DNA from: Planctomycetota bacterium
GTDB lineage: Bacteria; Planctomycetota; Phycisphaerae; Phycisphaerales; Phycisphaeraceae
Length of the DNA: 64,000 nucleotides
Direction: 5' to 3'
NCBI GenBank assembly: GCA_016350165.1
Contig: CP066225.1
Span: forward strand, 434,001 to 498,000
Position 1 is the first letter of the stretch, and each line of letters opens with the position of its first letter. This document shows positions 1 through 64,000 of the stretch, in pieces. Below the pieces are notes generated by a model, which ran no database searches, was not told the DNA's origin, and saw nothing but the letters and a program-made list of their open reading frames with translations. Position numbers and translations under genes: made by a program.

Positions 1-1287
1 AATTTCATCCTGACTATGTGTCAGTGCTTTATCCAACGAAGCAGTCGCATCTGCTAACTTATGATTAGACTGATCTTCAATCGCTGCCTGAAGCATATTT
101 TCCTTCTCAGCAAGCAAGCCGCTCAGTTTCTCATGCGTACTGTTAATCAACATTTCCAGTTCACTTGAACGTGATGCAAACGTTTCTTCCTGCGACGCAA
201 TCATCTCTTCAGATTTAGCGACATACGCAGTTTCATGCTGCTCTAAACGCTCATTAAACTGCTCGTCAATTTGGCCAACAAAGTTATCGACGATCCCCTT
301 CGCATGTTCATCAACATGGTCATAAGCCGACTGTAACTTCTCATACACTGGCAACATCAATTCTTCAGCATCAAGCTTCGAACGATCAAAGATCGCGTCA
401 AGCTCACGCTTCACACCTTCAAACATCGGGTCAAGCTTCGATGCATACTCATTAAACTGTTCGTCCAGTTTCTCCTGCATCGGCTCAGTCAGTTCATCGA
501 CCTTCGTTGCAGCTGCTTCAAAAGCTGATTCGAGCAATTGGTTATAATTATTCAGTGCTTCGCCGGTCGCATCGGTAATCATCTGCTTCGTACGATCAGC
601 TTCATCACGCATATACGCAGCTGACTGTTCGATCTGTGATTCTATATTCACAGTCGCATCATTGAACTTCGACGCAATCGTCTGCGTTTGCTGACGTGCT
701 GCCATGACCGTTTGATTGATATGCGAATCAATTCCCTCAGACGCTGCCTTCACCTCAGACTGCAGCTTCTGCATATTCCCAGTCAGATTTTCTTCCGTAT
801 CACGTAATTGCATAATCCGCGCATCAATACGCGAATTGATCTTTTCTAATTTTTCTGTTGCGGAACCCAAAGCACGATCAGCCGAAGAATGAATCTGTCT
901 ACTGATACGAGCCACGTCCTGATCGATATTCTGTGCGCGATCAACCTGTTTCTCAACACGACCAGCCATCTGTGCAATGGACTGCTCCAGACGTGTAATT
1001 TTTTCCATACGTTTCTGTTCACGTACTTCGGCCTGCTGCAGCTTCGCAAAACGGCTATTCACCGCTTCATCCAAAGCATTAATATGCACTGCCAACTTTG
1101 CCACACCATCCGCAGCCGGGTTCACACCCGTCGTCGCTGTCTTTGCTTCACAATCCTTCACCGTCCGTATCAAACGGAACCGTTCTTCCCGCGCCCGCTC
1201 AAGGATTGAATTAAGCTCTGCCATCATTCCCGCGACGGCTGCTTGATCTAGCTGATTATGACTGGCGTTATTCGTTATCGTTTCCAT
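1..1287 (-). CDS. Large coiled-coil protein, N-terminal part (C-terminus beyond window)
   Basis: The minus strand is open from ATG at 1287 to the window edge (429 codons, no stop), so the gene is partial. The translation is polar and rich in Glu, Gln, Ala, Lys and Asp with heptad-like spacing (for example RVEKQVDRAQNIDQDVARI). It has no signal peptide or membrane segment in this part. This is typical of a long alpha-helical coiled coil, like chemoreceptor stalks or filament proteins. No specific family is recognised. The start is ATG 1287 preceded by AGAAGG about 10 nt upstream; an in-frame GTG at 1296 is possible but sits directly on that motif. It is divergent from the antiporter gene at 1629. 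Function unknown. Confidence 0.8.
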   Translation of the reverse strand, partial: METITNNASHNQLDQAAVAGMMAELNSILERAREERFRLIRTVKDCEAKTATTGVNPAADGVAKLAVHINALDEAVNSRFAKLQQAEVREQKRMEKITRLEQSIAQMAGRVEKQVDRAQNIDQDVARISRQIHSSADRALGSATEKLEKINSRIDARIMQLRDTEENLTGNMQKLQSEVKAASEGIDSHINQTVMAARQQTQTIASKFNDATVNIESQIEQSAAYMRDEADRTKQMITDATGEALNNYNQLLESAFEAAATKVDELTEPMQEKLDEQFNEYASKLDPMFEGVKRELDAIFDRSKLDAEELMLPVYEKLQSAYDHVDEHAKGIVDNFVGQIDEQFNERLEQHETAYVAKSEEMIASQEETFASRSSELEMLINSTHEKLSGLLAEKENMLQAAIEDQSNHKLADATASLDKALTHSQDEI

Positions 1288-1628
1288 TGTTGCCACGCCT
1301 TCTCTCCGTATTTTGATCTCTATCCCTGTGAGTGCTTCCAATTTCATACACAAGCGAAAAACAATTGGAAGGCCCAAAAAGCGGAAACTTCCAAGCGGCT
1401 TTTAAATACCCACACTTAGGAGCGCACCTAGGTTGGCTTCCAAGGGGTGTATCGTCTGTATCAAATAGAGTGATAAGTTCGAATGTGACTTTTTCCCGTT
1501 TTCGTTTTTATCCGGACCTTGCAAAAAATTAAAAGTCACACGAAATCTTCTCCGTCTGATAAAATCTCTCCATCTCATGACGATTTTCGTCATCTAAGCC
1601 TGTTTCGATACCTTTTCAGGAGCTTTCG
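1288..1628. promoter_or_regulatory. Divergent intergenic region with CTTCCAA boxes and an extended -10
   Basis: This 341-bp gap separates the coiled-coil gene from the antiporter. It holds CTTCCAA-type boxes at 1335-1343, 1363-1371 (inverted, a perfect 9-bp inverted repeat with the first), 1388-1394 and 1437-1443. A second perfect 9-bp inverted repeat, GTGACTTTT at 1485-1493 and AAAAGTCAC at 1531-1539, lies nearer the antiporter. A likely antiporter promoter is TGATAAAAT at 1557-1565 (extended -10), which would give a leader of about 57 nt. That the boxes are operators is inference. Confidence 0.4.
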
Positions 1629-3125
1629 GTGGGAATGAACTTCTTCGAAATCACAGCCATTCTGATCAGCCTGGTCGCGGTCCTCGCCTACATCAACGCC
1701 AAAATTCTCAAACTCCCCGCCACCATCGGGCTCATGCTCCTCGCTCTGCTCTTCTCGCTCGGCCTCTTCGCCTACGAAAAGCTCGGCCCCGCAGGTCACG
1801 ACCTCGAACTTTGGATCAGCAACCTTCTGGGCCAAATCGATTTCAATAAAACCCTCTTGCAAGGCATGCTCGGGTACTTGCTCTTCGCAGGCGCACTTCA
1901 CGTGAACCTCAACGACCTCAAACAGCAACGCTGGGTCATTGCTCTACTCGCAACCATCGGCGTCCTCACGACTACCGCCATCGTTGGCACCGTCATTTAC
2001 TACATCACCCCCCTGCTCGGCCTTGAAATTAAATTCATCTACTGCCTGCTCTTTGGGTCCCTCATCGCCCCCACCGACCCCATCGCAGTCCTCGCAATCC
2101 TCAAATCACTTGGCGCCCCTAAAACTCTTGAAACCAAAATCACCGGCGAATCTCTCTTCAACGACGGCGTTGGCGTCGTCGTCTTCCTCGCAATCCTCGG
2201 CGTGGCTGGCTTGTCGGCTCATGGTCCAAAACCAAACTCACATCTCACTGAGCAAGAAAAAGCACACGTCACACAATTACGCGAAATCAAAATCAGCGGC
2301 ATTCCACCTACAACTTTCATAACCAGTGCTGATGGAACCATGAAACCACTGATTGATGATCATGCCCAAACCCAACAAGAAGCAAACGAGCAAGATGCAT
2401 CGCATGGTGATGTTGATGCAACGGGCGTCGCGATGCTGTTTCTCAAAGAAACCGGCGGGGGTGCATTGTTTGGCTTGTTATTAGGACTGGTCGGTTACTG
2501 GATGATGCGCAGCCTTGATGAATACAAAACCGAAATTCTCATTTCACTCGCAATGGTGACGGGTGGTTACGCATTGTGTACGGCACTGCATATCAGCGGT
2601 CCGATTGCGATGGTGGTGGCGGGGTTGTTTATCGGGAATCATGGTCGTGCGTTTGCGATGAGTGATACGACGCGGGCAAATTTGGATTTATTCTGGGAAT
2701 TGGTGGATGAAATTCTGAATGCGGTACTGTTTGTTTTGATCGGCGTTGAAGTGCTGATCGTGAAACTGACAGGTGAATACGTACTGATTGGTTTGATCGC
2801 GATCCCGGTTGTTTTGCTTGCACGATTTATCAGTGTGGGCGGCACGGTGAAGGTTGTGAAATGGGTCAGAAAACGTGCATTTACAAGTCATGCGGTCAAG
2901 GTCATGACATGGGCAGGTTTACGTGGCGGCATCTCGGTTGCGCTGGCATTGTCTTTGCAGAATATGTTGCGCGAAACGGGTGTTGCAAGCGATGCGACTG
3001 CGGGTGATGTGATCGTCACGATGACGTATGTCGTGGTCGTGTTCTCGATTCTCGTGCAAGGTTTGACGGTTGGCAGGATGATGAAACGGCTTGGATTGAG
3101 CGGGGAAGTGAGTACGGGTCATTGA
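1629..3125 (+). CDS. Na+/H+ antiporter, CPA1 (NhaP-like) family
   Basis: This is a polytopic inner-membrane cation/proton exchanger of 498 residues with about 12 hydrophobic segments. Family hallmarks are visible: APTDPIAVLA near residue 147 and GESLFNDGVGVVVF near residue 172, which contain the ion-binding acidic residues of CPA1 exchangers, then a conserved WAGLRGGISVALALSL near residue 430. A hydrophilic insert at about residues 199-275 separates the two membrane halves and is unusual. The start is taken as GTG 1629 because AGGAG (1618-1622) is 6 nt upstream; ATG 1635 is the alternative. Base composition flips within the gene: the first half is C-rich and the second half is G-rich on the same strand. 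The ion (Na+ or K+) cannot be read from sequence. Confidence 0.9.
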   Translation: MGMNFFEITAILISLVAVLAYINAKILKLPATIGLMLLALLFSLGLFAYEKLGPAGHDLELWISNLLGQIDFNKTLLQGMLGYLLFAGALHVNLNDLKQQRWVIALLATIGVLTTTAIVGTVIYYITPLLGLEIKFIYCLLFGSLIAPTDPIAVLAILKSLGAPKTLETKITGESLFNDGVGVVVFLAILGVAGLSAHGPKPNSHLTEQEKAHVTQLREIKISGIPPTTFITSADGTMKPLIDDHAQTQQEANEQDASHGDVDATGVAMLFLKETGGGALFGLLLGLVGYWMMRSLDEYKTEILISLAMVTGGYALCTALHISGPIAMVVAGLFIGNHGRAFAMSDTTRANLDLFWELVDEILNAVLFVLIGVEVLIVKLTGEYVLIGLIAIPVVLLARFISVGGTVKVVKWVRKRAFTSHAVKVMTWAGLRGGISVALALSLQNMLRETGVASDATAGDVIVTMTYVVVVFSILVQGLTVGRMMKRLGLSGEVSTGH

Positions 3126-3455
3126 TGCGGATGCGCGCACAAACGCGCGTTTGAAAATGTGGTATGGGGCTGCATTTTTGGATTAAATTTTGAGCGTTTT
3201 TGTGAAGTTTTTGATCGATATCGTCAACTTAAATTTTGGCGTGTGGGTTTTGAGGGTGTAAGTGGGGTTGTGTGATTTTAGAAATGCGCTTTTGTGCGCA
3301 CGTTTTGTTTTGATTTTGGTTTTCGGGTCGAAAAAGTCGTCAGAAACTGGTTGGTTTTGAACTGAAATGGCGTGGTTTTGGTCAGAAATGGACAGAAATT
3401 GTTAGAAAATGATTGGTATTAGGCGATAATTTTGCTTTTATGCGCACGTTATGAT
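3126..3455. repeat. Dispersed intergenic repeat, GCGCACAAA / CATTTCT family, copy 1
   Basis: The first half of this 596-bp convergent gap has no credible gene. It contains GCGCG-CACAAA-CGCGC (3133-3148), a small hairpin just after the antiporter stop, then CGCTTTTGTGCGCA near 3288, and GCTTTTATGCGCACG near 3432. Between these lies a run at about 3345-3418 whose reverse complement is a degenerate 10-11-bp repeat of the form CCATTTCTGA. The same combination occurs at 38.7-39.1 kb and 52.06-52.26 kb. Confidence 0.55.
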
Positions 3456-3546
3456 CGGCTGATCTCCATCTTAGAGTGTCAGCTACTGTGGTGGCAGTAG
3501 GTTTGGGTAATGGGGATAATGGGAAGGGGTGGAGGTGTGGGGAAAT

Positions 3547-3593
3547 GAGAGTTTCCGGCGATCTTGGATCGCCGGCTATTGGCGTTGCAGAAA
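3547..3593 (+). repeat. REP-like palindromic repeat, type 1, copy A
   Basis: A perfect 9-bp inverted repeat CCGGCGATC (3555-3563), TTG, GATCGCCGG (3567-3575) sits in a longer conserved context: GAGAGTTT before it and CTATTGGCGTTGCAGAAA after it. Related copies are at 6751-6796 and, inverted, at 36281-36316. It lies downstream of convergent genes, as REP elements often do. Confidence 0.7.
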
Positions 3594-3640
3594 TCGAGTG
3601 GGTTAGAAGTTTAAATCAATTTGAGGTGAGGGAGGTGTGA

Positions 3641-3678
3641 GGGGTGAGCGCGCCGATCGAGGATCGGCGGCTACTTGA
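3641..3678 (+). repeat. REP-like palindromic repeat, type 2, copy B
   Basis: CGCCGATC (3651-3658), GAG, GATCGGCG (3662-3669) form a perfect 8-bp inverted repeat. It is preceded by GAGGGGTGAG and followed by GCTACTTG. It is nearly identical to 6905-6950 and, inverted, to 36346-36376. It lies about 95 bp after a type 1 copy in the same orientation. Confidence 0.7.
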
Positions 3679-3721
3679 AATGAAGGAATGGGTGGGTTGT
3701 GGGTTGCATCGTTGGTGTGGT

Positions 3722-4561
3722 TTAGGATTGGCGGAATTGGGTGGGAGTGCAGTGCTGGAAAGCGCGGAAGGTGCGGGCGAAGTATTGGGTACTTTCAAAG
3801 CCTGTCTCGAATGTGATTTGGGTGATAGATTTGTTTGTGGTTTCGAGGAGATGGCATGCACGTTCGATGCGGAGGCGGTTGATGAATTGAATGGGTGAGT
3901 CGCCGGTGTGGTGCTTGACGATGTCGGCGAAGCGTGAGCGGCCTAGGTTGCAGGATTCGGCGAGTTCGGTGAGGGAGACGGGTTGTGCGGGGTCTTGTTG
4001 AAGTTGATCGAGGAGTTTGATGACGCGGAGGGTGGATTTATCTTTTGCGGGTTTGGAATGATCACGGCCTTGGGAAATGGCTTGGGCGACGTCGAGGAGG
4101 AGAAGTGGGAGAAGGAGGTCTATGCGCGTATTAGAGTCTTGGGTTGGGTTGTTGTGCCAATGTATGATGCGGTGAAGTGCGGTGGTGATGTGGGGTGTGG
4201 AGGGGACGCAACGGGTTGTTGAAGTGAGGAGCGTTTTGGTGATGTTTTGCCAATGGTTTTGAGGGAGGTTGAGGGAACGAGGTTTGCGGAGTTGGTTTAC
4301 TTTTTTGCCTAGGGGGATATCGATCCAATCGATTTCGAGTCCGGGTTCTCGTGTGGTGAGACCGCCATGCTCTTCCCATGGGAGAGTGAAGAAGAGATCG
4401 CCGGCTTGTACTTCGTAGATGCGGTTTTCGACTTGCCAACGTGTGGAGCCTTTGCGGATGGTAACGAGTTCGAGGCCTTGGTTGTAGTGGGGGCGAAGGA
4501 TGAGTGTGGTTTTGTTTGCAAGCACGGAATCACAGGCGTGGATGGCGGGGTGCATGTGCAC
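3722..4561 (-). CDS. AraC-family transcriptional regulator
   Basis: A cytoplasmic DNA-binding regulator of about 279 residues. The N-terminal 100 residues look like a cupin sensing domain (RPHYNQGLELVTIRKG, then a DLFFTLPWEEHG stretch). The C-terminal 100 residues carry the two helix-turn-helix motifs of the family: VSLTELAESCNLGRSRFADIVKHHTG, then the second HTH with ITFETGFESTQYFARTFRAFQHCTP. The start is GTG 4561 or ATG 4555; neither has a clear Shine-Dalgarno. It is divergent from two fatty acid desaturase genes with an 85-bp gap, so it probably controls them. The inducer is unknown. The whole three-gene module is bracketed by REP-like repeat pairs. Confidence 0.88.
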   Translation of the reverse strand: MHMHPAIHACDSVLANKTTLILRPHYNQGLELVTIRKGSTRWQVENRIYEVQAGDLFFTLPWEEHGGLTTREPGLEIDWIDIPLGKKVNQLRKPRSLNLPQNHWQNITKTLLTSTTRCVPSTPHITTALHRIIHWHNNPTQDSNTRIDLLLPLLLLDVAQAISQGRDHSKPAKDKSTLRVIKLLDQLQQDPAQPVSLTELAESCNLGRSRFADIVKHHTGDSPIQFINRLRIERACHLLETTNKSITQITFETGFESTQYFARTFRAFQHCTPTQFRQS

Positions 4562-4645
4562 AAAATACCAGTGTGAGAATCTTAACGCAATGATTTTGGG
4601 TGGTTCATATGATGTTTGGCTGCCTAAGTGAAAGGAGCTTGTGTT

Positions 4646-5662
4646 GTGGGTTTAGGGATAACAGAAGACTATCGTGTTAACTGGTATCGCGTGAAGTTGC
4701 CTAAGGGGATGATGTCTGAGCTGAATCGCAAGAGTGATTTGAGAGGACTCTTTCAGGCGGGTGGACATTTCTTGTTAATCATTGCAACTTCGGTTTTGTG
4801 TTACTGGGTCTGGTTAAGATTGTCGTGGTATTGGCTTTTGCCTGCATTGTATTTGCATGGGACGGTGTGTTCGTTTTGTATGAATGCGGTGCATGAGTTG
4901 GTACATGACACGGTTTTTAAGACGAAGTGGTTGAATGGATTTTTTGCGTGTCTGTTTGCGTGGGTGGGTTGGATTAATCATTACGCGTTTTGGTTGAGTC
5001 ATGTTGAGCATCACCGGTTTACGTTGCATGATCCACATGATTCGGAAGTGGTTGTGCCTCGGGATGTGACGTTGCTGCATTTTGGTAGAGCGGTGTTTGA
5101 TCCGACGGGGATGTGGTTTTACTTTTCTCGTAATTGGCACTTTGCAATGGGGAAGCCTGCGAATGATTGGTTTGCGTATTTGTTTAGTAAAGGGAAGAAG
5201 GTGTCGCGGGTGTTTTGGTGGTCACGATTTTTGTTTGTGAGTCATGTGACGATTGCGGTGGTGTCGATTTATTTTGGTTATTGGATTGTGCCTGTGGTGG
5301 TGAGTTTGTCGCCTATCTATGGACGGAGTTTGGATTTTCTGATTAATGAGGCGCAGCATATTGGGCTAGCGGACCATGTGAATGATTTTCGCTTAAATTC
5401 AAGGACTTTTGTGACGAATCGGTTGTTTGAGTTTTTGGCTTGGCATATGAATTACCATCTTGAGCACCATATGTATATGGGCGTGCCTTGCTATCGGTTG
5501 AGGGAGTTGCATGAGGTAATTGAAGATGAGTTGCCACATACATGTGAGGGTATTGTTGAGGTGTGGTGGCATTTGATTGCGGTGATGTATCGACAGCGGA
5601 CGGAGCCTGGGTATGTGTTTGTGCCGCGGTTGCCTGAGAGGGATGAGGCGGTGAAGGTTTGA
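4646..5662 (+). CDS. Membrane fatty acid desaturase family protein (first of tandem pair)
   Basis: This 338-residue integral membrane di-iron desaturase or hydroxylase has the three histidine boxes HELVHD (about residue 83), HVEHHR (about residue 119) and HLEHHM (about residue 271), which bind the two irons. It has hydrophobic segments before box 1 and between boxes 2 and 3. The start is GTG 4646: AAAGGAGCTTGTGTT before it matches the leader of the paralogue at 5700 almost base for base. An upstream in-frame GTG at 4628 would lie before this Shine-Dalgarno. The protein is clearly homologous to its neighbour over its full length. The substrate (acyl lipid, sterol-like or other) cannot be told. 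It is probably regulated by the divergent AraC protein. Confidence 0.85.
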   Translation: MGLGITEDYRVNWYRVKLPKGMMSELNRKSDLRGLFQAGGHFLLIIATSVLCYWVWLRLSWYWLLPALYLHGTVCSFCMNAVHELVHDTVFKTKWLNGFFACLFAWVGWINHYAFWLSHVEHHRFTLHDPHDSEVVVPRDVTLLHFGRAVFDPTGMWFYFSRNWHFAMGKPANDWFAYLFSKGKKVSRVFWWSRFLFVSHVTIAVVSIYFGYWIVPVVVSLSPIYGRSLDFLINEAQHIGLADHVNDFRLNSRTFVTNRLFEFLAWHMNYHLEHHMYMGVPCYRLRELHEVIEDELPHTCEGIVEVWWHLIAVMYRQRTEPGYVFVPRLPERDEAVKV

Positions 5663-5699
5663 TTGTGGGTTGTTGATGAAATAAAGAAGGAGCTGTGTT

Positions 5700-6725
5700 G
5701 TGAGTGTTAAGGTTGAAGAAGGTTATCGTGTTGATTGGTACCGAGTGAAGCTGCCGAAGGGGATGCTGAGTGAGCTGAATAAACGTAGTGATTTAAGAGG
5801 TCTTTGGCAGGCAGGTGGTCATGTGGGGTTGATTGTGTGTAGTGGGGCTGGTGCATGGTGGGTGTATGAAAATATGGCGTGGTACTGGTTTGTGTTGGCG
5901 CTTTATGTGCATGGGACGATGTGTTCGTTTGCTGTGAATGCTGTGCATGAGTTGATACACGACACGGTTTTTAAGACGAAATGGTTGAATGGTTTTTTTG
6001 CGTGTTTGTTTGGGCTTTTGGGATGGATTAATCATTATGCGTTTTGGTTGAGCCATGTGGAGCATCACCGGTATACATTGCATGACCCGCATGATTTGGA
6101 AGTTGTGGTGCCTATACGGATACGATTGAAGGATTTTTGGCGAACGTTTGTTGATCCATATGCGGCGTGGTGGACGGTGAAGCATCATGCGAAATTTGCA
6201 GTGGGAAAGTCGCCGGATGGGTGGCATGAATATTTGTTTGAGAAGGGAAAGAAGCAAGACCGGCAGAAGGTGTTTTGGTGGTCACGGTTTTTGTTTTTGT
6301 TTCATGTGGTGTTTGGGGTGGTGTGTGTTTTGAGTGGGTATTGGGTGGTGTTTTTGATTGTGAGTTGCACACCTTTGTATGGGAAGACGCTGCAGTTTTT
6401 GATGAACAACACGCAGCACGTGGGGTTGGCGGATCATGTGAATGATTTTCGGTTGAATTCGAGGACGTTTGAGACGAATCGGTTTTTTGCGTTTTTGTAT
6501 TGGCAGATGAATTATCACATTGAGCACCATATGTATATGGGCGTGCCTTGCTATCGGTTGAGGGAGTTGCATCGGGCGATTGAAGGAGAGTTGCCTCATA
6601 CTTGCCGGGGGCTGGTGGAGTTGTGGTGGCATGTACTGGCGGTGATGTATATGCAGAAGGAGTATGATGGGTGGGTTTATGAGCCGATGTTGCCGGGGGT
6701 GGAAGATGGGGGAGAAGGAAATTAG
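5700..6725 (+). CDS. Membrane fatty acid desaturase family protein (second of tandem pair)
   Basis: A 341-residue paralogue of the gene just upstream (37-nt gap), with the same three histidine boxes HELIHD, HVEHHR and HIEHHM and the shared stretches TVFKTKWLNGFFACLF and MYMGVPCYRLRELH. The start is GTG 5700 with AAGGAG 8-13 nt upstream. The region between boxes 2 and 3 is the most diverged (IRLKDFWRTFVDPYAAWW against the shorter segment in the first copy), so the two may differ in substrate or position of desaturation. Likely co-transcribed with the first copy. Confidence 0.85.
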   Translation: MSVKVEEGYRVDWYRVKLPKGMLSELNKRSDLRGLWQAGGHVGLIVCSGAGAWWVYENMAWYWFVLALYVHGTMCSFAVNAVHELIHDTVFKTKWLNGFFACLFGLLGWINHYAFWLSHVEHHRYTLHDPHDLEVVVPIRIRLKDFWRTFVDPYAAWWTVKHHAKFAVGKSPDGWHEYLFEKGKKQDRQKVFWWSRFLFLFHVVFGVVCVLSGYWVVFLIVSCTPLYGKTLQFLMNNTQHVGLADHVNDFRLNSRTFETNRFFAFLYWQMNYHIEHHMYMGVPCYRLRELHRAIEGELPHTCRGLVELWWHVLAVMYMQKEYDGWVYEPMLPGVEDGGEGN

Positions 6726-6750
6726 TTGAGGTAAGGAGGGATGAGGTGAT

Positions 6751-6796
6751 GAGAGCTTCCGGCGATCACGGATCGCTGACTATTGGAGTTGCAGAA
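6751..6796 (+). repeat. REP-like palindromic repeat, type 1, copy C
   Basis: GAGAGCTTCCGGCGATC, ACG, GATCGCTG then ACTATTGGAGTTGCAGAAA. Same orientation and flanks as 3547-3593; the right arm has decayed (CTGA in place of CCGG). Confidence 0.65.
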
Positions 6797-6904
6797 AATA
6801 GGTTGTTGGGAAATAGGAAGATCGGCGAGCTGTCATCTCGCGACTAGTTGAGTTGTAGGAATGGGGTTGGTTGAAAGTTATTGATTTGAGATGGGGAGGT
6901 TTGA

Positions 6905-6950
6905 GGGGTGGGCGCGCCGATCGTGGATCGGCGGCTACTGGAGTTGCAGG
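6905..6950 (+). repeat. REP-like palindromic repeat, type 2, copy E
   Basis: CGCCGATC (6914-6921), GTG, GATCGGCG (6925-6932), followed by GCTACTGGAGTTGCAGGA. It matches 3641-3678 closely, including the preceding purine-rich TTTGAGGGGTGGGCG. Confidence 0.7.
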
Positions 6951-7177
6951 AAATTAGATTGGTTGGTGTTGTTTAGGCTATATAAATGATGAGAGAGTTG
7001 GGATTGGGGCTGGTGAGATTGGAGGATGGATCGGGGGACATGTTAGTCGTGATATAGATATGAGGGTTGGGGCATTAAAGCAGAAATTTGTGCGGTATAT
7101 TGCGCGCAGATTTGCGATATGGGGCTGAGATTGGTACAAACTGGAGCTTCAAACGTTGGAATATGGTTAGCAGAGCG

Positions 7178-7216
7178 CTATCAATATGCCTGATAAGCCC
7201 TGCTGACGCATGATAG
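7178..7216 (+). promoter_or_regulatory. Hairpin in the metK leader
   Basis: CTATC (7178-7182) pairs with GATAG (7212-7216) and ATGC (7186-7189) with GCAT (7208-7211), with a 3-nt bulge and an 18-nt loop. It sits about 25 nt before the Shine-Dalgarno AAAGG (7242-7246). It could be a translation-control element; no riboswitch family is recognised. Confidence 0.3.
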
Positions 7217-7250
7217 AAATCGATTACCCCCCGATTCCCCCAAAGGTAAT

Positions 7251-8489
7251 ATGAACATGTCAAAAGAACTGGAAAGCGGTCACTACCTGTTTACGAGTGA
7301 GTCTGTTTCAATGGGCCACCCGGACAAGGTTTCAGATGCTGTATCTGATGCGGTTTTGGATAGCCTACTGGCTGTTGACCCTGCAGCACGCGTTGCTTGT
7401 GAAACATTGTGTACGACCGGCCTGGTTGTTGTTGCTGGTGAAGTGACAGTTCACAACGATAAAGCGGTTGCTGCTCTGAACAATATTGAAGATACGGTCC
7501 GCAAGACTGTGAAACGTATTGGTTATACCGATCCTGCAATGAAGTTTGATAGTGAGAGTTGTGCGGTGCTTCGTACGATCCACGGTCAGTCAGATGACAT
7601 CAGCATGGGTGTGACTGAAGGTGAAGGCCTACATAAAGAACAGGGCGCTGGCGACCAGGGTCTGATGTTCGGCTTTGCATGTAAGGAAACTGAAGACCTG
7701 ATGCCTTTGGCGATTGATATTTCGCACAAGCTGATGGAAAAGCATGTTGAAGTTCGCGAAGCAAACAAGGTTAAATTCCTGCGTCCTGACGCGAAGAGCC
7801 AAGTGACTGTTGAATACAACAAGTACAACAAGCCAGTGCGTGTTGATACGGTTGTTATTTCGACTCAGCATGGTCCTGAATGGAATGGCGATGCGAAGCA
7901 GGCAGAGCTTAAGAAAGAAATTATTAAGCATGTTATTGAGCCTTGCATGCCTAAGGATCTGTTTGATGCGAATGACGTGAAGATTCACGTGAACCCAACA
8001 GGTCAGTTCGAAATTGGTGGGCCGCATGGTGACACTGGTTTGACTGGTCGTAAGATCATTGTTGATACCTACGGTGGCCGTGGCCGTCATGGTGGTGGTG
8101 CTTTCTCGGGTAAGGACCCATCGAAGGTTGACCGTTCAGCTGCTTACATGGCGCGTTACATTGCGAAGAACCTTGTTGCTGCTGATTTGTGTGATGTATG
8201 CGAAGTTCAGCTTTCATACGCGATCGGCGTACCTGAGCCAACATCTGTCTGTGTAGACACTTACAGCTCAAACAAGATTCCTGAAGATGTGATTAGCCAG
8301 GTTGTTCGTGAGGTATTCCCACTGACACCAAGCGGGATTATTAACACGCTGGATCTGAAGAAGCCAATTTTCGAAGCAACTTCGGCACACGGTCACTTTG
8401 GTCGCAAGCCAGGCAAGAACGGCGAATTTAGCTGGGAAAAACTGGATAAGGTTGAAGCTTTGAAAGAAGCAGCAGTTGCAAAGGCTTAA
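7251..8489 (+). CDS. metK: S-adenosylmethionine synthase (methionine adenosyltransferase)
   Basis: Makes S-adenosylmethionine from methionine and ATP in the cytoplasm; 412 residues against about 385 in E. coli. Visible family signatures are [20 protein letters not shown] at the N-terminus (catalytic His and Asp), the [12 protein letters not shown] motif near residue 130 and the glycine-rich [20 protein letters not shown]-loop-like motif near residue 280. The start is ATG 7251 or ATG 7257 (MSKELE); AAAGG lies 4 or 10 nt upstream, so the second is at least as good. It is preceded by a possible leader hairpin and followed by a long structured element before ptsI. Confidence 0.97.
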
Positions 8490-8571
8490 TTTGACTGAAT
8501 TTAGGTCTAATTAGGCTCTGAGTGAGCTGAGGGGGGATTCCAATGTATTATTGGACAAAATAGATATACAC

Positions 8572-8658
8572 AATGCGTGAGGCTTAGGGCGGGCCCCTGA
8601 AAAGGACGATACAATAGTCGTATCTCCGATTGGGGCTGAGTCCTGAGCCTCACGTATT
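8572..8658 (+). ncRNA. Long structured hairpin between metK and ptsI (candidate RNA element or terminator)
   Basis: Positions 8572-8588 pair with 8642-8658 over 17 bp with two G-U wobbles (core GTGAGGCTTAGG with CCTGAGCCTCAC). Inside, GCCCC (8593-8597) pairs with GGGGC (8632-8636). A terminal hairpin GGA-c-GATAC / GTATC-TCC (8604-8627) has a 7-nt loop. The stem is followed by TATTTTT. It could be an elaborate metK terminator, a ptsI leader element or an independent RNA; the covariation-like wobbles favour RNA folding. Not recognised as a known family. Confidence 0.55.
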
Positions 8659-8703
8659 ATTTTTGGCATACGAGTTGTTTTGTTTACAGGCTGAAGAAGA
8701 GCA

Positions 8704-10476
8704 ATGATGCAGATTAAGAGAGGCATACCAGTTTCGCCGGGCGTCGCGATTTATTCGGCGTTTGTGCTGGATGCTGAGGATCAGCCTGTCCCTCGAAGAA
8801 TGGTTGCTGCGGGGAAAGTGGATGACGAACTGATTCGCATGCAAAAGGCAGTCGATGACTCGATCAGTGAGATCGAGGGATTGCGTGAGCAAACGGCGAA
8901 TAGTCTTGGTGAGGAATTAGCCAAGATCTTCAGTTTTCATATTGGGGTTCTGGCGGATCAGCAGCTTATCAAGCAGATACAGGAAACGATCACGACTTCG
9001 CGTGTTTCTGCGGAGTATGCGGTTTATGTGACGCTGCGGAAACTGGCGAGCACGTTTGCGGCTCATGATAGTCAGCTGGTACGTAAGACGGTTTCGGATG
9101 TGCGTGACCTTGAACGTCGTATTCTGAAACATCTGGTGGGTAGCAATCGTGAAGATCTGAAAAATCTGAAGCGATCTGCGATTGTGGTGGCACATGATCT
9201 GACGCCTAGCCAAACGGCGACGCTTGATAAAAAGAAGATCAAAGCGCTGATTACAGATGCTGGTGGACGTACGAGCCACACGGCGATCTTAGCGCATGCG
9301 TTGGGTATTCCGGCGATAGTCGGGTTGGAAGATATTACGGCGGACGTGTCGACAGGTGACACGATTGTCGTGGATGGTAATCGTGGGATGGTGGTGATTG
9401 ATCCTGATGCTGCGAAGCTGATGGAGTATCGGGCTGAGGCGAAGAAGATGATTCAGCAGGCGAAGATCCTGCGTGAATTGCATGATAAGCCTGCGGTGAC
9501 GAAGGATGGGACAGATATTAGTTTGCAGGCGAATATTGAGTTTCCTGAGGAAATTCATCAAGCGCTTAGCAACGGCGCGGGTGGGATTGGGTTGTATAGA
9601 ACAGAATTTTTGTACTTAGCGGCTGACACGGTTCCGACTGAGCAGCAGCAGTATGAGACTTATGTGAAGGCGATTCAGAGTTTGGAGGGACGTCCGCTGA
9701 CGATTCGAACCTTGGATTTAGGTGCGGATAAAGTGGTGGAGAATCTGACGCCTGCAAGTATGTGGCAGGAACGCAATCCGTTTTTGGGTTGTCGTTCAAT
9801 TCGGCTTTGTTTGCAAAATTTGCCTCTGTTTAAGACACAGCTAAGGGCGATTTTGCGAGCGAGTGTGGAAGGGCCAGTGAAGATCATGTTTCCTTTGATC
9901 AGCAACGTGATGGAGTTGCGTCAAGCGAAGATGATTTTGTCCGATGTTAAAGAAGATCTGGATGACCAAGGAATTCCCTATCGGGATGAGATTCCAGTCG
10001 GTATGATGATTGAGGTGCCAAGTGCGGCTTTGCAAGCGTTGACGTTTGCACATGAAGTCGACTTTTTCAGTATTGGCACGAATGATTTGATTCAATACAC
10101 GGTTGCAGTAGACCGTGGAAACGAGCGGATTGCGAGTTTGTATTCGGCTGCCCATCCAGCGGTGATCACATTGATTAAGGAAGTGATCAGAGCTGCGCAG
10201 CGTGCAAAGATTGATGTCAGTCTTTGCGGAGAAATGGCGAGTGATCCGGAGTTCACGATGTTGCTGATAGGTTTGGGATTGAGAACGTTCTCGATAACCC
10301 CGCCGGCACTACCAGAGATCAAACAGTTGATTAGATCGGTGAGTGTGGATCAATGCAGAAGAGTCAGCCGCAAGGTAAGTGGTTTTGATTCTAATCGTGA
10401 AGTACTCAATTACCTTAAAGGTGAAGCAGGAAAAATAATGCCCGAGGTCGTCGGTGGACGGTCTATCGGCTACTAA
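8704..10476 (+). CDS. ptsI: Phosphoenolpyruvate-protein phosphotransferase (PTS enzyme I)
   Basis: Transfers phosphate from PEP to HPr, the first step of the phosphotransferase system; 590 residues, close to the usual 575. The phospho-histidine lies in GGRTSHTAILAHALGIPAIVG (His about 191). The C-terminal PEP-binding barrel shows LYRTEFLY, SIGTNDLIQYTVAVDRGN and the catalytic Cys in SLCGEMASDP. The start is ATG 8704 or ATG 8707; the upstream GAAGAAGAG is a weak ribosome site. No HPr or enzyme II gene is nearby, so in this organism it may serve a regulatory (nitrogen-type) PTS. That last point is inference. Confidence 0.95.
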   Translation: MMQIKRGIPVSPGVAIYSAFVLDAEDQPVPRRMVAAGKVDDELIRMQKAVDDSISEIEGLREQTANSLGEELAKIFSFHIGVLADQQLIKQIQETITTSRVSAEYAVYVTLRKLASTFAAHDSQLVRKTVSDVRDLERRILKHLVGSNREDLKNLKRSAIVVAHDLTPSQTATLDKKKIKALITDAGGRTSHTAILAHALGIPAIVGLEDITADVSTGDTIVVDGNRGMVVIDPDAAKLMEYRAEAKKMIQQAKILRELHDKPAVTKDGTDISLQANIEFPEEIHQALSNGAGGIGLYRTEFLYLAADTVPTEQQQYETYVKAIQSLEGRPLTIRTLDLGADKVVENLTPASMWQERNPFLGCRSIRLCLQNLPLFKTQLRAILRASVEGPVKIMFPLISNVMELRQAKMILSDVKEDLDDQGIPYRDEIPVGMMIEVPSAALQALTFAHEVDFFSIGTNDLIQYTVAVDRGNERIASLYSAAHPAVITLIKEVIRAAQRAKIDVSLCGEMASDPEFTMLLIGLGLRTFSITPPALPEIKQLIRSVSVDQCRRVSRKVSGFDSNREVLNYLKGEAGKIMPEVVGGRSIGY

Positions 10477-10582
10477 CCTAGGGCTAACAGAACAATGGTT
10501 GTACTGACGCTCGCGAAGACTAACGGATGATTAGACCCCGTGTTTTTGCTGGAAGCGAAGTATGACAAAAAAATAAGGGAAG

Positions 10583-10608
10583 CCTTGCGTTTAATGAATG
10601 AACGCAGG
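10583..10608 (+). promoter_or_regulatory. Hairpin in the leader of the RNase E/G gene
   Basis: CCT-t-GCGTT (10583-10591) pairs with AACGCAGG (10601-10608), with one bulged T and a 9-nt loop, about 110 nt before the start codon. RNase E genes are often autoregulated through structured leaders, so this is a candidate; it is not followed by a T run. Confidence 0.3.
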
Positions 10609-10720
10609 TAAGCAGGATGCTTAAAGGTAGCGTTGTTATTGAAAACAATATAGAAAGCGTTACGAGAGCAAAATAGGCTTGCTAAGCGGTTTGTTCGTTG
10701 GGCGATGGGCTTGACGCACT

Positions 10721-13279
10721 GTGCCAAAATCAGAAATGTTGATTAATAATGTTCCCGGCGAGGAATGCAGAATTGCAATCGCTGTGGACGGGAAGCTGGA
10801 CGAGTTTTATCAGGAACGATCCAGTTCCGAGTCACATGTTGGAAATATCTACAAGGGACGTGTGACGAATGTAGAAGCGTCGATTCAGGCTGCGTTTATC
10901 GATTTCGGTCTGGAAAGAAACGGCTTTTTGCATATCTCGGATCTTCATCCGAAGTATTTTCCAGGAAAAGATAAAGAAGAATTTGAGCAGGTTGGCAGTA
11001 AAACGCCACGACGCGATCGTCCGCCTATCCAGAAATGTTTGAAGCGTGGGCAAGAGATTGTCGTGCAGGTATTGAAGGAAGGGATTGGGACGAAGGGCCC
11101 TACCCTGACGAGTTATTTGTCGATACCGGGTCGCTTTGTTGTGATGATGCCTGACATGCAGAGGTTGGGTGTGTCACGGAAGGTTGAGGATGAAGATGCT
11201 CGCCGCGCGATGAAGAAGACGTTGAATGAACTGAAGCCTCCATCTGGTTTTGGTTTTATTGTGAGGACAGCTGGGATTGGTCAGACGAAGACTGATTTGA
11301 AGCGTGACCTTGCTTATCTTGCACGACTATGGAAATCGATTGAAAAACGTAAGAAAGCAATCAGGACGGTTGGCGAGTTATATGCTGAGTCGGATCTTGT
11401 GATCAGAACAATACGTGATGTATTCAGAACGGATATTGAACGGATTGTGATTGATGACATTACGGCTGCCAAACGTGCGCGAGATTTCCTTGCTGTTTCA
11501 AATCCAAGAACAAAGACTAAAGTTGAGTACTATCACGATCCAGTGCCTTTGTATCACCGATTTGGAATTGAAGAACAGATTGATCAGATCAATGCACGTG
11601 AGGTTCCACTGCCATCAGGCGGTGCATTGGTGTTTGACCAAGCGGAAGCGTTGGTTGCGATTGATGTAAACTCGGGTAAGAGTCGTGAAGCGCAGGACGC
11701 TGAGTCGAATGCATATAACACGAATAAAGAAGCGGTCGATGAAATTTGCAGGCAATTGAAGTTGCGTGACCTTGGGGGGTTGGTTGTCAACGACTTGATT
11801 GATATGCGTGAATCGAAGCATCGTCGAAAGATTGAAGCACGGTTCCGTAAGAATCTCAAAAATGACAGAGCACGTTCACGCATCAATCCGATTAGTCAGT
11901 TTGGCATGTTAGAGATGACACGTCAGCGGATGCGGCCTTCATTGAAAAATTCAATTTACAATGAGTGTGTTCATTGTGCGGGCTCGGGTCATGTCAAGAC
12001 AGCTGAAACGGTTGTGCTTGAAGTGATGCGTTATCTGGCAATGGTGATGCATCATCGCAAGGTTACTCAGATTGAATTGATGATCAGTCCTGATGTTGCG
12101 TTCCACTTGCTGAATAAGAAGCGTTCACAATTGGTTGGTTTGGAAAGAAAATTTGATAAGCCAGTAATGGTGCGTGTGGGCGGAGATCAGATTGATTTTG
12201 TTGAGATCAAGGCATACGACGAACGTCAGGTTGTATTGAATGTCGAAAACTTGATGAGCGCAAGACAGATCCCGAAGCCTACATCTAAGACGTACATTGA
12301 TCTTGCGATTGATGAAATTCCTGTCGTTGAAGAGAAGCATGAAGCCACGGAAAACTCGGACGTTGAAAACGAAATTTCCCATTTAATGGAAGAGAATGCT
12401 GCTCGTGAGGCGGCTGCTGAAAATGAACGGGAACAAGAGAGCGAAGAGGAAGAATCGAAACGACATCGCAGAAGAAGACGCGGTAGTCGTGGAAAGAAAC
12501 ATCGCAATGATAATTCGGCTGAAAATCCAATCGAAGCTGAAGTTATTGAGCGTGACGAAGAAGATCGCAAGAAGAAAGAACGTGAATCAAAACGTCGCTC
12601 GAGTGGTCGTGGCAGACGGACATCATCGCGTGATGAAAAAGCGAAAGATGAGCGTAAAGATGATCGTCGAGAAAAGCGTGAGGATCGTGAACAGTCACGT
12701 GATGAACGTTCAAGTGTACGTAAGAAGGTTACTCGTAAGAAGCGTGTAACGAAGAAACGTGATGCTGGCGAGAAGTCTGAATCGAAGCGTGATGAGGGCC
12801 AGAAAAAAAGCCGCGGATCACGAGATCGTGCTCGTAAGGACGCTAAGATTGTTGAATCTAAAACGAACGGAAATGTTCGTGAGGACAAAGCAGCACCTAG
12901 AGGTGAGGTGAATGGTAATGTTGCGGATCATTTGGTTCAGGAACAGAAGCCAGAGAAGAAGCCGATTCGTCGCAAGCGTTATACAAGCAAACGCGTGAGT
13001 GAGAGCAAGATTGTTCAGCCAACGCATAAGCATAAAACGAAGGTAAAGAAGAAGCGTGAAGACAGTCGCGTGAGTAATGAGGGGAATCGCGAGGCGAGTG
13101 GCAATAGTCGTGGTGAAGAGAGATCATCAGGCAATCGTCAAACGCCAAGTCGAACAACCAGTCGAAAGAAAACTGTGACGAAGAAGAGTAAGACGGTGCG
13201 TAAGAAGCGCAGCACTCAATCCTCTTCGAAAGAAGTTGTTGCAAGTAGTGGCTATTCAAACCGCATGCTTAAGAAGTAA
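10721..13279 (+). CDS. rne: Ribonuclease E/G family endoribonuclease with long charged tail
   Basis: Single-strand RNA endonuclease for rRNA processing and mRNA decay, 852 residues. The N-terminus has MLINN and an embedded S1 RNA-binding domain (about residues 35-130, NIYKGRVTNVEASIQAAFIDFG). The catalytic DNase-I-like part holds DVNSGKS (about residue 314) and VVNDLIDM, whose aspartates bind Mg2+. The Zn-link CVHC is near residue 415. From about residue 560 the chain is low complexity, rich in Arg, Lys, Glu and Ser, as in the degradosome scaffold and RNA-binding half of RNase E. The start is GTG 10721, or ATG 10736 giving MLINN; neither has a clear Shine-Dalgarno. RNase G lacks such a tail, so rne is preferred, with caution. 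Confidence 0.9.
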   Translation: MPKSEMLINNVPGEECRIAIAVDGKLDEFYQERSSSESHVGNIYKGRVTNVEASIQAAFIDFGLERNGFLHISDLHPKYFPGKDKEEFEQVGSKTPRRDRPPIQKCLKRGQEIVVQVLKEGIGTKGPTLTSYLSIPGRFVVMMPDMQRLGVSRKVEDEDARRAMKKTLNELKPPSGFGFIVRTAGIGQTKTDLKRDLAYLARLWKSIEKRKKAIRTVGELYAESDLVIRTIRDVFRTDIERIVIDDITAAKRARDFLAVSNPRTKTKVEYYHDPVPLYHRFGIEEQIDQINAREVPLPSGGALVFDQAEALVAIDVNSGKSREAQDAESNAYNTNKEAVDEICRQLKLRDLGGLVVNDLIDMRESKHRRKIEARFRKNLKNDRARSRINPISQFGMLEMTRQRMRPSLKNSIYNECVHCAGSGHVKTAETVVLEVMRYLAMVMHHRKVTQIELMISPDVAFHLLNKKRSQLVGLERKFDKPVMVRVGGDQIDFVEIKAYDERQVVLNVENLMSARQIPKPTSKTYIDLAIDEIPVVEEKHEATENSDVENEISHLMEENAAREAAAENEREQESEEEESKRHRRRRRGSRGKKHRNDNSAENPIEAEVIERDEEDRKKKERESKRRSSGRGRRTSSRDEKAKDERKDDRREKREDREQSRDERSSVRKKVTRKKRVTKKRDAGEKSESKRDEGQKKSRGSRDRARKDAKIVESKTNGNVREDKAAPRGEVNGNVADHLVQEQKPEKKPIRRKRYTSKRVSESKIVQPTHKHKTKVKKKREDSRVSNEGNREASGNSRGEERSSGNRQTPSRTTSRKKTVTKKSKTVRKKRSTQSSSKEVVASSGYSNRMLKK

Positions 13280-13335
13280 ATGAGTAACAGTGAGCAGCGA
13301 GAGACAATTGAATCCTGATAAGAAGGGATGAATGT

Positions 13336-14547
13336 TTGAACTCGAATCAAGCAGGGAATCAAGGGAAACGCAAGCTGATCGTTCTGGGCTCATCTGGATC
13401 GATTGGTGAAAATACGCTGCGTGTTGTTGAGCATTTGAATGCGAACGATCTTGCAGATATTGAGGTCGTGGGACTTGCAGTGGGTCGGCGTGTTGACGCG
13501 CTGTTTAAGCAAGCAAAACGATTTAATGTTAAGCATGTTGCGGTGGGTGACGAGTCGTGTGTTGAGAAGGTGAAAAATGCGTTACCTGATGTGACGGTTT
13601 TTACTGGTCAGGATGCGACGAAGGAACTGGTTGAGGCTGTCGATGATGCGACGGATCTTGCTGCTGCGGTGGTGGGGTCGGCTGGATTGCCTGCAACGAT
13701 TGCTGCGATCAAGCGTGGCATGCGGATCAGTCTTGCGAACAAGGAAACGTTAGTTGCTGCTGGAGAATTGGTGACGCCTCTGGTTAGGGAGTTTGGCGCG
13801 GAATTACTGCCTGTGGACAGTGAACACAGCGCAATTTTTCAATGTTTGCATGATCATCCGAACCGAATGGTGAAGCGGATTGTATTAACTGCATCTGGCG
13901 GTCCATTTCGGACGTGGGAGAAGGATGCAATCGATGGCGCTACTGTCGAACAGGCATTGAAGCACCCGACGTGGGAGATGGGCCAAAAGATCACGATTGA
14001 TTCGGCGTCAATGATGAATAAGGCGTTGGAAATAATCGAGGCTCACTGGCTTTTTGACTTGCCGGGCGAACAGATAGATGTGATTGTTCATCCGCAGAGC
14101 GTCATTCACAGTTTTGTGGAGTTTGTGGACAATTCGGTGCTGTCTCAGTTGGGGCCGCCGGATATGAAGTCGCCGATTCAATATGCGTTAACGTATCCTG
14201 AGCGTATGTCGGGAGTTAGCGATAAGATGGATTGGCATACGATGTCACAACTGACGTTTGAAAGGCCTGATTTTGATCGATTTGGATCTCTGAAGCTGGC
14301 GTATTCGGTAATTGAGGCAGGGGGGACGTCTGGGGCGGTGTTCAATGCTGCGAATGAAGCAGCAGTGGCGGCGTTTCTGGGCAGACAAATTCCGTTTGGT
14401 CAGATCACACAGTTGGTGACTGAGGCTCTGAGTGCGATACCGACGCAGCCGATTGACAGCTTGGAGACAGTTCTAGAGGCTGATGAGCAAGCCAGAGCGT
14501 TTGTGAGAGGTCAGATCGGACAGCTTGATACGAAAAGCGTATCTTGA
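13336..14547 (+). CDS. dxr: 1-deoxy-D-xylulose 5-phosphate reductoisomerase
   Basis: Second step of the MEP isoprenoid pathway: NADPH-dependent conversion of DXP to MEP. 403 residues, normal for the family. Visible are the NADPH motif GSSGSIGENTLRV (about residue 18), ANKETLVAAGELV and the metal-binding PVDSEHSAIFQCL, followed by LTASGGPFR and HPTWEMGQKITIDSASMMNK. The start is TTG 13336, supported by AGAAGGGA about 8 nt upstream; nearby ATGs are out of frame or hit a stop at once. It is followed by rseP, a common bacterial arrangement. Confidence 0.96.
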   Translation: MNSNQAGNQGKRKLIVLGSSGSIGENTLRVVEHLNANDLADIEVVGLAVGRRVDALFKQAKRFNVKHVAVGDESCVEKVKNALPDVTVFTGQDATKELVEAVDDATDLAAAVVGSAGLPATIAAIKRGMRISLANKETLVAAGELVTPLVREFGAELLPVDSEHSAIFQCLHDHPNRMVKRIVLTASGGPFRTWEKDAIDGATVEQALKHPTWEMGQKITIDSASMMNKALEIIEAHWLFDLPGEQIDVIVHPQSVIHSFVEFVDNSVLSQLGPPDMKSPIQYALTYPERMSGVSDKMDWHTMSQLTFERPDFDRFGSLKLAYSVIEAGGTSGAVFNAANEAAVAAFLGRQIPFGQITQLVTEALSAIPTQPIDSLETVLEADEQARAFVRGQIGQLDTKSVS

Positions 14548-14651
14548 TGGGGGAATGAGCAAAATGAGGGGGAGTGAGGGATAAATTGTTGGTTTGAATG
14601 CTGAGAGAGCGAATAAGCCGACGAATAATGGACGGTGTGTTGGTGGGGATA

Positions 14652-14663
14652 AGTGATATCACT
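14652..14663. other. 12-bp perfect palindrome between dxr and rseP
   Basis: AGTGATATCACT is self-complementary and sits about 100 nt before the rseP start, in a 217-nt gap that otherwise shows no gene. It could be a regulator site; the short length makes chance plausible. Confidence 0.2.
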
Positions 14664-14764
14664 ATGTCATCATGGTGAGAATCTAAGCGGCGAAGAGCTG
14701 CTGAATAATAGAAGATAAGGCAGTGAAATGATCTGCTGATGATTAGCTGGAGCGATATAACTCG

Positions 14765-16825
14765 ATGGCACTATTTGCGTTCATAAAGTTTCTGATTGGG
14801 TTTGGGTTTTTAATTTTTGTGCACGAGCTTGGCCACTTTCTTGTGGCGAAGTGGGTCGGCATCAAATGCCCACAATTTGCAATTGGATTTGGTACGGCAA
14901 TTTTCTCGTGGCGTAAGGGTGTCGGCACGAAAGTTGGATCGACTGAGCCTGAGTATGAAAAGCGTGTACTGGCGGAGTTGCTTGAGGCAGGTCATGTTGA
15001 GCCAGGCACGAAGTATGAAGACATTGATAATCAGCTGAAAGATAACGCTGCTGAGAAGTTGGGTCTTGGCGAGACTGAGTATCGCTTGAACTATCTGCCA
15101 CTGGGTGGGTATGTGAAGATGCTGGGTCAGGAAGACATGGACCCGAATGCTCGCAGTAAAGATCCGAGATCGTTCAATAATAAGCCGATCTGGGCGAGAG
15201 CATGTGTAATCTCGGCTGGTGTGGTGATGAATGTCATTTTTGGTTTTCTATTCTTCATTTTTGCGTTCCAGATTGGTGTTCAGTTCCCACCAGCGGTTGT
15301 TGGTGGTGTGTTGCCGGGGATGCCTGCTGCGACGACGTATGCTGAAGGGCATGATGGCCAATTGCAGTATCAAGGCTTGCGAACGGGTGACAGGATTTTG
15401 TCGGTAGATGGGAAGCCGATTAAAGAAATGTCAGATTTGAAGGTGGCATCGGCATTGAGTGACGGTGAGACGCCACTGGTGTTACATGTGAAGCGTCTGG
15501 GCGTTGAAGATGAATTAACTTATAAGATTGTTCCGAAGCCGAATAAAGAGATGGAAGGCTTGCTGGGCATAGGTGTGCTTGATCCTACAAGTACGACAGT
15601 TGGCGGGGTCGTCCAAGGTACAAGTGCGGCTGACCAAGGTGTTAAGCCTGACATGAAGCTTGTGGCAATCAATGGGAAGCCGATTGAATCTTATGGTCAG
15701 CTGTCGATGGCTATTAATACGTCAAAGGGTCAGCCGGAGACATTTACGTTTGAAGGTGATGGCGAGAAAGTTGATGCAACACTGATCGGTTTGCCACAAC
15801 TTGAATACTCAGGTCCTTCAGATGTTGGCAATATTGCGGGGCTCGTACCTGCACTGGAAATTGGCGCTCTCGCTGAGAAGGACAGCCCGATTAAGGAAGC
15901 AGGTGCTAAGGTTGGCGATGTGCTAGTGAATGTAGGCGGCTTGTCATGGCCTACACTAGCTCAACTGCAGAAGAAGCTATCCGAGTCAATTGGCAAAACT
16001 GTTCAAGTGACTGTGAAGCGTGGCGATGAAATGGTTGATCTTGGTGCAATTAAGCCAACGAGTGAAGGATATCTTGGTTTTGTGCCAACTGCTTACCTTA
16101 CAAAATCGATTATTGCACAGACGATGCCTGATAGTCCTGCGGCGGCATTGAGCCTGAACAATGGTTCGACAATTACTAAGGTTGCTGGTCAGCCGGTGGC
16201 AAACTGGAGTGATATTCAGCGTATCCTTGGTGAGCAAAAAGTTGGTAGTAATGAAAAAGCTGACGTGAGTGTAATGTTCACATTGAATGTTGCTGGTCAG
16301 CCTAGTGAAACCAAGACGATGGTTTTGGATAAAGAGACGGTCAGCAAGCTTGCGATGGCAAGTTGGCAGATTGATAGCCAAATTTTGTTCACACCACTAC
16401 GAGAGCCAGTGGTTGCAAAAAATCCGATTGAAGCGAGCAAGCTTGGCTTGGTGAAGACGTGGCAGTTTACTGTGCAGACATACCAAACACTTGCGGGTCT
16501 ATTCAGAGGTACGGTTGGATTGAGCAATCTGCGTGGCCCTGTAGGAATTGTTGAAGTCGGTACAGCGACGGCTGCTCGTGGATACTCTTGGTTATTCTTC
16601 TTCCTTGGCCTGATCAGTATTAACTTGGCGGTGTTGAACTTCCTGCCAATCCCGATTGTGGACGGCGGTCACATCGTCTTCCTGATCATTGAGAAGATTA
16701 AAGGATCACCTGCAAGCCCGGCGGTACAGATGGCTGCGTTGTATGTCGGTTTGGCCATGATTGGTCTGGTGTTTGTGATTGTGACTTACAATGATATCCT
16801 GCGTCTTGCGAAGAGTATCTTCTAG
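14765..16825 (+). CDS. rseP: Site-2 intramembrane metalloprotease RseP (M50) with several PDZ domains
   Basis: Inner-membrane zinc protease that cleaves anti-sigma factors and signal peptide remnants; 686 residues against about 450 in E. coli. HELGH at residues 20-24 binds zinc in the first membrane helix. The second motif is LNFLPIPIVDGGH near residue 630. Extra length comes from a charged insert at residues 55-100 and from about four PDZ-like segments between residues 180 and 500 (GLRTGDRILSVDGKPI, GVKPDMKLVAINGKPI, GAKVGDVLVNVGG, LNNGSTITKVAGQPV). E. coli has two. The start is ATG 14765. It may process the anti-sigma factor at 54330, which is speculation. Confidence 0.93.
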   Translation: MALFAFIKFLIGFGFLIFVHELGHFLVAKWVGIKCPQFAIGFGTAIFSWRKGVGTKVGSTEPEYEKRVLAELLEAGHVEPGTKYEDIDNQLKDNAAEKLGLGETEYRLNYLPLGGYVKMLGQEDMDPNARSKDPRSFNNKPIWARACVISAGVVMNVIFGFLFFIFAFQIGVQFPPAVVGGVLPGMPAATTYAEGHDGQLQYQGLRTGDRILSVDGKPIKEMSDLKVASALSDGETPLVLHVKRLGVEDELTYKIVPKPNKEMEGLLGIGVLDPTSTTVGGVVQGTSAADQGVKPDMKLVAINGKPIESYGQLSMAINTSKGQPETFTFEGDGEKVDATLIGLPQLEYSGPSDVGNIAGLVPALEIGALAEKDSPIKEAGAKVGDVLVNVGGLSWPTLAQLQKKLSESIGKTVQVTVKRGDEMVDLGAIKPTSEGYLGFVPTAYLTKSIIAQTMPDSPAAALSLNNGSTITKVAGQPVANWSDIQRILGEQKVGSNEKADVSVMFTLNVAGQPSETKTMVLDKETVSKLAMASWQIDSQILFTPLREPVVAKNPIEASKLGLVKTWQFTVQTYQTLAGLFRGTVGLSNLRGPVGIVEVGTATAARGYSWLFFFLGLISINLAVLNFLPIPIVDGGHIVFLIIEKIKGSPASPAVQMAALYVGLAMIGLVFVIVTYNDILRLAKSIF

Positions 16826-16906
16826 GCTTGACGCTGCTAAGAATGATTGAAAACTCGAACTTTAGCTAAATGCTTGGGGGAAGCGAGCTAAGGTGTATGA
16901 AAATGG

Positions 16907-16939
16907 GGTCTGTTCGCCAGAAAGCGATCAGACCTTTAT
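16907..16939 (+). terminator. Hairpin between rseP and yidC
   Basis: GGTCTGTTCGC (16907-16917) pairs with GCGATCAGACC (16924-16934) with one mismatch and a 6-nt loop, followed by TTTATA. It is probably a terminator or attenuator within the rseP-yidC gap. Confidence 0.5.
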
Positions 16940-16987
16940 ACTAGATGCTTAACTGATCCCGAACCAGAGACAGAACTGAGGGAATTG

Positions 16988-19171
16988 ATGAAGATATTGG
17001 TGCCCATAATTGCGATCGTGCTGGGAATTGTTTTCTCGGTCGCATTTTTATTTAAAGGCTCAGAGAACGATGCTGCTTTAGAAGCTCAGCAATCCAAGAT
17101 TGAGCAGCGTGAAGAAGTTGCGCAACAAGAAGCAGCAGCGGAAGAAAAGCAAGCTGATACGGTTGTCGCGGCTAAAGCTGAACAGAAGCCCGTTGTAAAA
17201 GTCGAAACGATCGACGGTCTGCATGTTGTAGTGCCAGAGGTAGCAGAAGCGGTTTCACTTGGCTCAGATAAACCTGAAGATGGTTATAAACTGAAGGTTG
17301 ATTTTACGAGCTGGGGTAGTGGTATCAAAACATTCACGCTAACGGATTATAAGCGTGTGACGTATCCATATAACGAACCATATAGCGTGGAAGGAAAGCT
17401 TGAATCAGCAACTGGTTTAACAGCTTACCCATACGCAGCCAGAAGCATTCGTGTTAACGGCCAATATGTTGCACTGGATACTAAACAGTGGACATCAAGT
17501 CAGATCCGTGATACTGAACGTGGCCAAGAAGTCACTTACTCGGTGATCGTGGCTGATGGTTCGAACAACCCGGTTGTTGAGATTCAGCGTGTTTATACGT
17601 TGCCTAAAGACACATACAGCCTTGAGTTGCAGCAGAAGGTAATCAACCTCAGTGGCAAGCCGATTGATGTACAGTTCAATCAATATGCTCAAGGCGATGT
17701 GATTGATGATGGTGCTGCATATCTTGGTGACAAACGTCAATTCGTAACAGCATACTTCCCTGCATCTGATCCACTACGTACACGTATTGTGACATACGAT
17801 GGTGTGCAGGATCGACGAACACTGGTGAAGGCTTTCCAAGATGCTGCGGCAGACAATGCACCGACACCGACGGGCATATGGCCAAATGAAAGCAGTATTG
17901 AAGCAGGTTCAACCCTTGCATGGTTTGGTTCTGAGAACAGATATTTTTCAGTAGTAACATCTGCGGATGTACCAATTGATACAACACAAACCAGCAAGGT
18001 AAAGCCGATCGTCGAAGTGTTCCCAAACATCCAAACGATTGTCGCGCCAAGCTATAAAGATGATTCAGCGACTCCAGATACTGGTCGCCTTGTGATCTTT
18101 GGTATGCAGTCACAAACAGTGCAACTGCAGCCGGGTGAAGAACAAAACTACGATATCTCAATTTTTGCTGGTCCACGTTACTCCAAACTGTTCAAGCAAG
18201 CACCATACGAAGCAATGGCTTTCGATGAAATGGTGAGATATGTACTTGGTTGCACATGGTGTACATTCCAGCCATTGGCACGCGGATTGCTTTGGTTCTT
18301 AACTGCGATTGAAGCAGTTGTACGAGACTGGGGTATTGCGATTGTCATTCTCGTGTTGTTTGTGCGGCTGATCTTGCATCCACTGACAAGACGCTCACAG
18401 ATCAACATGATGAAGATGGGCAAGCAGATGCAAGCACTGCAGCCTGAAATGGAGAAGCTTAAGAAGAAGTATGCTGATGATAGCAGCAAGCTTCAGGGCG
18501 AAATGATGAAGCTGTATAAAGAAAAGGGTGTGAATCCTTTCAACATGCTTGGTTGTTTGCCCATGTTCCTACAGATGCCGATTTGGGTTGCATTGTATGC
18601 AATGCTTTACTACGCAATTGAACTACGTGGTCAGCCCGCGTTCTACAATGTGTTCCACTACATCAGTACACTATTTGGTAGCGATTGGCAGTTCCTCGCT
18701 AATCTATCCAGCCCTGACCGCTTTATCACACTGTTTGAAAATCAGAAGCCAATTACGCTTCTGTTTGTGACTCTCGACTACTCATCAATCAACATTCTGC
18801 CTCTGCTTATGGGTGTGGTCTTCTTCTTCCAGCAGAAGTTCACAACACCACCTGCAGCCACTGATCAGGCACGTCAACAGCAGAAGATGATGAAGTTCAT
18901 GGTCTTTCTCTTCCCACTGTTCCTGTACTCCGCACCTTCAGGCTTGACGCTATACATTTTGGCTTCAACTTCTGCAGGTATCGTTGACAGTTATTTCGTA
19001 CGTAAGCATGTGAAGGAACTTGAAGAAAGTGGCGAGTTGTTTAAACCACGTAAAAGCAAACCTTCAAAACCTGGTGGTATTATGGATCGCATGCAGAAAG
19101 CTCTGGAAGAAAAGCAAAAAGGCATGCAACAAAAAGGCCAATACAACCGGAAGCCACCAAAACGTAAATGA
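16988..19171 (+). CDS. yidC: Membrane protein insertase YidC
   Basis: Inserts membrane proteins alone or with SecYEG; 727 residues, longer than E. coli (548). An N-terminal membrane anchor (residues 5-24) is followed by a Gln/Glu/Ala-rich linker, a large periplasmic beta-domain and the conserved C-terminal five-helix core with the cytoplasmic hairpin (MKMGKQMQALQPEMEKLKKKY) and KEKGVNPFNMLGCLPMFLQMPIW. The C-terminus is basic (KSKPSKPGG, NRKPPKRK), as in species where it helps bind ribosomes. The start is ATG 16988, preceded by GAGGGA; the upstream TTG 16985 is adjacent in frame and less likely. Confidence 0.95.
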   Translation: MKILVPIIAIVLGIVFSVAFLFKGSENDAALEAQQSKIEQREEVAQQEAAAEEKQADTVVAAKAEQKPVVKVETIDGLHVVVPEVAEAVSLGSDKPEDGYKLKVDFTSWGSGIKTFTLTDYKRVTYPYNEPYSVEGKLESATGLTAYPYAARSIRVNGQYVALDTKQWTSSQIRDTERGQEVTYSVIVADGSNNPVVEIQRVYTLPKDTYSLELQQKVINLSGKPIDVQFNQYAQGDVIDDGAAYLGDKRQFVTAYFPASDPLRTRIVTYDGVQDRRTLVKAFQDAAADNAPTPTGIWPNESSIEAGSTLAWFGSENRYFSVVTSADVPIDTTQTSKVKPIVEVFPNIQTIVAPSYKDDSATPDTGRLVIFGMQSQTVQLQPGEEQNYDISIFAGPRYSKLFKQAPYEAMAFDEMVRYVLGCTWCTFQPLARGLLWFLTAIEAVVRDWGIAIVILVLFVRLILHPLTRRSQINMMKMGKQMQALQPEMEKLKKKYADDSSKLQGEMMKLYKEKGVNPFNMLGCLPMFLQMPIWVALYAMLYYAIELRGQPAFYNVFHYISTLFGSDWQFLANLSSPDRFITLFENQKPITLLFVTLDYSSINILPLLMGVVFFFQQKFTTPPAATDQARQQQKMMKFMVFLFPLFLYSAPSGLTLYILASTSAGIVDSYFVRKHVKELEESGELFKPRKSKPSKPGGIMDRMQKALEEKQKGMQQKGQYNRKPPKRK

Positions 19172-19211
19172 TAGTTCATGAATTTTCCGAACAATCAATC
19201 TGAAAACAATG

Positions 19212-19242
19212 CGAATGCCCGTAGAAACTCTGCGGGCATTCG
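19212..19242 (+). terminator. Strong hairpin downstream of yidC
   Basis: CGAATGCCCG (19212-19221) pairs perfectly with CGGGCATTCG (19233-19242), and AGA/TCT extends the stem inside. No T run follows. It lies between the yidC stop and the ATG chosen for mnmE, which argues against the upstream mnmE start at 19178. Confidence 0.5.
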
Positions 19243-19255
19243 TCATTCATTTGAG

Positions 19256-20641
19256 ATGATGGGTCATTTAAATCGTGGTGATACGATCATTGCAGTAAGT
19301 TCTCCGCCGGGTCAATCTACACGCGGTTTAATCCGTGTTTCTGGCCCTCGTGCGATTGAATTTCTGCAAGAGCAAACAAACCATATTGCCAATGTAAATT
19401 CATCATCAGATGTGTTACCGCAACGTGTTGCGCTACGATGCGAGTTGTCATTTTTAAACTTGCCTTGCATCGCTTATTATTTTCCAACTCCTCATAGTTA
19501 CACAGGCGATGACACGATTGAGTTGCAAGTTCCGGGGCACCCTGCTCTATTGGAAGCGGTTATTTCGCATGCAATCGATTTTGGTATACGACTCGCTGAA
19601 CCTGGCGAATACACATTCCGATCCTTTACTGCAGGTAAGATTGACCTGACACAGGCTGAAGGAATTGCAGCTACAATTGCAGCGACTTCTGATAGTCAAT
19701 TACGTGCAGCAGAATTGCTGAAGAATGGAAAGCTGGGCAGCTTTTCTCATAAGATGGTCGATACTGTTGCAACACAACTCGCACTCGTTGAAGCAGGTAT
19801 TGATTTTGTAGATCAAGAGGATGTTGTCCCCATTGAACCTTTTGAACTAAACGAAAATCTAGCTGAAATTCAAAATGATCTGAGTCAATTGATTTCACGC
19901 AGTCGCTCATGGGGCAGCATTGAAGCACTACCTCGTGTTGTATTAGTTGGTGAACCGAGTGTTGGCAAAAGCACTCTTTTCAATGCACTACTTGGCAAAG
20001 AACGTGCGGTGATTAGTGCTTTGCCCGGCACAACGCGTGATATTCTAGCGGAGCCATTGCGGCTAACGAATCATCAGCAGCAGCAAATCGAAGTAATGCT
20101 AATCGATATCGCTGGCTTGGGGTATACAAAAGCTGCGATCGATAAACAAGCCCAAATTGCGGCTCAACAGGCCATTGATCAAGCAGACCTGATCGTACAT
20201 ATATTAGATGCAACGCAAGATTCACATGATGAAATTGAACCGCCCGCACACATTCCTGTACTGAAAGTCTTCAACAAGATTGATGCGGGCCAATATAAAA
20301 AAAATAAACATGACTTTGGGATTAGTGCTCAAACAGGCTGTGGTCTGGAAGAGTTGAAGTCGCATATCACACAGCTAATTGGTTCACGTGGCATCAGTTT
20401 GGCTTCGGACATGCTTGCTTTACAACCAAGACACGAGCATGCTCTCAACAAAGCCTTGAGTCATGTGAAGCAAACGCGTGATATTTTAACGATGCAATCC
20501 GATCAGCATGGCATCAGTGATATTGAAATCGTTGCTGGTAGCTTGCGAGAAGCATTGGATGAACTGGCTGCCATTGGTGGTGAAATGACGCCCGATGACG
20601 TCATTGGCAAAGTGTTTGCAAATTTCTGTGTCGGGAAATAG
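19256..20641 (+). CDS. mnmE: tRNA modification GTPase MnmE (TrmE)
   Basis: With MnmG it makes the 5-carboxymethylaminomethyl group on wobble U34 of several tRNAs. From ATG 19256 it is 461 residues, the family norm. The N-terminal folate-binding domain has DTIIAVSSPPGQSTRGLIRVSGP. The G domain lies in the middle helical domain with GEPSVGKSTLFN (about residue 232), PGTTRD, DIAGL and NKID, and the C-terminus is FCVGK with the catalytic Cys. An ORF extension to 19178 would add 26 residues translated through a perfect 10-bp hairpin and lacks a Shine-Dalgarno, so the internal ATG is preferred. No mnmG is nearby. Confidence 0.95.
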   Translation: MMGHLNRGDTIIAVSSPPGQSTRGLIRVSGPRAIEFLQEQTNHIANVNSSSDVLPQRVALRCELSFLNLPCIAYYFPTPHSYTGDDTIELQVPGHPALLEAVISHAIDFGIRLAEPGEYTFRSFTAGKIDLTQAEGIAATIAATSDSQLRAAELLKNGKLGSFSHKMVDTVATQLALVEAGIDFVDQEDVVPIEPFELNENLAEIQNDLSQLISRSRSWGSIEALPRVVLVGEPSVGKSTLFNALLGKERAVISALPGTTRDILAEPLRLTNHQQQQIEVMLIDIAGLGYTKAAIDKQAQIAAQQAIDQADLIVHILDATQDSHDEIEPPAHIPVLKVFNKIDAGQYKKNKHDFGISAQTGCGLEELKSHITQLIGSRGISLASDMLALQPRHEHALNKALSHVKQTRDILTMQSDQHGISDIEIVAGSLREALDELAAIGGEMTPDDVIGKVFANFCVGK

Positions 20642-20670
20642 CCCATCGACGGCAACACGATCCAGAATAT

Positions 20671-20679
20671 TGCTACAAT
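20671..20679 (+). promoter_or_regulatory. Extended -10 promoter for smpB
   Basis: TGCTACAAT is an extended -10 (TGn plus TACAAT) ending 12 nt before the smpB ATG, so the transcript would have almost no leader. No good -35 is seen. Confidence 0.4.
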
Positions 20680-20691
20680 ACCGTACTTATT

Positions 20692-21189
20692 ATGGCCAAG
20701 AGACAGCACAAAAAGAAAAAAGACGAGTCTCAGACGAAACGAATCGTCAACCGACGCGCTTACCATGACTACCACATCAGTGACAAACTGGAGTGTGGTA
20801 TCTCTTTGCATGGCACCGAAGTAAAATCCATTCGTGATGGCCAAGCCTCTATCGCTGAAGGCTACGCAACGGTCGACGAAAAAAAGATGGAATTACAGTT
20901 GGTCAATTGCGAAATTTCCAGATACCCCCATGGTGGTCCACACCAGCACGAACCGAAACGAGTTCGCACACTGCTTGCACATAAAAAACAAATTAAGCAA
21001 TATGCTGACAAAACTCGTGAAAAAGGCGTGACTATAGTGCCACTAGCCATGTATTTCACTAGTCGAGGGCTGATCAAGATTGAAATCGGCATCGGACGTG
21101 GTAAAAAATCTCATGACAAGCGGCAAGATATCAAGCAGCGCGATGCTGACCGCTCAATGCAACGGGCTATGACACGTAAACACATCTAG
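20692..21189 (+). CDS. smpB: SsrA-binding protein SmpB
   Basis: Binds tmRNA and brings it to stalled ribosomes for trans-translation; 165 residues, normal. The family signatures NRRAYHDYHISDKLECGISLHGTEVKS, HEPKRVRTLLAHKKQI and VPLAMYFTSRGLIKIEIGIGRGKKSHDKR are present, and the basic C-terminal tail (DADRSMQRAMTRKHI) enters the mRNA channel. The start is ATG 20692. Its RNA partner ssrA is in this window at 48.8 kb, not adjacent. Confidence 0.97.
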   Translation: MAKRQHKKKKDESQTKRIVNRRAYHDYHISDKLECGISLHGTEVKSIRDGQASIAEGYATVDEKKMELQLVNCEISRYPHGGPHQHEPKRVRTLLAHKKQIKQYADKTREKGVTIVPLAMYFTSRGLIKIEIGIGRGKKSHDKRQDIKQRDADRSMQRAMTRKHI

Positions 21190-21201
21190 ACTGTGAGAAC
21201 T

Positions 21202-22395
21202 ATGGAGCGTCGTTACCGCTTACTGTTCATTGCATTCATTGAAAGCTTCGCAACAATCCTTCTCGAGCGTGGCTTTTACTTTTATACGCGCGATATTCTT
21301 CATTTCGAAGAATATCAAAATCTAATGCTCGCTTTAATGTTCGGCGTCATCTATGTCTTCGGCGCTGTACTAAGTCACCGCATTGCCCATAAAATTTCTG
21401 AAAAATATGCATTTTTCAGTGCTGTTTCAATTCTGCTACTAACGAATTTGATGATCTTCTTGTTCCCTAATAATGCATTAATTGTTATTAGTTTTGGAAT
21501 CATCGCCTTTGTGACCGGTGCCAAATGGCCCATACTCGAATCATATATCAGCGCAGGCCAAACACCACGTCATGTTTTAAGAATCATCGGGTACTTCAGT
21601 TTATCATGGGCAGGCGCAGCACCGCTTGCACTTGTTGCTTCTGGTTTTCTAATTGGTTCAGACTCACCCACCCGTTTTTTCGCTACTGCCGCATCAATCC
21701 ATGCATTAACTTTATTTGCCTGCATATTCTTGAAAAAACGACCAGTTCACCTTGCTGAAAATCATCCTGAGCGTCTACCTTCGATACAACTACACCAATA
21801 CAAACACCTGCTTAAAGCGAGCAGGATGTCCATGCTCTCAAGCTACGCTCTTTTATTTTTGCTTGCCCCGCTCATGCCGACAATTTTCTCACGTTTAAAT
21901 TTCGATGTTCAAGCGAGTGCTAGTCTTTCGGGTTTACTCGATGTTATGCGATTTGTAGCGTTTCTCATTCTTGGTTTTTTTGCGACATGGCATGGCCGAT
22001 CCACACCTGTATTCCTCATGATATTTGCACTACCACTGGGTTTCTTCATGGTGCTTTTTGGCTCAAACATATACGTTGTACTAGTTGGTGAAATACTCTT
22101 TGGTTTAGCATCCGGTTTGATGTACTACGGTTCGCTTTATTACGCATTAATATTACAGAACTCCGCGGTCAATGCGGGTGGAGAACACGAAGGTTTAATT
22201 GGAACTGGTTTTGCACTAGGTCCATTAATCGGCCTTATTGGCCTAAGCTTATCAAACATTACCGGCAACACATGGGGCATGCTGATCGGCGTCACACCTA
22301 TTATTGTGCTATGTATCGTGCTTGCGTTGAATCAGCTTTGGCATCTTCATCAATTCACCACTTCACTGAAACAAAACTCAGCTGAGTCGCAGTAA
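21202..22395 (+). CDS. Major facilitator superfamily-type transporter
   Basis: A polytopic membrane protein of about 397 residues with 11-12 hydrophobic segments and small basic loops (for example HRIAHKISEKY between helices 2 and 3), as in MFS carriers. The substrate cannot be told. The start is ATG 21202 (MERRYRLLF) or GTG 21193; the gene follows smpB by a few nucleotides and is probably read through from it. An EYQNL segment and a GLIGTGFALGPLIG helix are visible, but no specific subfamily is recognised. Confidence 0.75.
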   Translation: MERRYRLLFIAFIESFATILLERGFYFYTRDILHFEEYQNLMLALMFGVIYVFGAVLSHRIAHKISEKYAFFSAVSILLLTNLMIFLFPNNALIVISFGIIAFVTGAKWPILESYISAGQTPRHVLRIIGYFSLSWAGAAPLALVASGFLIGSDSPTRFFATAASIHALTLFACIFLKKRPVHLAENHPERLPSIQLHQYKHLLKASRMSMLSSYALLFLLAPLMPTIFSRLNFDVQASASLSGLLDVMRFVAFLILGFFATWHGRSTPVFLMIFALPLGFFMVLFGSNIYVVLVGEILFGLASGLMYYGSLYYALILQNSAVNAGGEHEGLIGTGFALGPLIGLIGLSLSNITGNTWGMLIGVTPIIVLCIVLALNQLWHLHQFTTSLKQNSAESQ

Positions 22396-22432
22396 CACCT
22401 AGTCAAGGTTGATGTACCATAGCATCTATACA

Positions 22433-22473
22433 TAGCATACTCTTTTAGTTGATTCAAAAGAATGTGTGTGCTA
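22433..22473. terminator. Bulged hairpin between convergent genes
   Basis: TAGCATAC-TCTTTT (22433-22446) pairs with AAAAGA (22456-22461) and GTGTGCTA (22466-22473), with a 4-nt bulge on the 3' side and one G-U pair. It lies in the 281-nt convergent gap between the MFS gene and the aldehyde dehydrogenase and may terminate one or both. The rest of the gap shows nothing. Confidence 0.3.
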
Positions 22474-22676
22474 CTAATTTAGACTGCTATGAAATCGCAA
22501 GCCGTATATATTCGATCAATAGTTAATTAGCTTCCCCTCGCACATGTTCATTTTGCGTGGCCATCACACCTGACTTTAATCAAGTTAAGGTGATCAATTC
22601 AAGATTCAATGGATCGAAAAATCAGATACGTTGTCAAGCGACCATTCAAGTAATTACTTTGTAGGCAATATGTGCC

Positions 22677-24104
22677 TTATTCCTTTATCACACACAAACG
22701 TGGCACAGTCATTTCTTCAACCGCATACTTCACACCTTCATGCCCACATCCTGACTCTTTCACACCACCATAAGGCATCGCATCAGCACGCCATGTAGGA
22801 ACCTCATTAATCATCACGCCGCCAACTTCCAATCGATCCCATGCCTTATTAATTTTCTGCTTATCTTGCGTAAAAACGCCTGCTTGTAATCCATATCGAC
22901 TGTCATTAACCTCATCAATTACTTCTTCAAAACAGTTATAAGAATTCAAAACCATGACAGGACCAAAAACTTCTTCTTTCATTAACTTTTGCTTACGATC
23001 CACTTCTTCCAATATAGCTGGAGTGACACAAACACCTTCTTTTTTCCCACCTGCTAGTAACACAGCACCACCATCAACAGCATCTTTAATCCACTGCTCA
23101 ACCCGTTCTGCATCCATATGACTAATCAAACCACCCACATCTGTTGATGCATCAGAAGGATCACCCACCACTAATTTTTGTACTCTTTCAACCAGCATCG
23201 ACTTTAACGTATTATAAATATCTTGATGAATGTAAAGACGTTGCAAACTAATACAGCTTTGCCCAGCTTGCGCGTACGCCGCATTAACCAACCGATCTGC
23301 CAAATCATTCAAATCTTCAACATCAGGTTCAACAACACACGCAGCATTGCCACCTAGCTCTAATGTAACACGCTTGTACCTAGCTCTCTGTTTTAATTTC
23401 CAACCAACCTTTGATGATCCTGTAAATGTAAACATTTTAATTCGATCATCAGTAATCATTGCTGATGCATCTTCATCGCGACACGACAATATCGAAAATG
23501 ATCGTCGTGGCAAATCGGATTCACGAATAATATCACCGATCATCAATGCACTCATTGGCGTATTCAGAGCTGGCTTCAAAATAAATGGACATCCTGCTGC
23601 AATCGCAGGTGCAACCTTATGTGCAACAAGATTTGCTGGAAAATTAAAAGGTGTAATACACGATACCAAACCAATCGGCACACGCCTTATTAAGCCTTTA
23701 TACATCGCCAAGCTAGCATCATCACCCAATGATACGACCTGATCATCCAACTGTAATGAAACTTGAGATGCTAAGCGAAATGTTTCGATACATCTCGCAA
23801 CTTCACCTCTTGCTTCTTTGATCGTTTTGCCAACTTCATGGCATATAACTTCTGAAAACTCTTCTTTATCAAGCTCAATCCGATCTGCAATATAAGTCAA
23901 AATATCTTGCCGATCTTTACCTGATAAATCTCTTAATGCTTCAGTCACACCCTTCGCTGCACATATTGCTTTCTCAATATGATCTGATGTTGCTAATGCA
24001 ATATTTGCGATTGGTTCTTCAGTGTATTTATTCAAAACAGAGATCGAATCATCCGTATACACATGCTCACCAGCAAGAATGAACGGACGCATATTGTCTT
24101 TCAT
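22677..24104 (-). CDS. NAD(P)-dependent aldehyde dehydrogenase
   Basis: Oxidises an aldehyde to the acid; 475 residues, standard for the superfamily. Visible: the Rossmann and general base stretch VTLELGGNAACVVEPD, the catalytic Cys in YAQAGQSCISLQRLYIH (about residue 284), EEVFGPVMVLNSY and the C-terminal PYGGVKESGCGHEGVKYAVEEMT. The last part resembles lactaldehyde or non-phosphorylating glyceraldehyde-3-phosphate type enzymes, but the substrate is not certain. The start is ATG 24104 with GAAGG about 8 nt upstream. It follows the DUF547 gene by 32 nt and probably shares its transcript. Confidence 0.9.
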   Translation of the reverse strand: MKDNMRPFILAGEHVYTDDSISVLNKYTEEPIANIALATSDHIEKAICAAKGVTEALRDLSGKDRQDILTYIADRIELDKEEFSEVICHEVGKTIKEARGEVARCIETFRLASQVSLQLDDQVVSLGDDASLAMYKGLIRRVPIGLVSCITPFNFPANLVAHKVAPAIAAGCPFILKPALNTPMSALMIGDIIRESDLPRRSFSILSCRDEDASAMITDDRIKMFTFTGSSKVGWKLKQRARYKRVTLELGGNAACVVEPDVEDLNDLADRLVNAAYAQAGQSCISLQRLYIHQDIYNTLKSMLVERVQKLVVGDPSDASTDVGGLISHMDAERVEQWIKDAVDGGAVLLAGGKKEGVCVTPAILEEVDRKQKLMKEEVFGPVMVLNSYNCFEEVIDEVNDSRYGLQAGVFTQDKQKINKAWDRLEVGGVMINEVPTWRADAMPYGGVKESGCGHEGVKYAVEEMTVPRLCVIKE

Positions 24105-24136
24105 AGATACACCTTCACAAACTAACCTATAGCTTC

Positions 24137-24991
24137 TTATTTAACCCGATTACGCACGTCATTTAATCGCCAATCATACTCAATCCATTCAACCTTAGGA
24201 CGACGACCATTTTCCAATGCTTCTGCTATCTCAGGACGATACTTGGCAACAAAATCAAAAACATCTTGGCTATTCTTTTCAAAGTCCACTTTGTACCAAT
24301 TAAACAACTGAGTCAGGGATACGACATTATTCACCGGATCATAATCGTACCAACGATCATGATTAAGTACATACTCAGTCTGTTGTTGCAATTGTTTTTC
24401 AAGCCAATCACCACGATACACTTCATTTCTCAATATCGGGCAACTATAAGCTGCACAAACAAGAGCGAAGTGAATGCGAGGTTCTTTGAACATCGGACGT
24501 ATCGTTTTATGCTCAAGTTCATTCAGACTATATGTTTTGTTACCAATCTGCCATCGATCATCATCCCATCGACGTTTCTCGGGGATCTCAAAGATTGATG
24601 TTAACTTCCCATTGTCCCAGTACTCAATGATGAGTTCAAGCGTAAAAGCATTGTACGCATTGATAAGCGTAGCTAATTGATCATCACGCCCCAACTTACT
24701 CAGATCAATATTCCTTAAGCTATTAATATAATCTCGCAACTGCTCGCGTTGCTCAAACATTTTCGCATAATCCACCCAACCATCATCATCTACATTTTTC
24801 TTTAACAATTTATCATAGATAGCGAGCTTCTTCTGATATAGCATGTTCCCCGCTTCACCAGATTCAACACCTTGCTCTTGTGCATTGGCGGAGAAACTGA
24901 AAAGCCCAACCACACTACTTGTTAGTAAAATCAGTAACAGGACGCATCCCACGCATTTTTTTTTATTCCACTGCATAAACAATACTCTCAT
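24137..24991 (-). CDS. DUF547 domain secreted protein
   Basis: A 284-residue exported protein. A basic start (MQWNKKKC) and a hydrophobic stretch (VLLLILLTSSVVGLFSF, then ANA) form a signal peptide. The mature part is a DUF547 domain, with LINAYNAFTLELIIEYW, LNELEHKTIRPMFKEPRIHFALVCAAYSCPILRNEVY and LTQLFNWYKVDFEKN. The domain is found in bacteria and plants; its Cys-containing CAAYSCP motif is conserved and its function unknown. The start is ATG 24991 or ATG 24976. It is divergent from uvrB. Confidence 0.88.
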   Translation of the reverse strand: MRVLFMQWNKKKCVGCVLLLILLTSSVVGLFSFSANAQEQGVESGEAGNMLYQKKLAIYDKLLKKNVDDDGWVDYAKMFEQREQLRDYINSLRNIDLSKLGRDDQLATLINAYNAFTLELIIEYWDNGKLTSIFEIPEKRRWDDDRWQIGNKTYSLNELEHKTIRPMFKEPRIHFALVCAAYSCPILRNEVYRGDWLEKQLQQQTEYVLNHDRWYDYDPVNNVVSLTQLFNWYKVDFEKNSQDVFDFVAKYRPEIAEALENGRRPKVEWIEYDWRLNDVRNRVK

Positions 24992-25093
24992 ACTGGGTCA
25001 CAGGATATTACACATACTATCTTCATCGGTATACAGTTAGTATTTGTATTCCCCAATCAAACTCCGTAGCTATATCTAAGCCTCATACTCTCG

Positions 25094-25099
25094 TACAAT
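25094..25099 (+). promoter_or_regulatory. Candidate -10 of uvrB giving a leaderless transcript
   Basis: TACAAT ends 6 nt before the uvrB ATG (25106), so transcription would start at or next to the start codon. There is no clear -35 and no Shine-Dalgarno before the ATG, which fits a leaderless message. Confidence 0.35.
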
Positions 25100-25105
25100 A
25101 TCACT

Positions 25106-27265
25106 ATGACGAACAAGAATGAATTCAATCTAGTTAGCGAATTCCAGCCTATGGGCGATCAACCTCAAGCCATTGATGAACTTGTGGCTGGCATCGAATC
25201 GGGCACAAAATACCAAACACTCCTTGGCGCAACGGGTACAGGGAAAACCTTCACCATGGCCCAGACCATTGCCCGCCTCAATCGCCCTGCTCTCGTCATT
25301 TCCCATAATAAAACCCTTGCAGCACAGCTTTATGAGGAATTTAAGGAACTTTTCCCAGACAACGCGGTTTCATACTTCGTCTCCTACTACGACTACTATC
25401 AGCCTGAGGCTTATATTCCTCAACGTGACATCTACATCGAAAAAGATGCCTCACGTAATGACGACCTCGACCGACTCCGACTCGCAGCAACCACAAATCT
25501 CATCACACGCAACGATGTCATTGTTGTCGCATCTGTCTCATGTATCTACGGCCTCGGCTCTCCCGATGCCTACAAAAAATCCGTCGTCTCCCTCAATAAA
25601 GGCCAATTGATCGATAGACAGGAAATTCTACGCGCTCTATCTGATCTGCAATACGAACGAACAGACATTGAACTTGTACGTGGCAAGTTCCGTGTGCGAG
25701 GCGATGTCGTCGAAATCTTCCCCGCTTCCGAAGAATTCGCATACCGTGTGCAGTTATTCGGCGATGAAGTTGAAAGCCTCCAGTTCATCAATCCAATCAC
25801 TGGTGAAATCCTCGCAGATGAAAATGCACTTTTCATCTACCCTGCCGTCCACTACGTAATGCCCGAGCATCAACTCGAACAATCAATCGATTCGATACGT
25901 GCTGAACTCGCAACTCGCGAAACAGAATTACGAATGGAAGGTAAACTTCTCGAAGCTCAACGTCTTGCTGCACGTACTAACTATGACTTAGAAATGATGC
26001 AGGAAGTCGGCTACTGTTCCGGCGTCGAAAACTACTCACGTCACCTTGATGGCCGTCCTACTGGCAGTAAACCATACACGCTCCTCGACTACTTCCCCGA
26101 TGCACTTTCAGGCCTCTACGAAGGTGGTTACTCTGACGGCTCACGTGATGACATTCCCGTCATCTCTGAACGTACTTCAGGTGGCGGCGATTGGCTCCTC
26201 TTTATCGATGAATCACATGTCACACTCCCGCAAGTCCGAGCCATGTACAACGGCGACCAAGCACGCAAACGCGTTCTTGTCGATCACGGCTTCCGTCTTC
26301 CCTCAGCATTAGATAACCGTCCACTAAAATTCGAAGAAGTTGAAAAAACGTGGCAGCAAGTAATTTTCGTCTCCGCAACCCCCGGTCCATACGAGCTTGA
26401 ACACTGCGAAGGTAGTATCGTCGAACAGATCATCCGCCCAACAGGCCTTGTTGATCCGCCAATCGAAGTTCGCCCAGCCTCAGGTCAAGTTAACGATGTC
26501 ATCGAAGAAGCACGTAAATGCATAGCAAAAAATGAACGTGTTCTCATCACCGCACTCACCAAACGTCTCTCCGAAGACCTTGCATCTTTCATGTCTGATC
26601 AGGGTATCCGCTGCCGTTACCTTCACTCTGAAATCGACACACTAGATCGCATTCAAATCCTGCGTGAACTTCGCGAAGGTGAATTTGATGTACTCATTGG
26701 CGTCAACCTCTTACGTGAAGGCTTAGACTTACCCGAAGTATCATTCGTTGCAATCCTCGATGCAGACAAAGCAGGTTTCCTGCGCAGCACCACAAGTATG
26801 ATTCAACAAATAGGCCGCGCTGCTCGAAACGTCAATTCATACGTCATTCTCTACGCAGACGAAGTCACCCCTGCAATGAAGTCTGCTATCGAAGAAACTG
26901 AACGTCGCCGCGAGATACAGCTCAAATACAACATAGACAACAACATCACACCAAAAACAATTAAAAAAGCAATCCGCACTGGTATCGAGTCCGAACTCAA
27001 AGCACGAAAAACTGCACGTGATGCGCTCAACATCACTGAAACAGAATTCGATCGTGGCGAACTACTTCGTGATCTTGAAAATCAAATGCTCGAAGCCGCT
27101 CAAATGCTCGAATTCGAAAAAGCCGCATTATTACGTGACAAAGTCAAAGAAATCAAAGCCACACCAGCCATGGGCAAAGTCACACTAAAATCTGATGCAC
27201 GTGGCACAAAACCCAAGCCCGGCGCTCCCGGCACCAAAGTCATCAAGAAACGGAAGAAGTCATAA
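25106..27265 (+). CDS. uvrB: Excinuclease ABC subunit B
   Basis: Damage-verification helicase of nucleotide excision repair; 719 residues, slightly longer than usual (about 670) because of a basic tail ([20 protein letters not shown]). Walker A is [13 protein letters not shown] near residue 41. The beta-hairpin region [21 protein letters not shown] inserts into DNA. Motif II is [11 protein letters not shown], and the helicase motifs [15 protein letters not shown] and QQIGRAARN follow. The C-terminal UVR domain that contacts UvrC is [27 protein letters not shown]. Its end overlaps the convergent GT87-like gene by 23 nt. The uvrA and uvrC genes are not nearby. Confidence 0.97.
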
Positions 27266-28490
27266 CCAAGCCTTCTGCCTCTTTCTCAGCATCAACACCC
27301 AACATATCACTTTGAGTTGGTGACACACGATCCACTTTCACCACAGGCCGTATATCAAACACCATTAAAAACAAAACATATCCTGTAAACACACAAGTCA
27401 GAAGCGGCGGCAGCCAATACTCACGCCCCGGCGTCAACTGATGCACCACCTCATAACTAAACGCAATCATGACCGCAAACGCAATCAAGCATCCACCAAT
27501 GATTGTTTGCTTGTTCAAGATAATTGCCCAGCCAACATAAATCCCCAGCACAACCGACAACATGCTATACGTATTTATCTCCGTCCTCGGATTAAACAAC
27601 ATCAAATAACATATCGAAAAAGTCAGTATCAAACATGCACCAAGATGATGCCCCCACATCCTTCGCCCACAATAGCACACACCCCACACCGCCAATGCAA
27701 CAAATATTCTAACCAATGTCTGCAACTCACCGTTCACCGGCATCCCCCACGCTCGCAACATCCCAAATACATCACAAAATCGGCTATACAGCAATTCATA
27801 CGGATCGGTCGCCACTGACGACTTACCAATAAAACCAACATATTGAGCAAGCACATAGCTCGGCGATGCCATCAACATCGGCAAAACAAACATCACCACC
27901 AATCCAATCGCCAACCGCAACATCGTTCTTGCATACACACCACCAATCAGCATAAACATCACTACAATTAAAGGTTTCAGCGCAAACCCCAGCACTAACC
28001 ACACCGTCATAAAACCATATTCTTTTCGCAGTAAATCCCTCGTTGCAAGTAACATCAACCCTGTCAGCAACAACGTCATCTGCCCATTCCGCGCACTATC
28101 CAATACCATCGGCAGCGCAACCAACGAACTGACTGTAAACAGATTCGCAACGTATCGTTTTTCTAACTCACCCGCCAGCGCATATATCCCATACGCAAAA
28201 CTGCCGATCATCAGCACTCGCCACAACGGTTCACCCAACCATGCTGGCATCACCGCAAACGGTGAATAAAATATCGCTGCATGTGGCAAGTATAAAAAGC
28301 CGTGCATTCCTTCCGAATACAAATCCATCCCCAGTAGCCACCTCACCGAACCTCTCGCATAAGCACCTGTCACAGTATGCTCAAAACCTGATGCCGCACT
28401 CACTCCCACAATACCCAATATCACAACGCCCCACATAATCCATGTGAAAAATATCTCTTGCCTAACTTCTTTACAAAACTTACTTATCAC
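27243..28490 (-). CDS. GT87-like (DUF2029) integral membrane glycosyltransferase
   Basis: About 415 residues with 10 or more hydrophobic segments. The layout, with [40 protein letters not shown] after the first helix, resembles polyprenol-phosphate-mannose dependent GT87 (DUF2029) transferases, which act on the outer face of the membrane. The start is taken as GTG 28490: its GTGA overlaps the stop of the deacetylase gene upstream and AGAGGA lies 5 nt before. The longest ORF begins at 28568 but would overlap by 82 nt. It is the last gene of a three-gene operon with GT2 and deacetylase, suggesting cell-envelope glycan or glycolipid assembly. Confidence 0.75.
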
Positions 28491-29260
28491 GTCTTCCTCT
28501 GATAATCCTTTGCAAACTCGCTGAACGTGACGAACGCGCCGCGCTCCTTCAACCACTTCAAATACCACGCCAATCGCTCAACCATCGCCTCTCCACATCG
28601 CCCCTTAACATACCCCGGCAACTCATATCCCCGAATATCTGAAAACTCCCAAGGATGAAAAAACACATTCAAATAGCCATCACTTTTCAGTGCATGCCAA
28701 CTCGCATATCTGATCAACCACTTCGGGAAATTCTTGATACCCAACCAAAACAACGGCACCCTCAATCCCGGCGACGCTGAAATTGGTACGTTCAACAACT
28801 CACCATTCATGTACGCTCGACGCTGTTTGAAAAAATGATTATAACGTCCTGGCATCCAAATCGGATTCTCAGATGAATTGTACGTGTAACCAGCCTTTAG
28901 TATCGCTTCATGAGACGTTTCTGCAAACCGCGCTCTTCGAAACCCTCTCACCTCTTGCCCACTCAACTCCTCCAGCACAAGCCGCGACTTCTCAAGATCA
29001 TCCCCTTCAAAACTGCTGTGCCAATACCCATGCGAAGCAATCTCACAGCGCTCACCCATCTCACCCAACAATGCTCTCTCATGATCCGCAAAGTTCGCTG
29101 TCGTAAAGCAAGTCGCCTTCACATCGTACTCATCCAACAACGCCAACACACGCTTCATACCAACCACTGATACCGAAAACTGTTCATCCTCACGTATCGC
29201 TTGTCCGAACTCCACCGGAATGTCGAACTCTTCCACATCGAAACTCAGTAGTATTTTCAT
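28487..29260 (-). CDS. Polysaccharide deacetylase (NodB-like) family protein
   Basis: 257 residues with the NodB homology fold: the metal-binding Asp-Asp-like motif in LSFDVEEFD at the N-terminus, ATCFTTANFADHE, and the histidine motif ASHGYWHSS (SHxxxH). A late FFHPWEF segment also fits the family. It has no signal peptide, so it may act on lipid-linked or cytoplasmic sugar. The start is ATG 29260 (MKILLSFDVEEF), preceded by GGGGAAAT. It overlaps the preceding GT2 gene by 71 nt and the following GT87 gene by 4 nt. Confidence 0.85.
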   Translation of the reverse strand: MKILLSFDVEEFDIPVEFGQAIREDEQFSVSVVGMKRVLALLDEYDVKATCFTTANFADHERALLGEMGERCEIASHGYWHSSFEGDDLEKSRLVLEELSGQEVRGFRRARFAETSHEAILKAGYTYNSSENPIWMPGRYNHFFKQRRAYMNGELLNVPISASPGLRVPLFWLGIKNFPKWLIRYASWHALKSDGYLNVFFHPWEFSDIRGYELPGYVKGRCGEAMVERLAWYLKWLKERGAFVTFSEFAKDYQRKT

Positions 29261-29990
29261 GGGAATATTTCCCCATCAAACTATTCATCCGAACATGCAA
29301 TAGTGCCTTCAACATCCGCATCGGCTCTAACCACAAATTCATTTTTGATATCTTGTACGAATGACTCTTCGACACACTCGCCGGGATCTCAATAACCCGA
29401 CATCCATGCCGTTGTGCCAAAAACAACAACTCCGCATCAAACGCAAATCCACCCAATCGTTGATACGAAAAAATCTTCCTTGCCGTCTCCAAACGGAACC
29501 CCTTGATCCCCGCCTGCGTGTCCTTGTAAGGCAAACCTAAAATCAAACGCACAACCTTATTGAACACTTTTCCCATGATCTTTCGACCCAACGTAATATT
29601 GCGCTGCCTCAACGGTACCATACTCCGCGAGCCAATCGCCACATCACTCCCCTCAAGCGCTTCAACCAATCTCACCACATGATCCAGCGAATACGCCAAA
29701 TCTCCATCCGTAAAACACACAATTTCCGTATCACACAAACTCACCCCTTCCCTCACCGCAACACCCTTACCCACATTCTCCTTCAAACTCACCACTGAAA
29801 CGCGATCTCCAACCTCGGACCGATCAATCCGGTCCTGCAAAATATCGCCTGTCGCATCCGTCGAGCCATCGTTAACAAACAAAAACTCATAACCATCATG
29901 CTTATGCAAAAAATCCTGTATACGATTAAATACCGAGCTGATTAAACCCGCTTCGTTATACACTGGCAAGATGACCGTAACTTGTTCCAA
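29190..29990 (-). CDS. Glycosyltransferase family 2 (dolichol-phosphate-mannose synthase-like)
   Basis: Transfers a sugar from a nucleotide donor, probably to polyprenyl phosphate; 266 residues. The GT2 signature VTVILPVYNEAGLISSVF is at the N-terminus, then FLFVNDGSTDATGDIL, the DxD-like FTDGDLAYSLDHVVRL, and KDTQAGIKGFR. It has no C-terminal membrane domain. The start TTG 29990 gives MEQVTVIL; there is no strong Shine-Dalgarno. The last 24 or so residues (after KYSHEN) are polar and lie in the 71-nt overlap with the deacetylase gene, so the natural end may have been extended. A GT2 making polyprenyl-phosphate sugar would feed the GT87-like enzyme in the same operon. Confidence 0.85.
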   Translation of the reverse strand: MEQVTVILPVYNEAGLISSVFNRIQDFLHKHDGYEFLFVNDGSTDATGDILQDRIDRSEVGDRVSVVSLKENVGKGVAVREGVSLCDTEIVCFTDGDLAYSLDHVVRLVEALEGSDVAIGSRSMVPLRQRNITLGRKIMGKVFNKVVRLILGLPYKDTQAGIKGFRLETARKIFSYQRLGGFAFDAELLFLAQRHGCRVIEIPASVSKSHSYKISKMNLWLEPMRMLKALLHVRMNSLMGKYSHENTTEFRCGRVRHSGGVRTSDT

Positions 29991-30033
29991 TTTTAAGCCG
30001 CACTCCGTTGCTTGTCGTTTGTGAAGTGCACGC

Positions 30034-30042
30034 AGTATAACA
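30034..30042 (-). promoter_or_regulatory. Extended -10 promoter of the GT2 operon
   Basis: On the minus strand TGTTATACT (TGn plus TATACT) ends 43 nt before the TTG start of the GT2 gene, predicting a leader of about 37 nt. No convincing -35. Confidence 0.4.
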
Positions 30043-30181
30043 GGATTTATTACTCGTATGTAACCTGAGGTTTCTGCTCAGACGCCTATTTGCCAACCAC
30101 AATCTCCACATCAATATCACCTCTCCAAAACCAGCTTTTTCTGAAAACCCCAATTTACCCCCCACCGCTCCAAATCCCCAT

Positions 30182-30219
30182 AAAAATAGGCTGCGTCACC
30201 TATTAAGTACCGCAGCCTA
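30182..30219 (-). terminator. Rho-independent terminator of the beta-mannosidase gene
   Basis: On the minus strand TAGGCTGCG (30219-30211) pairs perfectly with CGCAGCCTA (30195-30187) and is followed by TTTTTA. It lies 20 nt after the beta-mannosidase stop. Confidence 0.85.
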
Positions 30220-30238
30220 ACTTGATTCTAAGTAATGA

Positions 30239-32728
30239 TTAGTATGTTTCACGCAAGTGCATCACCGACAACGCTTCCGTCAAAGCCTTCGCCGTCACAT
30301 TCTCCCGATTGCGGAAGAACAATAACCGCTTCTCACTCGGCATCAGTGTCACACTACTGTCGTCAAACGAACCCTTCAGATTCCCCGCGTCCACATGCAC
30401 GAAAAACGCCGGCTTATCCGTCTGCAACTCCACTGCCAACTCACCACCACAATCAACAATCGACCACTGAACCTCAGCTTTCGCCAATTCGCACTCCTTA
30501 AACTTACCGAAGAAGTACGTATTCTCATGCACCAACTGCTTCTCTTCACCACGACCTTGCTTCTCAAACAGCTGCAATCGCATAAACTGCTTACTCGGAT
30601 CAATCATCATCCGTTTCGTAGACAAGTCAGCAATCTTTACTGATTCCTGTCCAGTAAAAACAACATCCTTACTGAACCGCTTCTCTTCATTGCCATCGAA
30701 ATCATAGACAACAAACTCAGCCACATACGATTGCTTCTCAGCCTTATCACTCACACCCCAAACCTCAACGACATCATCACCCTTCGCAAATGCTGCAATC
30801 ATCGCCGGAGCATGGAACCGCTTTGCATGATACTGCAGTTGCTTCCACTTTCCGCCATATTCAATACTCGACCATGAAGCCACAGGCCAAACATCATTCA
30901 ACTGCCAGTACAGCGTCCCCATACAAATCGGCTGCATATGTCGCCAAAACTCAACAGCCGTCTTAATCGCCAGCGCCTGTTGTACCTGACTCAAATACAA
31001 CATGCTTTCAAAGCTGCTCGGCATCCTGAAGTACCGCGTCATCATCGCCACGATCTTACCATTACCACCATTATGCCTCTGGTGATGTTCCATCGTAGGC
31101 GATGTCACATTCCGTTCCTCCTCACCAACAAATCCTTCAACCACACTCAGCGAATTAAACGACTGATACCCAAACTCACTGCAGAACCGAGGCACAACAT
31201 TGTAATAATCCTCAAACGCCTTACCTTCATGCCAAACATTCCAGTAGTGCATATCACCACTACCATCTTCATGCCAAGCATCACCAAAATCATCATCCCC
31301 GTTACAAGGCGAGCTAGGCCAAAAAGTTCTCGTCCCATCACAAGAATCAACCGCACTCCGCAACGTCTGATTCAGCCTGTCATACTGCACAAGGAATCGA
31401 TCGCGCTGCCCAGCATCTAACCTGAAGATACCGTTCATAAACCCAATCAGCTCATTGTCACCGCACCACAAAACCAAACTTGCGTGATCGCACAATCGTT
31501 TGATCTGATACTCAGCTTCATCCTTAATTTCAGCTAAAAACTCTTTAGTTGCTGGGTAAAGCGAACAAGAGAACATCATGTCCTGCCAAACCATCAACCC
31601 CATTTCATCGCACAATTCATAAAACACATCGTGCTCATATTGCCCGCCACCCCAAACACGAATCATATTCATATTCGCATCAACCGCGTCCTCCAGCAGT
31701 TCACGATATACATCATCCGTATGCCCACTCGGCAGCGCGTCAACTGGAATCCAGTTTGCACCTTTACAAAATACATCACGCCCATTCACACGCAACGTCA
31801 TGCTCTTGCCAATATGATCCTCACGGGTAATCCACTCAACCTCACGCAAACCAATCCGCTTCTCACATACCTCATGACCAAGCATTACTTTCAAATCATA
31901 AAGCGTCTGCTCACCCTGCCCCGCAGGCCACCACAGACGAGGCTCCAATACCTCAACCTCACTCTCAACCTCATTCACGCCTTCACGCAAACGAACTTTC
32001 TTTTCAACAACCTCCCCACCTAATTCAATTCGAAGCATCTGCTCACATTCAACATCACTCAACACCTCAACCTTCACACCAACTTTACACATCCCCTTCC
32101 CATGCTTCTGCGTCGTATTGACATGCTCAACACGATAGCCATCGCACCCATGTAAACTCACATCCCCATACATCCCAAGCACCAGCAAACAAATCCCCCA
32201 GTCCCAACCAGCATGGCACTGAACCTTCCTCACCATATTCATGTGAGGCACACGATTGTTTCCCTTCGCCCAAGGCACTTCCTTAGGCATCTGCTTCGCT
32301 AACTTCAGCGCCTCTTCACCCGCCGCCGCAATCACCACTCGAATCTCATTCTCACCAACCTTCAATACATCCTTCACATCAACCCGGTAACGCTTGAACA
32401 TATTCTTCGCCGAAAGCACATGCTTACCATTCACATACACCTCAGCAATCGTATCCACCCAATCCATATTCAGGTACACCGATCGCTCACGCAGCAACGC
32501 TTCCGACACATCAAACTTACGTTCAAACGCCCAACCCCGCTCACCGACCCACTGCACATCATCTTCCTGCCGACCCACATACGGATCAGCAATCTCACCC
32601 GACTCGATCAACGCACTATGCAAATCACCCGGGATCTGCACATCAACCTGTACACTCCCACGATCATCACGTACCGACCACGTCCCAGCCAAATCAACCA
32701 TTGGCGCAGTATTTTCAACAACCTGCAT
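30239..32728 (-). CDS. Beta-mannosidase, glycoside hydrolase family 2
   Basis: Releases terminal beta-linked mannose from manno-oligosaccharides; 829 residues. The N-terminal sugar-binding domain has WVDTIAEVYVNGKHVLSAKNMFKRYRVDV. The catalytic barrel carries NMIRVWGGGQYEHDVFYELCDEMGLMVWQDMMFSCSLYP. The acid/base Glu lies in LVLWCGDNE (about residue 419; most relatives read WCGNNE), and the nucleophile Glu in FCSEFGYQSF (about residue 517). No signal peptide is seen, so it is probably intracellular. The start is ATG 32728 with AGGAG 6 nt upstream. It has its own terminator and a divergent AraC regulator that probably senses a mannan-derived sugar. Confidence 0.92.
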   Translation of the reverse strand: MQVVENTAPMVDLAGTWSVRDDRGSVQVDVQIPGDLHSALIESGEIADPYVGRQEDDVQWVGERGWAFERKFDVSEALLRERSVYLNMDWVDTIAEVYVNGKHVLSAKNMFKRYRVDVKDVLKVGENEIRVVIAAAGEEALKLAKQMPKEVPWAKGNNRVPHMNMVRKVQCHAGWDWGICLLVLGMYGDVSLHGCDGYRVEHVNTTQKHGKGMCKVGVKVEVLSDVECEQMLRIELGGEVVEKKVRLREGVNEVESEVEVLEPRLWWPAGQGEQTLYDLKVMLGHEVCEKRIGLREVEWITREDHIGKSMTLRVNGRDVFCKGANWIPVDALPSGHTDDVYRELLEDAVDANMNMIRVWGGGQYEHDVFYELCDEMGLMVWQDMMFSCSLYPATKEFLAEIKDEAEYQIKRLCDHASLVLWCGDNELIGFMNGIFRLDAGQRDRFLVQYDRLNQTLRSAVDSCDGTRTFWPSSPCNGDDDFGDAWHEDGSGDMHYWNVWHEGKAFEDYYNVVPRFCSEFGYQSFNSLSVVEGFVGEEERNVTSPTMEHHQRHNGGNGKIVAMMTRYFRMPSSFESMLYLSQVQQALAIKTAVEFWRHMQPICMGTLYWQLNDVWPVASWSSIEYGGKWKQLQYHAKRFHAPAMIAAFAKGDDVVEVWGVSDKAEKQSYVAEFVVYDFDGNEEKRFSKDVVFTGQESVKIADLSTKRMMIDPSKQFMRLQLFEKQGRGEEKQLVHENTYFFGKFKECELAKAEVQWSIVDCGGELAVELQTDKPAFFVHVDAGNLKGSFDDSSVTLMPSEKRLLFFRNRENVTAKALTEALSVMHLRETY

Positions 32729-32990
32729 ACCCGACTCCTAAACTGAATCAGCTTCCATATCTCGCGTCTCAGCCCGCCTTCACAAGCTAGGCCAACCTCA
32801 GCCGTTCGTCACTTCCAATTCACGGCCATCAGCCAACACGTCAACCTGATACAAAAGCATTTCAAAAAGTATCAAACCACTTCTAATTTCAGACACAGCA
32901 CCCTTTTGCCATATCCACACACATAAATTATCCTAATTTATTGATTTTTCTTCTATATATCTGATTATTTATTGAATATATTTGATATTC

Positions 32991-33869
32991 ATGGCTAAAA
33001 CCTCCGCAAACATCCCCATCCTCGACCGTGCCGATCACTTCCACATCGATTGGCAGACCTACCTCATCGACCGCCGCGCCTCCGAAAAGCCATGGTCTTT
33101 CTACCGCCACACCCACAAAGGTTTCTGCGAGTTCGTCTACCCAATCCAAGGCTCAATCGTCAACAACATCAACACCACACCCTTCAAACAAGCCCCAGGC
33201 GACCTCATCCTCATCCGCGAGCACGACACCCACGACCTCAAAGGCTCCGATTTCATCTTCTACAACATCAACTTCGACCTCACCGACCTCCTTAAACTCT
33301 GCGATCTCCTCCATATCGACGCCTACACCAACACCAAGCTCCGCGCCATCCTCTTCGGGTCCGACATCTGTCACTACACCGTCCCCGCCGACCGCCACAA
33401 CAATCTCTCCCAAACCCTCTCCGATCTCTTCGAGCATCAGCAGACCCCCTTCGGCCACATGCTCTTCCACAAATTCCTCATCAGTGTACTCGTCGATTTC
33501 ATCATCACACCACCCAAGACCACCATCGCTCCACACACCCTCCCCCCTTGGCTTGAACAACTTCTCGACCTCATCGACAAACGCATCGACCAAGGCATAA
33601 CCACCCAACAACTTCCCGACCTATGCGACCGCTCCCACGAACACATCGCACGTATCTTCCGCAAACATCTTTCATGCACCCCCTCCCAATACCTCAACGA
33701 CGCCCGCCTCACCCGCGCTGCTCTCCTTCTCACTCATTCCAATCAGCCCATCATCGACATCGCCCTAACCGTCGGCTTCAACAACCTCAACTACTTCTAC
33801 AAACTCTTCCACGACAAATACCACCTCCCCCCCTCACACTACCGCAAACAATCACACTCCGTCACCTAA
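32991..33869 (+). CDS. AraC-family transcriptional regulator
   Basis: About 292 residues. An N-terminal cupin-type sensor (FYRHTHKGFCEFVYPIQG, then APGDLILIREHDTHDL) precedes the AraC double HTH at about residues 185-285 (ITTQQLPDLCDRSHEHIARIFRKHLSCTPSQYL, then IDIALTVGFNNLNYFYKLFHDKYHLPPS). The start is ATG 32991 (MAKTSAN); an in-frame TTG at 32982 is less likely. It is divergent from beta-mannosidase across a 262-bp AT-rich gap, so regulation of that gene is the obvious guess. Confidence 0.9.
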   Translation: MAKTSANIPILDRADHFHIDWQTYLIDRRASEKPWSFYRHTHKGFCEFVYPIQGSIVNNINTTPFKQAPGDLILIREHDTHDLKGSDFIFYNINFDLTDLLKLCDLLHIDAYTNTKLRAILFGSDICHYTVPADRHNNLSQTLSDLFEHQQTPFGHMLFHKFLISVLVDFIITPPKTTIAPHTLPPWLEQLLDLIDKRIDQGITTQQLPDLCDRSHEHIARIFRKHLSCTPSQYLNDARLTRAALLLTHSNQPIIDIALTVGFNNLNYFYKLFHDKYHLPPSHYRKQSHSVT

Positions 33870-33907
33870 CCATCAATTAGACCTACATCACTTCTCTTTG
33901 CACTCAC

Positions 33908-34705
33908 CTAAGACCCAATCTTCAATTCATCCACAAAATAAAGCTCTTTTTTGCTCATCTCCCTAACTCCCACCTCCCACATCTTCTGCGCATCCATCAA
34001 CCAGCATTCCGCCTCAAGCGTCTTACCCTTCACACCAACACCCTCATCCATAAACTTCTCCATCCGGTCATATCGCTGCACATACCCCCGTTGCGAATGC
34101 CCATGCCGCCAGTTCACCATTTTCCCATCAACAACCCCCTCCCCCGCACATCGCCAAGGCTCATTCCCTACTCTCACCTCATACTCAACCTCATGCGCAA
34201 ACAAATACCGAGGCTTCACCAACTCCTCAACCCCATGCATGCTCGTATTCGGCTCAAGCCCACATCCCAACATCAACACTTTCCCACCAACATCTCTAAC
34301 CTTCGCAAACGGCGACTTCCCCCCACAGGGCGTATCATCCAAATGATGCTCACCCAATAACGCCCTCGCCATCTTCCCCCATCCACTCACACTATGCGTC
34401 GGATGCATACTCCGCACCACCCCCTCCATCTTCCGAAACGTCTCCGGTATCACACCCACACAACTCTTCATCGTCGTCAGATCAAACTTCCGTTGCCCCT
34501 CATGACAATACTCATACGACAAGCTCGGCAGCAGCAACGTTCCATCCTCACCCAACACCAACTTCAACGCCTCAATCACATCCCTCGGCTCCCCATCCCC
34601 CTTCTCCAATCCCAACGATTTAAATGAACTATGCACCAACACAACATCCTCCTCTTCCAATCCCATCGCCTTAAAATCCTTCACCATCTGCTCAATTTTG
34701 CTCAT
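33908..34705 (-). CDS. AAC(3)-family (Antibiotic_NAT fold) N-acetyltransferase
   Basis: About 265 residues with the fold of aminoglycoside 3-N-acetyltransferases: VVLVHSSFKSLG at the N-terminus, DGTLLLPSLSYEY, PTHSVSGWGKMA with its conserved His, and DTPCGGKSPFAKV followed by GGKVLMLGCGLEPNTSMHGVEE. Many members in environmental bacteria act on other amines or sugars, so drug resistance cannot be concluded. The start is ATG 34705 with AAGGA 7 nt upstream; the longer TTG 34720 start would include the ribosome site. It is divergent from the DUF2868 gene. Confidence 0.85.
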   Translation of the reverse strand: MSKIEQMVKDFKAMGLEEEDVVLVHSSFKSLGLEKGDGEPRDVIEALKLVLGEDGTLLLPSLSYEYCHEGQRKFDLTTMKSCVGVIPETFRKMEGVVRSMHPTHSVSGWGKMARALLGEHHLDDTPCGGKSPFAKVRDVGGKVLMLGCGLEPNTSMHGVEELVKPRYLFAHEVEYEVRVGNEPWRCAGEGVVDGKMVNWRHGHSQRGYVQRYDRMEKFMDEGVGVKGKTLEAECWLMDAQKMWEVGVREMSKKELYFVDELKIGS

Positions 34706-34749
34706 CTGCACATCCTTCAAATCAATCCCCCCTACAACCTCATACCCGT

Positions 34750-34755
34750 TACAAT
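34750..34755 (+). promoter_or_regulatory. Candidate -10 of the DUF2868/DUF3482 genes
   Basis: TACAAT lies 35 nt before the ATG at 34791 in the divergent gap. No -35 is evident. Confidence 0.3.
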
Positions 34756-34790
34756 ATCATAGTTCCCAAGTTACGAATACATACAAAAAC

Positions 34791-36272
34791 ATGAACGAAC
34801 ACACACAACAATACTCACCCCACCACCTCGCCGCACTGATCGACCTTCAGTCCCAGCTATCTCACGAAAACAATCTCACCGACAAAGAAAAACTCACGCG
34901 CGACCTCCCTCTCGCTCAATCACTCACCACCACAAACAAAACCTCTCGCATCCTCACCTGGCTCGCGCACGTCACCCCAACTCCCACACGCACCGCTCAA
35001 TACATCTTCCTCCTCTCCGCCCTCATCACAACCCTAGGCCTCCTCCTCGGGCTCACCCTCTCAAAAGCCGTCTACCACTACACCGGCTCCGCGCCCATCA
35101 ACATCATCACACCCATCGCCGTCTTCATGTTCGCCCAACTCCTCCTCACACTTCTCACCATCATCGCCATGCTCCCATCCTCCCTCACCAAACACATCCC
35201 CCTCATCACATCCTTCCAAGATTCAATTATCGCCCTCAACCCCGGCCACCTCCTCTACCTCTTCCTCAAACTCATCCCATCAAAACAACAAACCAACATG
35301 ACCGCCCTCCTAAGCGATCTCAAATCAACACAAACCACATTCGCATCACTCCAGAAATGGACCATCCTACGCTACGCACAATCCTTCTCACTCGCCATCA
35401 ACATCGCAGCCATCCTCACCTTCATCTACCTCCTCACCTTCTCCGATCTAGCCTTCGCATGGTCTACAACCCTCAACCTCAATCAGCAATCCATCGCATC
35501 ACTCACCCAAACCATCGCAACCCCATTCGCCTTCATTCCTGACACATCGCCAACAACCGAACTCATTCAAAATACCCAGTTTTTCAGGGGAAATGCAGCC
35601 GATTTTGATCCCAAGCTCGCTCGTGACTGGTGGCCATTCCTTCTCGCCCTCATGATAACCTACAGCTTCATCCCCCGACTACTCCTCTACATCACCGCAT
35701 CACAAATCCACCGCCGCGTCATCAAAAACACCATCACAAACCTCCCCGCCGCTATCTCACTACTCACCCGCCTTGACCACTTACAATCAGCCCCACAAAA
35801 CCCACAAGTCCAAGACACAACCCCAACAGCCAAACCGCCTAACCAACCATTAGACCCACAACCTCAATCAGCTCAAACCACCAGCCTTCTCATCGTCGAC
35901 CAAACCCCCATCCCCACAAACTTCCCATACACCCCAACGCAATCCGCCAACTTCGCAGGCACCCAAACCATCGAACAAGACGCCCAAGCTCTCGACCTCA
36001 TCACCAACAACCTCAGCACTGACGCACAACTCATCATCCTCGTCAAACTATGGGAACCACCAACCCAGGAAATCCTCGACCTCCTCACCACTCTGCGATC
36101 CAACCTAAACAAACAAACCCCAATCCTCATCACCCCCACTCCCACCGACGAACACAACAACACCGTCACCAACAACCCCGAACACTTACACCATTGGACC
36201 TTAAAAGTCCGCTCACTCGCCGATCCCTACACCCTCATCAACCCAATCCTCACCAACCAACAACCCAACTAA
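34791..36272 (+). CDS. DUF2868 domain membrane protein
   Basis: About 493 residues with four main hydrophobic segments: AQYIFLLSALITTLGLLLG, INIITPIAVFMFAQLLLTLL, LAINIAAILTFIYLLTFSDLAFAW and WWPFLLALMITYSFIPRLL. The FSDLAFAWSTTL motif and the order of segments fit DUF2868. The polar C-terminal domain (SLLIVDQTPIPTNFP, then LSTDAQLIILVKLWEPPTQEILDLL) looks like a small alpha/beta domain. ATG 34791 is chosen because the ORF upstream of it runs into the divergent AAC(3) gene. DUF2868 and DUF3482 genes are also adjacent in gammaproteobacteria, so the two probably work together. Function is unknown. Confidence 0.75.
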   Translation: MNEHTQQYSPHHLAALIDLQSQLSHENNLTDKEKLTRDLPLAQSLTTTNKTSRILTWLAHVTPTPTRTAQYIFLLSALITTLGLLLGLTLSKAVYHYTGSAPINIITPIAVFMFAQLLLTLLTIIAMLPSSLTKHIPLITSFQDSIIALNPGHLLYLFLKLIPSKQQTNMTALLSDLKSTQTTFASLQKWTILRYAQSFSLAINIAAILTFIYLLTFSDLAFAWSTTLNLNQQSIASLTQTIATPFAFIPDTSPTTELIQNTQFFRGNAADFDPKLARDWWPFLLALMITYSFIPRLLLYITASQIHRRVIKNTITNLPAAISLLTRLDHLQSAPQNPQVQDTTPTAKPPNQPLDPQPQSAQTTSLLIVDQTPIPTNFPYTPTQSANFAGTQTIEQDAQALDLITNNLSTDAQLIILVKLWEPPTQEILDLLTTLRSNLNKQTPILITPTPTDEHNNTVTNNPEHLHHWTLKVRSLADPYTLINPILTNQQPN

Positions 36273-36280
36273 CCAAAACC

Positions 36281-36316
36281 CCAATAGCCGGCGATCCGTG
36301 ATCGCCGGAAACTCTC
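36281..36316 (-). repeat. REP-like palindromic repeat, type 1, copy F
   Basis: CCGGCGATC (36288-36296), CGT, GATCGCCGG (36300-36308). Read on the minus strand it gives GAGAGTTTCCGGCGATC and ends in CTATTGG, matching 3547-3593. It lies in the 146-bp gap between the DUF2868 and DUF3482 genes. Confidence 0.7.
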
Positions 36317-36345
36317 ACCCCTCAAAACCTCATCTTATTAATTAA

Positions 36346-36376
36346 CCGCCAATCCACGATCGGCGCGCTCAAGGCT
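36346..36376 (-). repeat. REP-like palindromic repeat, type 2, copy G
   Basis: GCCAATC, CAC, GATCGGC with a GCGCTC flank. On the minus strand it reads GAGCGCGCCGATC, GTG, GATTGGCGG, matching 3641-3678 and 6905-6950. Here the order of types is the reverse of the other two loci. Confidence 0.6.
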
Positions 36377-36418
36377 CACTCCTCTTCCGCCTCACAAAAA
36401 CGATCGAAATCCTAACCA

Positions 36419-37912
36419 ATGAATAGACTCGAAAACACAACACCTACACCTGCACCTAAAAGCCTCCCCAACCTCGTCGTGGTCGGCCACCCCAACCAAG
36501 GCAAGTCATCCATCGTCTCCACACTCCTCCAAGACACCACCATCCAGATCGCCTCCCTCCCCGGCACAACCACCACCTCACAATCCTACCCCGTTCAAAT
36601 TCAAGGCCAGCATCTCTTCAACCTCACCGACACCCCCGGCTTCGAAAACGCTCGCAAAACTCTTGCCTACCTCCAGTCCCACGACACCACCGCCGACAAG
36701 CGTCTCGACGTCATCAAGCAATTCATTGCCGAACACAAATCCAACTCCTCATTCGCCCACGAATGTCAGATCCTCCAACCCATCATCGACGGCGCCGGCA
36801 TCCTCTACATCGTCGACGGCTCTAAGCCATATTCCCCTTCATATGAAGCGGAAATCGAAATCCTCCGATGGACAGGCCGCCCACGCATGGCCCTCATCAA
36901 CCCCATCGAATCCTCAAACTACATCACCGCTTGGCAACAAGCCCTCTCGCAATCATTCTCCTCAACACTCGTCTTCAACGCATGCTTCTCCGAGTTCGAC
37001 AAGCACATCCAACTCCTCCGCACATTCGCAACCATCCAACCCGACTGGTCCACCCCACTCAACCACGCAGCCGACTGCATGACCGAGCAACGCTCTAATC
37101 GTCAGATAGAAGCAGCCACCATCATCACTCTCGCCCTCACCGAGATGCTCACCACCAGCATCTCAAAGACTATCTCACAATTAGACGATCCCGAACCACA
37201 CAAGCAGCCCCTCAAAGATAAACTCCTCACCAAGATTCGCGATCTCGAAACCACCTCACGCAACGAGCTCAAATCCCTCTACAACCTCACCACACTCTAC
37301 ATTGATGAGACCGATCCCCTCACCCTCCCCGACCCACTCACTGACGACATCTTCACCGAATCCGCCTCCTCAATCTTCGGCCTCTCAAAGTCTTCACTCA
37401 TCACTTCCTCCGCAGCAACCGGCGCCATCACCGGAGGCATCGTCGACGCCCACACCGGCGGAACATCCTTCCTCCTAGGCACCGCAATCGGAACAGCCAT
37501 CGGCGCAGGCCTCGGCTTCATCGCCGATCAAAACCTCGCCAAGCTCGACCTCCCGCTCACCATCCAAAAGAACATTCGTCAAAACACCCTCACCCTAACC
37601 GCCGGCCCAATCGCCCACATCAACTTCCCGCACGTCATCCTCTCCCGCCTACTCTACTTCCACCACATTATCGCCAACCACAACCACGCAAACCGCACCC
37701 CAATAACTTTACCATCAGACGACAACATCAACCTCACCAAACCCGCTGCCAAAGACATCAACAAATTCGCCAAACAACTCCCCAAAACCCACGGCCCCCA
37801 AAAGCGCCAAGCCCTCATCACCTCTCTCAACCAAACCATCACCCACCTCCTCCAAAACCTCCCAATTGATCAAGCAAACGACAACACTTCAACAACAAAT
37901 AACATAAGTTGA
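36419..37912 (+). CDS. Era-like GTPase with DUF3482 domain
   Basis: 497 residues. The N-terminal TrmE-Era-type G domain has the P-loop VVVGHPNQGKSSIVSTL (about residue 20), the switch PGTTTTSQ and G3 DTPGFE. The N/TKxD motif is not obvious; LINPIES stands near its place. The C-terminal DUF3482 half holds a glycine-zipper segment (ATGAITGGIVDAHTGG, then GTAIGTAIGAGLGF, about residues 335-370) that could insert into or contact the membrane. ATG 36419 has no clear Shine-Dalgarno. Context: downstream of the DUF2868 membrane protein and 15 nt before a small membrane protein. A regulatory GTPase at the membrane is a reasonable guess. Confidence 0.82.
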   Translation: MNRLENTTPTPAPKSLPNLVVVGHPNQGKSSIVSTLLQDTTIQIASLPGTTTTSQSYPVQIQGQHLFNLTDTPGFENARKTLAYLQSHDTTADKRLDVIKQFIAEHKSNSSFAHECQILQPIIDGAGILYIVDGSKPYSPSYEAEIEILRWTGRPRMALINPIESSNYITAWQQALSQSFSSTLVFNACFSEFDKHIQLLRTFATIQPDWSTPLNHAADCMTEQRSNRQIEAATIITLALTEMLTTSISKTISQLDDPEPHKQPLKDKLLTKIRDLETTSRNELKSLYNLTTLYIDETDPLTLPDPLTDDIFTESASSIFGLSKSSLITSSAATGAITGGIVDAHTGGTSFLLGTAIGTAIGAGLGFIADQNLAKLDLPLTIQKNIRQNTLTLTAGPIAHINFPHVILSRLLYFHHIIANHNHANRTPITLPSDDNINLTKPAAKDINKFAKQLPKTHGPQKRQALITSLNQTITHLLQNLPIDQANDNTSTTNNIS

Positions 37913-37927
37913 TTACCAAAGGGCATC

Positions 37928-38509
37928 ATGGAAAATTTTATCGTTGGCATACTCCCTCTACTGATCGCCATCACTGTAATCATTTGGATTTTCTATAAAC
38001 CCAAACAATACGACCCACAAATATTTACCGCACAACCTATGCCCGAAAACCAAATTCAAAAATTGCAACAACTCTTAGATGCCATCGACACACATATTAA
38101 GAAAACCAACAATCACGAACGGCTCAACGATCCAATCGTTGACTACCATTTATTTTTTGACAACAACACTTTCGAAGGTTCCATCGCGCCAAACCAAGAA
38201 CCTTTCGGCCTCCCCCGATTACATGAAATGTACCTAACATTGCAGCAAATCGAACAACACCCTCAAGTACATAGCATTTGGGTTAGCATCCACAGCGATT
38301 ATGATCGCGACGACTTACTCCAATACAATGAATGGCCTAGCGCAAACTGCATCTTCTTCCTCACCACAAACAACATATCCGAAGATCAAATCCTTGACTG
38401 GACCAATAGCTTCATCCACAACGGCCTAATCGCAGACGAACTCTTACCAACACATGCTTACCTCCCCCGCACCAACGACCAAAATCTCTTTGGAATCTGG
38501 TGGGACTAA
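37928..38509 (+). CDS. Hypothetical one-TM membrane protein
   Basis: 193 residues, not recognised. One N-terminal membrane helix (FIVGILPLLIAITVIIWIFY, residues 4-23) is followed by a soluble, probably cytoplasmic domain with DYHLFFDNNTFEGSIAPN, a DYDRDD patch and a C-terminal WW-D. The overall look, with SIWVSIHSDYD and WPSANCIFFLTT strands, suggests an alpha/beta fold. It starts 15 nt after the DUF3482 gene and is probably in the same operon. Codon use is less C-rich than its upstream neighbours. Confidence 0.6.
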   Translation: MENFIVGILPLLIAITVIIWIFYKPKQYDPQIFTAQPMPENQIQKLQQLLDAIDTHIKKTNNHERLNDPIVDYHLFFDNNTFEGSIAPNQEPFGLPRLHEMYLTLQQIEQHPQVHSIWVSIHSDYDRDDLLQYNEWPSANCIFFLTTNNISEDQILDWTNSFIHNGLIADELLPTHAYLPRTNDQNLFGIWWD

Positions 38510-39180
38510 TATATGCAACACAACTTCCCTCCTTCCAACCAACGACACACTCAAGTGAAACAACACCACTCTCACCTCCACCCACAACCAACGATACGCT
38601 TTAGTGCCACAACCAACTCCCTCACCCTTCCACCCCATCATAAACCAAATCTATCGCTCACAACCTCAATGGCCGGTCCGGCCTCGTATAGGACCAATTC
38701 AAAGCAAACCTGCAAAACCCATACCAAACCATCCCCAACTCAAACCGCGCGCACAAAACCGCATTACACAAAAAATCGCCCCACATTTCATATCCATTTC
38801 CAAACATTCCTAACCCTTTTCTGTTCATTCCCACTTGTTTTTAGCTCATTTCTATCAATACCCATCTACGGGAAAATCACCGAAAATCAATGAACTTTCA
38901 CATTCGTGCGCATAATCACGCAAACCAATTCTCATAACTCCTTTGTTTTCCGCCAAACTTAACAATATCACTCACCGACTTGATCAAAACGCGCACAAAC
39001 AAATCCCAATACAATCAATTTCAACCCACTTCAAAAACCAACTTTCAAACAAAACGCGCGCACAAAATCGACGCCCATACCAGTATTACCCCTCTATATC
39101 ATCAATCCTCACCAAAGGTATCATGAACCAAACTGTCGCGTAGTGCACAATCGACAAAAACAACAACCCGGAATCACACC
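38510..39180. repeat. Intergenic region with dispersed GCGCACAAA / CATTTCT repeat, copy 2
   Basis: A 671-bp gap with no credible gene. GCGCGCACAAAA occurs near 38749 and 39054, GCGCACAAAC near 38990 and GTGCGCATAATCACGC near 38906. At about 38793-38858 there is a pyrimidine-rich run of CATTTCC / CATTCCTAAC / TTTCTGTTCATT / CATTTCTATC units spaced about 10-13 nt. The same ingredients make up 3.13-3.45 kb and 52.06-52.26 kb. Confidence 0.5.
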
Positions 39181-40728
39181 TTGAATCAAGCGCTTCAAAC
39201 CACATCCGAATCACAAACCCAACCACATAACAACGTTTTCCTCGCCACCCCCGATTCGCCCGTCGATCAATTCATCCAATTCCTTGGCAGAAAACGCTAT
39301 CTCATCTTCATCGCCATCACAGCCCTATACCTGCTCGGCTTCTCCACCGTCTGGATTCCCGGCCCCGACTCCGCGCAACATCTCATCTATGCAAAACACA
39401 TTATCAATAACACCATCCACCCATACGCGCACTCAGTCACCGACCCACTCTCACCCGCCCTCGCATATATCATCGCCGCCAATCATTATATCTTCGGACC
39501 CGATCACTATCTCACCACCACACTCATCACCATGCTCGCCATCACCAGCCTCACACTCACCATTGCATACCGCTTCTTTCTGACGTGTTCAAATCGAGGC
39601 ACTGCAACGCTATTACTACTCATGCTCGCGAGTTGCGAAACCTTCTACCGATACGCATTCCAAATCCTTGCTGACCTGCCCTTTCTCCTCGGCATGGTCA
39701 TCACACTACACGCTTCACAACGCTATCAACTCAAAATCAAAAACCAATACCTCAACCTCGCATACCTTGCGCTCGGGCTCATCACGATGATTGCATTCCG
39801 GTCTGTCGCGCTCGTTGCAGCAAGCGCAATATTTCTAACCCTCATCGCTTATCTGATTAATCAAAAACGTTACAAAACCCTTATATTTGCAGGCCTTGGT
39901 TCATTCATCGCCATCATGTCATTGCGTTTTATCGCTGCAGGTACTGCCGCATTTGGTTTACTACCTGATGAGCAAATTCTCTTTGATCGCCTGACCAATG
40001 GACTACCCAATACGCTCTCCAATTTATTCTATGTGAACCTCCCCCGCATACTCACCGAAACAACCACCGAAGCTTTTTTTGCGTTTGATCTTGATCCTAC
40101 TTCAAGCTTCATCGCATGTCTGCCACTTGTCGTCTACAGCCTGCTGCTCTTCCGTGTCAATAAGCTGTGGGGCTTCATGATCACCATGTTCGCAACACTG
40201 TGGTTGCTCTTCTTGGTCGTTGATCGTTATTACCTGGCAATTTTGCCACTACTGATGATTGCTTGGTACCTCCCCGTCACATGGATTGATCGCAACCGCT
40301 CAGCCAAGCTCGGCAAACTCGCACTCATTGGCGCTCTCTGCATTTTTCTGATCCCCAACCTCATCTACGACGGCCGCTTCATCGCCCAACGTCATACCGC
40401 AAACTTCATCCATGAATACAAAGGTGGACGCTTCGAACCTGTCTACGAACTCGCTGACTGGTTAAAAACCAACACGCCCCCCAACGCCATCATCGTCACC
40501 TCCCGCGATACCTCACTGATCATCAGCTACCTCAGTGACCGCACCACGTATCACAAATTCCGCCCACATAAAAGTACATCACACTATTACCTCGCTGGCC
40601 CGATCAGCGACAAAGTTTATCGACAAATTTCAAAAGAAAATGCGATTATTTCAGATGTGATCTACACGACGAAATCATCAAAAGATGTGTACGAAGTTCG
40701 TAAAATCATACTCTCAATTGCGCCATAA
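39181..40728 (+). CDS. Polytopic membrane protein, GT39/ArnT-like glycosyltransferase
   Basis: 515 residues with about 10-11 hydrophobic segments. The first periplasmic loop carries PGPDSAQHLIYAKHI, a position where lipid-sugar dependent transferases of the PMT/ArnT (GT-C) fold keep an acidic residue. YAFQILADLPFLLGMVITLHAS follows. The C-terminal soluble part (VYELADWLKTNTPPNAIIVTSRD) also fits GT-C enzymes. The start TTG 39181 is the first in-frame start in the ORF; no other start near it is better and the ribosome site is weak. The function is likely sugar transfer in the envelope; donor and acceptor are unknown. Confidence 0.6.
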   Translation: MNQALQTTSESQTQPHNNVFLATPDSPVDQFIQFLGRKRYLIFIAITALYLLGFSTVWIPGPDSAQHLIYAKHIINNTIHPYAHSVTDPLSPALAYIIAANHYIFGPDHYLTTTLITMLAITSLTLTIAYRFFLTCSNRGTATLLLLMLASCETFYRYAFQILADLPFLLGMVITLHASQRYQLKIKNQYLNLAYLALGLITMIAFRSVALVAASAIFLTLIAYLINQKRYKTLIFAGLGSFIAIMSLRFIAAGTAAFGLLPDEQILFDRLTNGLPNTLSNLFYVNLPRILTETTTEAFFAFDLDPTSSFIACLPLVVYSLLLFRVNKLWGFMITMFATLWLLFLVVDRYYLAILPLLMIAWYLPVTWIDRNRSAKLGKLALIGALCIFLIPNLIYDGRFIAQRHTANFIHEYKGGRFEPVYELADWLKTNTPPNAIIVTSRDTSLIISYLSDRTTYHKFRPHKSTSHYYLAGPISDKVYRQISKENAIISDVIYTTKSSKDVYEVRKIILSIAP

Positions 40729-41412
40729 TCCATTCTGAAATTCAATACCTTTTTGATCCGCTACTTCACATCAAACAAATCCCATTTCAATCCGCTGCGA
40801 TGTGCGATCACCATCACACACAATTCGTATTGTAGATTGATGTAGAAAACCTCCGTTTGCTGAAACTCAATTTCAATTAGACATTATTTCCTCCCCAAGA
40901 AACCAGCAATTTACGTAAAACTGCTTCGATTTTGTGACATTAAAGCTCGAATTAGTATGCGATTGATCCAAATTGGACATTTTTTTGGCATATTTCGCAC
41001 GATGCAGGGGATTTGAAGTACAAATAAGATCGAATTGTCTTTATACTAAGATCGTACAAAGCGCCTGCGATTGTCCTCCGTCTTCGCTGTGTTGTGACCT
41101 CAATCGCATTGTATGAATCATTCGCCTGACACCGTTGTACGTTCGCCTGTTCTGCATTCAGTCTGTGATAACCGCCTGTTCGTCTGTTGTTTTGTCTGTG
41201 CTTGCCTGTGTTGTTGTGTAAAGCTTACCGGCGATGATGCTGGTAACCCGTTGTTGATCATCTAATCTTGAACTGCTTCAGGTTTGGCAGAATCAAACGA
41301 CTGATTAAAACAGCGACATGACACCTGAACCCAAATTTTGTTGTTCAGATCTATCTGTCTCTCTTTTAATCGTCCGTCAAACCGAGCCCAACATTCAATC
41401 AAGGAATGCACG
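40729..41412 (+). promoter_or_regulatory. Intergenic region and long CGCCTG-rich leader of the glutamate synthase gene
   Basis: No credible gene in these 684 bp. A -10 TATACT at 41042-41047 would give a leader of about 360 nt. The leader is T/G/C-rich and repeats CGCCTG at 41062, 41123, 41144 and 41173, with TGCCTG at 41203, and has TCTGTT-like units between. A hairpin TTACC-g-GC / GC-t-GGTAA lies near 41224-41242. The Shine-Dalgarno is AAGGA at 41401-41405. Confidence 0.4.
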
Positions 41413-42948
41413 ATGTATAAGATGCAAGATACCCTGTGTACGCACTGTAACTTCTGCAGCGCGAAAGACGGCCCAAACCTTTGCTACGCAGCACGTACTG
41501 CACGTTTTGGCCTCGAAGGTAACTTCCCTACCAAAGACAATAAAGCTAACACCAAATTCGGCAAGACTCAGTCAGCTGGCGAACAGTTCCATCCTGGCAC
41601 ACCTCGCTACAAAGCTTTCCGTGACATCATCTTCATGCCAGAACTGCTCGGTACAGACCGCGTTGCAAGAATGGCTGAAGTTGGCCACGAGCCACTGTAC
41701 ACCGATTGTGAATCAGCAAGCACACTCGGCGGCTTCGAAGTTGCTTCACCACTCGTCTGTGCTGCAATGGGCTCAACACCAGTTGCGAACGACATTGGTC
41801 CTGACACATCAGCTGGTTGTGCGAAGGCTGGCATCTGCATCAGCATCGGTGAGAACATTGTTAACATGTGGGGCTATGACAAGCCATACGACGAAGGTCG
41901 TCCAACATTGGTTGACCGTATCGAAGGTTTCACCAAGAACTACACCGGTAAGGGTGGCGTCATCATCCAGCAGAACGTCGAAGACAACAAAGTCGACGTC
42001 TGGAAGACCATCTACAATGACCCACGTTTTGCTGAAGCATTCGACAAGGGCATGATCGGTTTCGAAGGTAAGGGCGGCCAAGGTGCTAAGCCAGGCATGG
42101 GCGGCGAAGTGAAGATTCCTCGTGAAAAAGCTAAGCGCATCCACGAACTTTACCACTTCCCAGTCAACCCATTCGAAGTTGAACAAGAACTTTACCAGCG
42201 TCACTCTGTACCGGGTACAGCAACAAGCCAGTCTCTCGAAGAGTACTACACTTGGATGTGCACTGAGTTCCCTAAGGCTAAGATCTGGTTCAAGACTGGT
42301 CCTTACGGCGACCTCTTCGCTCAACTCGACGTGATGGAAAAAGTTGCGACACAATTCGGTGTCCGCATCAACTGCACCATTGACGGCGGCGAAGGCGGTA
42401 CTGGTATGTCACCTCTCGGTCCAATGAATGACATGGGTCTTCCAATGATCACATGTATGCTTGCTGTTAAGAAAGCACGCAAGATGTACAAGAACCTCGA
42501 CTTCACCATCGCTGGCGGCATGGTCACAGGTCGTGACCTTGCTAAGTCACTCGCAATGGGTGCTGACGGCATGGGCATCGGCAAAGGCTTCTTGATCGCT
42601 ACTATGGCTGGCCGTCATCAGTTCGCTGGTGCTGACTCAGCAATCGAAGACATCCGTGAAGCAGGTGCTAAGGGCGTCTACAACTACGCAATCGAAGGCA
42701 TTACCAACGAAGCGAAGATGCTCATCAGCTCCATCGCTAAGTACGACTTCAACGACATGAAGGACAATGCTCCATTCAGCGTTTCTGGCCAGACCATCGA
42801 CAACATCGATGTGATCGCACTGGACAAGGAAGTTGCTGAAATGTTCGATATCCTCTACGCATACGATGCGAAGCTTTGGGACAAACTCCCTGAGATCACC
42901 GCTGAAATGCGTAAGCGTTGCGAAGAAAAAGCTGCTGTCACTGCATAA
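41413..42948 (+). CDS. FMN-binding glutamate synthase family protein (GltB central-domain type)
   Basis: About 511 residues. The core is the FMN-binding barrel of the large subunit of glutamate synthase, with INCTIDGGEGGTGMSPLGPMNDMGLP (about residue 320) and ADGMGIGKGFLIA. The N-terminus has a cysteine cluster (C9, C12, C15, C24 in CTHCNFCSAKDGPNLC) that could bind an iron-sulfur cluster. It lacks the glutaminase domain, so it either takes ammonia from a partner or, like methylamine-glutamate N-methyltransferase subunit C, does related chemistry. The start is ATG 41413, with AAGGA 7 nt upstream; the ORF is open to 41338 without a better site. It is single, followed by a strong terminator. 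Confidence 0.85.
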   Translation: MYKMQDTLCTHCNFCSAKDGPNLCYAARTARFGLEGNFPTKDNKANTKFGKTQSAGEQFHPGTPRYKAFRDIIFMPELLGTDRVARMAEVGHEPLYTDCESASTLGGFEVASPLVCAAMGSTPVANDIGPDTSAGCAKAGICISIGENIVNMWGYDKPYDEGRPTLVDRIEGFTKNYTGKGGVIIQQNVEDNKVDVWKTIYNDPRFAEAFDKGMIGFEGKGGQGAKPGMGGEVKIPREKAKRIHELYHFPVNPFEVEQELYQRHSVPGTATSQSLEEYYTWMCTEFPKAKIWFKTGPYGDLFAQLDVMEKVATQFGVRINCTIDGGEGGTGMSPLGPMNDMGLPMITCMLAVKKARKMYKNLDFTIAGGMVTGRDLAKSLAMGADGMGIGKGFLIATMAGRHQFAGADSAIEDIREAGAKGVYNYAIEGITNEAKMLISSIAKYDFNDMKDNAPFSVSGQTIDNIDVIALDKEVAEMFDILYAYDAKLWDKLPEITAEMRKRCEEKAAVTA

Positions 42949-42963
42949 GTGATTTCAACTTAG

Positions 42964-43000
42964 AAAAAAAACTGCTCAGTTTTGGCTGAGCAGTTTTTTT
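42964..43000. terminator. Bidirectional Rho-independent terminator
   Basis: AAAAAAACTGCTCAG, 6-nt loop, CTGAGCAGTTTTTTT. It serves the glutamate synthase family gene on the plus strand and possibly the convergent lipoprotein gene. Confidence 0.9.
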
Positions 43001-43045
43001 ATGCGCTTATTTAATATTAGTATCGATCGGATTGTTGATTCTTGA

Positions 43046-43723
43046 TTATTCAGCTTCGGTAATCTTCAAGTCACTGAAGTGCGCGACGGTGCCGGGACCA
43101 ACCCATAAAGCGATTGCACCGGTTGAGTAGCCATGCTTGAGATCATTTACAATCATTGTCGGCTGCATGCTATCGTTAACGTACAGTTTCGCTTTATCAT
43201 CATTCACTTCTATTTTCAGCTTCGTCCACTGGCCCGGCACAAGATCAGCATAGGCTTCGTATTTGCCCGGCGTTTCTTTACGCAGTTTATGCCAAGGATA
43301 CTCAGGATAACTGATGTACTGCACCGAATGATTTCGACGTAATTGATCCTCAGCGCGGCCGTTAGTTGGCCTAATGTAAAAACACTCATACTGAGCATTA
43401 TCTGGGGTCACTCGAAAAGCGAGTCCGACGAAGCCACGTGCAAAGGTGGTTGCGTCTGCTGCAGGTTCACCTGATACGAGCAACTCAATGGTGCCGTTTG
43501 TGAAGTTAACATCGGGAATTTTAACGAACTGCTTTTCAGGCACATTTGATGTCGGCGTCACTTTAAAAGCATCACGCCCATCATATATTGTTTTTATCGC
43601 ATTAACGTTAACTGGGATGGTGTACTGATTATGAATTGACTCCGCTCGCTGCTGTTCAATCGGCATCGTCGTACATGAGCATACCACTAAAACCAAACCT
43701 GCCAATAAGCTTTTCATTTTCAT
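43046..43723 (-). CDS. Lipoprotein with concanavalin-like (DUF1080/LamG-type) domain
   Basis: 225 residues. The signal peptide MKMKSLLAGLVLVVCSC ends in a lipobox-like VVC, so the Cys is probably lipidated. The mature domain (FTNGTIELLVSG, GFVGLAFRVTPDNAQYECFYIRPTNGRAED, PGQWTKLKIEVNDDKAKLYVND, STGAIALWVGPGTVAHFSDLKI) has the beta-sandwich pattern of DUF1080 and LamG proteins that bind or cut glycans, common in planctomycetes. The start is ATG 43723 with GGAGG about 6 nt upstream. The role is probably carbohydrate binding at the cell surface. Confidence 0.8.
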   Translation of the reverse strand: MKMKSLLAGLVLVVCSCTTMPIEQQRAESIHNQYTIPVNVNAIKTIYDGRDAFKVTPTSNVPEKQFVKIPDVNFTNGTIELLVSGEPAADATTFARGFVGLAFRVTPDNAQYECFYIRPTNGRAEDQLRRNHSVQYISYPEYPWHKLRKETPGKYEAYADLVPGQWTKLKIEVNDDKAKLYVNDSMQPTMIVNDLKHGYSTGAIALWVGPGTVAHFSDLKITEAE

Positions 43724-43863
43724 AAGTTGCCTCCAATATTCTGCACCAATGAAGATCGTATCTCGTTATGCTACCAACGCTCGAAGTACAAAGCATGCAT
43801 AATCTACTTTTTTATACGTGAATATTATCTCTATGCTCATCATTAAATGTTGTTTCGATGGCA

Positions 43864-43893
43864 ATAAAAAAACTGCCCACGAATGGGCAGTTA
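43864..43893 (-). terminator. Rho-independent terminator of the large secreted protein gene
   Basis: On the minus strand ACTGCCCA, TTCG tetraloop, TGGGCAGT and then TTTTTTATT, 30 nt after the stop at 43923. Confidence 0.9.
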
Positions 43894-43922
43894 TTAATCG
43901 TTTTGAAAATGTCAGATTCTGA

Positions 43923-46900
43923 CTACCAATACATTTTATCGATGTCAGCCTGAAGCTCTGCGTCATTAAGATACTCAGCTTCTAGAACGATTGGAAGCGA
44001 AGTTGTATTCGCCCATGTTTCATAGATACTTGAGAAACCTGTTGCGGAGACTGGATGAAGGACTGTGTTTGCTGTATCACTACTTGCTTTAGATAGGAGG
44101 ATCACCCCTGAATCAATGCTTGTATTTCTCGCATACACATAAACTGCACGTGGGTAATGAGCGGTTGAGAGAGCTAATTTAATATTAGACGCTGTTTTCT
44201 TGAACTCAGTAAGGTAGTTAGTGGACTTACTCCAAGAGGTACGGTTACGGAAGCAAAGTGTAATACCACGCGTTGCAGCAAGGTTACACATTTCTGTCAC
44301 ACTTGATTGCCAGTAAGAGGAATTACCATCACTAGCACAGATAAAGATTACTGCTTTATTAGCACCAAGTACCTGCATTTTATCAAAGACGTCTTCCATG
44401 TATGCCAACCCGTTTTGATAAACGAAGCCGTTTTCAGGGAACATCGTTATTGTGCTGTAGTGGTCCATCTGTGCTGAGAAATCGACGATTAATTGCATGT
44501 TCGCATCATCAAGCAGTTGTTTATCAGCTTGGACTTTCACCATATCAGCTGAACGAATATAGTCAGCATCGACCATAACACCACCGAAGTGATCGAAAAA
44601 GTTTGGTACATCAGCGATAGCATCTTTAAGATCAGCGATGCCACGAAGAGCTAACATGCGGTTACGCTTCCAATCAGGTACAGCAACGATGTTCAAGATT
44701 GGATCTTCAAATTCCTCGCCACGCAGATCTGTATTGGACATCTCATCTAAAATGCGTTTCTTGTCATGATAGATATCGTCCCACTTATCATAATCCAGAT
44801 CAATGACTGTGATATCAGCCATCATGTTTGGAGCATTGTTGTAATCAACAAGCGAGATAGATGCTGGCAAACCGTTGTGCAGGTTGATGGAAGCGTCATC
44901 TGCAGCATCTTCGAGATTAGTGAACTGGCCAGCAACTACGAGGTCGGTTGCGTGTTCTAGGACTGTCATCTTGTCGAGTACGTTCAGAAGGTCTGCTTCA
45001 TCAGTCAAATCTCTTGCATCAACAACAAACTGCACATCGTTAAAGTTAAGCCAACGAGCATCCTTGATGAGCTTAGATTTGTCATAGTTACGGAGATCTT
45101 CACCGGACACTTTAAAGCCATTAAAGAAGTAGAAGAAAGAAGGCCACTCTCTAATCTTGGCATTAATGTTCGCAATATCATCGGTCGCTAGAAGCTTACC
45201 GTCTGGTGCATCGCCTGGCTGCAATTTGTCGAGCGTACGAAGCTGATCATTGTCTTCATTAACGGTCACACGAAACAGCCTTACTTCACCAGCAGCAATG
45301 TGTGTATCGTCGTTAACGCCTGGGTTACTTGTGTTGCCTGGATAGAAGTGATCAGTCGATTTGATAAATTCATCAAGCAACTGCACTTCCTCTATGCTTT
45401 GAATAGATCCAATGTGTGAGTTAATTTCAAATGTCTTCTGTGTTTTGGTGTCATTGAAAACGCCGATTGTGTACATGCCCAAATCATTGCTCTTACAAAC
45501 CATGTACTGCACGCCCATGCTGTCGCCAACATCAAACAACTGGACAGCTTTGTATTTTTCATCGAGCAAATCCTGATAGTGTGCAACAAATGGATGCTTC
45601 ACTTTAGAAAGTGGATCGATGAACTCGTTGTTCTTCTGAGGATCAAGTTGCGGATCCCAATTAATACTCTTGGCATCTTTCCGCGTGCCATAACGACTCA
45701 AGCTAACAGTTACAGTGCCCTGCCCGATTGGATATTCAATCACAACTGGCGTGCTACGGTACTTACACAACACCTGCGCGCCAGCTGGCATTGTGCTGAC
45801 ATTCAATACATCGAATGCATTCTTTTCGGTAACATTTTTGCGACCTTTAACCCAACGCAATCTTGCACGTGCTGGAATCGTTGTCGTGTTACTACCGTAA
45901 TTTTCCGGCCAAATCTGCTTAGCAATCTCACCAGTACATACAAACTGGCCACCTTGCGAAACATAAGTTTCAATACGATCGCGAACAGTTTCGAGATTCA
46001 TTTCGTAATCGCCCGTCGCGACCACAACTGCATACTGATTAAGAACATCTTGACGCACGTCTGTTAAAAGGACATCAAACGAATCGCCATAAGGTGTATC
46101 AGCAAGAGCATAACGTTGAGCTCCTCGACTAGTAACTGCAATCTGTTCGTTGTAGTAATCTGTCTTGCCGTTATCGAAGTTTGGATAAGCCTGCGCAAAA
46201 TGAGCGTAAGTTTGATAATCACCACGCGAATACTTCATGATGTTCCAAATTCTGAAAGTATTCGAATGATGTGCTGGTCGCCAACCATTACCATAATCAA
46301 GCAGGAATGCGATCGGTGTTTGGAGTGCCCCGGGATTTGGATTGTCTTCAATAAATTTTTGGCCGTACCAAACCATTGTGCCAAAATCTGAGAACTTATT
46401 GGTCTTCGATCCTTCAGTTAGACCGAATTCGGTGCCGACAGCTGCAATATTCGCTAGATATGCAGCATAATACTGCTGACGCAATTTTGATGTCCAGCCA
46501 CGCCCAGACCATTGTAGTTCTGAAAGTAAACCATATTGCTTTGCAACACCACGCTGCCACATAAAGATGAATCGCTGGTTCTGACCTTTATAGTTCAACA
46601 CCTGCGAGCCGTTCTGTGTTAATACATTTTCTTTTGCTAAATAGTGATAACCAGAATCATTATTGTGGCCACGAACACGATAACCTATTTGATCAGCAAA
46701 GAACCATAAATGTTCGTTAAATGGCTGCACATGCTTTGCTCGCTCACGTGAGAATGGGAACATGTACCCTGCGTTTGCAGATAGATTAAAATACGTTGCA
46801 TCTGCTTCACCAAATTTAAGACCTGTTAATTTAGCACCAACCTTCTCGTACAACATTCCCATGCCAACAGCATATGCACGATCAACATCTGGATTTCCTC

Positions 46901-47390
46901 GGTAGTTCTTGCTACTACTCGACAAATTCACACGGAATGGCTTAAAGCCGGATGACCCTAAAAAACCACCACGATCAACTAACTGATCAATCTGCGCCTC
47001 ATTGAAAACAGGCCGATTGCTTGGCTCGAATGGCGAATGAAATAAGCTCTCAAAGGTACCTGCAGTACGCCCATTTGGATATGGATCAGGCGAAACAGGA
47101 CCGCCTAGTCGATCGTATCGATTTTTCTTTCCAGCCCCCTGAACAAACCATGCTGGATTCTCGACTGACATACGGAAGTCATATAACTCCCAAGTCGTCG
47201 GCGGCGTATCACGACGGTAATACTCAGGATAATCTTGAGGCGTAACCAGATAAGGATACACAACAGGCTTCGGCATAACTGCACCAGTCGATCGGGCTGC
47301 AGCAGAAGCTTGTGTACCAGCAATGCTACTCAAACCTGCAATCAAAAGCATAGCTGCAGAGCATCGTAAAGTGGGGCGGGACATGTACAT
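43923..47390 (-). CDS. Large secreted protein, possibly glycan-active
   Basis: 1155 residues with a signal peptide (SAAMLLIAGLSSIAGTQASA). No single family is recognised. Residues about 200-400 (HVQPFNEHLWFFADQIGYRVRG, RGWTSKLRQQYYAAYLANIAAVGTEFG) look like part of a TIM-barrel glycoside hydrolase. Residues about 450-510 (YAVVVATGDYEMNLETVRDRIETYVSQGGQFVCTG) look like the glutamine-amidotransferase-like domain that follows the barrel in family-42-type enzymes. Residues about 950-1090 (ANMQLIVDFSAQMDHYS, VTEMCNLAATRGITLCFRN) look like a sugar-isomerase-type barrel. There is no PEP-CTERM tail. The start is ATG 47390 with GAGGAGG 6 nt upstream, a strong site. The domain guesses are inference from local pattern only. 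Confidence 0.55.
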   Translation of the reverse strand: MYMSRPTLRCSAAMLLIAGLSSIAGTQASAAARSTGAVMPKPVVYPYLVTPQDYPEYYRRDTPPTTWELYDFRMSVENPAWFVQGAGKKNRYDRLGGPVSPDPYPNGRTAGTFESLFHSPFEPSNRPVFNEAQIDQLVDRGGFLGSSGFKPFRVNLSSSSKNYRGNPDVDRAYAVGMGMLYEKVGAKLTGLKFGEADATYFNLSANAGYMFPFSRERAKHVQPFNEHLWFFADQIGYRVRGHNNDSGYHYLAKENVLTQNGSQVLNYKGQNQRFIFMWQRGVAKQYGLLSELQWSGRGWTSKLRQQYYAAYLANIAAVGTEFGLTEGSKTNKFSDFGTMVWYGQKFIEDNPNPGALQTPIAFLLDYGNGWRPAHHSNTFRIWNIMKYSRGDYQTYAHFAQAYPNFDNGKTDYYNEQIAVTSRGAQRYALADTPYGDSFDVLLTDVRQDVLNQYAVVVATGDYEMNLETVRDRIETYVSQGGQFVCTGEIAKQIWPENYGSNTTTIPARARLRWVKGRKNVTEKNAFDVLNVSTMPAGAQVLCKYRSTPVVIEYPIGQGTVTVSLSRYGTRKDAKSINWDPQLDPQKNNEFIDPLSKVKHPFVAHYQDLLDEKYKAVQLFDVGDSMGVQYMVCKSNDLGMYTIGVFNDTKTQKTFEINSHIGSIQSIEEVQLLDEFIKSTDHFYPGNTSNPGVNDDTHIAAGEVRLFRVTVNEDNDQLRTLDKLQPGDAPDGKLLATDDIANINAKIREWPSFFYFFNGFKVSGEDLRNYDKSKLIKDARWLNFNDVQFVVDARDLTDEADLLNVLDKMTVLEHATDLVVAGQFTNLEDAADDASINLHNGLPASISLVDYNNAPNMMADITVIDLDYDKWDDIYHDKKRILDEMSNTDLRGEEFEDPILNIVAVPDWKRNRMLALRGIADLKDAIADVPNFFDHFGGVMVDADYIRSADMVKVQADKQLLDDANMQLIVDFSAQMDHYSTITMFPENGFVYQNGLAYMEDVFDKMQVLGANKAVIFICASDGNSSYWQSSVTEMCNLAATRGITLCFRNRTSWSKSTNYLTEFKKTASNIKLALSTAHYPRAVYVYARNTSIDSGVILLSKASSDTANTVLHPVSATGFSSIYETWANTTSLPIVLEAEYLNDAELQADIDKMYW

Positions 47391-47819
47391 AATTCCTCCT
47401 CAAGGAAAAGGATGCGATACAAATTCCTTCAAATTTCTACTTCATTTATTGAACGAATCTATTATTCAGTGCGTCTCGTTAACCACCGCCATGTCATTCT
47501 GACAAACCCGAATTTGCGTTTTTCTCTCACTCAACCTGATAACTATTCAGTGAATTCTTATATTGCTTCAAATTTCTACTACTAAAACTCTTACAAATAT
47601 CTACATTCGATTAGAGCTACAGAAATATTGCTTTATTCAAGCAGTTAAAAAGCAAACTAAATTATTCGGAGCGATCCGATAAGTTTATTAAACAACATTT
47701 TAGATAAAAGTCAAGAATTTGATGATTTTTTATTCCGATTCATTTGATGCGGTTTCAGCAACATCAGATTATCCGAAACACATAAACTTCATCATCAAAC
47801 GGTCACGCATCTCTAGTAG
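47391..47819 (-). other. AT-rich upstream region of the large secreted protein gene
   Basis: 429 bp with no credible gene. It is AT-rich and holds an imperfect operator-like inverted repeat TCGGA-gcga-TCCGA (47666-47679), which resembles small LacI-type half sites but may be chance. The strong Shine-Dalgarno is at its left end. Confidence 0.3.
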
Positions 47820-48680
47820 CTAAAAACTAAATGAACGCCCAGCCTGAACTTCAACATAATTTTCTGGGAATGCTTTCGATAGATGCATCAATGCTTCATC
47901 TCCCGTGCAATGACACGCTGCTAACTTCAAAATTTTAATGCCGCGCAAAGATCTAATTGTTTTGCTCATACGCTCCTCGTTAGCATTCACAAGATGAAAA
48001 CCACCGATGACTGCATGAACACGTTCTTCATTTGTAACTTGTTTTACCTGCGTGATCGTATTGATTATCCCCGCATGGCTGCAACCTGCCACAATGACTA
48101 ACCCATGATTAGTCCGTATCCACAAAGACTGGTCATCTTCGATTAAATCGTCATGCTGCGCTTTATTATCCAAGTAAAATGGGCCGCCCACATCCTCGTA
48201 TTCAGTCTCTCTTTTTACAAAGCCTGTGATACCAATTCTATCACATAACATCACGCTATCGTCTGTATATTCAATCTGCCTACGTTCTTTTAACTGTTTC
48301 CAAACACTCTGTATTTCCAGTGGCAAATCGATCGCTCTTGGATTCGCCTTATCCTTAATACTGTATCTTTCAATATCCAGTTTCGAATGACCATACACCT
48401 TAATAGTAGGCTTTTTATTCACCACAACTTTTAAACCACCCGTATGATCATAGTGCCCATGACTTAGCACCAGACAATCTGCAGTCGCCAGATCAATGCC
48501 ACATTTCTCCGCATTGCGTTCTAACACGTGCCCGCTCTGCCCAGTATCAAATAGAATCGTTTTTACGATACTGCCATCCCCATCAACTACCTCGATCCAA
48601 AAAGCTAATCCATGTTCTGCTTCGAATCCCTCTGCAGCATAATTGTCTACGAGTACCGTCACTTTCACATTTGCATACAT
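47820..48680 (-). CDS. Metallo-beta-lactamase fold hydrolase (DHPS/RFA-P synthase-like)
   Basis: 286 residues. The metal motif is LSHGHYDHTGGLK (HxHxDH), preceded by ILFDTGQSGHVLERNAEKCGID. VIVAGCSHAGIINTI supplies another metal His, and LAACHCTGDEAL the last. The arrangement matches the branch annotated as 7,8-dihydropterin-6-yl-methyl-4-(beta-D-ribofuranosyl)aminobenzene-5'-phosphate synthase, but that activity is established mainly in methanogens, so the substrate here is uncertain. The start is ATG 48680 with GAGG about 8 nt upstream. Confidence 0.82.
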   Translation of the reverse strand: MYANVKVTVLVDNYAAEGFEAEHGLAFWIEVVDGDGSIVKTILFDTGQSGHVLERNAEKCGIDLATADCLVLSHGHYDHTGGLKVVVNKKPTIKVYGHSKLDIERYSIKDKANPRAIDLPLEIQSVWKQLKERRQIEYTDDSVMLCDRIGITGFVKRETEYEDVGGPFYLDNKAQHDDLIEDDQSLWIRTNHGLVIVAGCSHAGIINTITQVKQVTNEERVHAVIGGFHLVNANEERMSKTIRSLRGIKILKLAACHCTGDEALMHLSKAFPENYVEVQAGRSFSF

Positions 48681-48702
48681 GGCTCAACCTCATTTCACCA
48701 AT

Positions 48703-48738
48703 AAAAAAAGCCCACTGATAAATTATCAGCAGGCTTTA
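48703..48738. terminator. Terminator hairpin downstream of ssrA
   Basis: AAAGCC-ca-CTGATAA pairs with TTATCAG-ca-GGCTTT around a short loop, with A and T tracts outside. On the minus strand it stands about 45 nt after the tmRNA 3' end and before the metallo-hydrolase start. Confidence 0.65.
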
Positions 48739-48779
48739 GTATTTCGTGAGTCCTAACTTTTGGTTAGAACCCAATTTAA

Positions 48780-49159
48780 TGGAGCCGGGGAGAATCGAAC
48801 TCCCGTCCCGAATAGCAGTCACCAAGACGCTTCTACACGCATAGTCGTTAATTTGATCTCGGATCAAAGGCGACCAACGACAGTCTCCTCATCACCTAAT
48901 CTCAGTGTTATTTAACCTTCAGACCCTGAAATACAGTCATCCAGCGAGTCTACTGTCTTTTGCACCATGTCTCAGCCGTAGACACTCCTTGACATGATGG
49001 GCAGCACTATTAGGCAGCCATACGTACTGGCGCGAAGCCAATACGACCAGCGATATTATCGTTGGCAATTAAGTTTTTTGTACGTGGTTTTACGAGGTTT
49101 TCGTACACCTCGACGCGCAACGCCGAGCCTTCCCTGCCCGGTCGATACCGATCGGCCCC
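48780..49159 (-). ncRNA. ssrA: tmRNA (one-piece)
   Basis: Rescues stalled ribosomes with SmpB. On the minus strand the 5' end GGGGCCG pairs with the 3' CGGCTCC as the 7-bp acceptor stem. The T arm is GACGGGAGTTCGATTC with CTCCC, and the discriminator is A; CCA is not encoded. The tag reading frame runs from the resume codon GCC (49066-49064) to TAA (49012-49010) and encodes ANDNIAGRIGFAPVRMAA, 18 residues. The start ANDN is typical; the end MAA instead of the usual LAA is less so. Length is about 380 nt. Confidence 0.97.
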
Positions 49160-49205
49160 ATTATGTCAAAGATCATTTTCACGCCTTCATCAGCGTGAGC
49201 ATTAC

Positions 49206-49211
49206 ATTATA
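49206..49211 (-). promoter_or_regulatory. ssrA promoter -10
   Basis: TATAAT on the minus strand, 47 nt before the mature 5' end, which would leave a leader of about 40 nt for RNase P to remove. The -35 is weak. Confidence 0.45.
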
Positions 49212-49308
49212 CACGACCAAACACCAAACTTCCACTGAACCTATTATCGTCAGTTTCACAGCCCGCTGCAGCATATTTCAACATCTGTTTTCACATTTCT
49301 GCATCACC

Positions 49309-50835
49309 TTAAAGCTTATAAACTTCGCCATACTTACCTTCCAGATGACGTAGCAGCGCATCAGCTTTCAGCTTCTCGCCCGTCACAACTTCACATAATT
49401 CCCCTGCCCTGTATCGCATACCGTGCTCGTGAATATTCTTACGAAGCCAACCAAGCAGTGTTGTAAAATCACCCTGTTCGAACATTGCATGCAGATCACC
49501 TAACTCTTGGTTAGCCTTTTCGTAAAACTGAGCTGAGTACAAGTTACCCAATGTATATGTTGGGAAATAGCCAATCGCGCCAAGTGACCAGTGGATATCC
49601 TGCAAGCATCCGACCCCATCATCAGGCACATCAATCCCCAAGTAATCCTTATATTTTTCATTCCAGGCACCGGGCAAATCAGCGACATTCAAATCACCTC
49701 GAACCAGTGCCAACTCCAACTCGAATCGGATCATGATATGCAGATTATAAGTCACCTCATCCGCTTGTGTTCGTATCAAACTTCGCTCAACAATATTCAA
49801 ACTCTCATACACATCTCTTGCATGAACACCTGCAAACTTCTCACCAAAATGTTCATGCATCAAAGGCATGCACCACTTCCAAAAAGCTTCACTCCGCCCA
49901 ACCTGATTCTCCCACAATCTGCTTTGACTCTCATGAATCCCCAGCGAAACATAGCTGCCCATCGGCGTCCCCGCATGTTCCTCCAAGGTCCCCTGTGTAT
50001 ACATCCCATGCCCCGATTCGTGCATCGTCGAACTCAACGCATCAGGCATTTTATTCTTATGAATACGTGTCGTCATACGACAATCACCATACCCAAAACC
50101 TGAACAGAAAGGATGCGATGACGTATCAAGTCTGCCGCCTTCAAAATCAAAACCAATTTTCCCAGCAATCACTTTTGCAAACGACAACTGCTGATCAAAA
50201 TCAACTTCTACATGATTCACGACATCCTTAGGCTGGTACGATGATTCCGCCAACCTCCCAACTAAATCAACCAGTCTCTCACGCAATGGTTTAAATACCG
50301 CCTCAACATCCCTCGCCTTACATCCCGGCTCATATTCCTCAGCAAGTGCGTCCCATTTCTCGCCACCATCTTCACCACCCCCTAAACAATCCGCCTTCTC
50401 TCGAAGCAAAGCAACAAGCTTCTCAAGTTGTGGCGCAAACCCCTTGAAATCATTATTCTTTTTTGCATCCGCCCAAGCAGCTCTCGCCAAGCTCGAAGCG
50501 CTGGTTAGATCCTTCACCAACTGGGATGGCAACTTCACGGCCATGTCATAACCACGCCTGATCTCTCGTACATTCACAGCACTCACACTTAAACGATCAC
50601 CAATAACCGACTCATCACTCTCACATGCATCCAATAACTCACCAATTTCTTCATCAATGACCATGTCATGAATCAGACCAGCAAGATACTCCAACTCTCT
50701 CGCGCGGCTCTTCAACCCTTTCGGCGGCATCATCACATCCTGATCCCAATTAAGCCCCCAACTAATCGTCTGCAACGTATTCATTTCACGATGCTTACTA
50801 ATCAACTGCTCATATGCATTACCTGATGCCATCAT
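49309..50835 (-). CDS. Carboxypeptidase, M32 family (thermostable carboxypeptidase 1 type)
   Basis: Zinc carboxypeptidase that removes C-terminal residues from peptides in the cytoplasm; 508 residues, the family norm. The metal site is STMHESGHGMYTQG (HExxH, about residue 270), followed by the family motifs GIHESQSRLWENQVGRS and IRTQADEVTYNLHIMIRFELE. The C-terminus has DIHWSLGAIGYFPTYTLGNLYSAQ. The start is ATG 50835 or the next ATG, with AAAGGA about 7 nt upstream. It is next to ssrA; no functional link is implied. Confidence 0.95.
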   Translation of the reverse strand: MMASGNAYEQLISKHREMNTLQTISWGLNWDQDVMMPPKGLKSRARELEYLAGLIHDMVIDEEIGELLDACESDESVIGDRLSVSAVNVREIRRGYDMAVKLPSQLVKDLTSASSLARAAWADAKKNNDFKGFAPQLEKLVALLREKADCLGGGEDGGEKWDALAEEYEPGCKARDVEAVFKPLRERLVDLVGRLAESSYQPKDVVNHVEVDFDQQLSFAKVIAGKIGFDFEGGRLDTSSHPFCSGFGYGDCRMTTRIHKNKMPDALSSTMHESGHGMYTQGTLEEHAGTPMGSYVSLGIHESQSRLWENQVGRSEAFWKWCMPLMHEHFGEKFAGVHARDVYESLNIVERSLIRTQADEVTYNLHIMIRFELELALVRGDLNVADLPGAWNEKYKDYLGIDVPDDGVGCLQDIHWSLGAIGYFPTYTLGNLYSAQFYEKANQELGDLHAMFEQGDFTTLLGWLRKNIHEHGMRYRAGELCEVVTGEKLKADALLRHLEGKYGEVYKL

Positions 50836-51025
50836 TTTTATCCTTTAAAAACAGTATCAAACCAGCCCCATACTATGAAGGCCAACCAACAACTTCCACT
50901 ACAAAACAATGATTATCTACCTATATTAACACAATTTAGATGACAGCAAATTAATATATAATCATGTAACAAATCAGCTTGCTATACGCCATTTCATATG
51001 TTAATTTTACTCACGTAGAGAAGGA

Positions 51026-51047
51026 GAGAGATCGTATTACATCTCTC
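51026..51047 (+). promoter_or_regulatory. 7-bp hairpin adjoining a Shine-Dalgarno-like motif
   Basis: GAGAGAT (51026-51032) and ATCTCTC (51041-51047) with an 8-nt loop. AAGGAG (51021-51026) abuts it but no start codon follows at a usable distance. The rest of 50836-51123 shows no gene. Confidence 0.3.
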
Positions 51048-51123
51048 GTAGGAAATAACAACTTAAAATTTAATTACTATCAACCAAGGCTATCGGTGTA
51101 TCTGTTTTTCACCGTACGTTTGA

Positions 51124-51855
51124 TTGCGTCATAATGTTTTGTTTTATAACAACGCATCACAACAACCACCTGCCCCTTACTCACAGGACTTCTCAACCAA
51201 TGCCGATGATTGGCTCATGCCTTTCTACATCGAATGGAATGAGCAAGACCAAAACGCAACAGCGTTCGAAGGCGCATTTTCAGTCTTCGGCGCTGTCAAT
51301 ATCCACTACAACAACGGTTTCAAATCTTCTGTCGATGTTTACCTTGATACCAACTGGGCGATCAACGACGGCTTCGACTACGACTTCTCAATCATGCCAC
51401 ACAAGAATGGTGCAAAAGCTTTCGAACATGAAATCTTCCGCGTCGCTCAAACCGAGCAAGGCCTACTCATCGCCGCTGACCACAAAACCTCAAAGCACAT
51501 CAGTGCATCTGAAGTCATCGAAAAACAATTCACTAAAATCACCGAATCCGGATGGTACACATTTGAAAACATCATCCGTGAAGACAAGAACAACCTCGGT
51601 AACTACCTCGCAGATTTCAACGTCTACAAACAAAACGAAGCAACACCTTTTGCTTCATTCACCGACAACATCGCTGACACCGAATACGGCATCGGCGGTC
51701 ACCACTCAGGCTGGTTCCGCAGCGTTGAATTCTCAGACAATAGTGGCATACTTTTCGATAACGCATACCTCGAATACGCACCAATCCCCGAACCCGCATC
51801 CCTCTCAATCCTCACACTCGGTTCACTTGCATTGATCCGCAGATCAAGAAAATAA
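51124..51855 (+). CDS. PEP-CTERM sorting-domain protein, apparently lacking its signal peptide
   Basis: The 243-codon ORF ends in IPEPASLSILTLGSLALIRRSRK: a PEP motif, hydrophobic helix and basic tail, the exosortase/archaeosortase sorting signal. The body (DWLMPFYIEWNEQDQN, SVDVYLDTNWAINDGFDYDFSIM) is a beta-rich secreted domain. Such proteins need an N-terminal signal peptide, yet the ORF opens at a TTG with no ribosome site and reads straight into polar sequence (RHNVLFYNNASQQPPAPYSQDF). No signal peptide is found in the other frames upstream. It is probably a 5'-truncated remnant or has a frameshifted start. Confidence 0.6.
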   Translation: MRHNVLFYNNASQQPPAPYSQDFSTNADDWLMPFYIEWNEQDQNATAFEGAFSVFGAVNIHYNNGFKSSVDVYLDTNWAINDGFDYDFSIMPHKNGAKAFEHEIFRVAQTEQGLLIAADHKTSKHISASEVIEKQFTKITESGWYTFENIIREDKNNLGNYLADFNVYKQNEATPFASFTDNIADTEYGIGGHHSGWFRSVEFSDNSGILFDNAYLEYAPIPEPASLSILTLGSLALIRRSRK

Positions 51856-51903
51856 CGAATCAAATTCGCACACGATACTAGATCTACTACATCTAAGAGA
51901 CAG

Positions 51904-51931
51904 CCCCGCGCAATGCGGGGTTTTTATTTTT
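51904..51931 (+). terminator. Rho-independent terminator after the PEP-CTERM gene
   Basis: CCCCGC, loop GCAAT, GCGGGG, then TTTTTATTTTT. Confidence 0.92.
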
Positions 51932-52055
51932 CTTCACAAACATCGCTCTCAATCGTGCTAACCATGTATTAGACGCATACATATCAAGCGCATAAAAAAA
52001 TGAAATTTATGCAAGAGTAATTATTTTTTGCTGCAAAAACCGTGCCAGAAATCGC

Positions 52056-52262
52056 ACTTTCAAACCGCGCGCACAAACGTGCATTTCACCCATTTTTTAC
52101 TGTCAAAAACGCGCTGTTTCTTGCAATTTTTTAACCGTTTCTGACCATTCTTAAGCATTCTTTACCCGTTTTGAACGATTCTTTACTACGTGTAAACCCT
52201 TGAAAATATAAAAACGTGCGCGCAAATGCGTGCCTTACACGCGCTTTTGTGCGCATCGTCAA
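52056..52262. repeat. Dispersed GCGCACAAA / CATTTCT repeat, copy 3
   Basis: In the convergent gap before the ferritin gene. GCGCGCACAAACGTGC near 52063, then a clear phased run at 52133-52190 with units like ACCGTTTCTG, ACCATTCTTA, AGCATTCTTT, ACCCGTTTTG and AACGATTCTT (period 10-11), then GTGCGCGCAAATGCGTG and ACGCGCTTTTGTGCGCA near 52215-52256. The first and last motifs are inverted relative to each other and frame the phased run. Confidence 0.6.
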
Positions 52263-52294
52263 AAAGCGTCTAATCAATTAATAGAACAGTGAGC

Positions 52295-52828
52295 CTAATT
52301 ACCGCCATTCGTATTCAAGCCACCCCCTTGAACGCCCGGCACATTCCCCTGAGCAATCTGCTGATTCAATGTCAGGATCGCACCCTTATCCGTACCGGCA
52401 AACTTCACGATATCAAGCATGTCACGCATCGACTTCTCTTCTTCAACCTGCTCATCCAAAAACCACTGCAACGCGCTAAGTGTTGCGTAGTCTTTATATT
52501 GCGCTGCCACCTGATAAACGTGATTAATTGAAGCCGTATTGTTCTCTTCAAGCTTCAAAGCAATCTCAAACACGTCCTGAACGCCTTGAAACTCAGTCTT
52601 AGGCGATGCGATCGGCGGTAGCTCCACCTTACCATCACGGTCCAGCAAATACTGGTACAAGCGATTGGCGTGCTGCGTCTCTTCCTCACGTTGCCGCAAC
52701 ATCCAAGTCGCAAACCCATCAAGACTGATTTCCGCAAAGTATGCGGCCATTGCCATGTAGCTGTAAGCCGCTGTTAGTTCTTGGTTTATCTGCTTATTTA
52801 TTGCTTTTTCAATCTTTGTTTCGATCAT
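52295..52828 (-). CDS. Ferritin (non-haem, FtnA-like)
   Basis: Iron storage protein of 177 residues with a four-helix bundle. Ferroxidase ligands are visible: Glu in NQELTAAYSYMAMAAYF, then REEETQHA (Glu and His), ALKLEENNTAS and LDEQVEEEKSM. The C-terminal tail is Gly/Asn-rich (GVQGGGLNTNGGN), longer than in E. coli FtnA. The start is ATG 52828 (MIETKIEK): AAAGG is 8 nt upstream; an in-frame GTG at 52837 lies over that motif. It forms a 24-mer in the cytoplasm in known relatives. Confidence 0.95.
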   Translation of the reverse strand: MIETKIEKAINKQINQELTAAYSYMAMAAYFAEISLDGFATWMLRQREEETQHANRLYQYLLDRDGKVELPPIASPKTEFQGVQDVFEIALKLEENNTASINHVYQVAAQYKDYATLSALQWFLDEQVEEEKSMRDMLDIVKFAGTDKGAILTLNQQIAQGNVPGVQGGGLNTNGGN

Positions 52829-53021
52829 TGCCAACACCTTTTACATAACCCACATCACAAAAACACGATCCCACTACCTGTCTCCCAGCCCAATACCCAA
52901 CTCCTTACCTCATAATCATTTAACCAAAATGTCATTTGCTCCCAGATCGCCCTACCCCAAGTCCTCCCACACACTAATCTTATGATCCTTTTCGACGGGA
53001 TATGCTGAATTTCTTCGAGAT

Positions 53022-53030
53022 TGATACAAT
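53022..53030 (+). promoter_or_regulatory. Extended -10 promoter of the Nudix gene (leaderless)
   Basis: TGATACAAT (TGn plus TACAAT) ends 6 nt before the ATG at 53037. With no room for a Shine-Dalgarno, the message is probably leaderless. Confidence 0.45.
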
Positions 53031-53036
53031 CTGGCC

Positions 53037-53537
53037 ATGGAAGCACCTGCAAATCAGTCTGAAACATCTACCGGCTCATCCCTGCCTAAATCTGTAACTA
53101 CTGGCAGGCCAACATATAACGGTCGTGTGCACGGCGTCGTTGTCGCGTGCTACAGGCCGAGCGACAAAAAGTGGCTGATGATCCGCAGGTCGGAACATGT
53201 GCCGGCCCCGCTGATGATCTGCTTCCCGGGTGGCGCACGGGAAGAAGGCGAAGCGCTTGATATTGCAGCACTTAGGGAAATGAAGGAAGAAGTTGGGGCG
53301 GATGTGACGCTGCTGGAACAGGTGTGGTATTACGAATTGGATGACAAACCGCTGACGTTGTATGGCTTTTTGGCAAAATTAGATGATGATTTTTCGACGT
53401 TAACTCATGATCCTGCAGAGGTTAAGGAAATTTTGTGGTTAACCACGGAAGAGGCGCTTGCGCATCCGGATGCGATTGGAAATTCGCGATTTTTCCTGAA
53501 AGAACTTACAGCTTCTTTGCCAAAACACGGGCTGTAA
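53037..53537 (+). CDS. Nudix hydrolase
   Basis: 166 residues. The Nudix box is complete: GGAREEGEALDIAALREMKEEVGA (Gx5Ex7REUxEExGU), at about residues 62-84, binding Mg2+ for hydrolysis of a nucleoside diphosphate linked compound. The start of the fold, GVVVACYRPSDKKWLMIRRSEH, is typical. The substrate cannot be told from sequence. The first 30 residues are polar and Ser/Thr-rich. There is a probable leaderless promoter. Confidence 0.93.
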   Translation: MEAPANQSETSTGSSLPKSVTTGRPTYNGRVHGVVVACYRPSDKKWLMIRRSEHVPAPLMICFPGGAREEGEALDIAALREMKEEVGADVTLLEQVWYYELDDKPLTLYGFLAKLDDDFSTLTHDPAEVKEILWLTTEEALAHPDAIGNSRFFLKELTASLPKHGL

Positions 53538-53586
53538 TATTACCTAAACATTTGATATAAAAACAGTTAAGTTCATCTCGCACTTC

Positions 53587-53595
53587 TGATATGCT
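53587..53595 (+). promoter_or_regulatory. Promoter of the ECF sigma operon
   Basis: Extended -10 TGATATGCT (53587-53595) with a weak -35 TTAAGT at 53567-53572, spacer 17 bp. It does not look like an autoregulated ECF promoter (no GGAAC-type -35), though one may exist that is not recognised. Confidence 0.35.
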
Positions 53596-53712
53596 ATTTT
53601 TTTGAACAACTGACTAAACCGGAGCCACCTTCGCGTCACTTACTTTTGGATGCGAAAATGGACTTGGGTTTGTATCCGCACACGAAAATGGCATCACACG
53701 AACAAGGTCGGC

Positions 53713-54333
53713 ATGAACGGAACCTGTACCGACAACTCGCAAAAACCATCTAACCTTCGATTAGTTAATGAGACTACGAAGGTGGAGACACGCGTCGATT
53801 CGCAGTTAGTGGCGAGAGCGATTGAGAATGATCGCGGCGCGATCGGTGAGCTTGTACGAATGCATCAGGATATGTGGTATCGGTTTTGTGTTTTGCAGTT
53901 GCATGATGACGAACTGGCGAAGGATGCGACACAAGAGACAGCGTTACGGGTTGTGAAAGATCTGCATCTGTTTCGAGGTGAGAGTCAATTTCGAACGTGG
54001 TCGTTTGGGATTGCACTGAACGTTTGCAGAGAATTCAAGCGAAAACGTGGAAAGTATGTGACGCTTGATATTGAACAGTCGGGGCTGGGTGAAATGAGTT
54101 GTCATGATGGGGAAGCGGTACAGAAGATTACGCATCGCGAGTCGGTGAACGAGATGATGCGGATGCTTGAAAGCTTGACGGATCGGCAACGTGAAGCGGT
54201 GGTGCTCCGACACTTGGAGGAGCTGCCGACGGAGGAGGCGGCAGCTGCGATGAATTGTGCGGTCGGAACGGTGAAAGCAACATTGAGTCAGGCACTCAAG
54301 CGGCTTAGAGAATTAATGGGAGTCAAGCAATGA
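53713..54333 (+). CDS. ECF-type RNA polymerase sigma factor
   Basis: About 206 residues with sigma region 2 (GAIGELVRMHQDMWYRFCVLQL, then DATQETALRVVKDLHLFRG, FRTWSFGIALNVCREFKRK) and region 4 with its HTH (LESLTDRQREAVVLRHLEELPTEEAAAAM, then VGTVKATLSQALKRLREL). Region 3 is absent, as in ECF factors. The start is ATG 53713 (AAGG 5 nt upstream); the ORF is open back to ATG 53650. Its stop overlaps the next start by ATGA, so the two proteins are coupled. It heads a cassette with a putative anti-sigma and exported proteins. Confidence 0.9.
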   Translation: MNGTCTDNSQKPSNLRLVNETTKVETRVDSQLVARAIENDRGAIGELVRMHQDMWYRFCVLQLHDDELAKDATQETALRVVKDLHLFRGESQFRTWSFGIALNVCREFKRKRGKYVTLDIEQSGLGEMSCHDGEAVQKITHRESVNEMMRMLESLTDRQREAVVLRHLEELPTEEAAAAMNCAVGTVKATLSQALKRLRELMGVKQ

Positions 54334-54854
54334 ATGACGAACATCAATCCATTGAAAAATTCAAAGAAGCCTATCAATCGATTAGATATGAAGGCGATTT
54401 GATGGCTGATATTGAAGAACGTTTGAATAAGCGAGACGATGCGAAACCCATTAAGTTTATGCAATATGTTCGCTGGGGCGGTATCGCAGCGATGATTACG
54501 GTTGGCGTCCTGGTTTTTGACGCGGTCTTCAATTCACGTGCAGAAGGACCAACAGCACAGCCGGTGGATGGAACAACAATGACTGCGAATCAAGGGAAAA
54601 GTTATACGAAGATCAGAACTGGCGTGATTGATTTGCCTTGGTATCAGGGCAGCAATATAGAGAAGAAAGAGAATCAATCGCGGCCTATTTATATGAGTTT
54701 AAATTCGGGGACACGTAAAGAGAAGATTGAGCGGAAGGGACGTGTGAAGTTGTTAAGTTTGGGTGGTCGTAAGCCACTCAGAAAAACATTACTTAGCACA
54801 AGTACAAGAAAAACAAGCAATAACAAACCTGCTGAGAAGGAGTCGTTACTATGA
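54330..54854 (+). CDS. Putative anti-sigma factor (one-TM)
   Basis: 174 residues, not matched to a named family. The first 45 residues are charged and cytoplasmic (SIEKFKEAYQSIRYEGDLMADIEERLNKRDD), followed by one membrane helix (YVRWGGIAAMITVGVLVFDAVF, about residues 48-68) and a polar, basic outer domain. That topology, plus ATGA coupling to the sigma gene upstream and to the exported protein gene downstream, is that of an anti-sigma factor. It lacks an obvious zinc HxxxCxxC motif. Evidence is context and topology only. Confidence 0.6.
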   Translation: MNDEHQSIEKFKEAYQSIRYEGDLMADIEERLNKRDDAKPIKFMQYVRWGGIAAMITVGVLVFDAVFNSRAEGPTAQPVDGTTMTANQGKSYTKIRTGVIDLPWYQGSNIEKKENQSRPIYMSLNSGTRKEKIERKGRVKLLSLGGRKPLRKTLLSTSTRKTSNNKPAEKESLL

Positions 54855-55387
54855 GAAAAAACAGTGTATTGATTGTATGCATGACGGTTTTAGCACTTGG
54901 TGGATTGCTGATGATCAATGTCAGCAGCAACGCTCACCCAAAAGAACATGGCGAGCACGTGAAGGCGAGCCGCATGACGATGAGCTATTCGAATGAGCAT
55001 GCTGATTACGATGACATGGATGAAGAGGATTTTGATGACGAATTTACTGAGGCTTATGAACTGACTGAAGCGAGGGAGATGGATTTCATCCTTGATCAGT
55101 TGGAATTGATGGATGGCTTCATGGAATCTTGTAAAGCGTATAGCGAAATCACGGAAGATCCAACAGCATCAGCAATCGCAGCAGTCTTCTCAGCGGAAGA
55201 GTTCTTTGTAGACTGGGAAGATTATGGCAAGTATTTGGTGAGTTTGTTACCAGAAGTTAAATCTACACCTGTAAAGCGTGCGATTTATATGAAGCTTGCA
55301 GAAATTATGAATGATCCAGATTCCGAAGGTAATCGATCAGAGGGATTGAACTACTTAAGCAAAATAATCACAAACAAGATTGATTGA
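54851..55387 (+). CDS. Exported acidic protein, paralogue of the Met-rich protein downstream
   Basis: 178 residues. Signal peptide RKNSVLIVCMTVLALGGLLMINVSSNAH. A His/Glu/Asp/Met-rich stretch (PKEHGEHVKASRMTMSYSNEH, then DDMDEEDFDDEF) could bind metal. The C-terminal 95 residues or so (LDQLELMDGFMESCKAYSEI, AIAAVFSAEEFFVDWEDYGKYL, KRAIYMKLAEIM, LNYLSKIITNK) align with the C-terminus of the protein at 55665. It is coupled to the putative anti-sigma gene by ATGA. Possible role: periplasmic sensor or effector of the sigma system (inference). Confidence 0.65.
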   Translation: MRKNSVLIVCMTVLALGGLLMINVSSNAHPKEHGEHVKASRMTMSYSNEHADYDDMDEEDFDDEFTEAYELTEAREMDFILDQLELMDGFMESCKAYSEITEDPTASAIAAVFSAEEFFVDWEDYGKYLVSLLPEVKSTPVKRAIYMKLAEIMNDPDSEGNRSEGLNYLSKIITNKID

Positions 55388-55414
55388 TACCGTGAAGATA
55401 ATCAATAATCTTTG

Positions 55415-55446
55415 AGCGAGCTGCATTTATGCGGCTCGCTTTATTT
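55415..55446 (+). terminator. Rho-independent terminator of the ECF operon
   Basis: AGCGAGC-t-GC, loop ATTTAT, GC-g-GCTCGCT, then TTATTTAT. Confidence 0.85.
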
Positions 55447-55664
55447 ATGTGTTTAGGGTCAATTGGCAGGTATGGTGCTGATTTGCAGGATGAATAGTGG
55501 CGGAAAGGCTTAGGGCTAACGGTAATTCAGGGGTTTGTTTTCCAATAGATAAGCGGTTTATGTGGACATTGCTCTCTATGATTGCCCGACTAAAGCGGTC
55601 TTGACGTATGTGTGAGTCTTGGCGATTACGCTAGTCACGAAGCATGATTAAAGGAGCAAGTGCT

Positions 55665-56336
55665 ATGAAGGTTAAAACAATCACAAGCATTAGTGTGTTG
55701 GCATTAGCGGTTGGCTTAATTGCAACGCTAGGCATTACGAGTTACGCACAAGATGATGATGACAAGGACGTGATGCAGAATGAACAGCATGAAGGCATGA
55801 TGATGCAACAACAGGATATGGATGGGGCGATGGCTGATGATGAGATGAAAGAGAGAATGATGAGAGAGCGTGGTATGGGAAGAGGTATGGGCGGCGGCAT
55901 GATGGGTGGCGATGGGATGATGATGCATCATCGCGGGATGATGGATAAAGGAATGATGGGCAAAGGCATGATGGATAAGGGGATGATGGATGGCAAGATG
56001 ATGGGTATGTGTGACCGGGGGATGATGAAAAAGGGGATGTGGTTCATGTGGCATTTACGCGTGGCGTCACAACTGATGGATCTGGTTGATCAGTATGCTG
56101 ATATTGCTGATGATTCAGATCGTGCTGCGGTTGCAGCGATTTTAGGTGCAGATCACTACTTCAAGAACAATGAAGATTACATTGCGTTTCTTGAGAAGAA
56201 CTTGAGTAGTTCTGACAATAATACGATTCGCAGAGCGATTCAGATGAAGCTTGCAGAGTTGTATGGTAAGTCAAGTGATGAAGCAACGAGAGCGAAGAGC
56301 CTTGATATGCTTCAGAATTTGATTGATAACAAATAA
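55665..56336 (+). CDS. Exported methionine-rich protein
   Basis: 223 residues. Signal peptide KVKTITSISVLALAVGLIATLGITSYAQ, then an acidic stretch (DDDDKDV) and an 80-residue Met-rich insert (units GMMDKGMMGKGMMDKGMM, MMHHRGMM, GMGGGMMGG, one Cys in MGMCDRGMM). The C-terminal domain (LRVASQLMDLVDQYADIADD, AAVAAILGADHYFKNNEDYIAFLEKNL, RRAIQMKLAELYG) is shared with the protein at 54851. MxxM repeats bind Cu(I) in known periplasmic copper proteins, so metal handling is plausible. The start is ATG 55665, since AAGGAG (55651-55656) is 8 nt upstream; the ORF opens at 55644, before it. It has its own terminator and a 277-nt upstream gap, so it may be a target of the sigma factor. Confidence 0.75.
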   Translation: MKVKTITSISVLALAVGLIATLGITSYAQDDDDKDVMQNEQHEGMMMQQQDMDGAMADDEMKERMMRERGMGRGMGGGMMGGDGMMMHHRGMMDKGMMGKGMMDKGMMDGKMMGMCDRGMMKKGMWFMWHLRVASQLMDLVDQYADIADDSDRAAVAAILGADHYFKNNEDYIAFLEKNLSSSDNNTIRRAIQMKLAELYGKSSDEATRAKSLDMLQNLIDNK

Positions 56337-56359
56337 TAAGATGATCAATGTCGCGAAAG

Positions 56360-56391
56360 AGCCTCGGATTTATATCCGGGGCTTTTTATTT
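56360..56391 (+). terminator. Rho-independent terminator of the Met-rich protein gene
   Basis: AGCCTCGGA, loop TTTATA, TCCGGGGCT (one G-U) and then TTTTATTTG. Confidence 0.85.
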
Positions 56392-56444
56392 GTTTGTGAC
56401 ATGTCGTTGACATATGGATTAGATTGAACGTGAGTGGAAAAAGA

Positions 56445-56474
56445 ACAAGCCTCGAACATAAGTCCGAGGCTTGT
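56445..56474 (-). terminator. Terminator of the aldolase gene (bidirectional)
   Basis: ACAAGCCTCG (56445-56454) and CGAGGCTTGT (56465-56474) pair perfectly over 10 bp. T-rich runs follow on both strands (TTTTATTTTTG on plus, TCTTTTTCC on minus). It is placed 26 nt after the aldolase stop. Confidence 0.85.
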
Positions 56475-56499
56475 TTTATTTTTGTCGTTATCAATCAAC

Positions 56500-57534
56500 T
56501 TATGCGTTGAGTGATTTACCTTCAGCGTGAAGGTCAACGATGGCTTCCTTAATACGGTCAGCCATTGCTTCTTCAGCAGCCTTGAGGTAGACGCGTGGAT
56601 CGTAGAACTTCTTGTTGCCAACTTCGCCGTCAACCTTGAGGATGCCGTCGTAGTTTTTGAACATGTGGTCAGCGATTGCACGTGTGAATGCGTACTGAGT
56701 GTCGGTGTCAACGTTCATCTTGATGACGCCATAATCGAGAGTTTCTTCGATCTTGGCCTTTTCTGAACCTGAACCGCCGTGGAAGACGAGCCAGAAGTAT
56801 GCATCTTCGCCGAACTTAGCCTTGATAGCATCTTGGCCCTTCTTGAGGATTGAAGGATCGAGTTTTACGACGCCTGGCTTGTATGCACCGTGAACGTTGC
56901 CGAATGTAGCAGCGAACATGTAGCGGCCGTCTTTGACAGCTGAGAGACGCTCGTAAACGTATACCATATCTTCAGGAGTGGTGTACATTTTTTCGTCTGG
57001 TGTATCTTCACTGCCAGCAGCACCGTCTTCTTCACCGCCGACGACACCAGCTTCAACTTCGAGGATCTGACCGATTTTAGCCATACGCTCAAAGATAGGA
57101 ACTGAGAGGTCCATGTTTTCTTTGAGTGGGAGGCCAGAAGCGTCAAGCATGTGTGAGCTGAAGAGAGGCAATTTGCCTTCAGCAACGCGCTTTTCAGATT
57201 CTTCGATGAGTGGGATGAGGAAAGTATCAACTGCGTTTGGTGGGCAGTGGTCAGTGTGGAGAATGACGTTGATGTCATACTTTTCAGCAATGCGGTGAAC
57301 GTGCTCAGCAATTGAGATAGCACCTTCAACCATGCTGCCGACGTTGATACCGGAAGCGAATTTACCACCACCAGTTGAGACCTGAATCATGCCGTCTGAC
57401 TTGAGGTCAGCGAAAGCTTTCAGGGCTGCGTTAGCGGTGATTTCTGAAGTAACGTTGATGGCTGGGTATGCGAACTTGTTTTCGTACGCGTTGTCCAGCA
57501 TTTTGCAGTAAGTCTTGTAATCTGCAACGGGCAT
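56500..57534 (-). CDS. fba: Fructose-bisphosphate aldolase, class II
   Basis: Zn-dependent cleavage of fructose 1,6-bisphosphate in glycolysis and its reverse in gluconeogenesis. 344 residues from ATG 57534 (MPVADYKTY), with AAAGAGG 7 nt upstream; the ORF extends to 57657 without a better site. It is of the E. coli FbaA type: HTDHCPPNAVD (zinc His 96 and catalytic Asp 95), VGGEEDGA, FGNVHGAYKPGVVKL, VFHGGSGSE and VIKMNVDTDTQYA. The C-terminus YDPRVYLKAAEEAMADRI is typical. Confidence 0.96.
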   Translation of the reverse strand: MPVADYKTYCKMLDNAYENKFAYPAINVTSEITANAALKAFADLKSDGMIQVSTGGGKFASGINVGSMVEGAISIAEHVHRIAEKYDINVILHTDHCPPNAVDTFLIPLIEESEKRVAEGKLPLFSSHMLDASGLPLKENMDLSVPIFERMAKIGQILEVEAGVVGGEEDGAAGSEDTPDEKMYTTPEDMVYVYERLSAVKDGRYMFAATFGNVHGAYKPGVVKLDPSILKKGQDAIKAKFGEDAYFWLVFHGGSGSEKAKIEETLDYGVIKMNVDTDTQYAFTRAIADHMFKNYDGILKVDGEVGNKKFYDPRVYLKAAEEAMADRIKEAIVDLHAEGKSLNA

Positions 57535-57964
57535 GGTAATACCTCTTTCTGCATGAAAATTGGTAAAGCCGAAGGTATCGGCTCGAATCTCAGTAATGTT
57601 TCCAAGGTTCAGGTTCGAGGCTAAGAGCGAGTGCAAAACCGAGTTTGAAGGGTTCAAAACGTGGATTGCAGAGCCCTAAAAGGGGTGCTCGTGGCCAACT
57701 GCTTAGGTAAGTCATTGCTTACGTCAGGCAGAATCGGACCTGAGAGTCCTTACTATAGTGTCTCGCCTAAAGTGCGACAAATTGGGAGGTGGTTCTGGGG
57801 GTGGATATTGGGCATAAAACCGCAAGAAAACCGAAATTTAACATGTGTGAAGGGGTGGATGGATGGGCAAAAAATATGCTGTGTGAGGACTGTAGGGGTT
57901 TGGAATAAGAAAAGGTTGTCGTGGCTGACTTTCCCACGGGGCCAGTTGGTGTAACAATGTGCTT
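57535..57964. other. Divergent intergenic region between fba and argJ
   Basis: 430 bp without a credible gene. Short ORFs here lack coding character. CTTAGGTAAG-like and ACTATAG motifs near 57704-57758 could belong to promoters in either direction, but none is convincing. Just before argJ, TGTAACAAT ends 6 nt before the ATG, similar to the near-leaderless promoters of smpB, uvrB and the Nudix gene. Confidence 0.35.
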
Positions 57965-59191
57965 ATGAGTACCACAGAATGTAACAGATCGGTGACCCTG
58001 CCGAAGGGTTTTAAAGCAGCGTCAGCTACGGCTGGGATCAAAGTCTCGGGGAAGCCTGATGTGACGGTGATCGCGGCTGAAAAGCCTGTTTCGGCAGCGG
58101 CTGTCTTTACACGTAACACGATCAAGGGGGCTCCGGTCCTCGTGGGGATGCAGCATGTGCGCGATGGCAAGTTGCAAGCTGTTGTGGTGAACTCTGGTAA
58201 CTCCAACGTCTGCACCGGCGATCAGGGTATTGCTGATGCGACGGAGATGTGCCAGTTGGTAGCTGATCATTTGGGATGCAAGGTGAATGATGTGTTGCCT
58301 TCGAGCACCGGCGTGATCGGGAGGTTGCTGCCGATGGATGTGGTTAGAAAGGGTATCAAGGAAGCGCTACCGAAGTTGGCGGCTGGTGAAGAAGCGGACA
58401 AAGGTGCGGCTGAAGCAATCCTAACGACTGACTTGACTGCAAAAGCGGCTAATCGGGTTGTGAAGCTTAGTGATGGAACAGAGGTCACACTCGGCGGCAT
58501 TGCGAAGGGATCGGGGATGATTGCTCCGAACTTAGCGACGATGCTTTCATATGTGACGACCGATTGTGCGATCAGCTCTGAGATGATCCACAAAGCACTC
58601 ACGCAAGCGGTGGCTAATTCGTTCAACCGGATCACGGTCGATTCAGATACTTCGACATCGGATACGGTTGTTGTAATGGCTTCAGGTGAAGCAGGTAATG
58701 CAGAGATTACAGGTGAAGGTGCAGACTATGATTTGTTCATCGAAGCTTTGATTAGTCTGTGTAAAGAGCTTTCGTATGACATCATCGAAGATGGCGAAGG
58801 TGCGACACGGATATATCGTGTGATCGTAAAGAATGCAGCAACGGTTGAAGATGCGGATACGGTTGGCAGAGCGGTTGCAGATTCGCCGCTAGTGAAGACG
58901 GCTGTGCATGGTAAAGATCCGAACTGGGGCCGACTTGCTATGGCGATGGGAAAAACCAACGTAAATTATGATATTCATAAACTCACGATTTCCATCGGCG
59001 AGATTGCTGTTTTCACAGAAGGTATGCCGATTGCAATGACGTCTAAGAATGAAGCGAAATTGATTGAAATCATGGATCAGAAAGAAGTCGCTTTCACCTT
59101 CGACCTCGCCAATGGCAGCGAAAATGTTGAATGGCTCGGCTGCGATCTCTCGCGTGAATACATCACCATCAATGCTGATTACACAACCTAA
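57965..59191 (+). CDS. argJ: Bifunctional ornithine acetyltransferase / N-acetylglutamate synthase
   Basis: Transfers the acetyl group from N-acetylornithine to glutamate in the cyclic arginine pathway; 408 residues, normal. The autocleavage site is KGSGMIAPNLATMLSYVTTD with the nucleophile Thr near residue 192. GAVFTRN-like (VFTRNTIKGAPV) and NSGNSNVCTG motifs at the N-terminus and DPNWGRLAMAMGKTNV in the beta chain are family signatures. ATG 57965 (MSTTE) is preferred over an in-frame GTG at 57959. No other arg genes are in the window. Confidence 0.96.
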   Translation: MSTTECNRSVTLPKGFKAASATAGIKVSGKPDVTVIAAEKPVSAAAVFTRNTIKGAPVLVGMQHVRDGKLQAVVVNSGNSNVCTGDQGIADATEMCQLVADHLGCKVNDVLPSSTGVIGRLLPMDVVRKGIKEALPKLAAGEEADKGAAEAILTTDLTAKAANRVVKLSDGTEVTLGGIAKGSGMIAPNLATMLSYVTTDCAISSEMIHKALTQAVANSFNRITVDSDTSTSDTVVVMASGEAGNAEITGEGADYDLFIEALISLCKELSYDIIEDGEGATRIYRVIVKNAATVEDADTVGRAVADSPLVKTAVHGKDPNWGRLAMAMGKTNVNYDIHKLTISIGEIAVFTEGMPIAMTSKNEAKLIEIMDQKEVAFTFDLANGSENVEWLGCDLSREYITINADYTT

Positions 59192-59220
59192 TCGTCTGAT
59201 AGACAAAGGTAGGCACACTC

Positions 59221-61275
59221 ATGCGAATCGGTGTCGATACGGGCGGAACTTTCACGGACGTCGTTTTGTTGTCTGACGATGATAAAATCGTATGCACACA
59301 CAAATTACTTTCAACACCTCATGATCCATCACAAGCAGTGCTTGATGGGATTTATGAAATCCTAAAAAAACATGCGGACGACAAACAATATGCGACAAGT
59401 TCTATTGATGTCGTACATGGTTCAACAGTCGCAACCAATGCGCTGCTCGAACTACGCGATCTTGGTAATCTTAAATCAGCATTGATTACTACTGATGGGT
59501 TTACGGATGTACTTGCAATAGCGAGGCAAACACGTCCTGATTTGTATGCACTGAATCCTAAACGGCCTACCCCGCCGATACCTCGTTCACATTGCATTGG
59601 CATGAACGAACGTCTTGGCGCACACGGCAACGTCCTCACGCCACTCACTGAAAACAGTATCAACACAACTCTCAAACAAATTCGTACGCTCAATATCGAG
59701 TCGATCGCGATCTGTTTATTGCACAGCTACGCAAATCCCGATCACGAAAATCTAATCGCGGATGCAATCAAAAAGCAATTGCCCGACTTACATATCACAG
59801 TTTCTTCAGAGTTGCTGCCAGAGTACCGTGAGTATGAACGTGCTGCCACTTGTGCGATCAACGCAGTTGTTGCTCCAAAGATGGAGCAGTACATCAAACG
59901 CCTTGAAAACGAACTCGGCGAAGAACATCTGCGAGTCATCGGTTCACACGGTGGTACCCTGCCCGGCAAAGTTGTTCGTCATCACCCTGTTAAAACAATT
60001 CTTTCAGGTCCTGCCGGTGGTGTTCTTGGCGCGATTCAATCAGGTCAACAGGAATCACTCAATAACCTCATAACCTTTGATATGGGAGGCACTTCAACAG
60101 ATGTTTCATTAATCAAAAACGGCCATGCTCATTTATCAACCGACCATAAAGCTGCTGGTTTGCCAGTCCATTTACCGATGGTCGATATCCACACAGTCGG
60201 CGCAGGCGGCGGTTCCATTGCTTGGGTTGATCATGGCGGCGCGCTGCGTGTTGGGCCTCAATCTGCGGGAGCAACACCTGGACCTGCATGCTACGGCAAA
60301 CAAAATCCTAATCAACTATTAGCCACTGTAACTGATGCACATGTTGTGCTAGGTCACATTCCATCAAGCACGAAGCTCGGCGAAGATCTCACACTCAATA
60401 TTGATCTCGCCAAACAAGCGGTTCAAACAATCGCTGACCAAATTAGCTTTAATGTTTATGAAGCAGCTATCGGTATTCTCCGAATAGCCGAAGTCACAAT
60501 GACCAATGCAATCAGCCAGGTATCACTCCAGCTTGGTCACGATCCACGTGATTATACACTCGTATCTTTCGGTGGCGCAGGTGGGTTTCATGCATGCAAT
60601 CTAGCTGACCATCTTGGTATGACTAAGGTTCTTATCCCAACGAACCCCGGCCTCCTGTCTGCTGTTGGTATGCTCAGCGCCAGTGCCGTTTACACATTCT
60701 CTCACACACTGCTTCAAACAATCCAAGTTGACTCACAACAGCTCTACCCTAACCTTAAAGAATTATCCGATCTGCAGAATACTATCCATCAATTAGAGAA
60801 GCAGGCACGTGACACACTCACACGTGACAACATTTCTCCTGCATCACAAAAGCTTGAACATTTCATTGACCTTCGTTACGCCAATCAATCTTACGAAATT
60901 ACAATCCCTCTGGATGTTGATGATCCAATTGCAGCATTTGAACATGAACATAATCGTCTTTACGGTTACATCGCTCACAGCAAACCGATTGAACTCGTTG
61001 CAGCTCGCACTCATGCTTCAGGCAACAAGTTCAAAGTTACTCATAACATCATCACTCAATCCATTGGGAAAAATAAGAGTCAAATCGATGTTTATGAAGA
61101 TGGTAGCATGACTCAATTCACTCATCTTCAGCGTAACCAACTTTCTCCTCAGCAATATATCGCATCACGAACAATCATCAGCGAATATTCAAGCACAACC
61201 ATCATCCCCTACAACTGGCACGGCCAAGTCACCGATACAGGTCAAATCCTACTCACTAAGGGAGTCAAGTCATGA
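59221..61275 (+). CDS. hyuA: Hydantoinase/oxoprolinase family protein, subunit A
   Basis: ATP-dependent opening of a cyclic amide (N-methylhydantoin, 5-oxoproline or a related ring); 684 residues, the size of HyuA. The N-terminus RIGVDTGGTFTDVVLLSDDDKIVCTHKLLSTP is the hydantoinase A actin-like phosphate loop. TFDMGGTSTDVSLI and VDIHTVGAGGGSIAW are the second set of nucleotide-binding signatures. The C-terminal HyuA_C domain follows (AIGILRIAEVTMTNAISQVSLQ). ATG 59221 with AAAGG upstream. It is 29 nt after argJ and overlaps hyuB by ATGA. Related complexes include acetone carboxylase, so the substrate is open. Confidence 0.92.
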   Translation: MRIGVDTGGTFTDVVLLSDDDKIVCTHKLLSTPHDPSQAVLDGIYEILKKHADDKQYATSSIDVVHGSTVATNALLELRDLGNLKSALITTDGFTDVLAIARQTRPDLYALNPKRPTPPIPRSHCIGMNERLGAHGNVLTPLTENSINTTLKQIRTLNIESIAICLLHSYANPDHENLIADAIKKQLPDLHITVSSELLPEYREYERAATCAINAVVAPKMEQYIKRLENELGEEHLRVIGSHGGTLPGKVVRHHPVKTILSGPAGGVLGAIQSGQQESLNNLITFDMGGTSTDVSLIKNGHAHLSTDHKAAGLPVHLPMVDIHTVGAGGGSIAWVDHGGALRVGPQSAGATPGPACYGKQNPNQLLATVTDAHVVLGHIPSSTKLGEDLTLNIDLAKQAVQTIADQISFNVYEAAIGILRIAEVTMTNAISQVSLQLGHDPRDYTLVSFGGAGGFHACNLADHLGMTKVLIPTNPGLLSAVGMLSASAVYTFSHTLLQTIQVDSQQLYPNLKELSDLQNTIHQLEKQARDTLTRDNISPASQKLEHFIDLRYANQSYEITIPLDVDDPIAAFEHEHNRLYGYIAHSKPIELVAARTHASGNKFKVTHNIITQSIGKNKSQIDVYEDGSMTQFTHLQRNQLSPQQYIASRTIISEYSSTTIIPYNWHGQVTDTGQILLTKGVKS

Positions 61276-62855
61276 ACGCCAATATCGACTCCATTGAACT
61301 TGAAGTATTTAAACACTTATTTGCTTCGGTTGCAGAAGAAATGGGCATTCGCTTAATGCGTTCTGCATATTCACCGAACATTAAAGAACGCCGAGACTAT
61401 TCATGCGCTGTATTCGATAGAAACGGCGACATGATTGCGCAAGCAGCGCACATCCCTGTTCATCTCGGCTCATGCCCTCTGTCCGTCAAAGCAATCATCG
61501 ATACATTTGCATCACAAAACATCACACCTCAAGATCGCTTCATTGTCAATGACCCATTTGCTGGTGGTACTCATCTACCTGACATCACAGTTGTATCAGG
61601 TATCTTTGTCAATAACGAAAAATCGCCTCGTTTTTATGTCTGCAACCGTGCGCATCATGCTGACGTTGGTGGACTCACCCCCGGCTCACTTCCCATCTCA
61701 TCGCACATTGATGAAGAAGGTGTTCGCATCCCACCTACACGCATTACGAATGATTTTCTTCAGCATGTTGCAAATCAATCGCGCACTCCAGACGAACGGC
61801 TTGGCGATCTACAAGCTCAACTAGCTGCTCTTAATATTGGTATACAACGCCTCTCGGAAATGTGTGATAAATACTCACCCGATACTATCTCTCGATTAGG
61901 GCAAGAACTTCAAGACTATACTGCTCGCTATACAAAGCAAATCATCAATACGATCCCCGACGGCCAGTACATATTCACCGACTACATGGACGATGATGGC
62001 CAAGGCAATACTGATCTGCCTATTCAAGTAAAACTCACCATTAAAGAACACCATGCAACCGTTGACTTCAGCGGCTCCGCCCCTCAAACTCAAGGTCCAA
62101 TCAATGCCGTCAAAGCCATCACACAATCTGCTGTAATGTATTGCTTCCGATGCCTTGCTGATGATGATATTCCTTCAAACTCCGGCGTGTTACAGCCTGT
62201 CAATATTATCACTCAACCGGGCACAATTATTGACGCTCAGTACCCTGCAGCCGTCGCAGGTGGTAATGTTGAAACATCGCAACGCATTGTCGATGCGGTA
62301 TTCGGCGCATTAGCGCAAGCAATTCCAGATCAGATCCCTGCGGCATCACAAGGCACAATGAACAACGTCACCATCGGCAGCCTACCCGACTCTGATCCTT
62401 CCAAAGCATTCGCTTACTATGAAACTATCGCAGGTGGATCTGGCGCAACATCACATGCTAGTGGCACAAATGCTATTCACTCCCACATGACCAATACACT
62501 CAACACGCCCATCGAAGCACTTGAGCACGCATACCCATTCCGCATTGAAAAATATCTCATTCGTGACGATAAAAAAACATCAACAACCAATGCGAATCAA
62601 GGCGGCAGTGGTATTGTCCGAAAATATATCTTTGATCAACCAGCGATTGTGACATTGCTAACTGAACGCCGCACACGTTTACCTTACTCCCTGCCCGACA
62701 CAACCCAAGGCGGCCAACAAGGTATTAATTTTTACACCAGTGCAACAGACCAATCAGCAAAAATCCTCCCCGGCAAAATCTGCTTGAACGTTCAACCTGG
62801 TAACACAATTGAGATCCACACCCCTGGTGGCGGCGATTTTTCTCCCTCAAAATAG
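61272..62855 (+). CDS. hyuB: Hydantoinase/oxoprolinase family protein, subunit B
   Basis: 527 residues, partner of the A subunit. Family features: VAEEMGIRLMRSAYSPNIKERRDYSCAVFD, NDPFAGGTHLPDITVV, NRAHHADVGGLTPGS with two metal-like His, and the C-terminal TNANQGGSGIVRKYIF and GNTIEIHTPGGGDF. It starts at ATG 61272, whose ATGA overlaps the hyuA stop, so the two are translated together. The short form (about 525 residues) is typical of prokaryotic HyuB. Confidence 0.92.
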   Translation: MNANIDSIELEVFKHLFASVAEEMGIRLMRSAYSPNIKERRDYSCAVFDRNGDMIAQAAHIPVHLGSCPLSVKAIIDTFASQNITPQDRFIVNDPFAGGTHLPDITVVSGIFVNNEKSPRFYVCNRAHHADVGGLTPGSLPISSHIDEEGVRIPPTRITNDFLQHVANQSRTPDERLGDLQAQLAALNIGIQRLSEMCDKYSPDTISRLGQELQDYTARYTKQIINTIPDGQYIFTDYMDDDGQGNTDLPIQVKLTIKEHHATVDFSGSAPQTQGPINAVKAITQSAVMYCFRCLADDDIPSNSGVLQPVNIITQPGTIIDAQYPAAVAGGNVETSQRIVDAVFGALAQAIPDQIPAASQGTMNNVTIGSLPDSDPSKAFAYYETIAGGSGATSHASGTNAIHSHMTNTLNTPIEALEHAYPFRIEKYLIRDDKKTSTTNANQGGSGIVRKYIFDQPAIVTLLTERRTRLPYSLPDTTQGGQQGINFYTSATDQSAKILPGKICLNVQPGNTIEIHTPGGGDFSPSK

Positions 62856-62935
62856 TTGATAAAGAACCTATTCCTATCCAAATCGCCACTTTCACGTGCA
62901 AAACTTCCACATAGGATGCAGAAACTGCTTCAACT

Positions 62936-62944
62936 TGATAAAAT
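62936..62944 (+). promoter_or_regulatory. Extended -10 promoter of the tRNA gene
   Basis: TGATAAAAT ends 19 nt before the tRNA, the same nonamer as at 1557-1565 before the antiporter gene. No clear -35. Confidence 0.45.
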
Positions 62945-62962
62945 CCTACCGCCTTTAGGCAT

Positions 62963-63036
62963 GGCTCCGTAGCCCAATTGGCAGAGGCATGCGACTTAAA
63001 ATCGCACAAGTGTGGGTTCGAGTCCCACCGGAGCCA
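62963..63036 (+). tRNA. tRNA with anticodon UAA (Leu), short variable arm
   Basis: The 74-nt cloverleaf is complete. Acceptor stem GGCTCCG/CGGAGCC with A73; D arm GCC/GGC with TTGGCAGA in the loop; anticodon stem TGCGA/TCGCA with loop CTTAAAA (anticodon TAA); variable region CAAGT; T arm GTGGG-TTCGAGT-CCCAC. CCA is not encoded. UAA reads the Leu codon UUA, and A73 is a leucyl identity base, but bacterial leucine tRNAs normally have a long variable arm, absent here. The 3' half overlaps the end of the integrase ORF on the other strand. Confidence 0.9.
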
Positions 63037-64000
63037 TTAGACGTAACTGCTTGCTTTCGCAGGTAGTTACGTTTTTTCGTATAAACCCGCAATCTTCATC
63101 GACTTGCATCAATTCTTGCGACTCACAGCAACCACTCGCGGACGCCTGCTGCACCGCATTTTGCAAGGCAACTGCACCGGAATATGCAGCGCCCGCAAAT
63201 GCGTTTTCATTTACAAAGTCACCACCAGTTTTTTTTAACTCAGTATCGCCCTGCAACGTTGCAGGCCCACTACCCCTTTTGACACCCTTCCCTACAACGT
63301 TGCAGGCAGAGGAAGTATCTGGAGCCAAATAGGACGCTTTCAGGAAATCCTCTTCACGAATTTGCAGATAGTGTCGCAAGGCAACCTGTGGATCATGGCC
63401 AACCCATTTCGTTACGATATGAACAGGGAACTCTTTCACCAATTCCGTCTCACGAGTTGACCTCAAATTCTGGAACAGCTTCGGCCATGTATTCAAACCC
63501 GCCCGGTGAATGATCCTCATGAATTGCGTTCTGAGATTGGATGCTGCACTGCGATATCTCGTAATGCAGTAGGTACTACCTTCTTTAGCCTGTTCGTAAC
63601 TATCCAACAAATAGGGATGCAGTTCAGGGAAGATTGGAACCAATCGGCTTGCTTTCCCTTCATGATGTTCCGTTTTGGAGCTATGCACACGAAAGACTCC
63701 CTTCTCCCAATCGATATCACTCCATTTGAGCAATAACACTTCGGAAGGACAACGCAACGCTCCGTAACGACAAAGGGCAATAATGAGTCGCCATTCATGG
63801 TCGGGACAAGCTTCTATCACTTTCCCGATCACTTCACGCGTCACGAAGAACATACGCTCTGGATTGCCAGTAGCACTGCCAACCAAATCTTCAAATGGGT
63901 TAGACTCCAACAAACCTTGCCGCATCGCCCAACGTAACATCTGTTTTGCAACGCTACAGGTTTTACGAATCGTCGCTTCAGCTAGCTTCTTGCGTTTGAG
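62996..64000 (-). CDS. Tyrosine recombinase/integrase (N-terminus beyond window)
   Basis: Open from the window edge to a stop inside the tRNA gene; 335 codons visible. The catalytic domain has the first Arg in CRYGALRCPSEVLLLKWSDI, the second Arg in LFQNLRSTRETEL (the usual His of HxxR appears to be Gln), and the C-terminal GHDPQVALRHYLQ with the nucleophile Tyr. The visible N-terminus (EATIRKTCSVAKQMLRWAM) is the core-binding domain. After the Tyr, about 100 polar residues follow, and the last 13 or so (LMAPVGLEPTLVRF) are the antisense of the tRNA 3' half. It is the integrase of an element inserted at this tRNA that extends to the right of the window. Confidence 0.88.
   Translation of the reverse strand, partial: LKRKKLAEATIRKTCSVAKQMLRWAMRQGLLESNPFEDLVGSATGNPERMFFVTREVIGKVIEACPDHEWRLIIALCRYGALRCPSEVLLLKWSDIDWEKGVFRVHSSKTEHHEGKASRLVPIFPELHPYLLDSYEQAKEGSTYCITRYRSAASNLRTQFMRIIHRAGLNTWPKLFQNLRSTRETELVKEFPVHIVTKWVGHDPQVALRHYLQIREEDFLKASYLAPDTSSACNVVGKGVKRGSGPATLQGDTELKKTGGDFVNENAFAGAAYSGAVALQNAVQQASASGCCESQELMQVDEDCGFIRKNVTTCESKQLRLMAPVGLEPTLVRF
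63012..63036. mobile_element. Predicted attachment site: 3' part of the tRNA gene
   Basis: The T arm and acceptor 3' strand (GTGGGTTCGAGTCCC onward) are the usual crossover region for tRNA-directed tyrosine recombinases, and the adjacent integrase gene runs into it. A direct repeat of this stretch should mark the far end of the element outside the window. Exact limits cannot be seen. Confidence 0.45.
63041..63077 (+). terminator. Terminator of the tRNA gene
   Basis: ACGTAACT (63041-63048) pairs with AGTTACGT (63065-63072), with an inner CTGC/GCAG stem possible, followed by TTTTT. Confidence 0.8.

Follow-up and report, generated by a model that had tools for sequence, protein, structure and literature searches.

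The strong gyrase sites, among them the Mu SGS and BIME-2, are the described systems that come closest to the element reported here. According to the part of the source used here (PMC6379681), the gyrase motif covers 130 bp with a 10.75-bp GC periodicity, its DNA is proposed to wrap around the C-terminal domains of GyrA, and BIME-2 elements serve as strong gyrase sites. Other relatives may be sought among dispersed intergenic repeats such as REP/BIME sequences, and among MITEs and small non-autonomous repeats such as STAR or the pneumococcal BOX and RUP.

We analyzed a 64,000-nt stretch of the genome of a Planctomycetota bacterium of the family Phycisphaeraceae (contig CP066225.1, positions 434,001 to 498,000, hereafter the window), and followed an element found in three of its intergenic gaps through the rest of this source genome, a sister species of the same genus and other members of the family. 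The element resembles the strong gyrase sites, as the consulted part of PMC6379681 presents them, in length (about 150 bp against 130), in its degenerate letters and in occurring as dispersed intergenic repeats. It shares with REP/BIME sequences, in the portion of PMC2817692 considered, more than 100 intergenic copies, mosaic modules and a proposed protein-binding role, and differs from them in that it has no REP-type palindrome unit, its boxes are direct and not alternating, and no linked RAYT gene was found. Like MITEs and the small repeats named above, within what the sources covered say of them, it is short, non-coding and dispersed, with similar copies in one related genus; unlike MITEs, it keeps register more than sequence and stays in place at orthologous sites, and no terminal inverted repeats with target duplications were recognised, by eye, in eight copies from that genus. 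The statement of the initial annotation that no known element type fits therefore holds in part, since the gyrase wrapping motif is alike and the dispersed intergenic lifestyle is that of BIME/REP and MITE-type repeats. We found no description of the element in the literature searched, which leaves out most subscription papers.

Three gaps of the window share boxes and an inner array

The three gaps had been noticed for sharing short words at their edges and a repetitive interior, and the observation stands: all seven matches to the box word GCGCACAAA in the window lie inside them (two, three and two), and the array between the boxes is phased at about 10.5 nt. In 100 dinucleotide shuffles of the window the box word occurred 1.02 times on average, and none of the shuffles reached seven. 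Two of the gaps (3126-3455 and 52056-52262) are indeed located between convergent genes, and the third one between genes of the same direction. W1 is flanked by the 3' ends of a Na+/H+ exchanger gene (1629-3125, plus strand) and an AraC-type regulator gene (3722-4561, minus strand), and W3 by those of a gene at 51134-51835 (plus strand) and a ferritin-like gene (52295-52837, minus strand). The features of the three elements are as follows.

3126..3455, minus strand (strand of the array): element W1, from the sequence; phase score 23.2
3437..3445, minus strand: W1 box 1, variant GCGCATAAA, from the sequence; 146 nt from box 2
3322..3431, minus strand: W1 phased A/T-tract array, a 110-nt window of the phase scan
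3291..3299, minus strand: W1 box 2, GCGCACAAA, word match
3135..3143, plus strand: W1 outer box, GCGCACAAA in reverse orientation, word match
38744..39075, plus strand: element W2, made of module I (box distance 159 nt) and, after it, module II (150 nt)
38749..38757, plus strand: W2 box 1, GCGCACAAA, word match
38866..38891, plus strand: W2 conserved motif CTACGGGAAAATCACCGAAAATCAAT, from the sequence and from family-wide conservation in the stack
38908..38916, plus strand: W2 box 2, variant GCGCATAAT, 159 nt past box 1 and 150 nt before box 3
38991..38999, plus strand: extra box GCGCACAAA within module II of W2, word match
39058..39066, plus strand: W2 box 3, GCGCACAAA, word match
52056..52262, plus strand: element W3, from the sequence; phase score 23.0
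52069..52077, plus strand: W3 box 1, GCGCACAAA, word match
52083..52170, plus strand: W3 phased A/T-tract array, extent of the nine stack slots
52186..52207, plus strand: W3 conserved motif CTACGTGTAAACCCTTGAAAAT, with TTACAGGTAAACCCCGAAAAAT at the same place in the sister species
52218..52226, plus strand: W3 box 2, variant GCGCGCAAA, 149 nt past box 1, a distance that is also 149 nt in the sister species
52246..52254, minus strand: W3 outer box, GCGCACAAA in reverse orientation, word match

W2 is absent from the list given by the phase scan (score below 19) because many of its tracts are ATTC. The two ingredients that had been proposed for the gaps did not prove to be the conserved ones. CATTTCT, taken initially as the repeat unit, occurs 18 times in the window against 13.96 expected, and 22 of 100 shuffles were as high; the recurring unit is an A/T tract, either TTTC-like or AAAAC-like, that holds a constant helical phase. 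The mini-hairpin GCGC-ACAAAN-GCGC follows box 1 in none of 38 elements from the source genome and in three of 16 from the sister species (type-I elements, defined below), and by eye it was seen at few boxes, namely the one at 3135 and the reverse-strand boxes at 3291 and 52246. Inverted repeats were lacking in the gap at 38700-39100, and each of the other two gaps showed one box-containing pair of arms. No Rfam match was found in the three gaps; elsewhere, the Rfam and tRNA/tmRNA searches gave one tRNA and one tmRNA in the window. The tmRNA gene lies at 48777-49159 (minus strand) and has, according to ARAGORN, an 18-residue tag, ANDNIAGRIGFAPVRMAA.

Boxes are spaced by a fixed distance throughout the genome

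The box GCGCACAAA occurs 323 times in the source genome, compared with 48 for the reversed-word control, and a longer form, GCGCGCACAAA, 145 times against one. Pairs of boxes on the same strand 135-165 nt apart numbered 75 against one in the control, at least two of the 75 being overlapping double counts. Regarding their location, 39 of the 46 boxes in a sample of 464 kb (the window plus 20 spread 20-kb stretches of the source genome) were intergenic, with 82% of this DNA called as coding. As support for a true element, the initial annotation had asked for tens of intergenic copies conserved in relatives, and this is what we observed, with 75 box pairs against one, nearly all intergenic, and a similar picture in the sister species. 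The boxes are direct repeats of the form G[CT]GCGCACAAA that frame about nine A/T tracts, all on one face of the helix, with a conserved motif, TACGGGTAAATCA, between the array and the second box.

A regularity that had escaped the earlier description is that the distance from one box to the next is 149-150 nt or exceeds this by about one helical turn. Among 102 pairs with start-to-start distances of 100-200 nt in the loci fetched from the source genome, 32 were at 149 nt and 20 at 150 nt, a single one fell at 151-156 nt, and seven and 12 were found at 157-159 and 160-162 nt, respectively; distances outside 135-165 nt are under-counted here and in the sister species, because most loci were picked by pattern matches in that range. 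Chance or base composition as the origin of these patterns is ruled out by the reversed-pattern controls, the shuffles and the other periods that were scanned.

A/T tracts keep a helical register while their letters vary

We defined as type I the elements with a box distance of 145-151 nt, excluding pairs that contain words of the two other fillings described below (modules II and III), pairs in which G exceeds C by more than 6, and duplicates, which left 38 elements from the source genome and 16 from the sister species. A gapless stack was made from 26 of the 28 type-I elements of exactly 149 nt, L107 and L120 being left out because each has another box inside. In this stack, AAA or TTT tracts are found at about positions 16, 26, 38, 48, 59, 69, 80, 90 and 100, with few between them.

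Measured from the left box, the register of the 38 source elements gave resultant lengths of 0.67 at 10.5 nt and 0.69 at 10.75 nt, and that of the 16 sister-species elements 0.62 and 0.63, compared with random-offset controls that averaged 0.11 and 0.15 with maxima of 0.30 and 0.36 (source and sister species, respectively); these sets were picked by their box pair, and common descent could explain part of the register. The phases of AAA and TTT in the source genome are nearly equal (6.5 and 7.0), and the GC dinucleotide, at 1.55, lies about half a turn away. When nine slots of 7 nt were considered, 274 of 342 were filled in the source genome (102 with AAA and 172 with TTT) and 112 of 144 in the sister species (55 with AAA, 56 with TTT and one with both), while equal windows midway between the slots were filled in 28 of 304 and 14 of 128 cases. 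AAA and TTT replace each other, and both are common at many slots. The letters of the array are 39% identical between copies in the source genome and 36% in the sister species, and identity is still 33-36% when the copies are offset by 10, 11 or 21 nt, compared with 24-28% for the other five offsets tried. Since the copies are so little alike, and nearly as alike once displaced by one or two turns, the main feature that the arrays share is their register.

To look at the array without reference to the boxes, we scanned the same 464 kb for phased tracts. Peaks with a score of at least 22 numbered ten at a period of 10.5 nt, three at 10, four at 11, two at 11.5 and none at 9, 9.5 or 12, and all ten at 10.5 nt were intergenic and within 150 nt of a box. 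At a cut-off of 18, 18 of 19 peaks were intergenic and 13 of 19 were near a box. The scan is unspecific at low cut-offs, with 87, 88 and 93 peaks of at least 14 at 10.5, 11 and 11.5 nt, respectively. The 13 peaks of at least 20 in this sample extrapolate to about 150 arrays per genome.

These results strongly support the suggestion that helically phased A/T tracts mark curved DNA or an array that binds protein: the register is coherent in two species, AAA and TTT are interchangeable, and box spacing is kept while many letters diverge. A static wedge model found the arrays only moderately more curved than dinucleotide shuffles, with a mean z of -1.06 in the source genome (11 of 38 above 0) and -1.42 in the sister species (five of 16 above 0). 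On one strand, the letters beside the tracts show a strong preference for C over G, which curvature alone has no need of.

Other fillings and mosaic structure

The copies of the source genome are modular, made of module I, module II and further modules upstream. Module I consists of the phased array and then TACGGGTAAATCAYYRAAAAT, between boxes. Module II, of the form CATAACTCCTTT...AAGACCATCTCAAAAACCAACTTTC..., also has its boxes 149-150 nt apart, and a third filling, module III, contains GTTAGCGCGCGGTTATCAC, with six cases in the sister species and one in the source genome. Module II is unphased, with resultants of 0.13 at 10.5 nt (19 source copies) and 0.29 (six sister-species copies), and module III is partly phased (0.39, six copies). 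Since the boxes of module II stand at the usual distance although its filling lacks the phase, the box distance does not depend on the array.

Several other repeats were seen in the neighborhood of these elements. Hairpins of the type CTACTG...CAGTAG adjoin, by eye, several phased arrays (window 3483-3500; L003, L101, L119 and L120), as if they were part of the same mosaic. A dispersed intergenic hairpin word, CCGGCGATC..GATCGCCGGCTA, and its variants are present at 3555-3578 and 3651-3673 of the window and in L014, L114, L142, L145, L161 and L164, often upstream of a phased array and followed by GCTCACCCCTCAC. The repeat AACCAACGATACGCTTTAGTGAAACAAC, often in tandem, lies upstream of the array in L014, L018, L114, L126, L130, L146 and L164.

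Positions and box distances are kept in a sister species

The genome of the sister species (G001) contains 254 matches to GCGCACAAA against 38 in the control, 79 to GCGCGCACAAA against three, and 36 box pairs against none. Among 48 pairs in the loci fetched from it, 30 had distances of 145-151 nt and four of 158-161 nt. For both window elements tested, W1 and W3, the orthologous gene of the sister species is likewise flanked, on the corresponding side, by an array and a box: W3 and its counterpart lie beside the ferritin-like gene with 149 nt each, and the counterpart of W1, beside the exchanger gene, has an array and boxes but not the W1 box pair. Besides, five element loci of the sister species align to the spread source stretches away from stretch ends. 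Boxes or an array are present in the matching short gap of the source genome for L117, L119 and L111; for L101 and L107 the element is present, but several kb of unaligned DNA lie between the flanks. A sixth locus, L112, aligns only at a stretch end and stays outside this count.

Six ortholog pairs were compared letter by letter. Their box distances were 149/149 in three cases, 148/148, 149/148 and 149/146, that is, exactly equal in four of six, with a gapless identity of 0.38-0.60 and a gapped identity of 0.54-0.65, compared with 0.46-0.50 for shuffled letters. In two more pairs (159/148 and 161/150) the difference is 11 nt, close to one turn. Most of the ortholog pairs are biased in that they come from loci picked for carrying boxes.

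Distribution in the wider family

We then turned to other genera of the family. The long box GCGCGCACAAA is enriched over its control in G006 (50 against one), G015 (22 against none), G005 (17 against two) and G021 (11 against none), as well as in G047 (ten against one), G059 (seven against one) and G018 (26 against ten). In G006, at least 23 of the 50 long boxes are no more than about 300 nt away from the end of a contig, a location typical of near-identical repeats. In 20 stretches of G006 and G015, GCGCGCACAAA mostly frames other repeats of similar appearance, and no phase peak of at least 18 was found, the highest being 14.5. GCGCAC words are spaced by 101 nt in G015 (L291, L293-L298) and by 113 nt in G006 (L280-L283, L286-L289), and CCCCTATATAGAGGG follows six of the seven G015 copies of this box repeat. 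There was no phase peak of at least 16 in 200 kb of G009, of the same family, and box pairs numbered 0-3, similar to the control, in the 49 family genomes outside the genus. The nearest named homologues of the W1 exchanger, among the matches listed, belong to the Phycisphaeraceae, with 57% identity; no box was found at the four homologue loci checked of the best 80 matches.

Phased arrays were found outside the genus in G059, a member of another genus with 59% GC, where 230 kb gave two phase peaks, both strong and both beside GCGCAC boxes. The pattern of its array, three units of AAAACGNNCN (the AAAACG array), gave 42 overlapping matches at 13 places against none in the control, with little elsewhere and no match in G021, its congener. 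Eight G059 copies align over about 208 nt, with 27 of the 28 pairs 85-99% identical and one 76%, and one copy has 20 extra nt that correspond to two repeat units. In all eight, the array is followed by [AG]TGTAAA and then by the box, much like the element of the source genome. The likeness of the eight copies indicates that the element spread by copying in that genus. By eye, no obvious target duplications were seen in them. Similar copies with defined ends, of the MITE type, are found only in G059, and those of the source genome are diverged. The G059 element of about 208 nt starts with AACCGATACTTTC, which is similar to AACCAACGATACGCTTTAGTGAAACAAC.

Gene context and alternative explanations

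Gene contexts were assigned with a purpose-made gene caller to 73 rows, 50 of type I and 23 of module II, separated by a coarse word rule. The 50 type-I rows fall in 15 convergent, 24 tandem and 11 divergent gaps; L151, L152 and L163 were counted twice, and a hand count with each locus taken once gives 15 convergent, 22 tandem (11 sense and 11 antisense) and ten divergent. Convergent gaps are only weakly enriched: they hold 15 of the 50 elements, while 22 of the 151 gaps that measure at least 150 nt are convergent (p 0.02), and the excess is not significant when longer gaps serve as the reference (p 0.15-0.30). In the tandem gaps, the C-rich strand was sense 11 times and antisense 13 times (p 0.84), with no preferred direction.

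These contexts bear on three readings that place the function in RNA or in the neighboring genes. Rho acts on C-rich, G-poor RNA with YC dinucleotides spaced by 10-11 nt, and a Rho-dependent terminator would agree with the excess of C well above G on the array strand of most copies, with the YC often found before a tract and with the unstructured RNA of the element. The even split of the C-rich strand between sense and antisense speaks against a terminator in RNA, as do the 11 of 50 elements between divergent genes, and RNA needs neither a register held over nine turns at a non-integer period nor an exchange of AAA for TTT, so we consider this explanation very unlikely. A structured non-coding RNA or REP-like hairpin element is more improbable still, and has been largely refuted already: GCGC-loop-GCGC can form at a few boxes, the core of the box, GTGCGCAC, is a palindrome and one of eight folded 150-nt elements was better than its shuffles (z -2.11), but the other seven gave z values from -0.76 to +1.75 and the GCGC hairpin is missing at all 38 first boxes of the source genome. 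The element could also be a curved regulatory region for neighboring genes, as promoter upstream activating DNA or as an array of transcription-factor sites, in line with the conserved motif after the array and with the 11 and 24 of 50 type-I elements between divergent and same-direction genes, respectively. With 15 of 50 in convergent gaps and no preferred direction relative to tandem genes (11 against 13, p 0.84), we hold this to be quite unlikely.

A further reading takes the element for a selfish, non-autonomous, MITE-like repeat, the boxes being its ends and the array a docking site for a transposase or integrase, without host function. The eight similar dispersed copies of about 208 nt in G059, the modular copies of the source genome and the at least 23 of 50 long boxes near contig ends in G006, as near-identical repeats, all agree with it, and so does a phased array (score 20.3) about 0.6 kb past a broken IS200-like gene. 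This last is a single case, L133 (G000:C1:680223-680581), with the array downstream of the broken transposase gene, which is the only Y1 match of the source genome. Against this stand the positions kept between species, with exact box spacing in four of six pairs, despite the divergence in letters, and the lack of obvious target duplications, by eye, in the eight G059 copies. Moreover, none of 16 places with a Y1-type transposase domain in four related genomes had a phased array in a stretch of about 2-3.6 kb; the highest phase score there was 16.7 and GCGCACAAA was present in two of the 16. We regard a mobile repeat of this kind as unlikely, with an appreciable chance nonetheless. A RAYT/REP system was rejected, the Y1 places of the four related genomes being unlinked to arrays (0 of 16). 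Nucleosome-positioning DNA has AAA/TTT half a turn away from GC, and the element resembles it in this tract logic and in its nearly equal length; it differs in that the boxes lie at a fixed distance and no HMf-type histone was found. The corresponding model (PF00808), which covers HMf-type histones, matched none of 51 family genomes against three of 14 control genomes, and a site wrapped by a histone of this type was discarded.

A candidate DNA-wrapping site

The explanation that we favor, with chances that we put just short of even, is that the element is a dispersed intergenic site predicted to bend or wrap DNA. The interchange of AAA and TTT, the half-turn offset of GC, the non-integer period and the tolerance to changes in letters are what would be predicted for bent or wrapped DNA under indirect, minor-groove readout, and for this reason we hold to a docking and wrapping site. 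A DNA-wrapping protein complex would dock at the boxes, acting as sequence-specific anchors, and would wrap or bend the array so that each A/T minor groove faces inward. Selection would then act on helical register, through indirect readout, more than on sequence. The role of the site may lie in chromosomal topology or architecture between transcription units, as with strong gyrase sites and BIME-2, and copies would have spread by some copying mechanism and then been retained.

DNA gyrase would be the leading candidate for the protein, an identification that we consider rather improbable, and some nucleoid protein is the alternative candidate. As the part of PMC6379681 used here describes the gyrase motif, module I, unlike module II, shares with it the alternation of A/T and GC, with a period of 10.75 nt in the motif and 10.5-10.75 nt in the element. 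The motif has an unphased center of 36 nt and two symmetric arms of 47 nt, whereas the element has nine unbroken tracts and, unlike the motif as presented in that part of the source, is framed by sequence-specific boxes, with the array followed by a conserved motif. The symmetric layout of the gyrase type is missing, since tracts at 59, 70, 80 and 91 cross the middle of the element; its unphased part (about 102-133) is off-center, next to a phased arm of about 85-90 nt plus the conserved motif. The preference for C over G on one strand, the moderate curvature in the wedge model and the unphased module II likewise speak against a simple gyrase site. Our best reading by analogy is that the element may work like a strong gyrase site or BIME-2, its membership in either class being only a candidate assignment.

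It is possible, though doubtful, that these elements form a new class of bacterial chromosomal element, a sequence-framed wrapping site of particle size (about 150 bp) in which helical register itself would be selected and which would act as a programmed, positioned wrapping particle, in a bacterium without HMf-type histones and in at least two planctomycete genera. Such a class, as doubtful in these further respects, would number roughly a hundred copies or more in each genome, with box spacing quantised by turns and with AAA and TTT interchangeable. The result for module II led us to lower slightly the chances given to the wrapping site, from even to just under, and to the novel class, and to raise slightly those of the mobile repeat.

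In bacteria, intergenic repeats are usually identified from the letters or hairpins that they share. Since the present family is recognised mainly from its register, ordinary repeat finders are expected to split or miss it. If the wrapping site is real, the family would offer a natural set of strong wrapping sites from which the rules of indirect readout could be read from evolution, such as the tolerance of each position to A or T and the one-turn changes in box spacing, and it would provide a test bed for the organisation of the planctomycete nucleoid.
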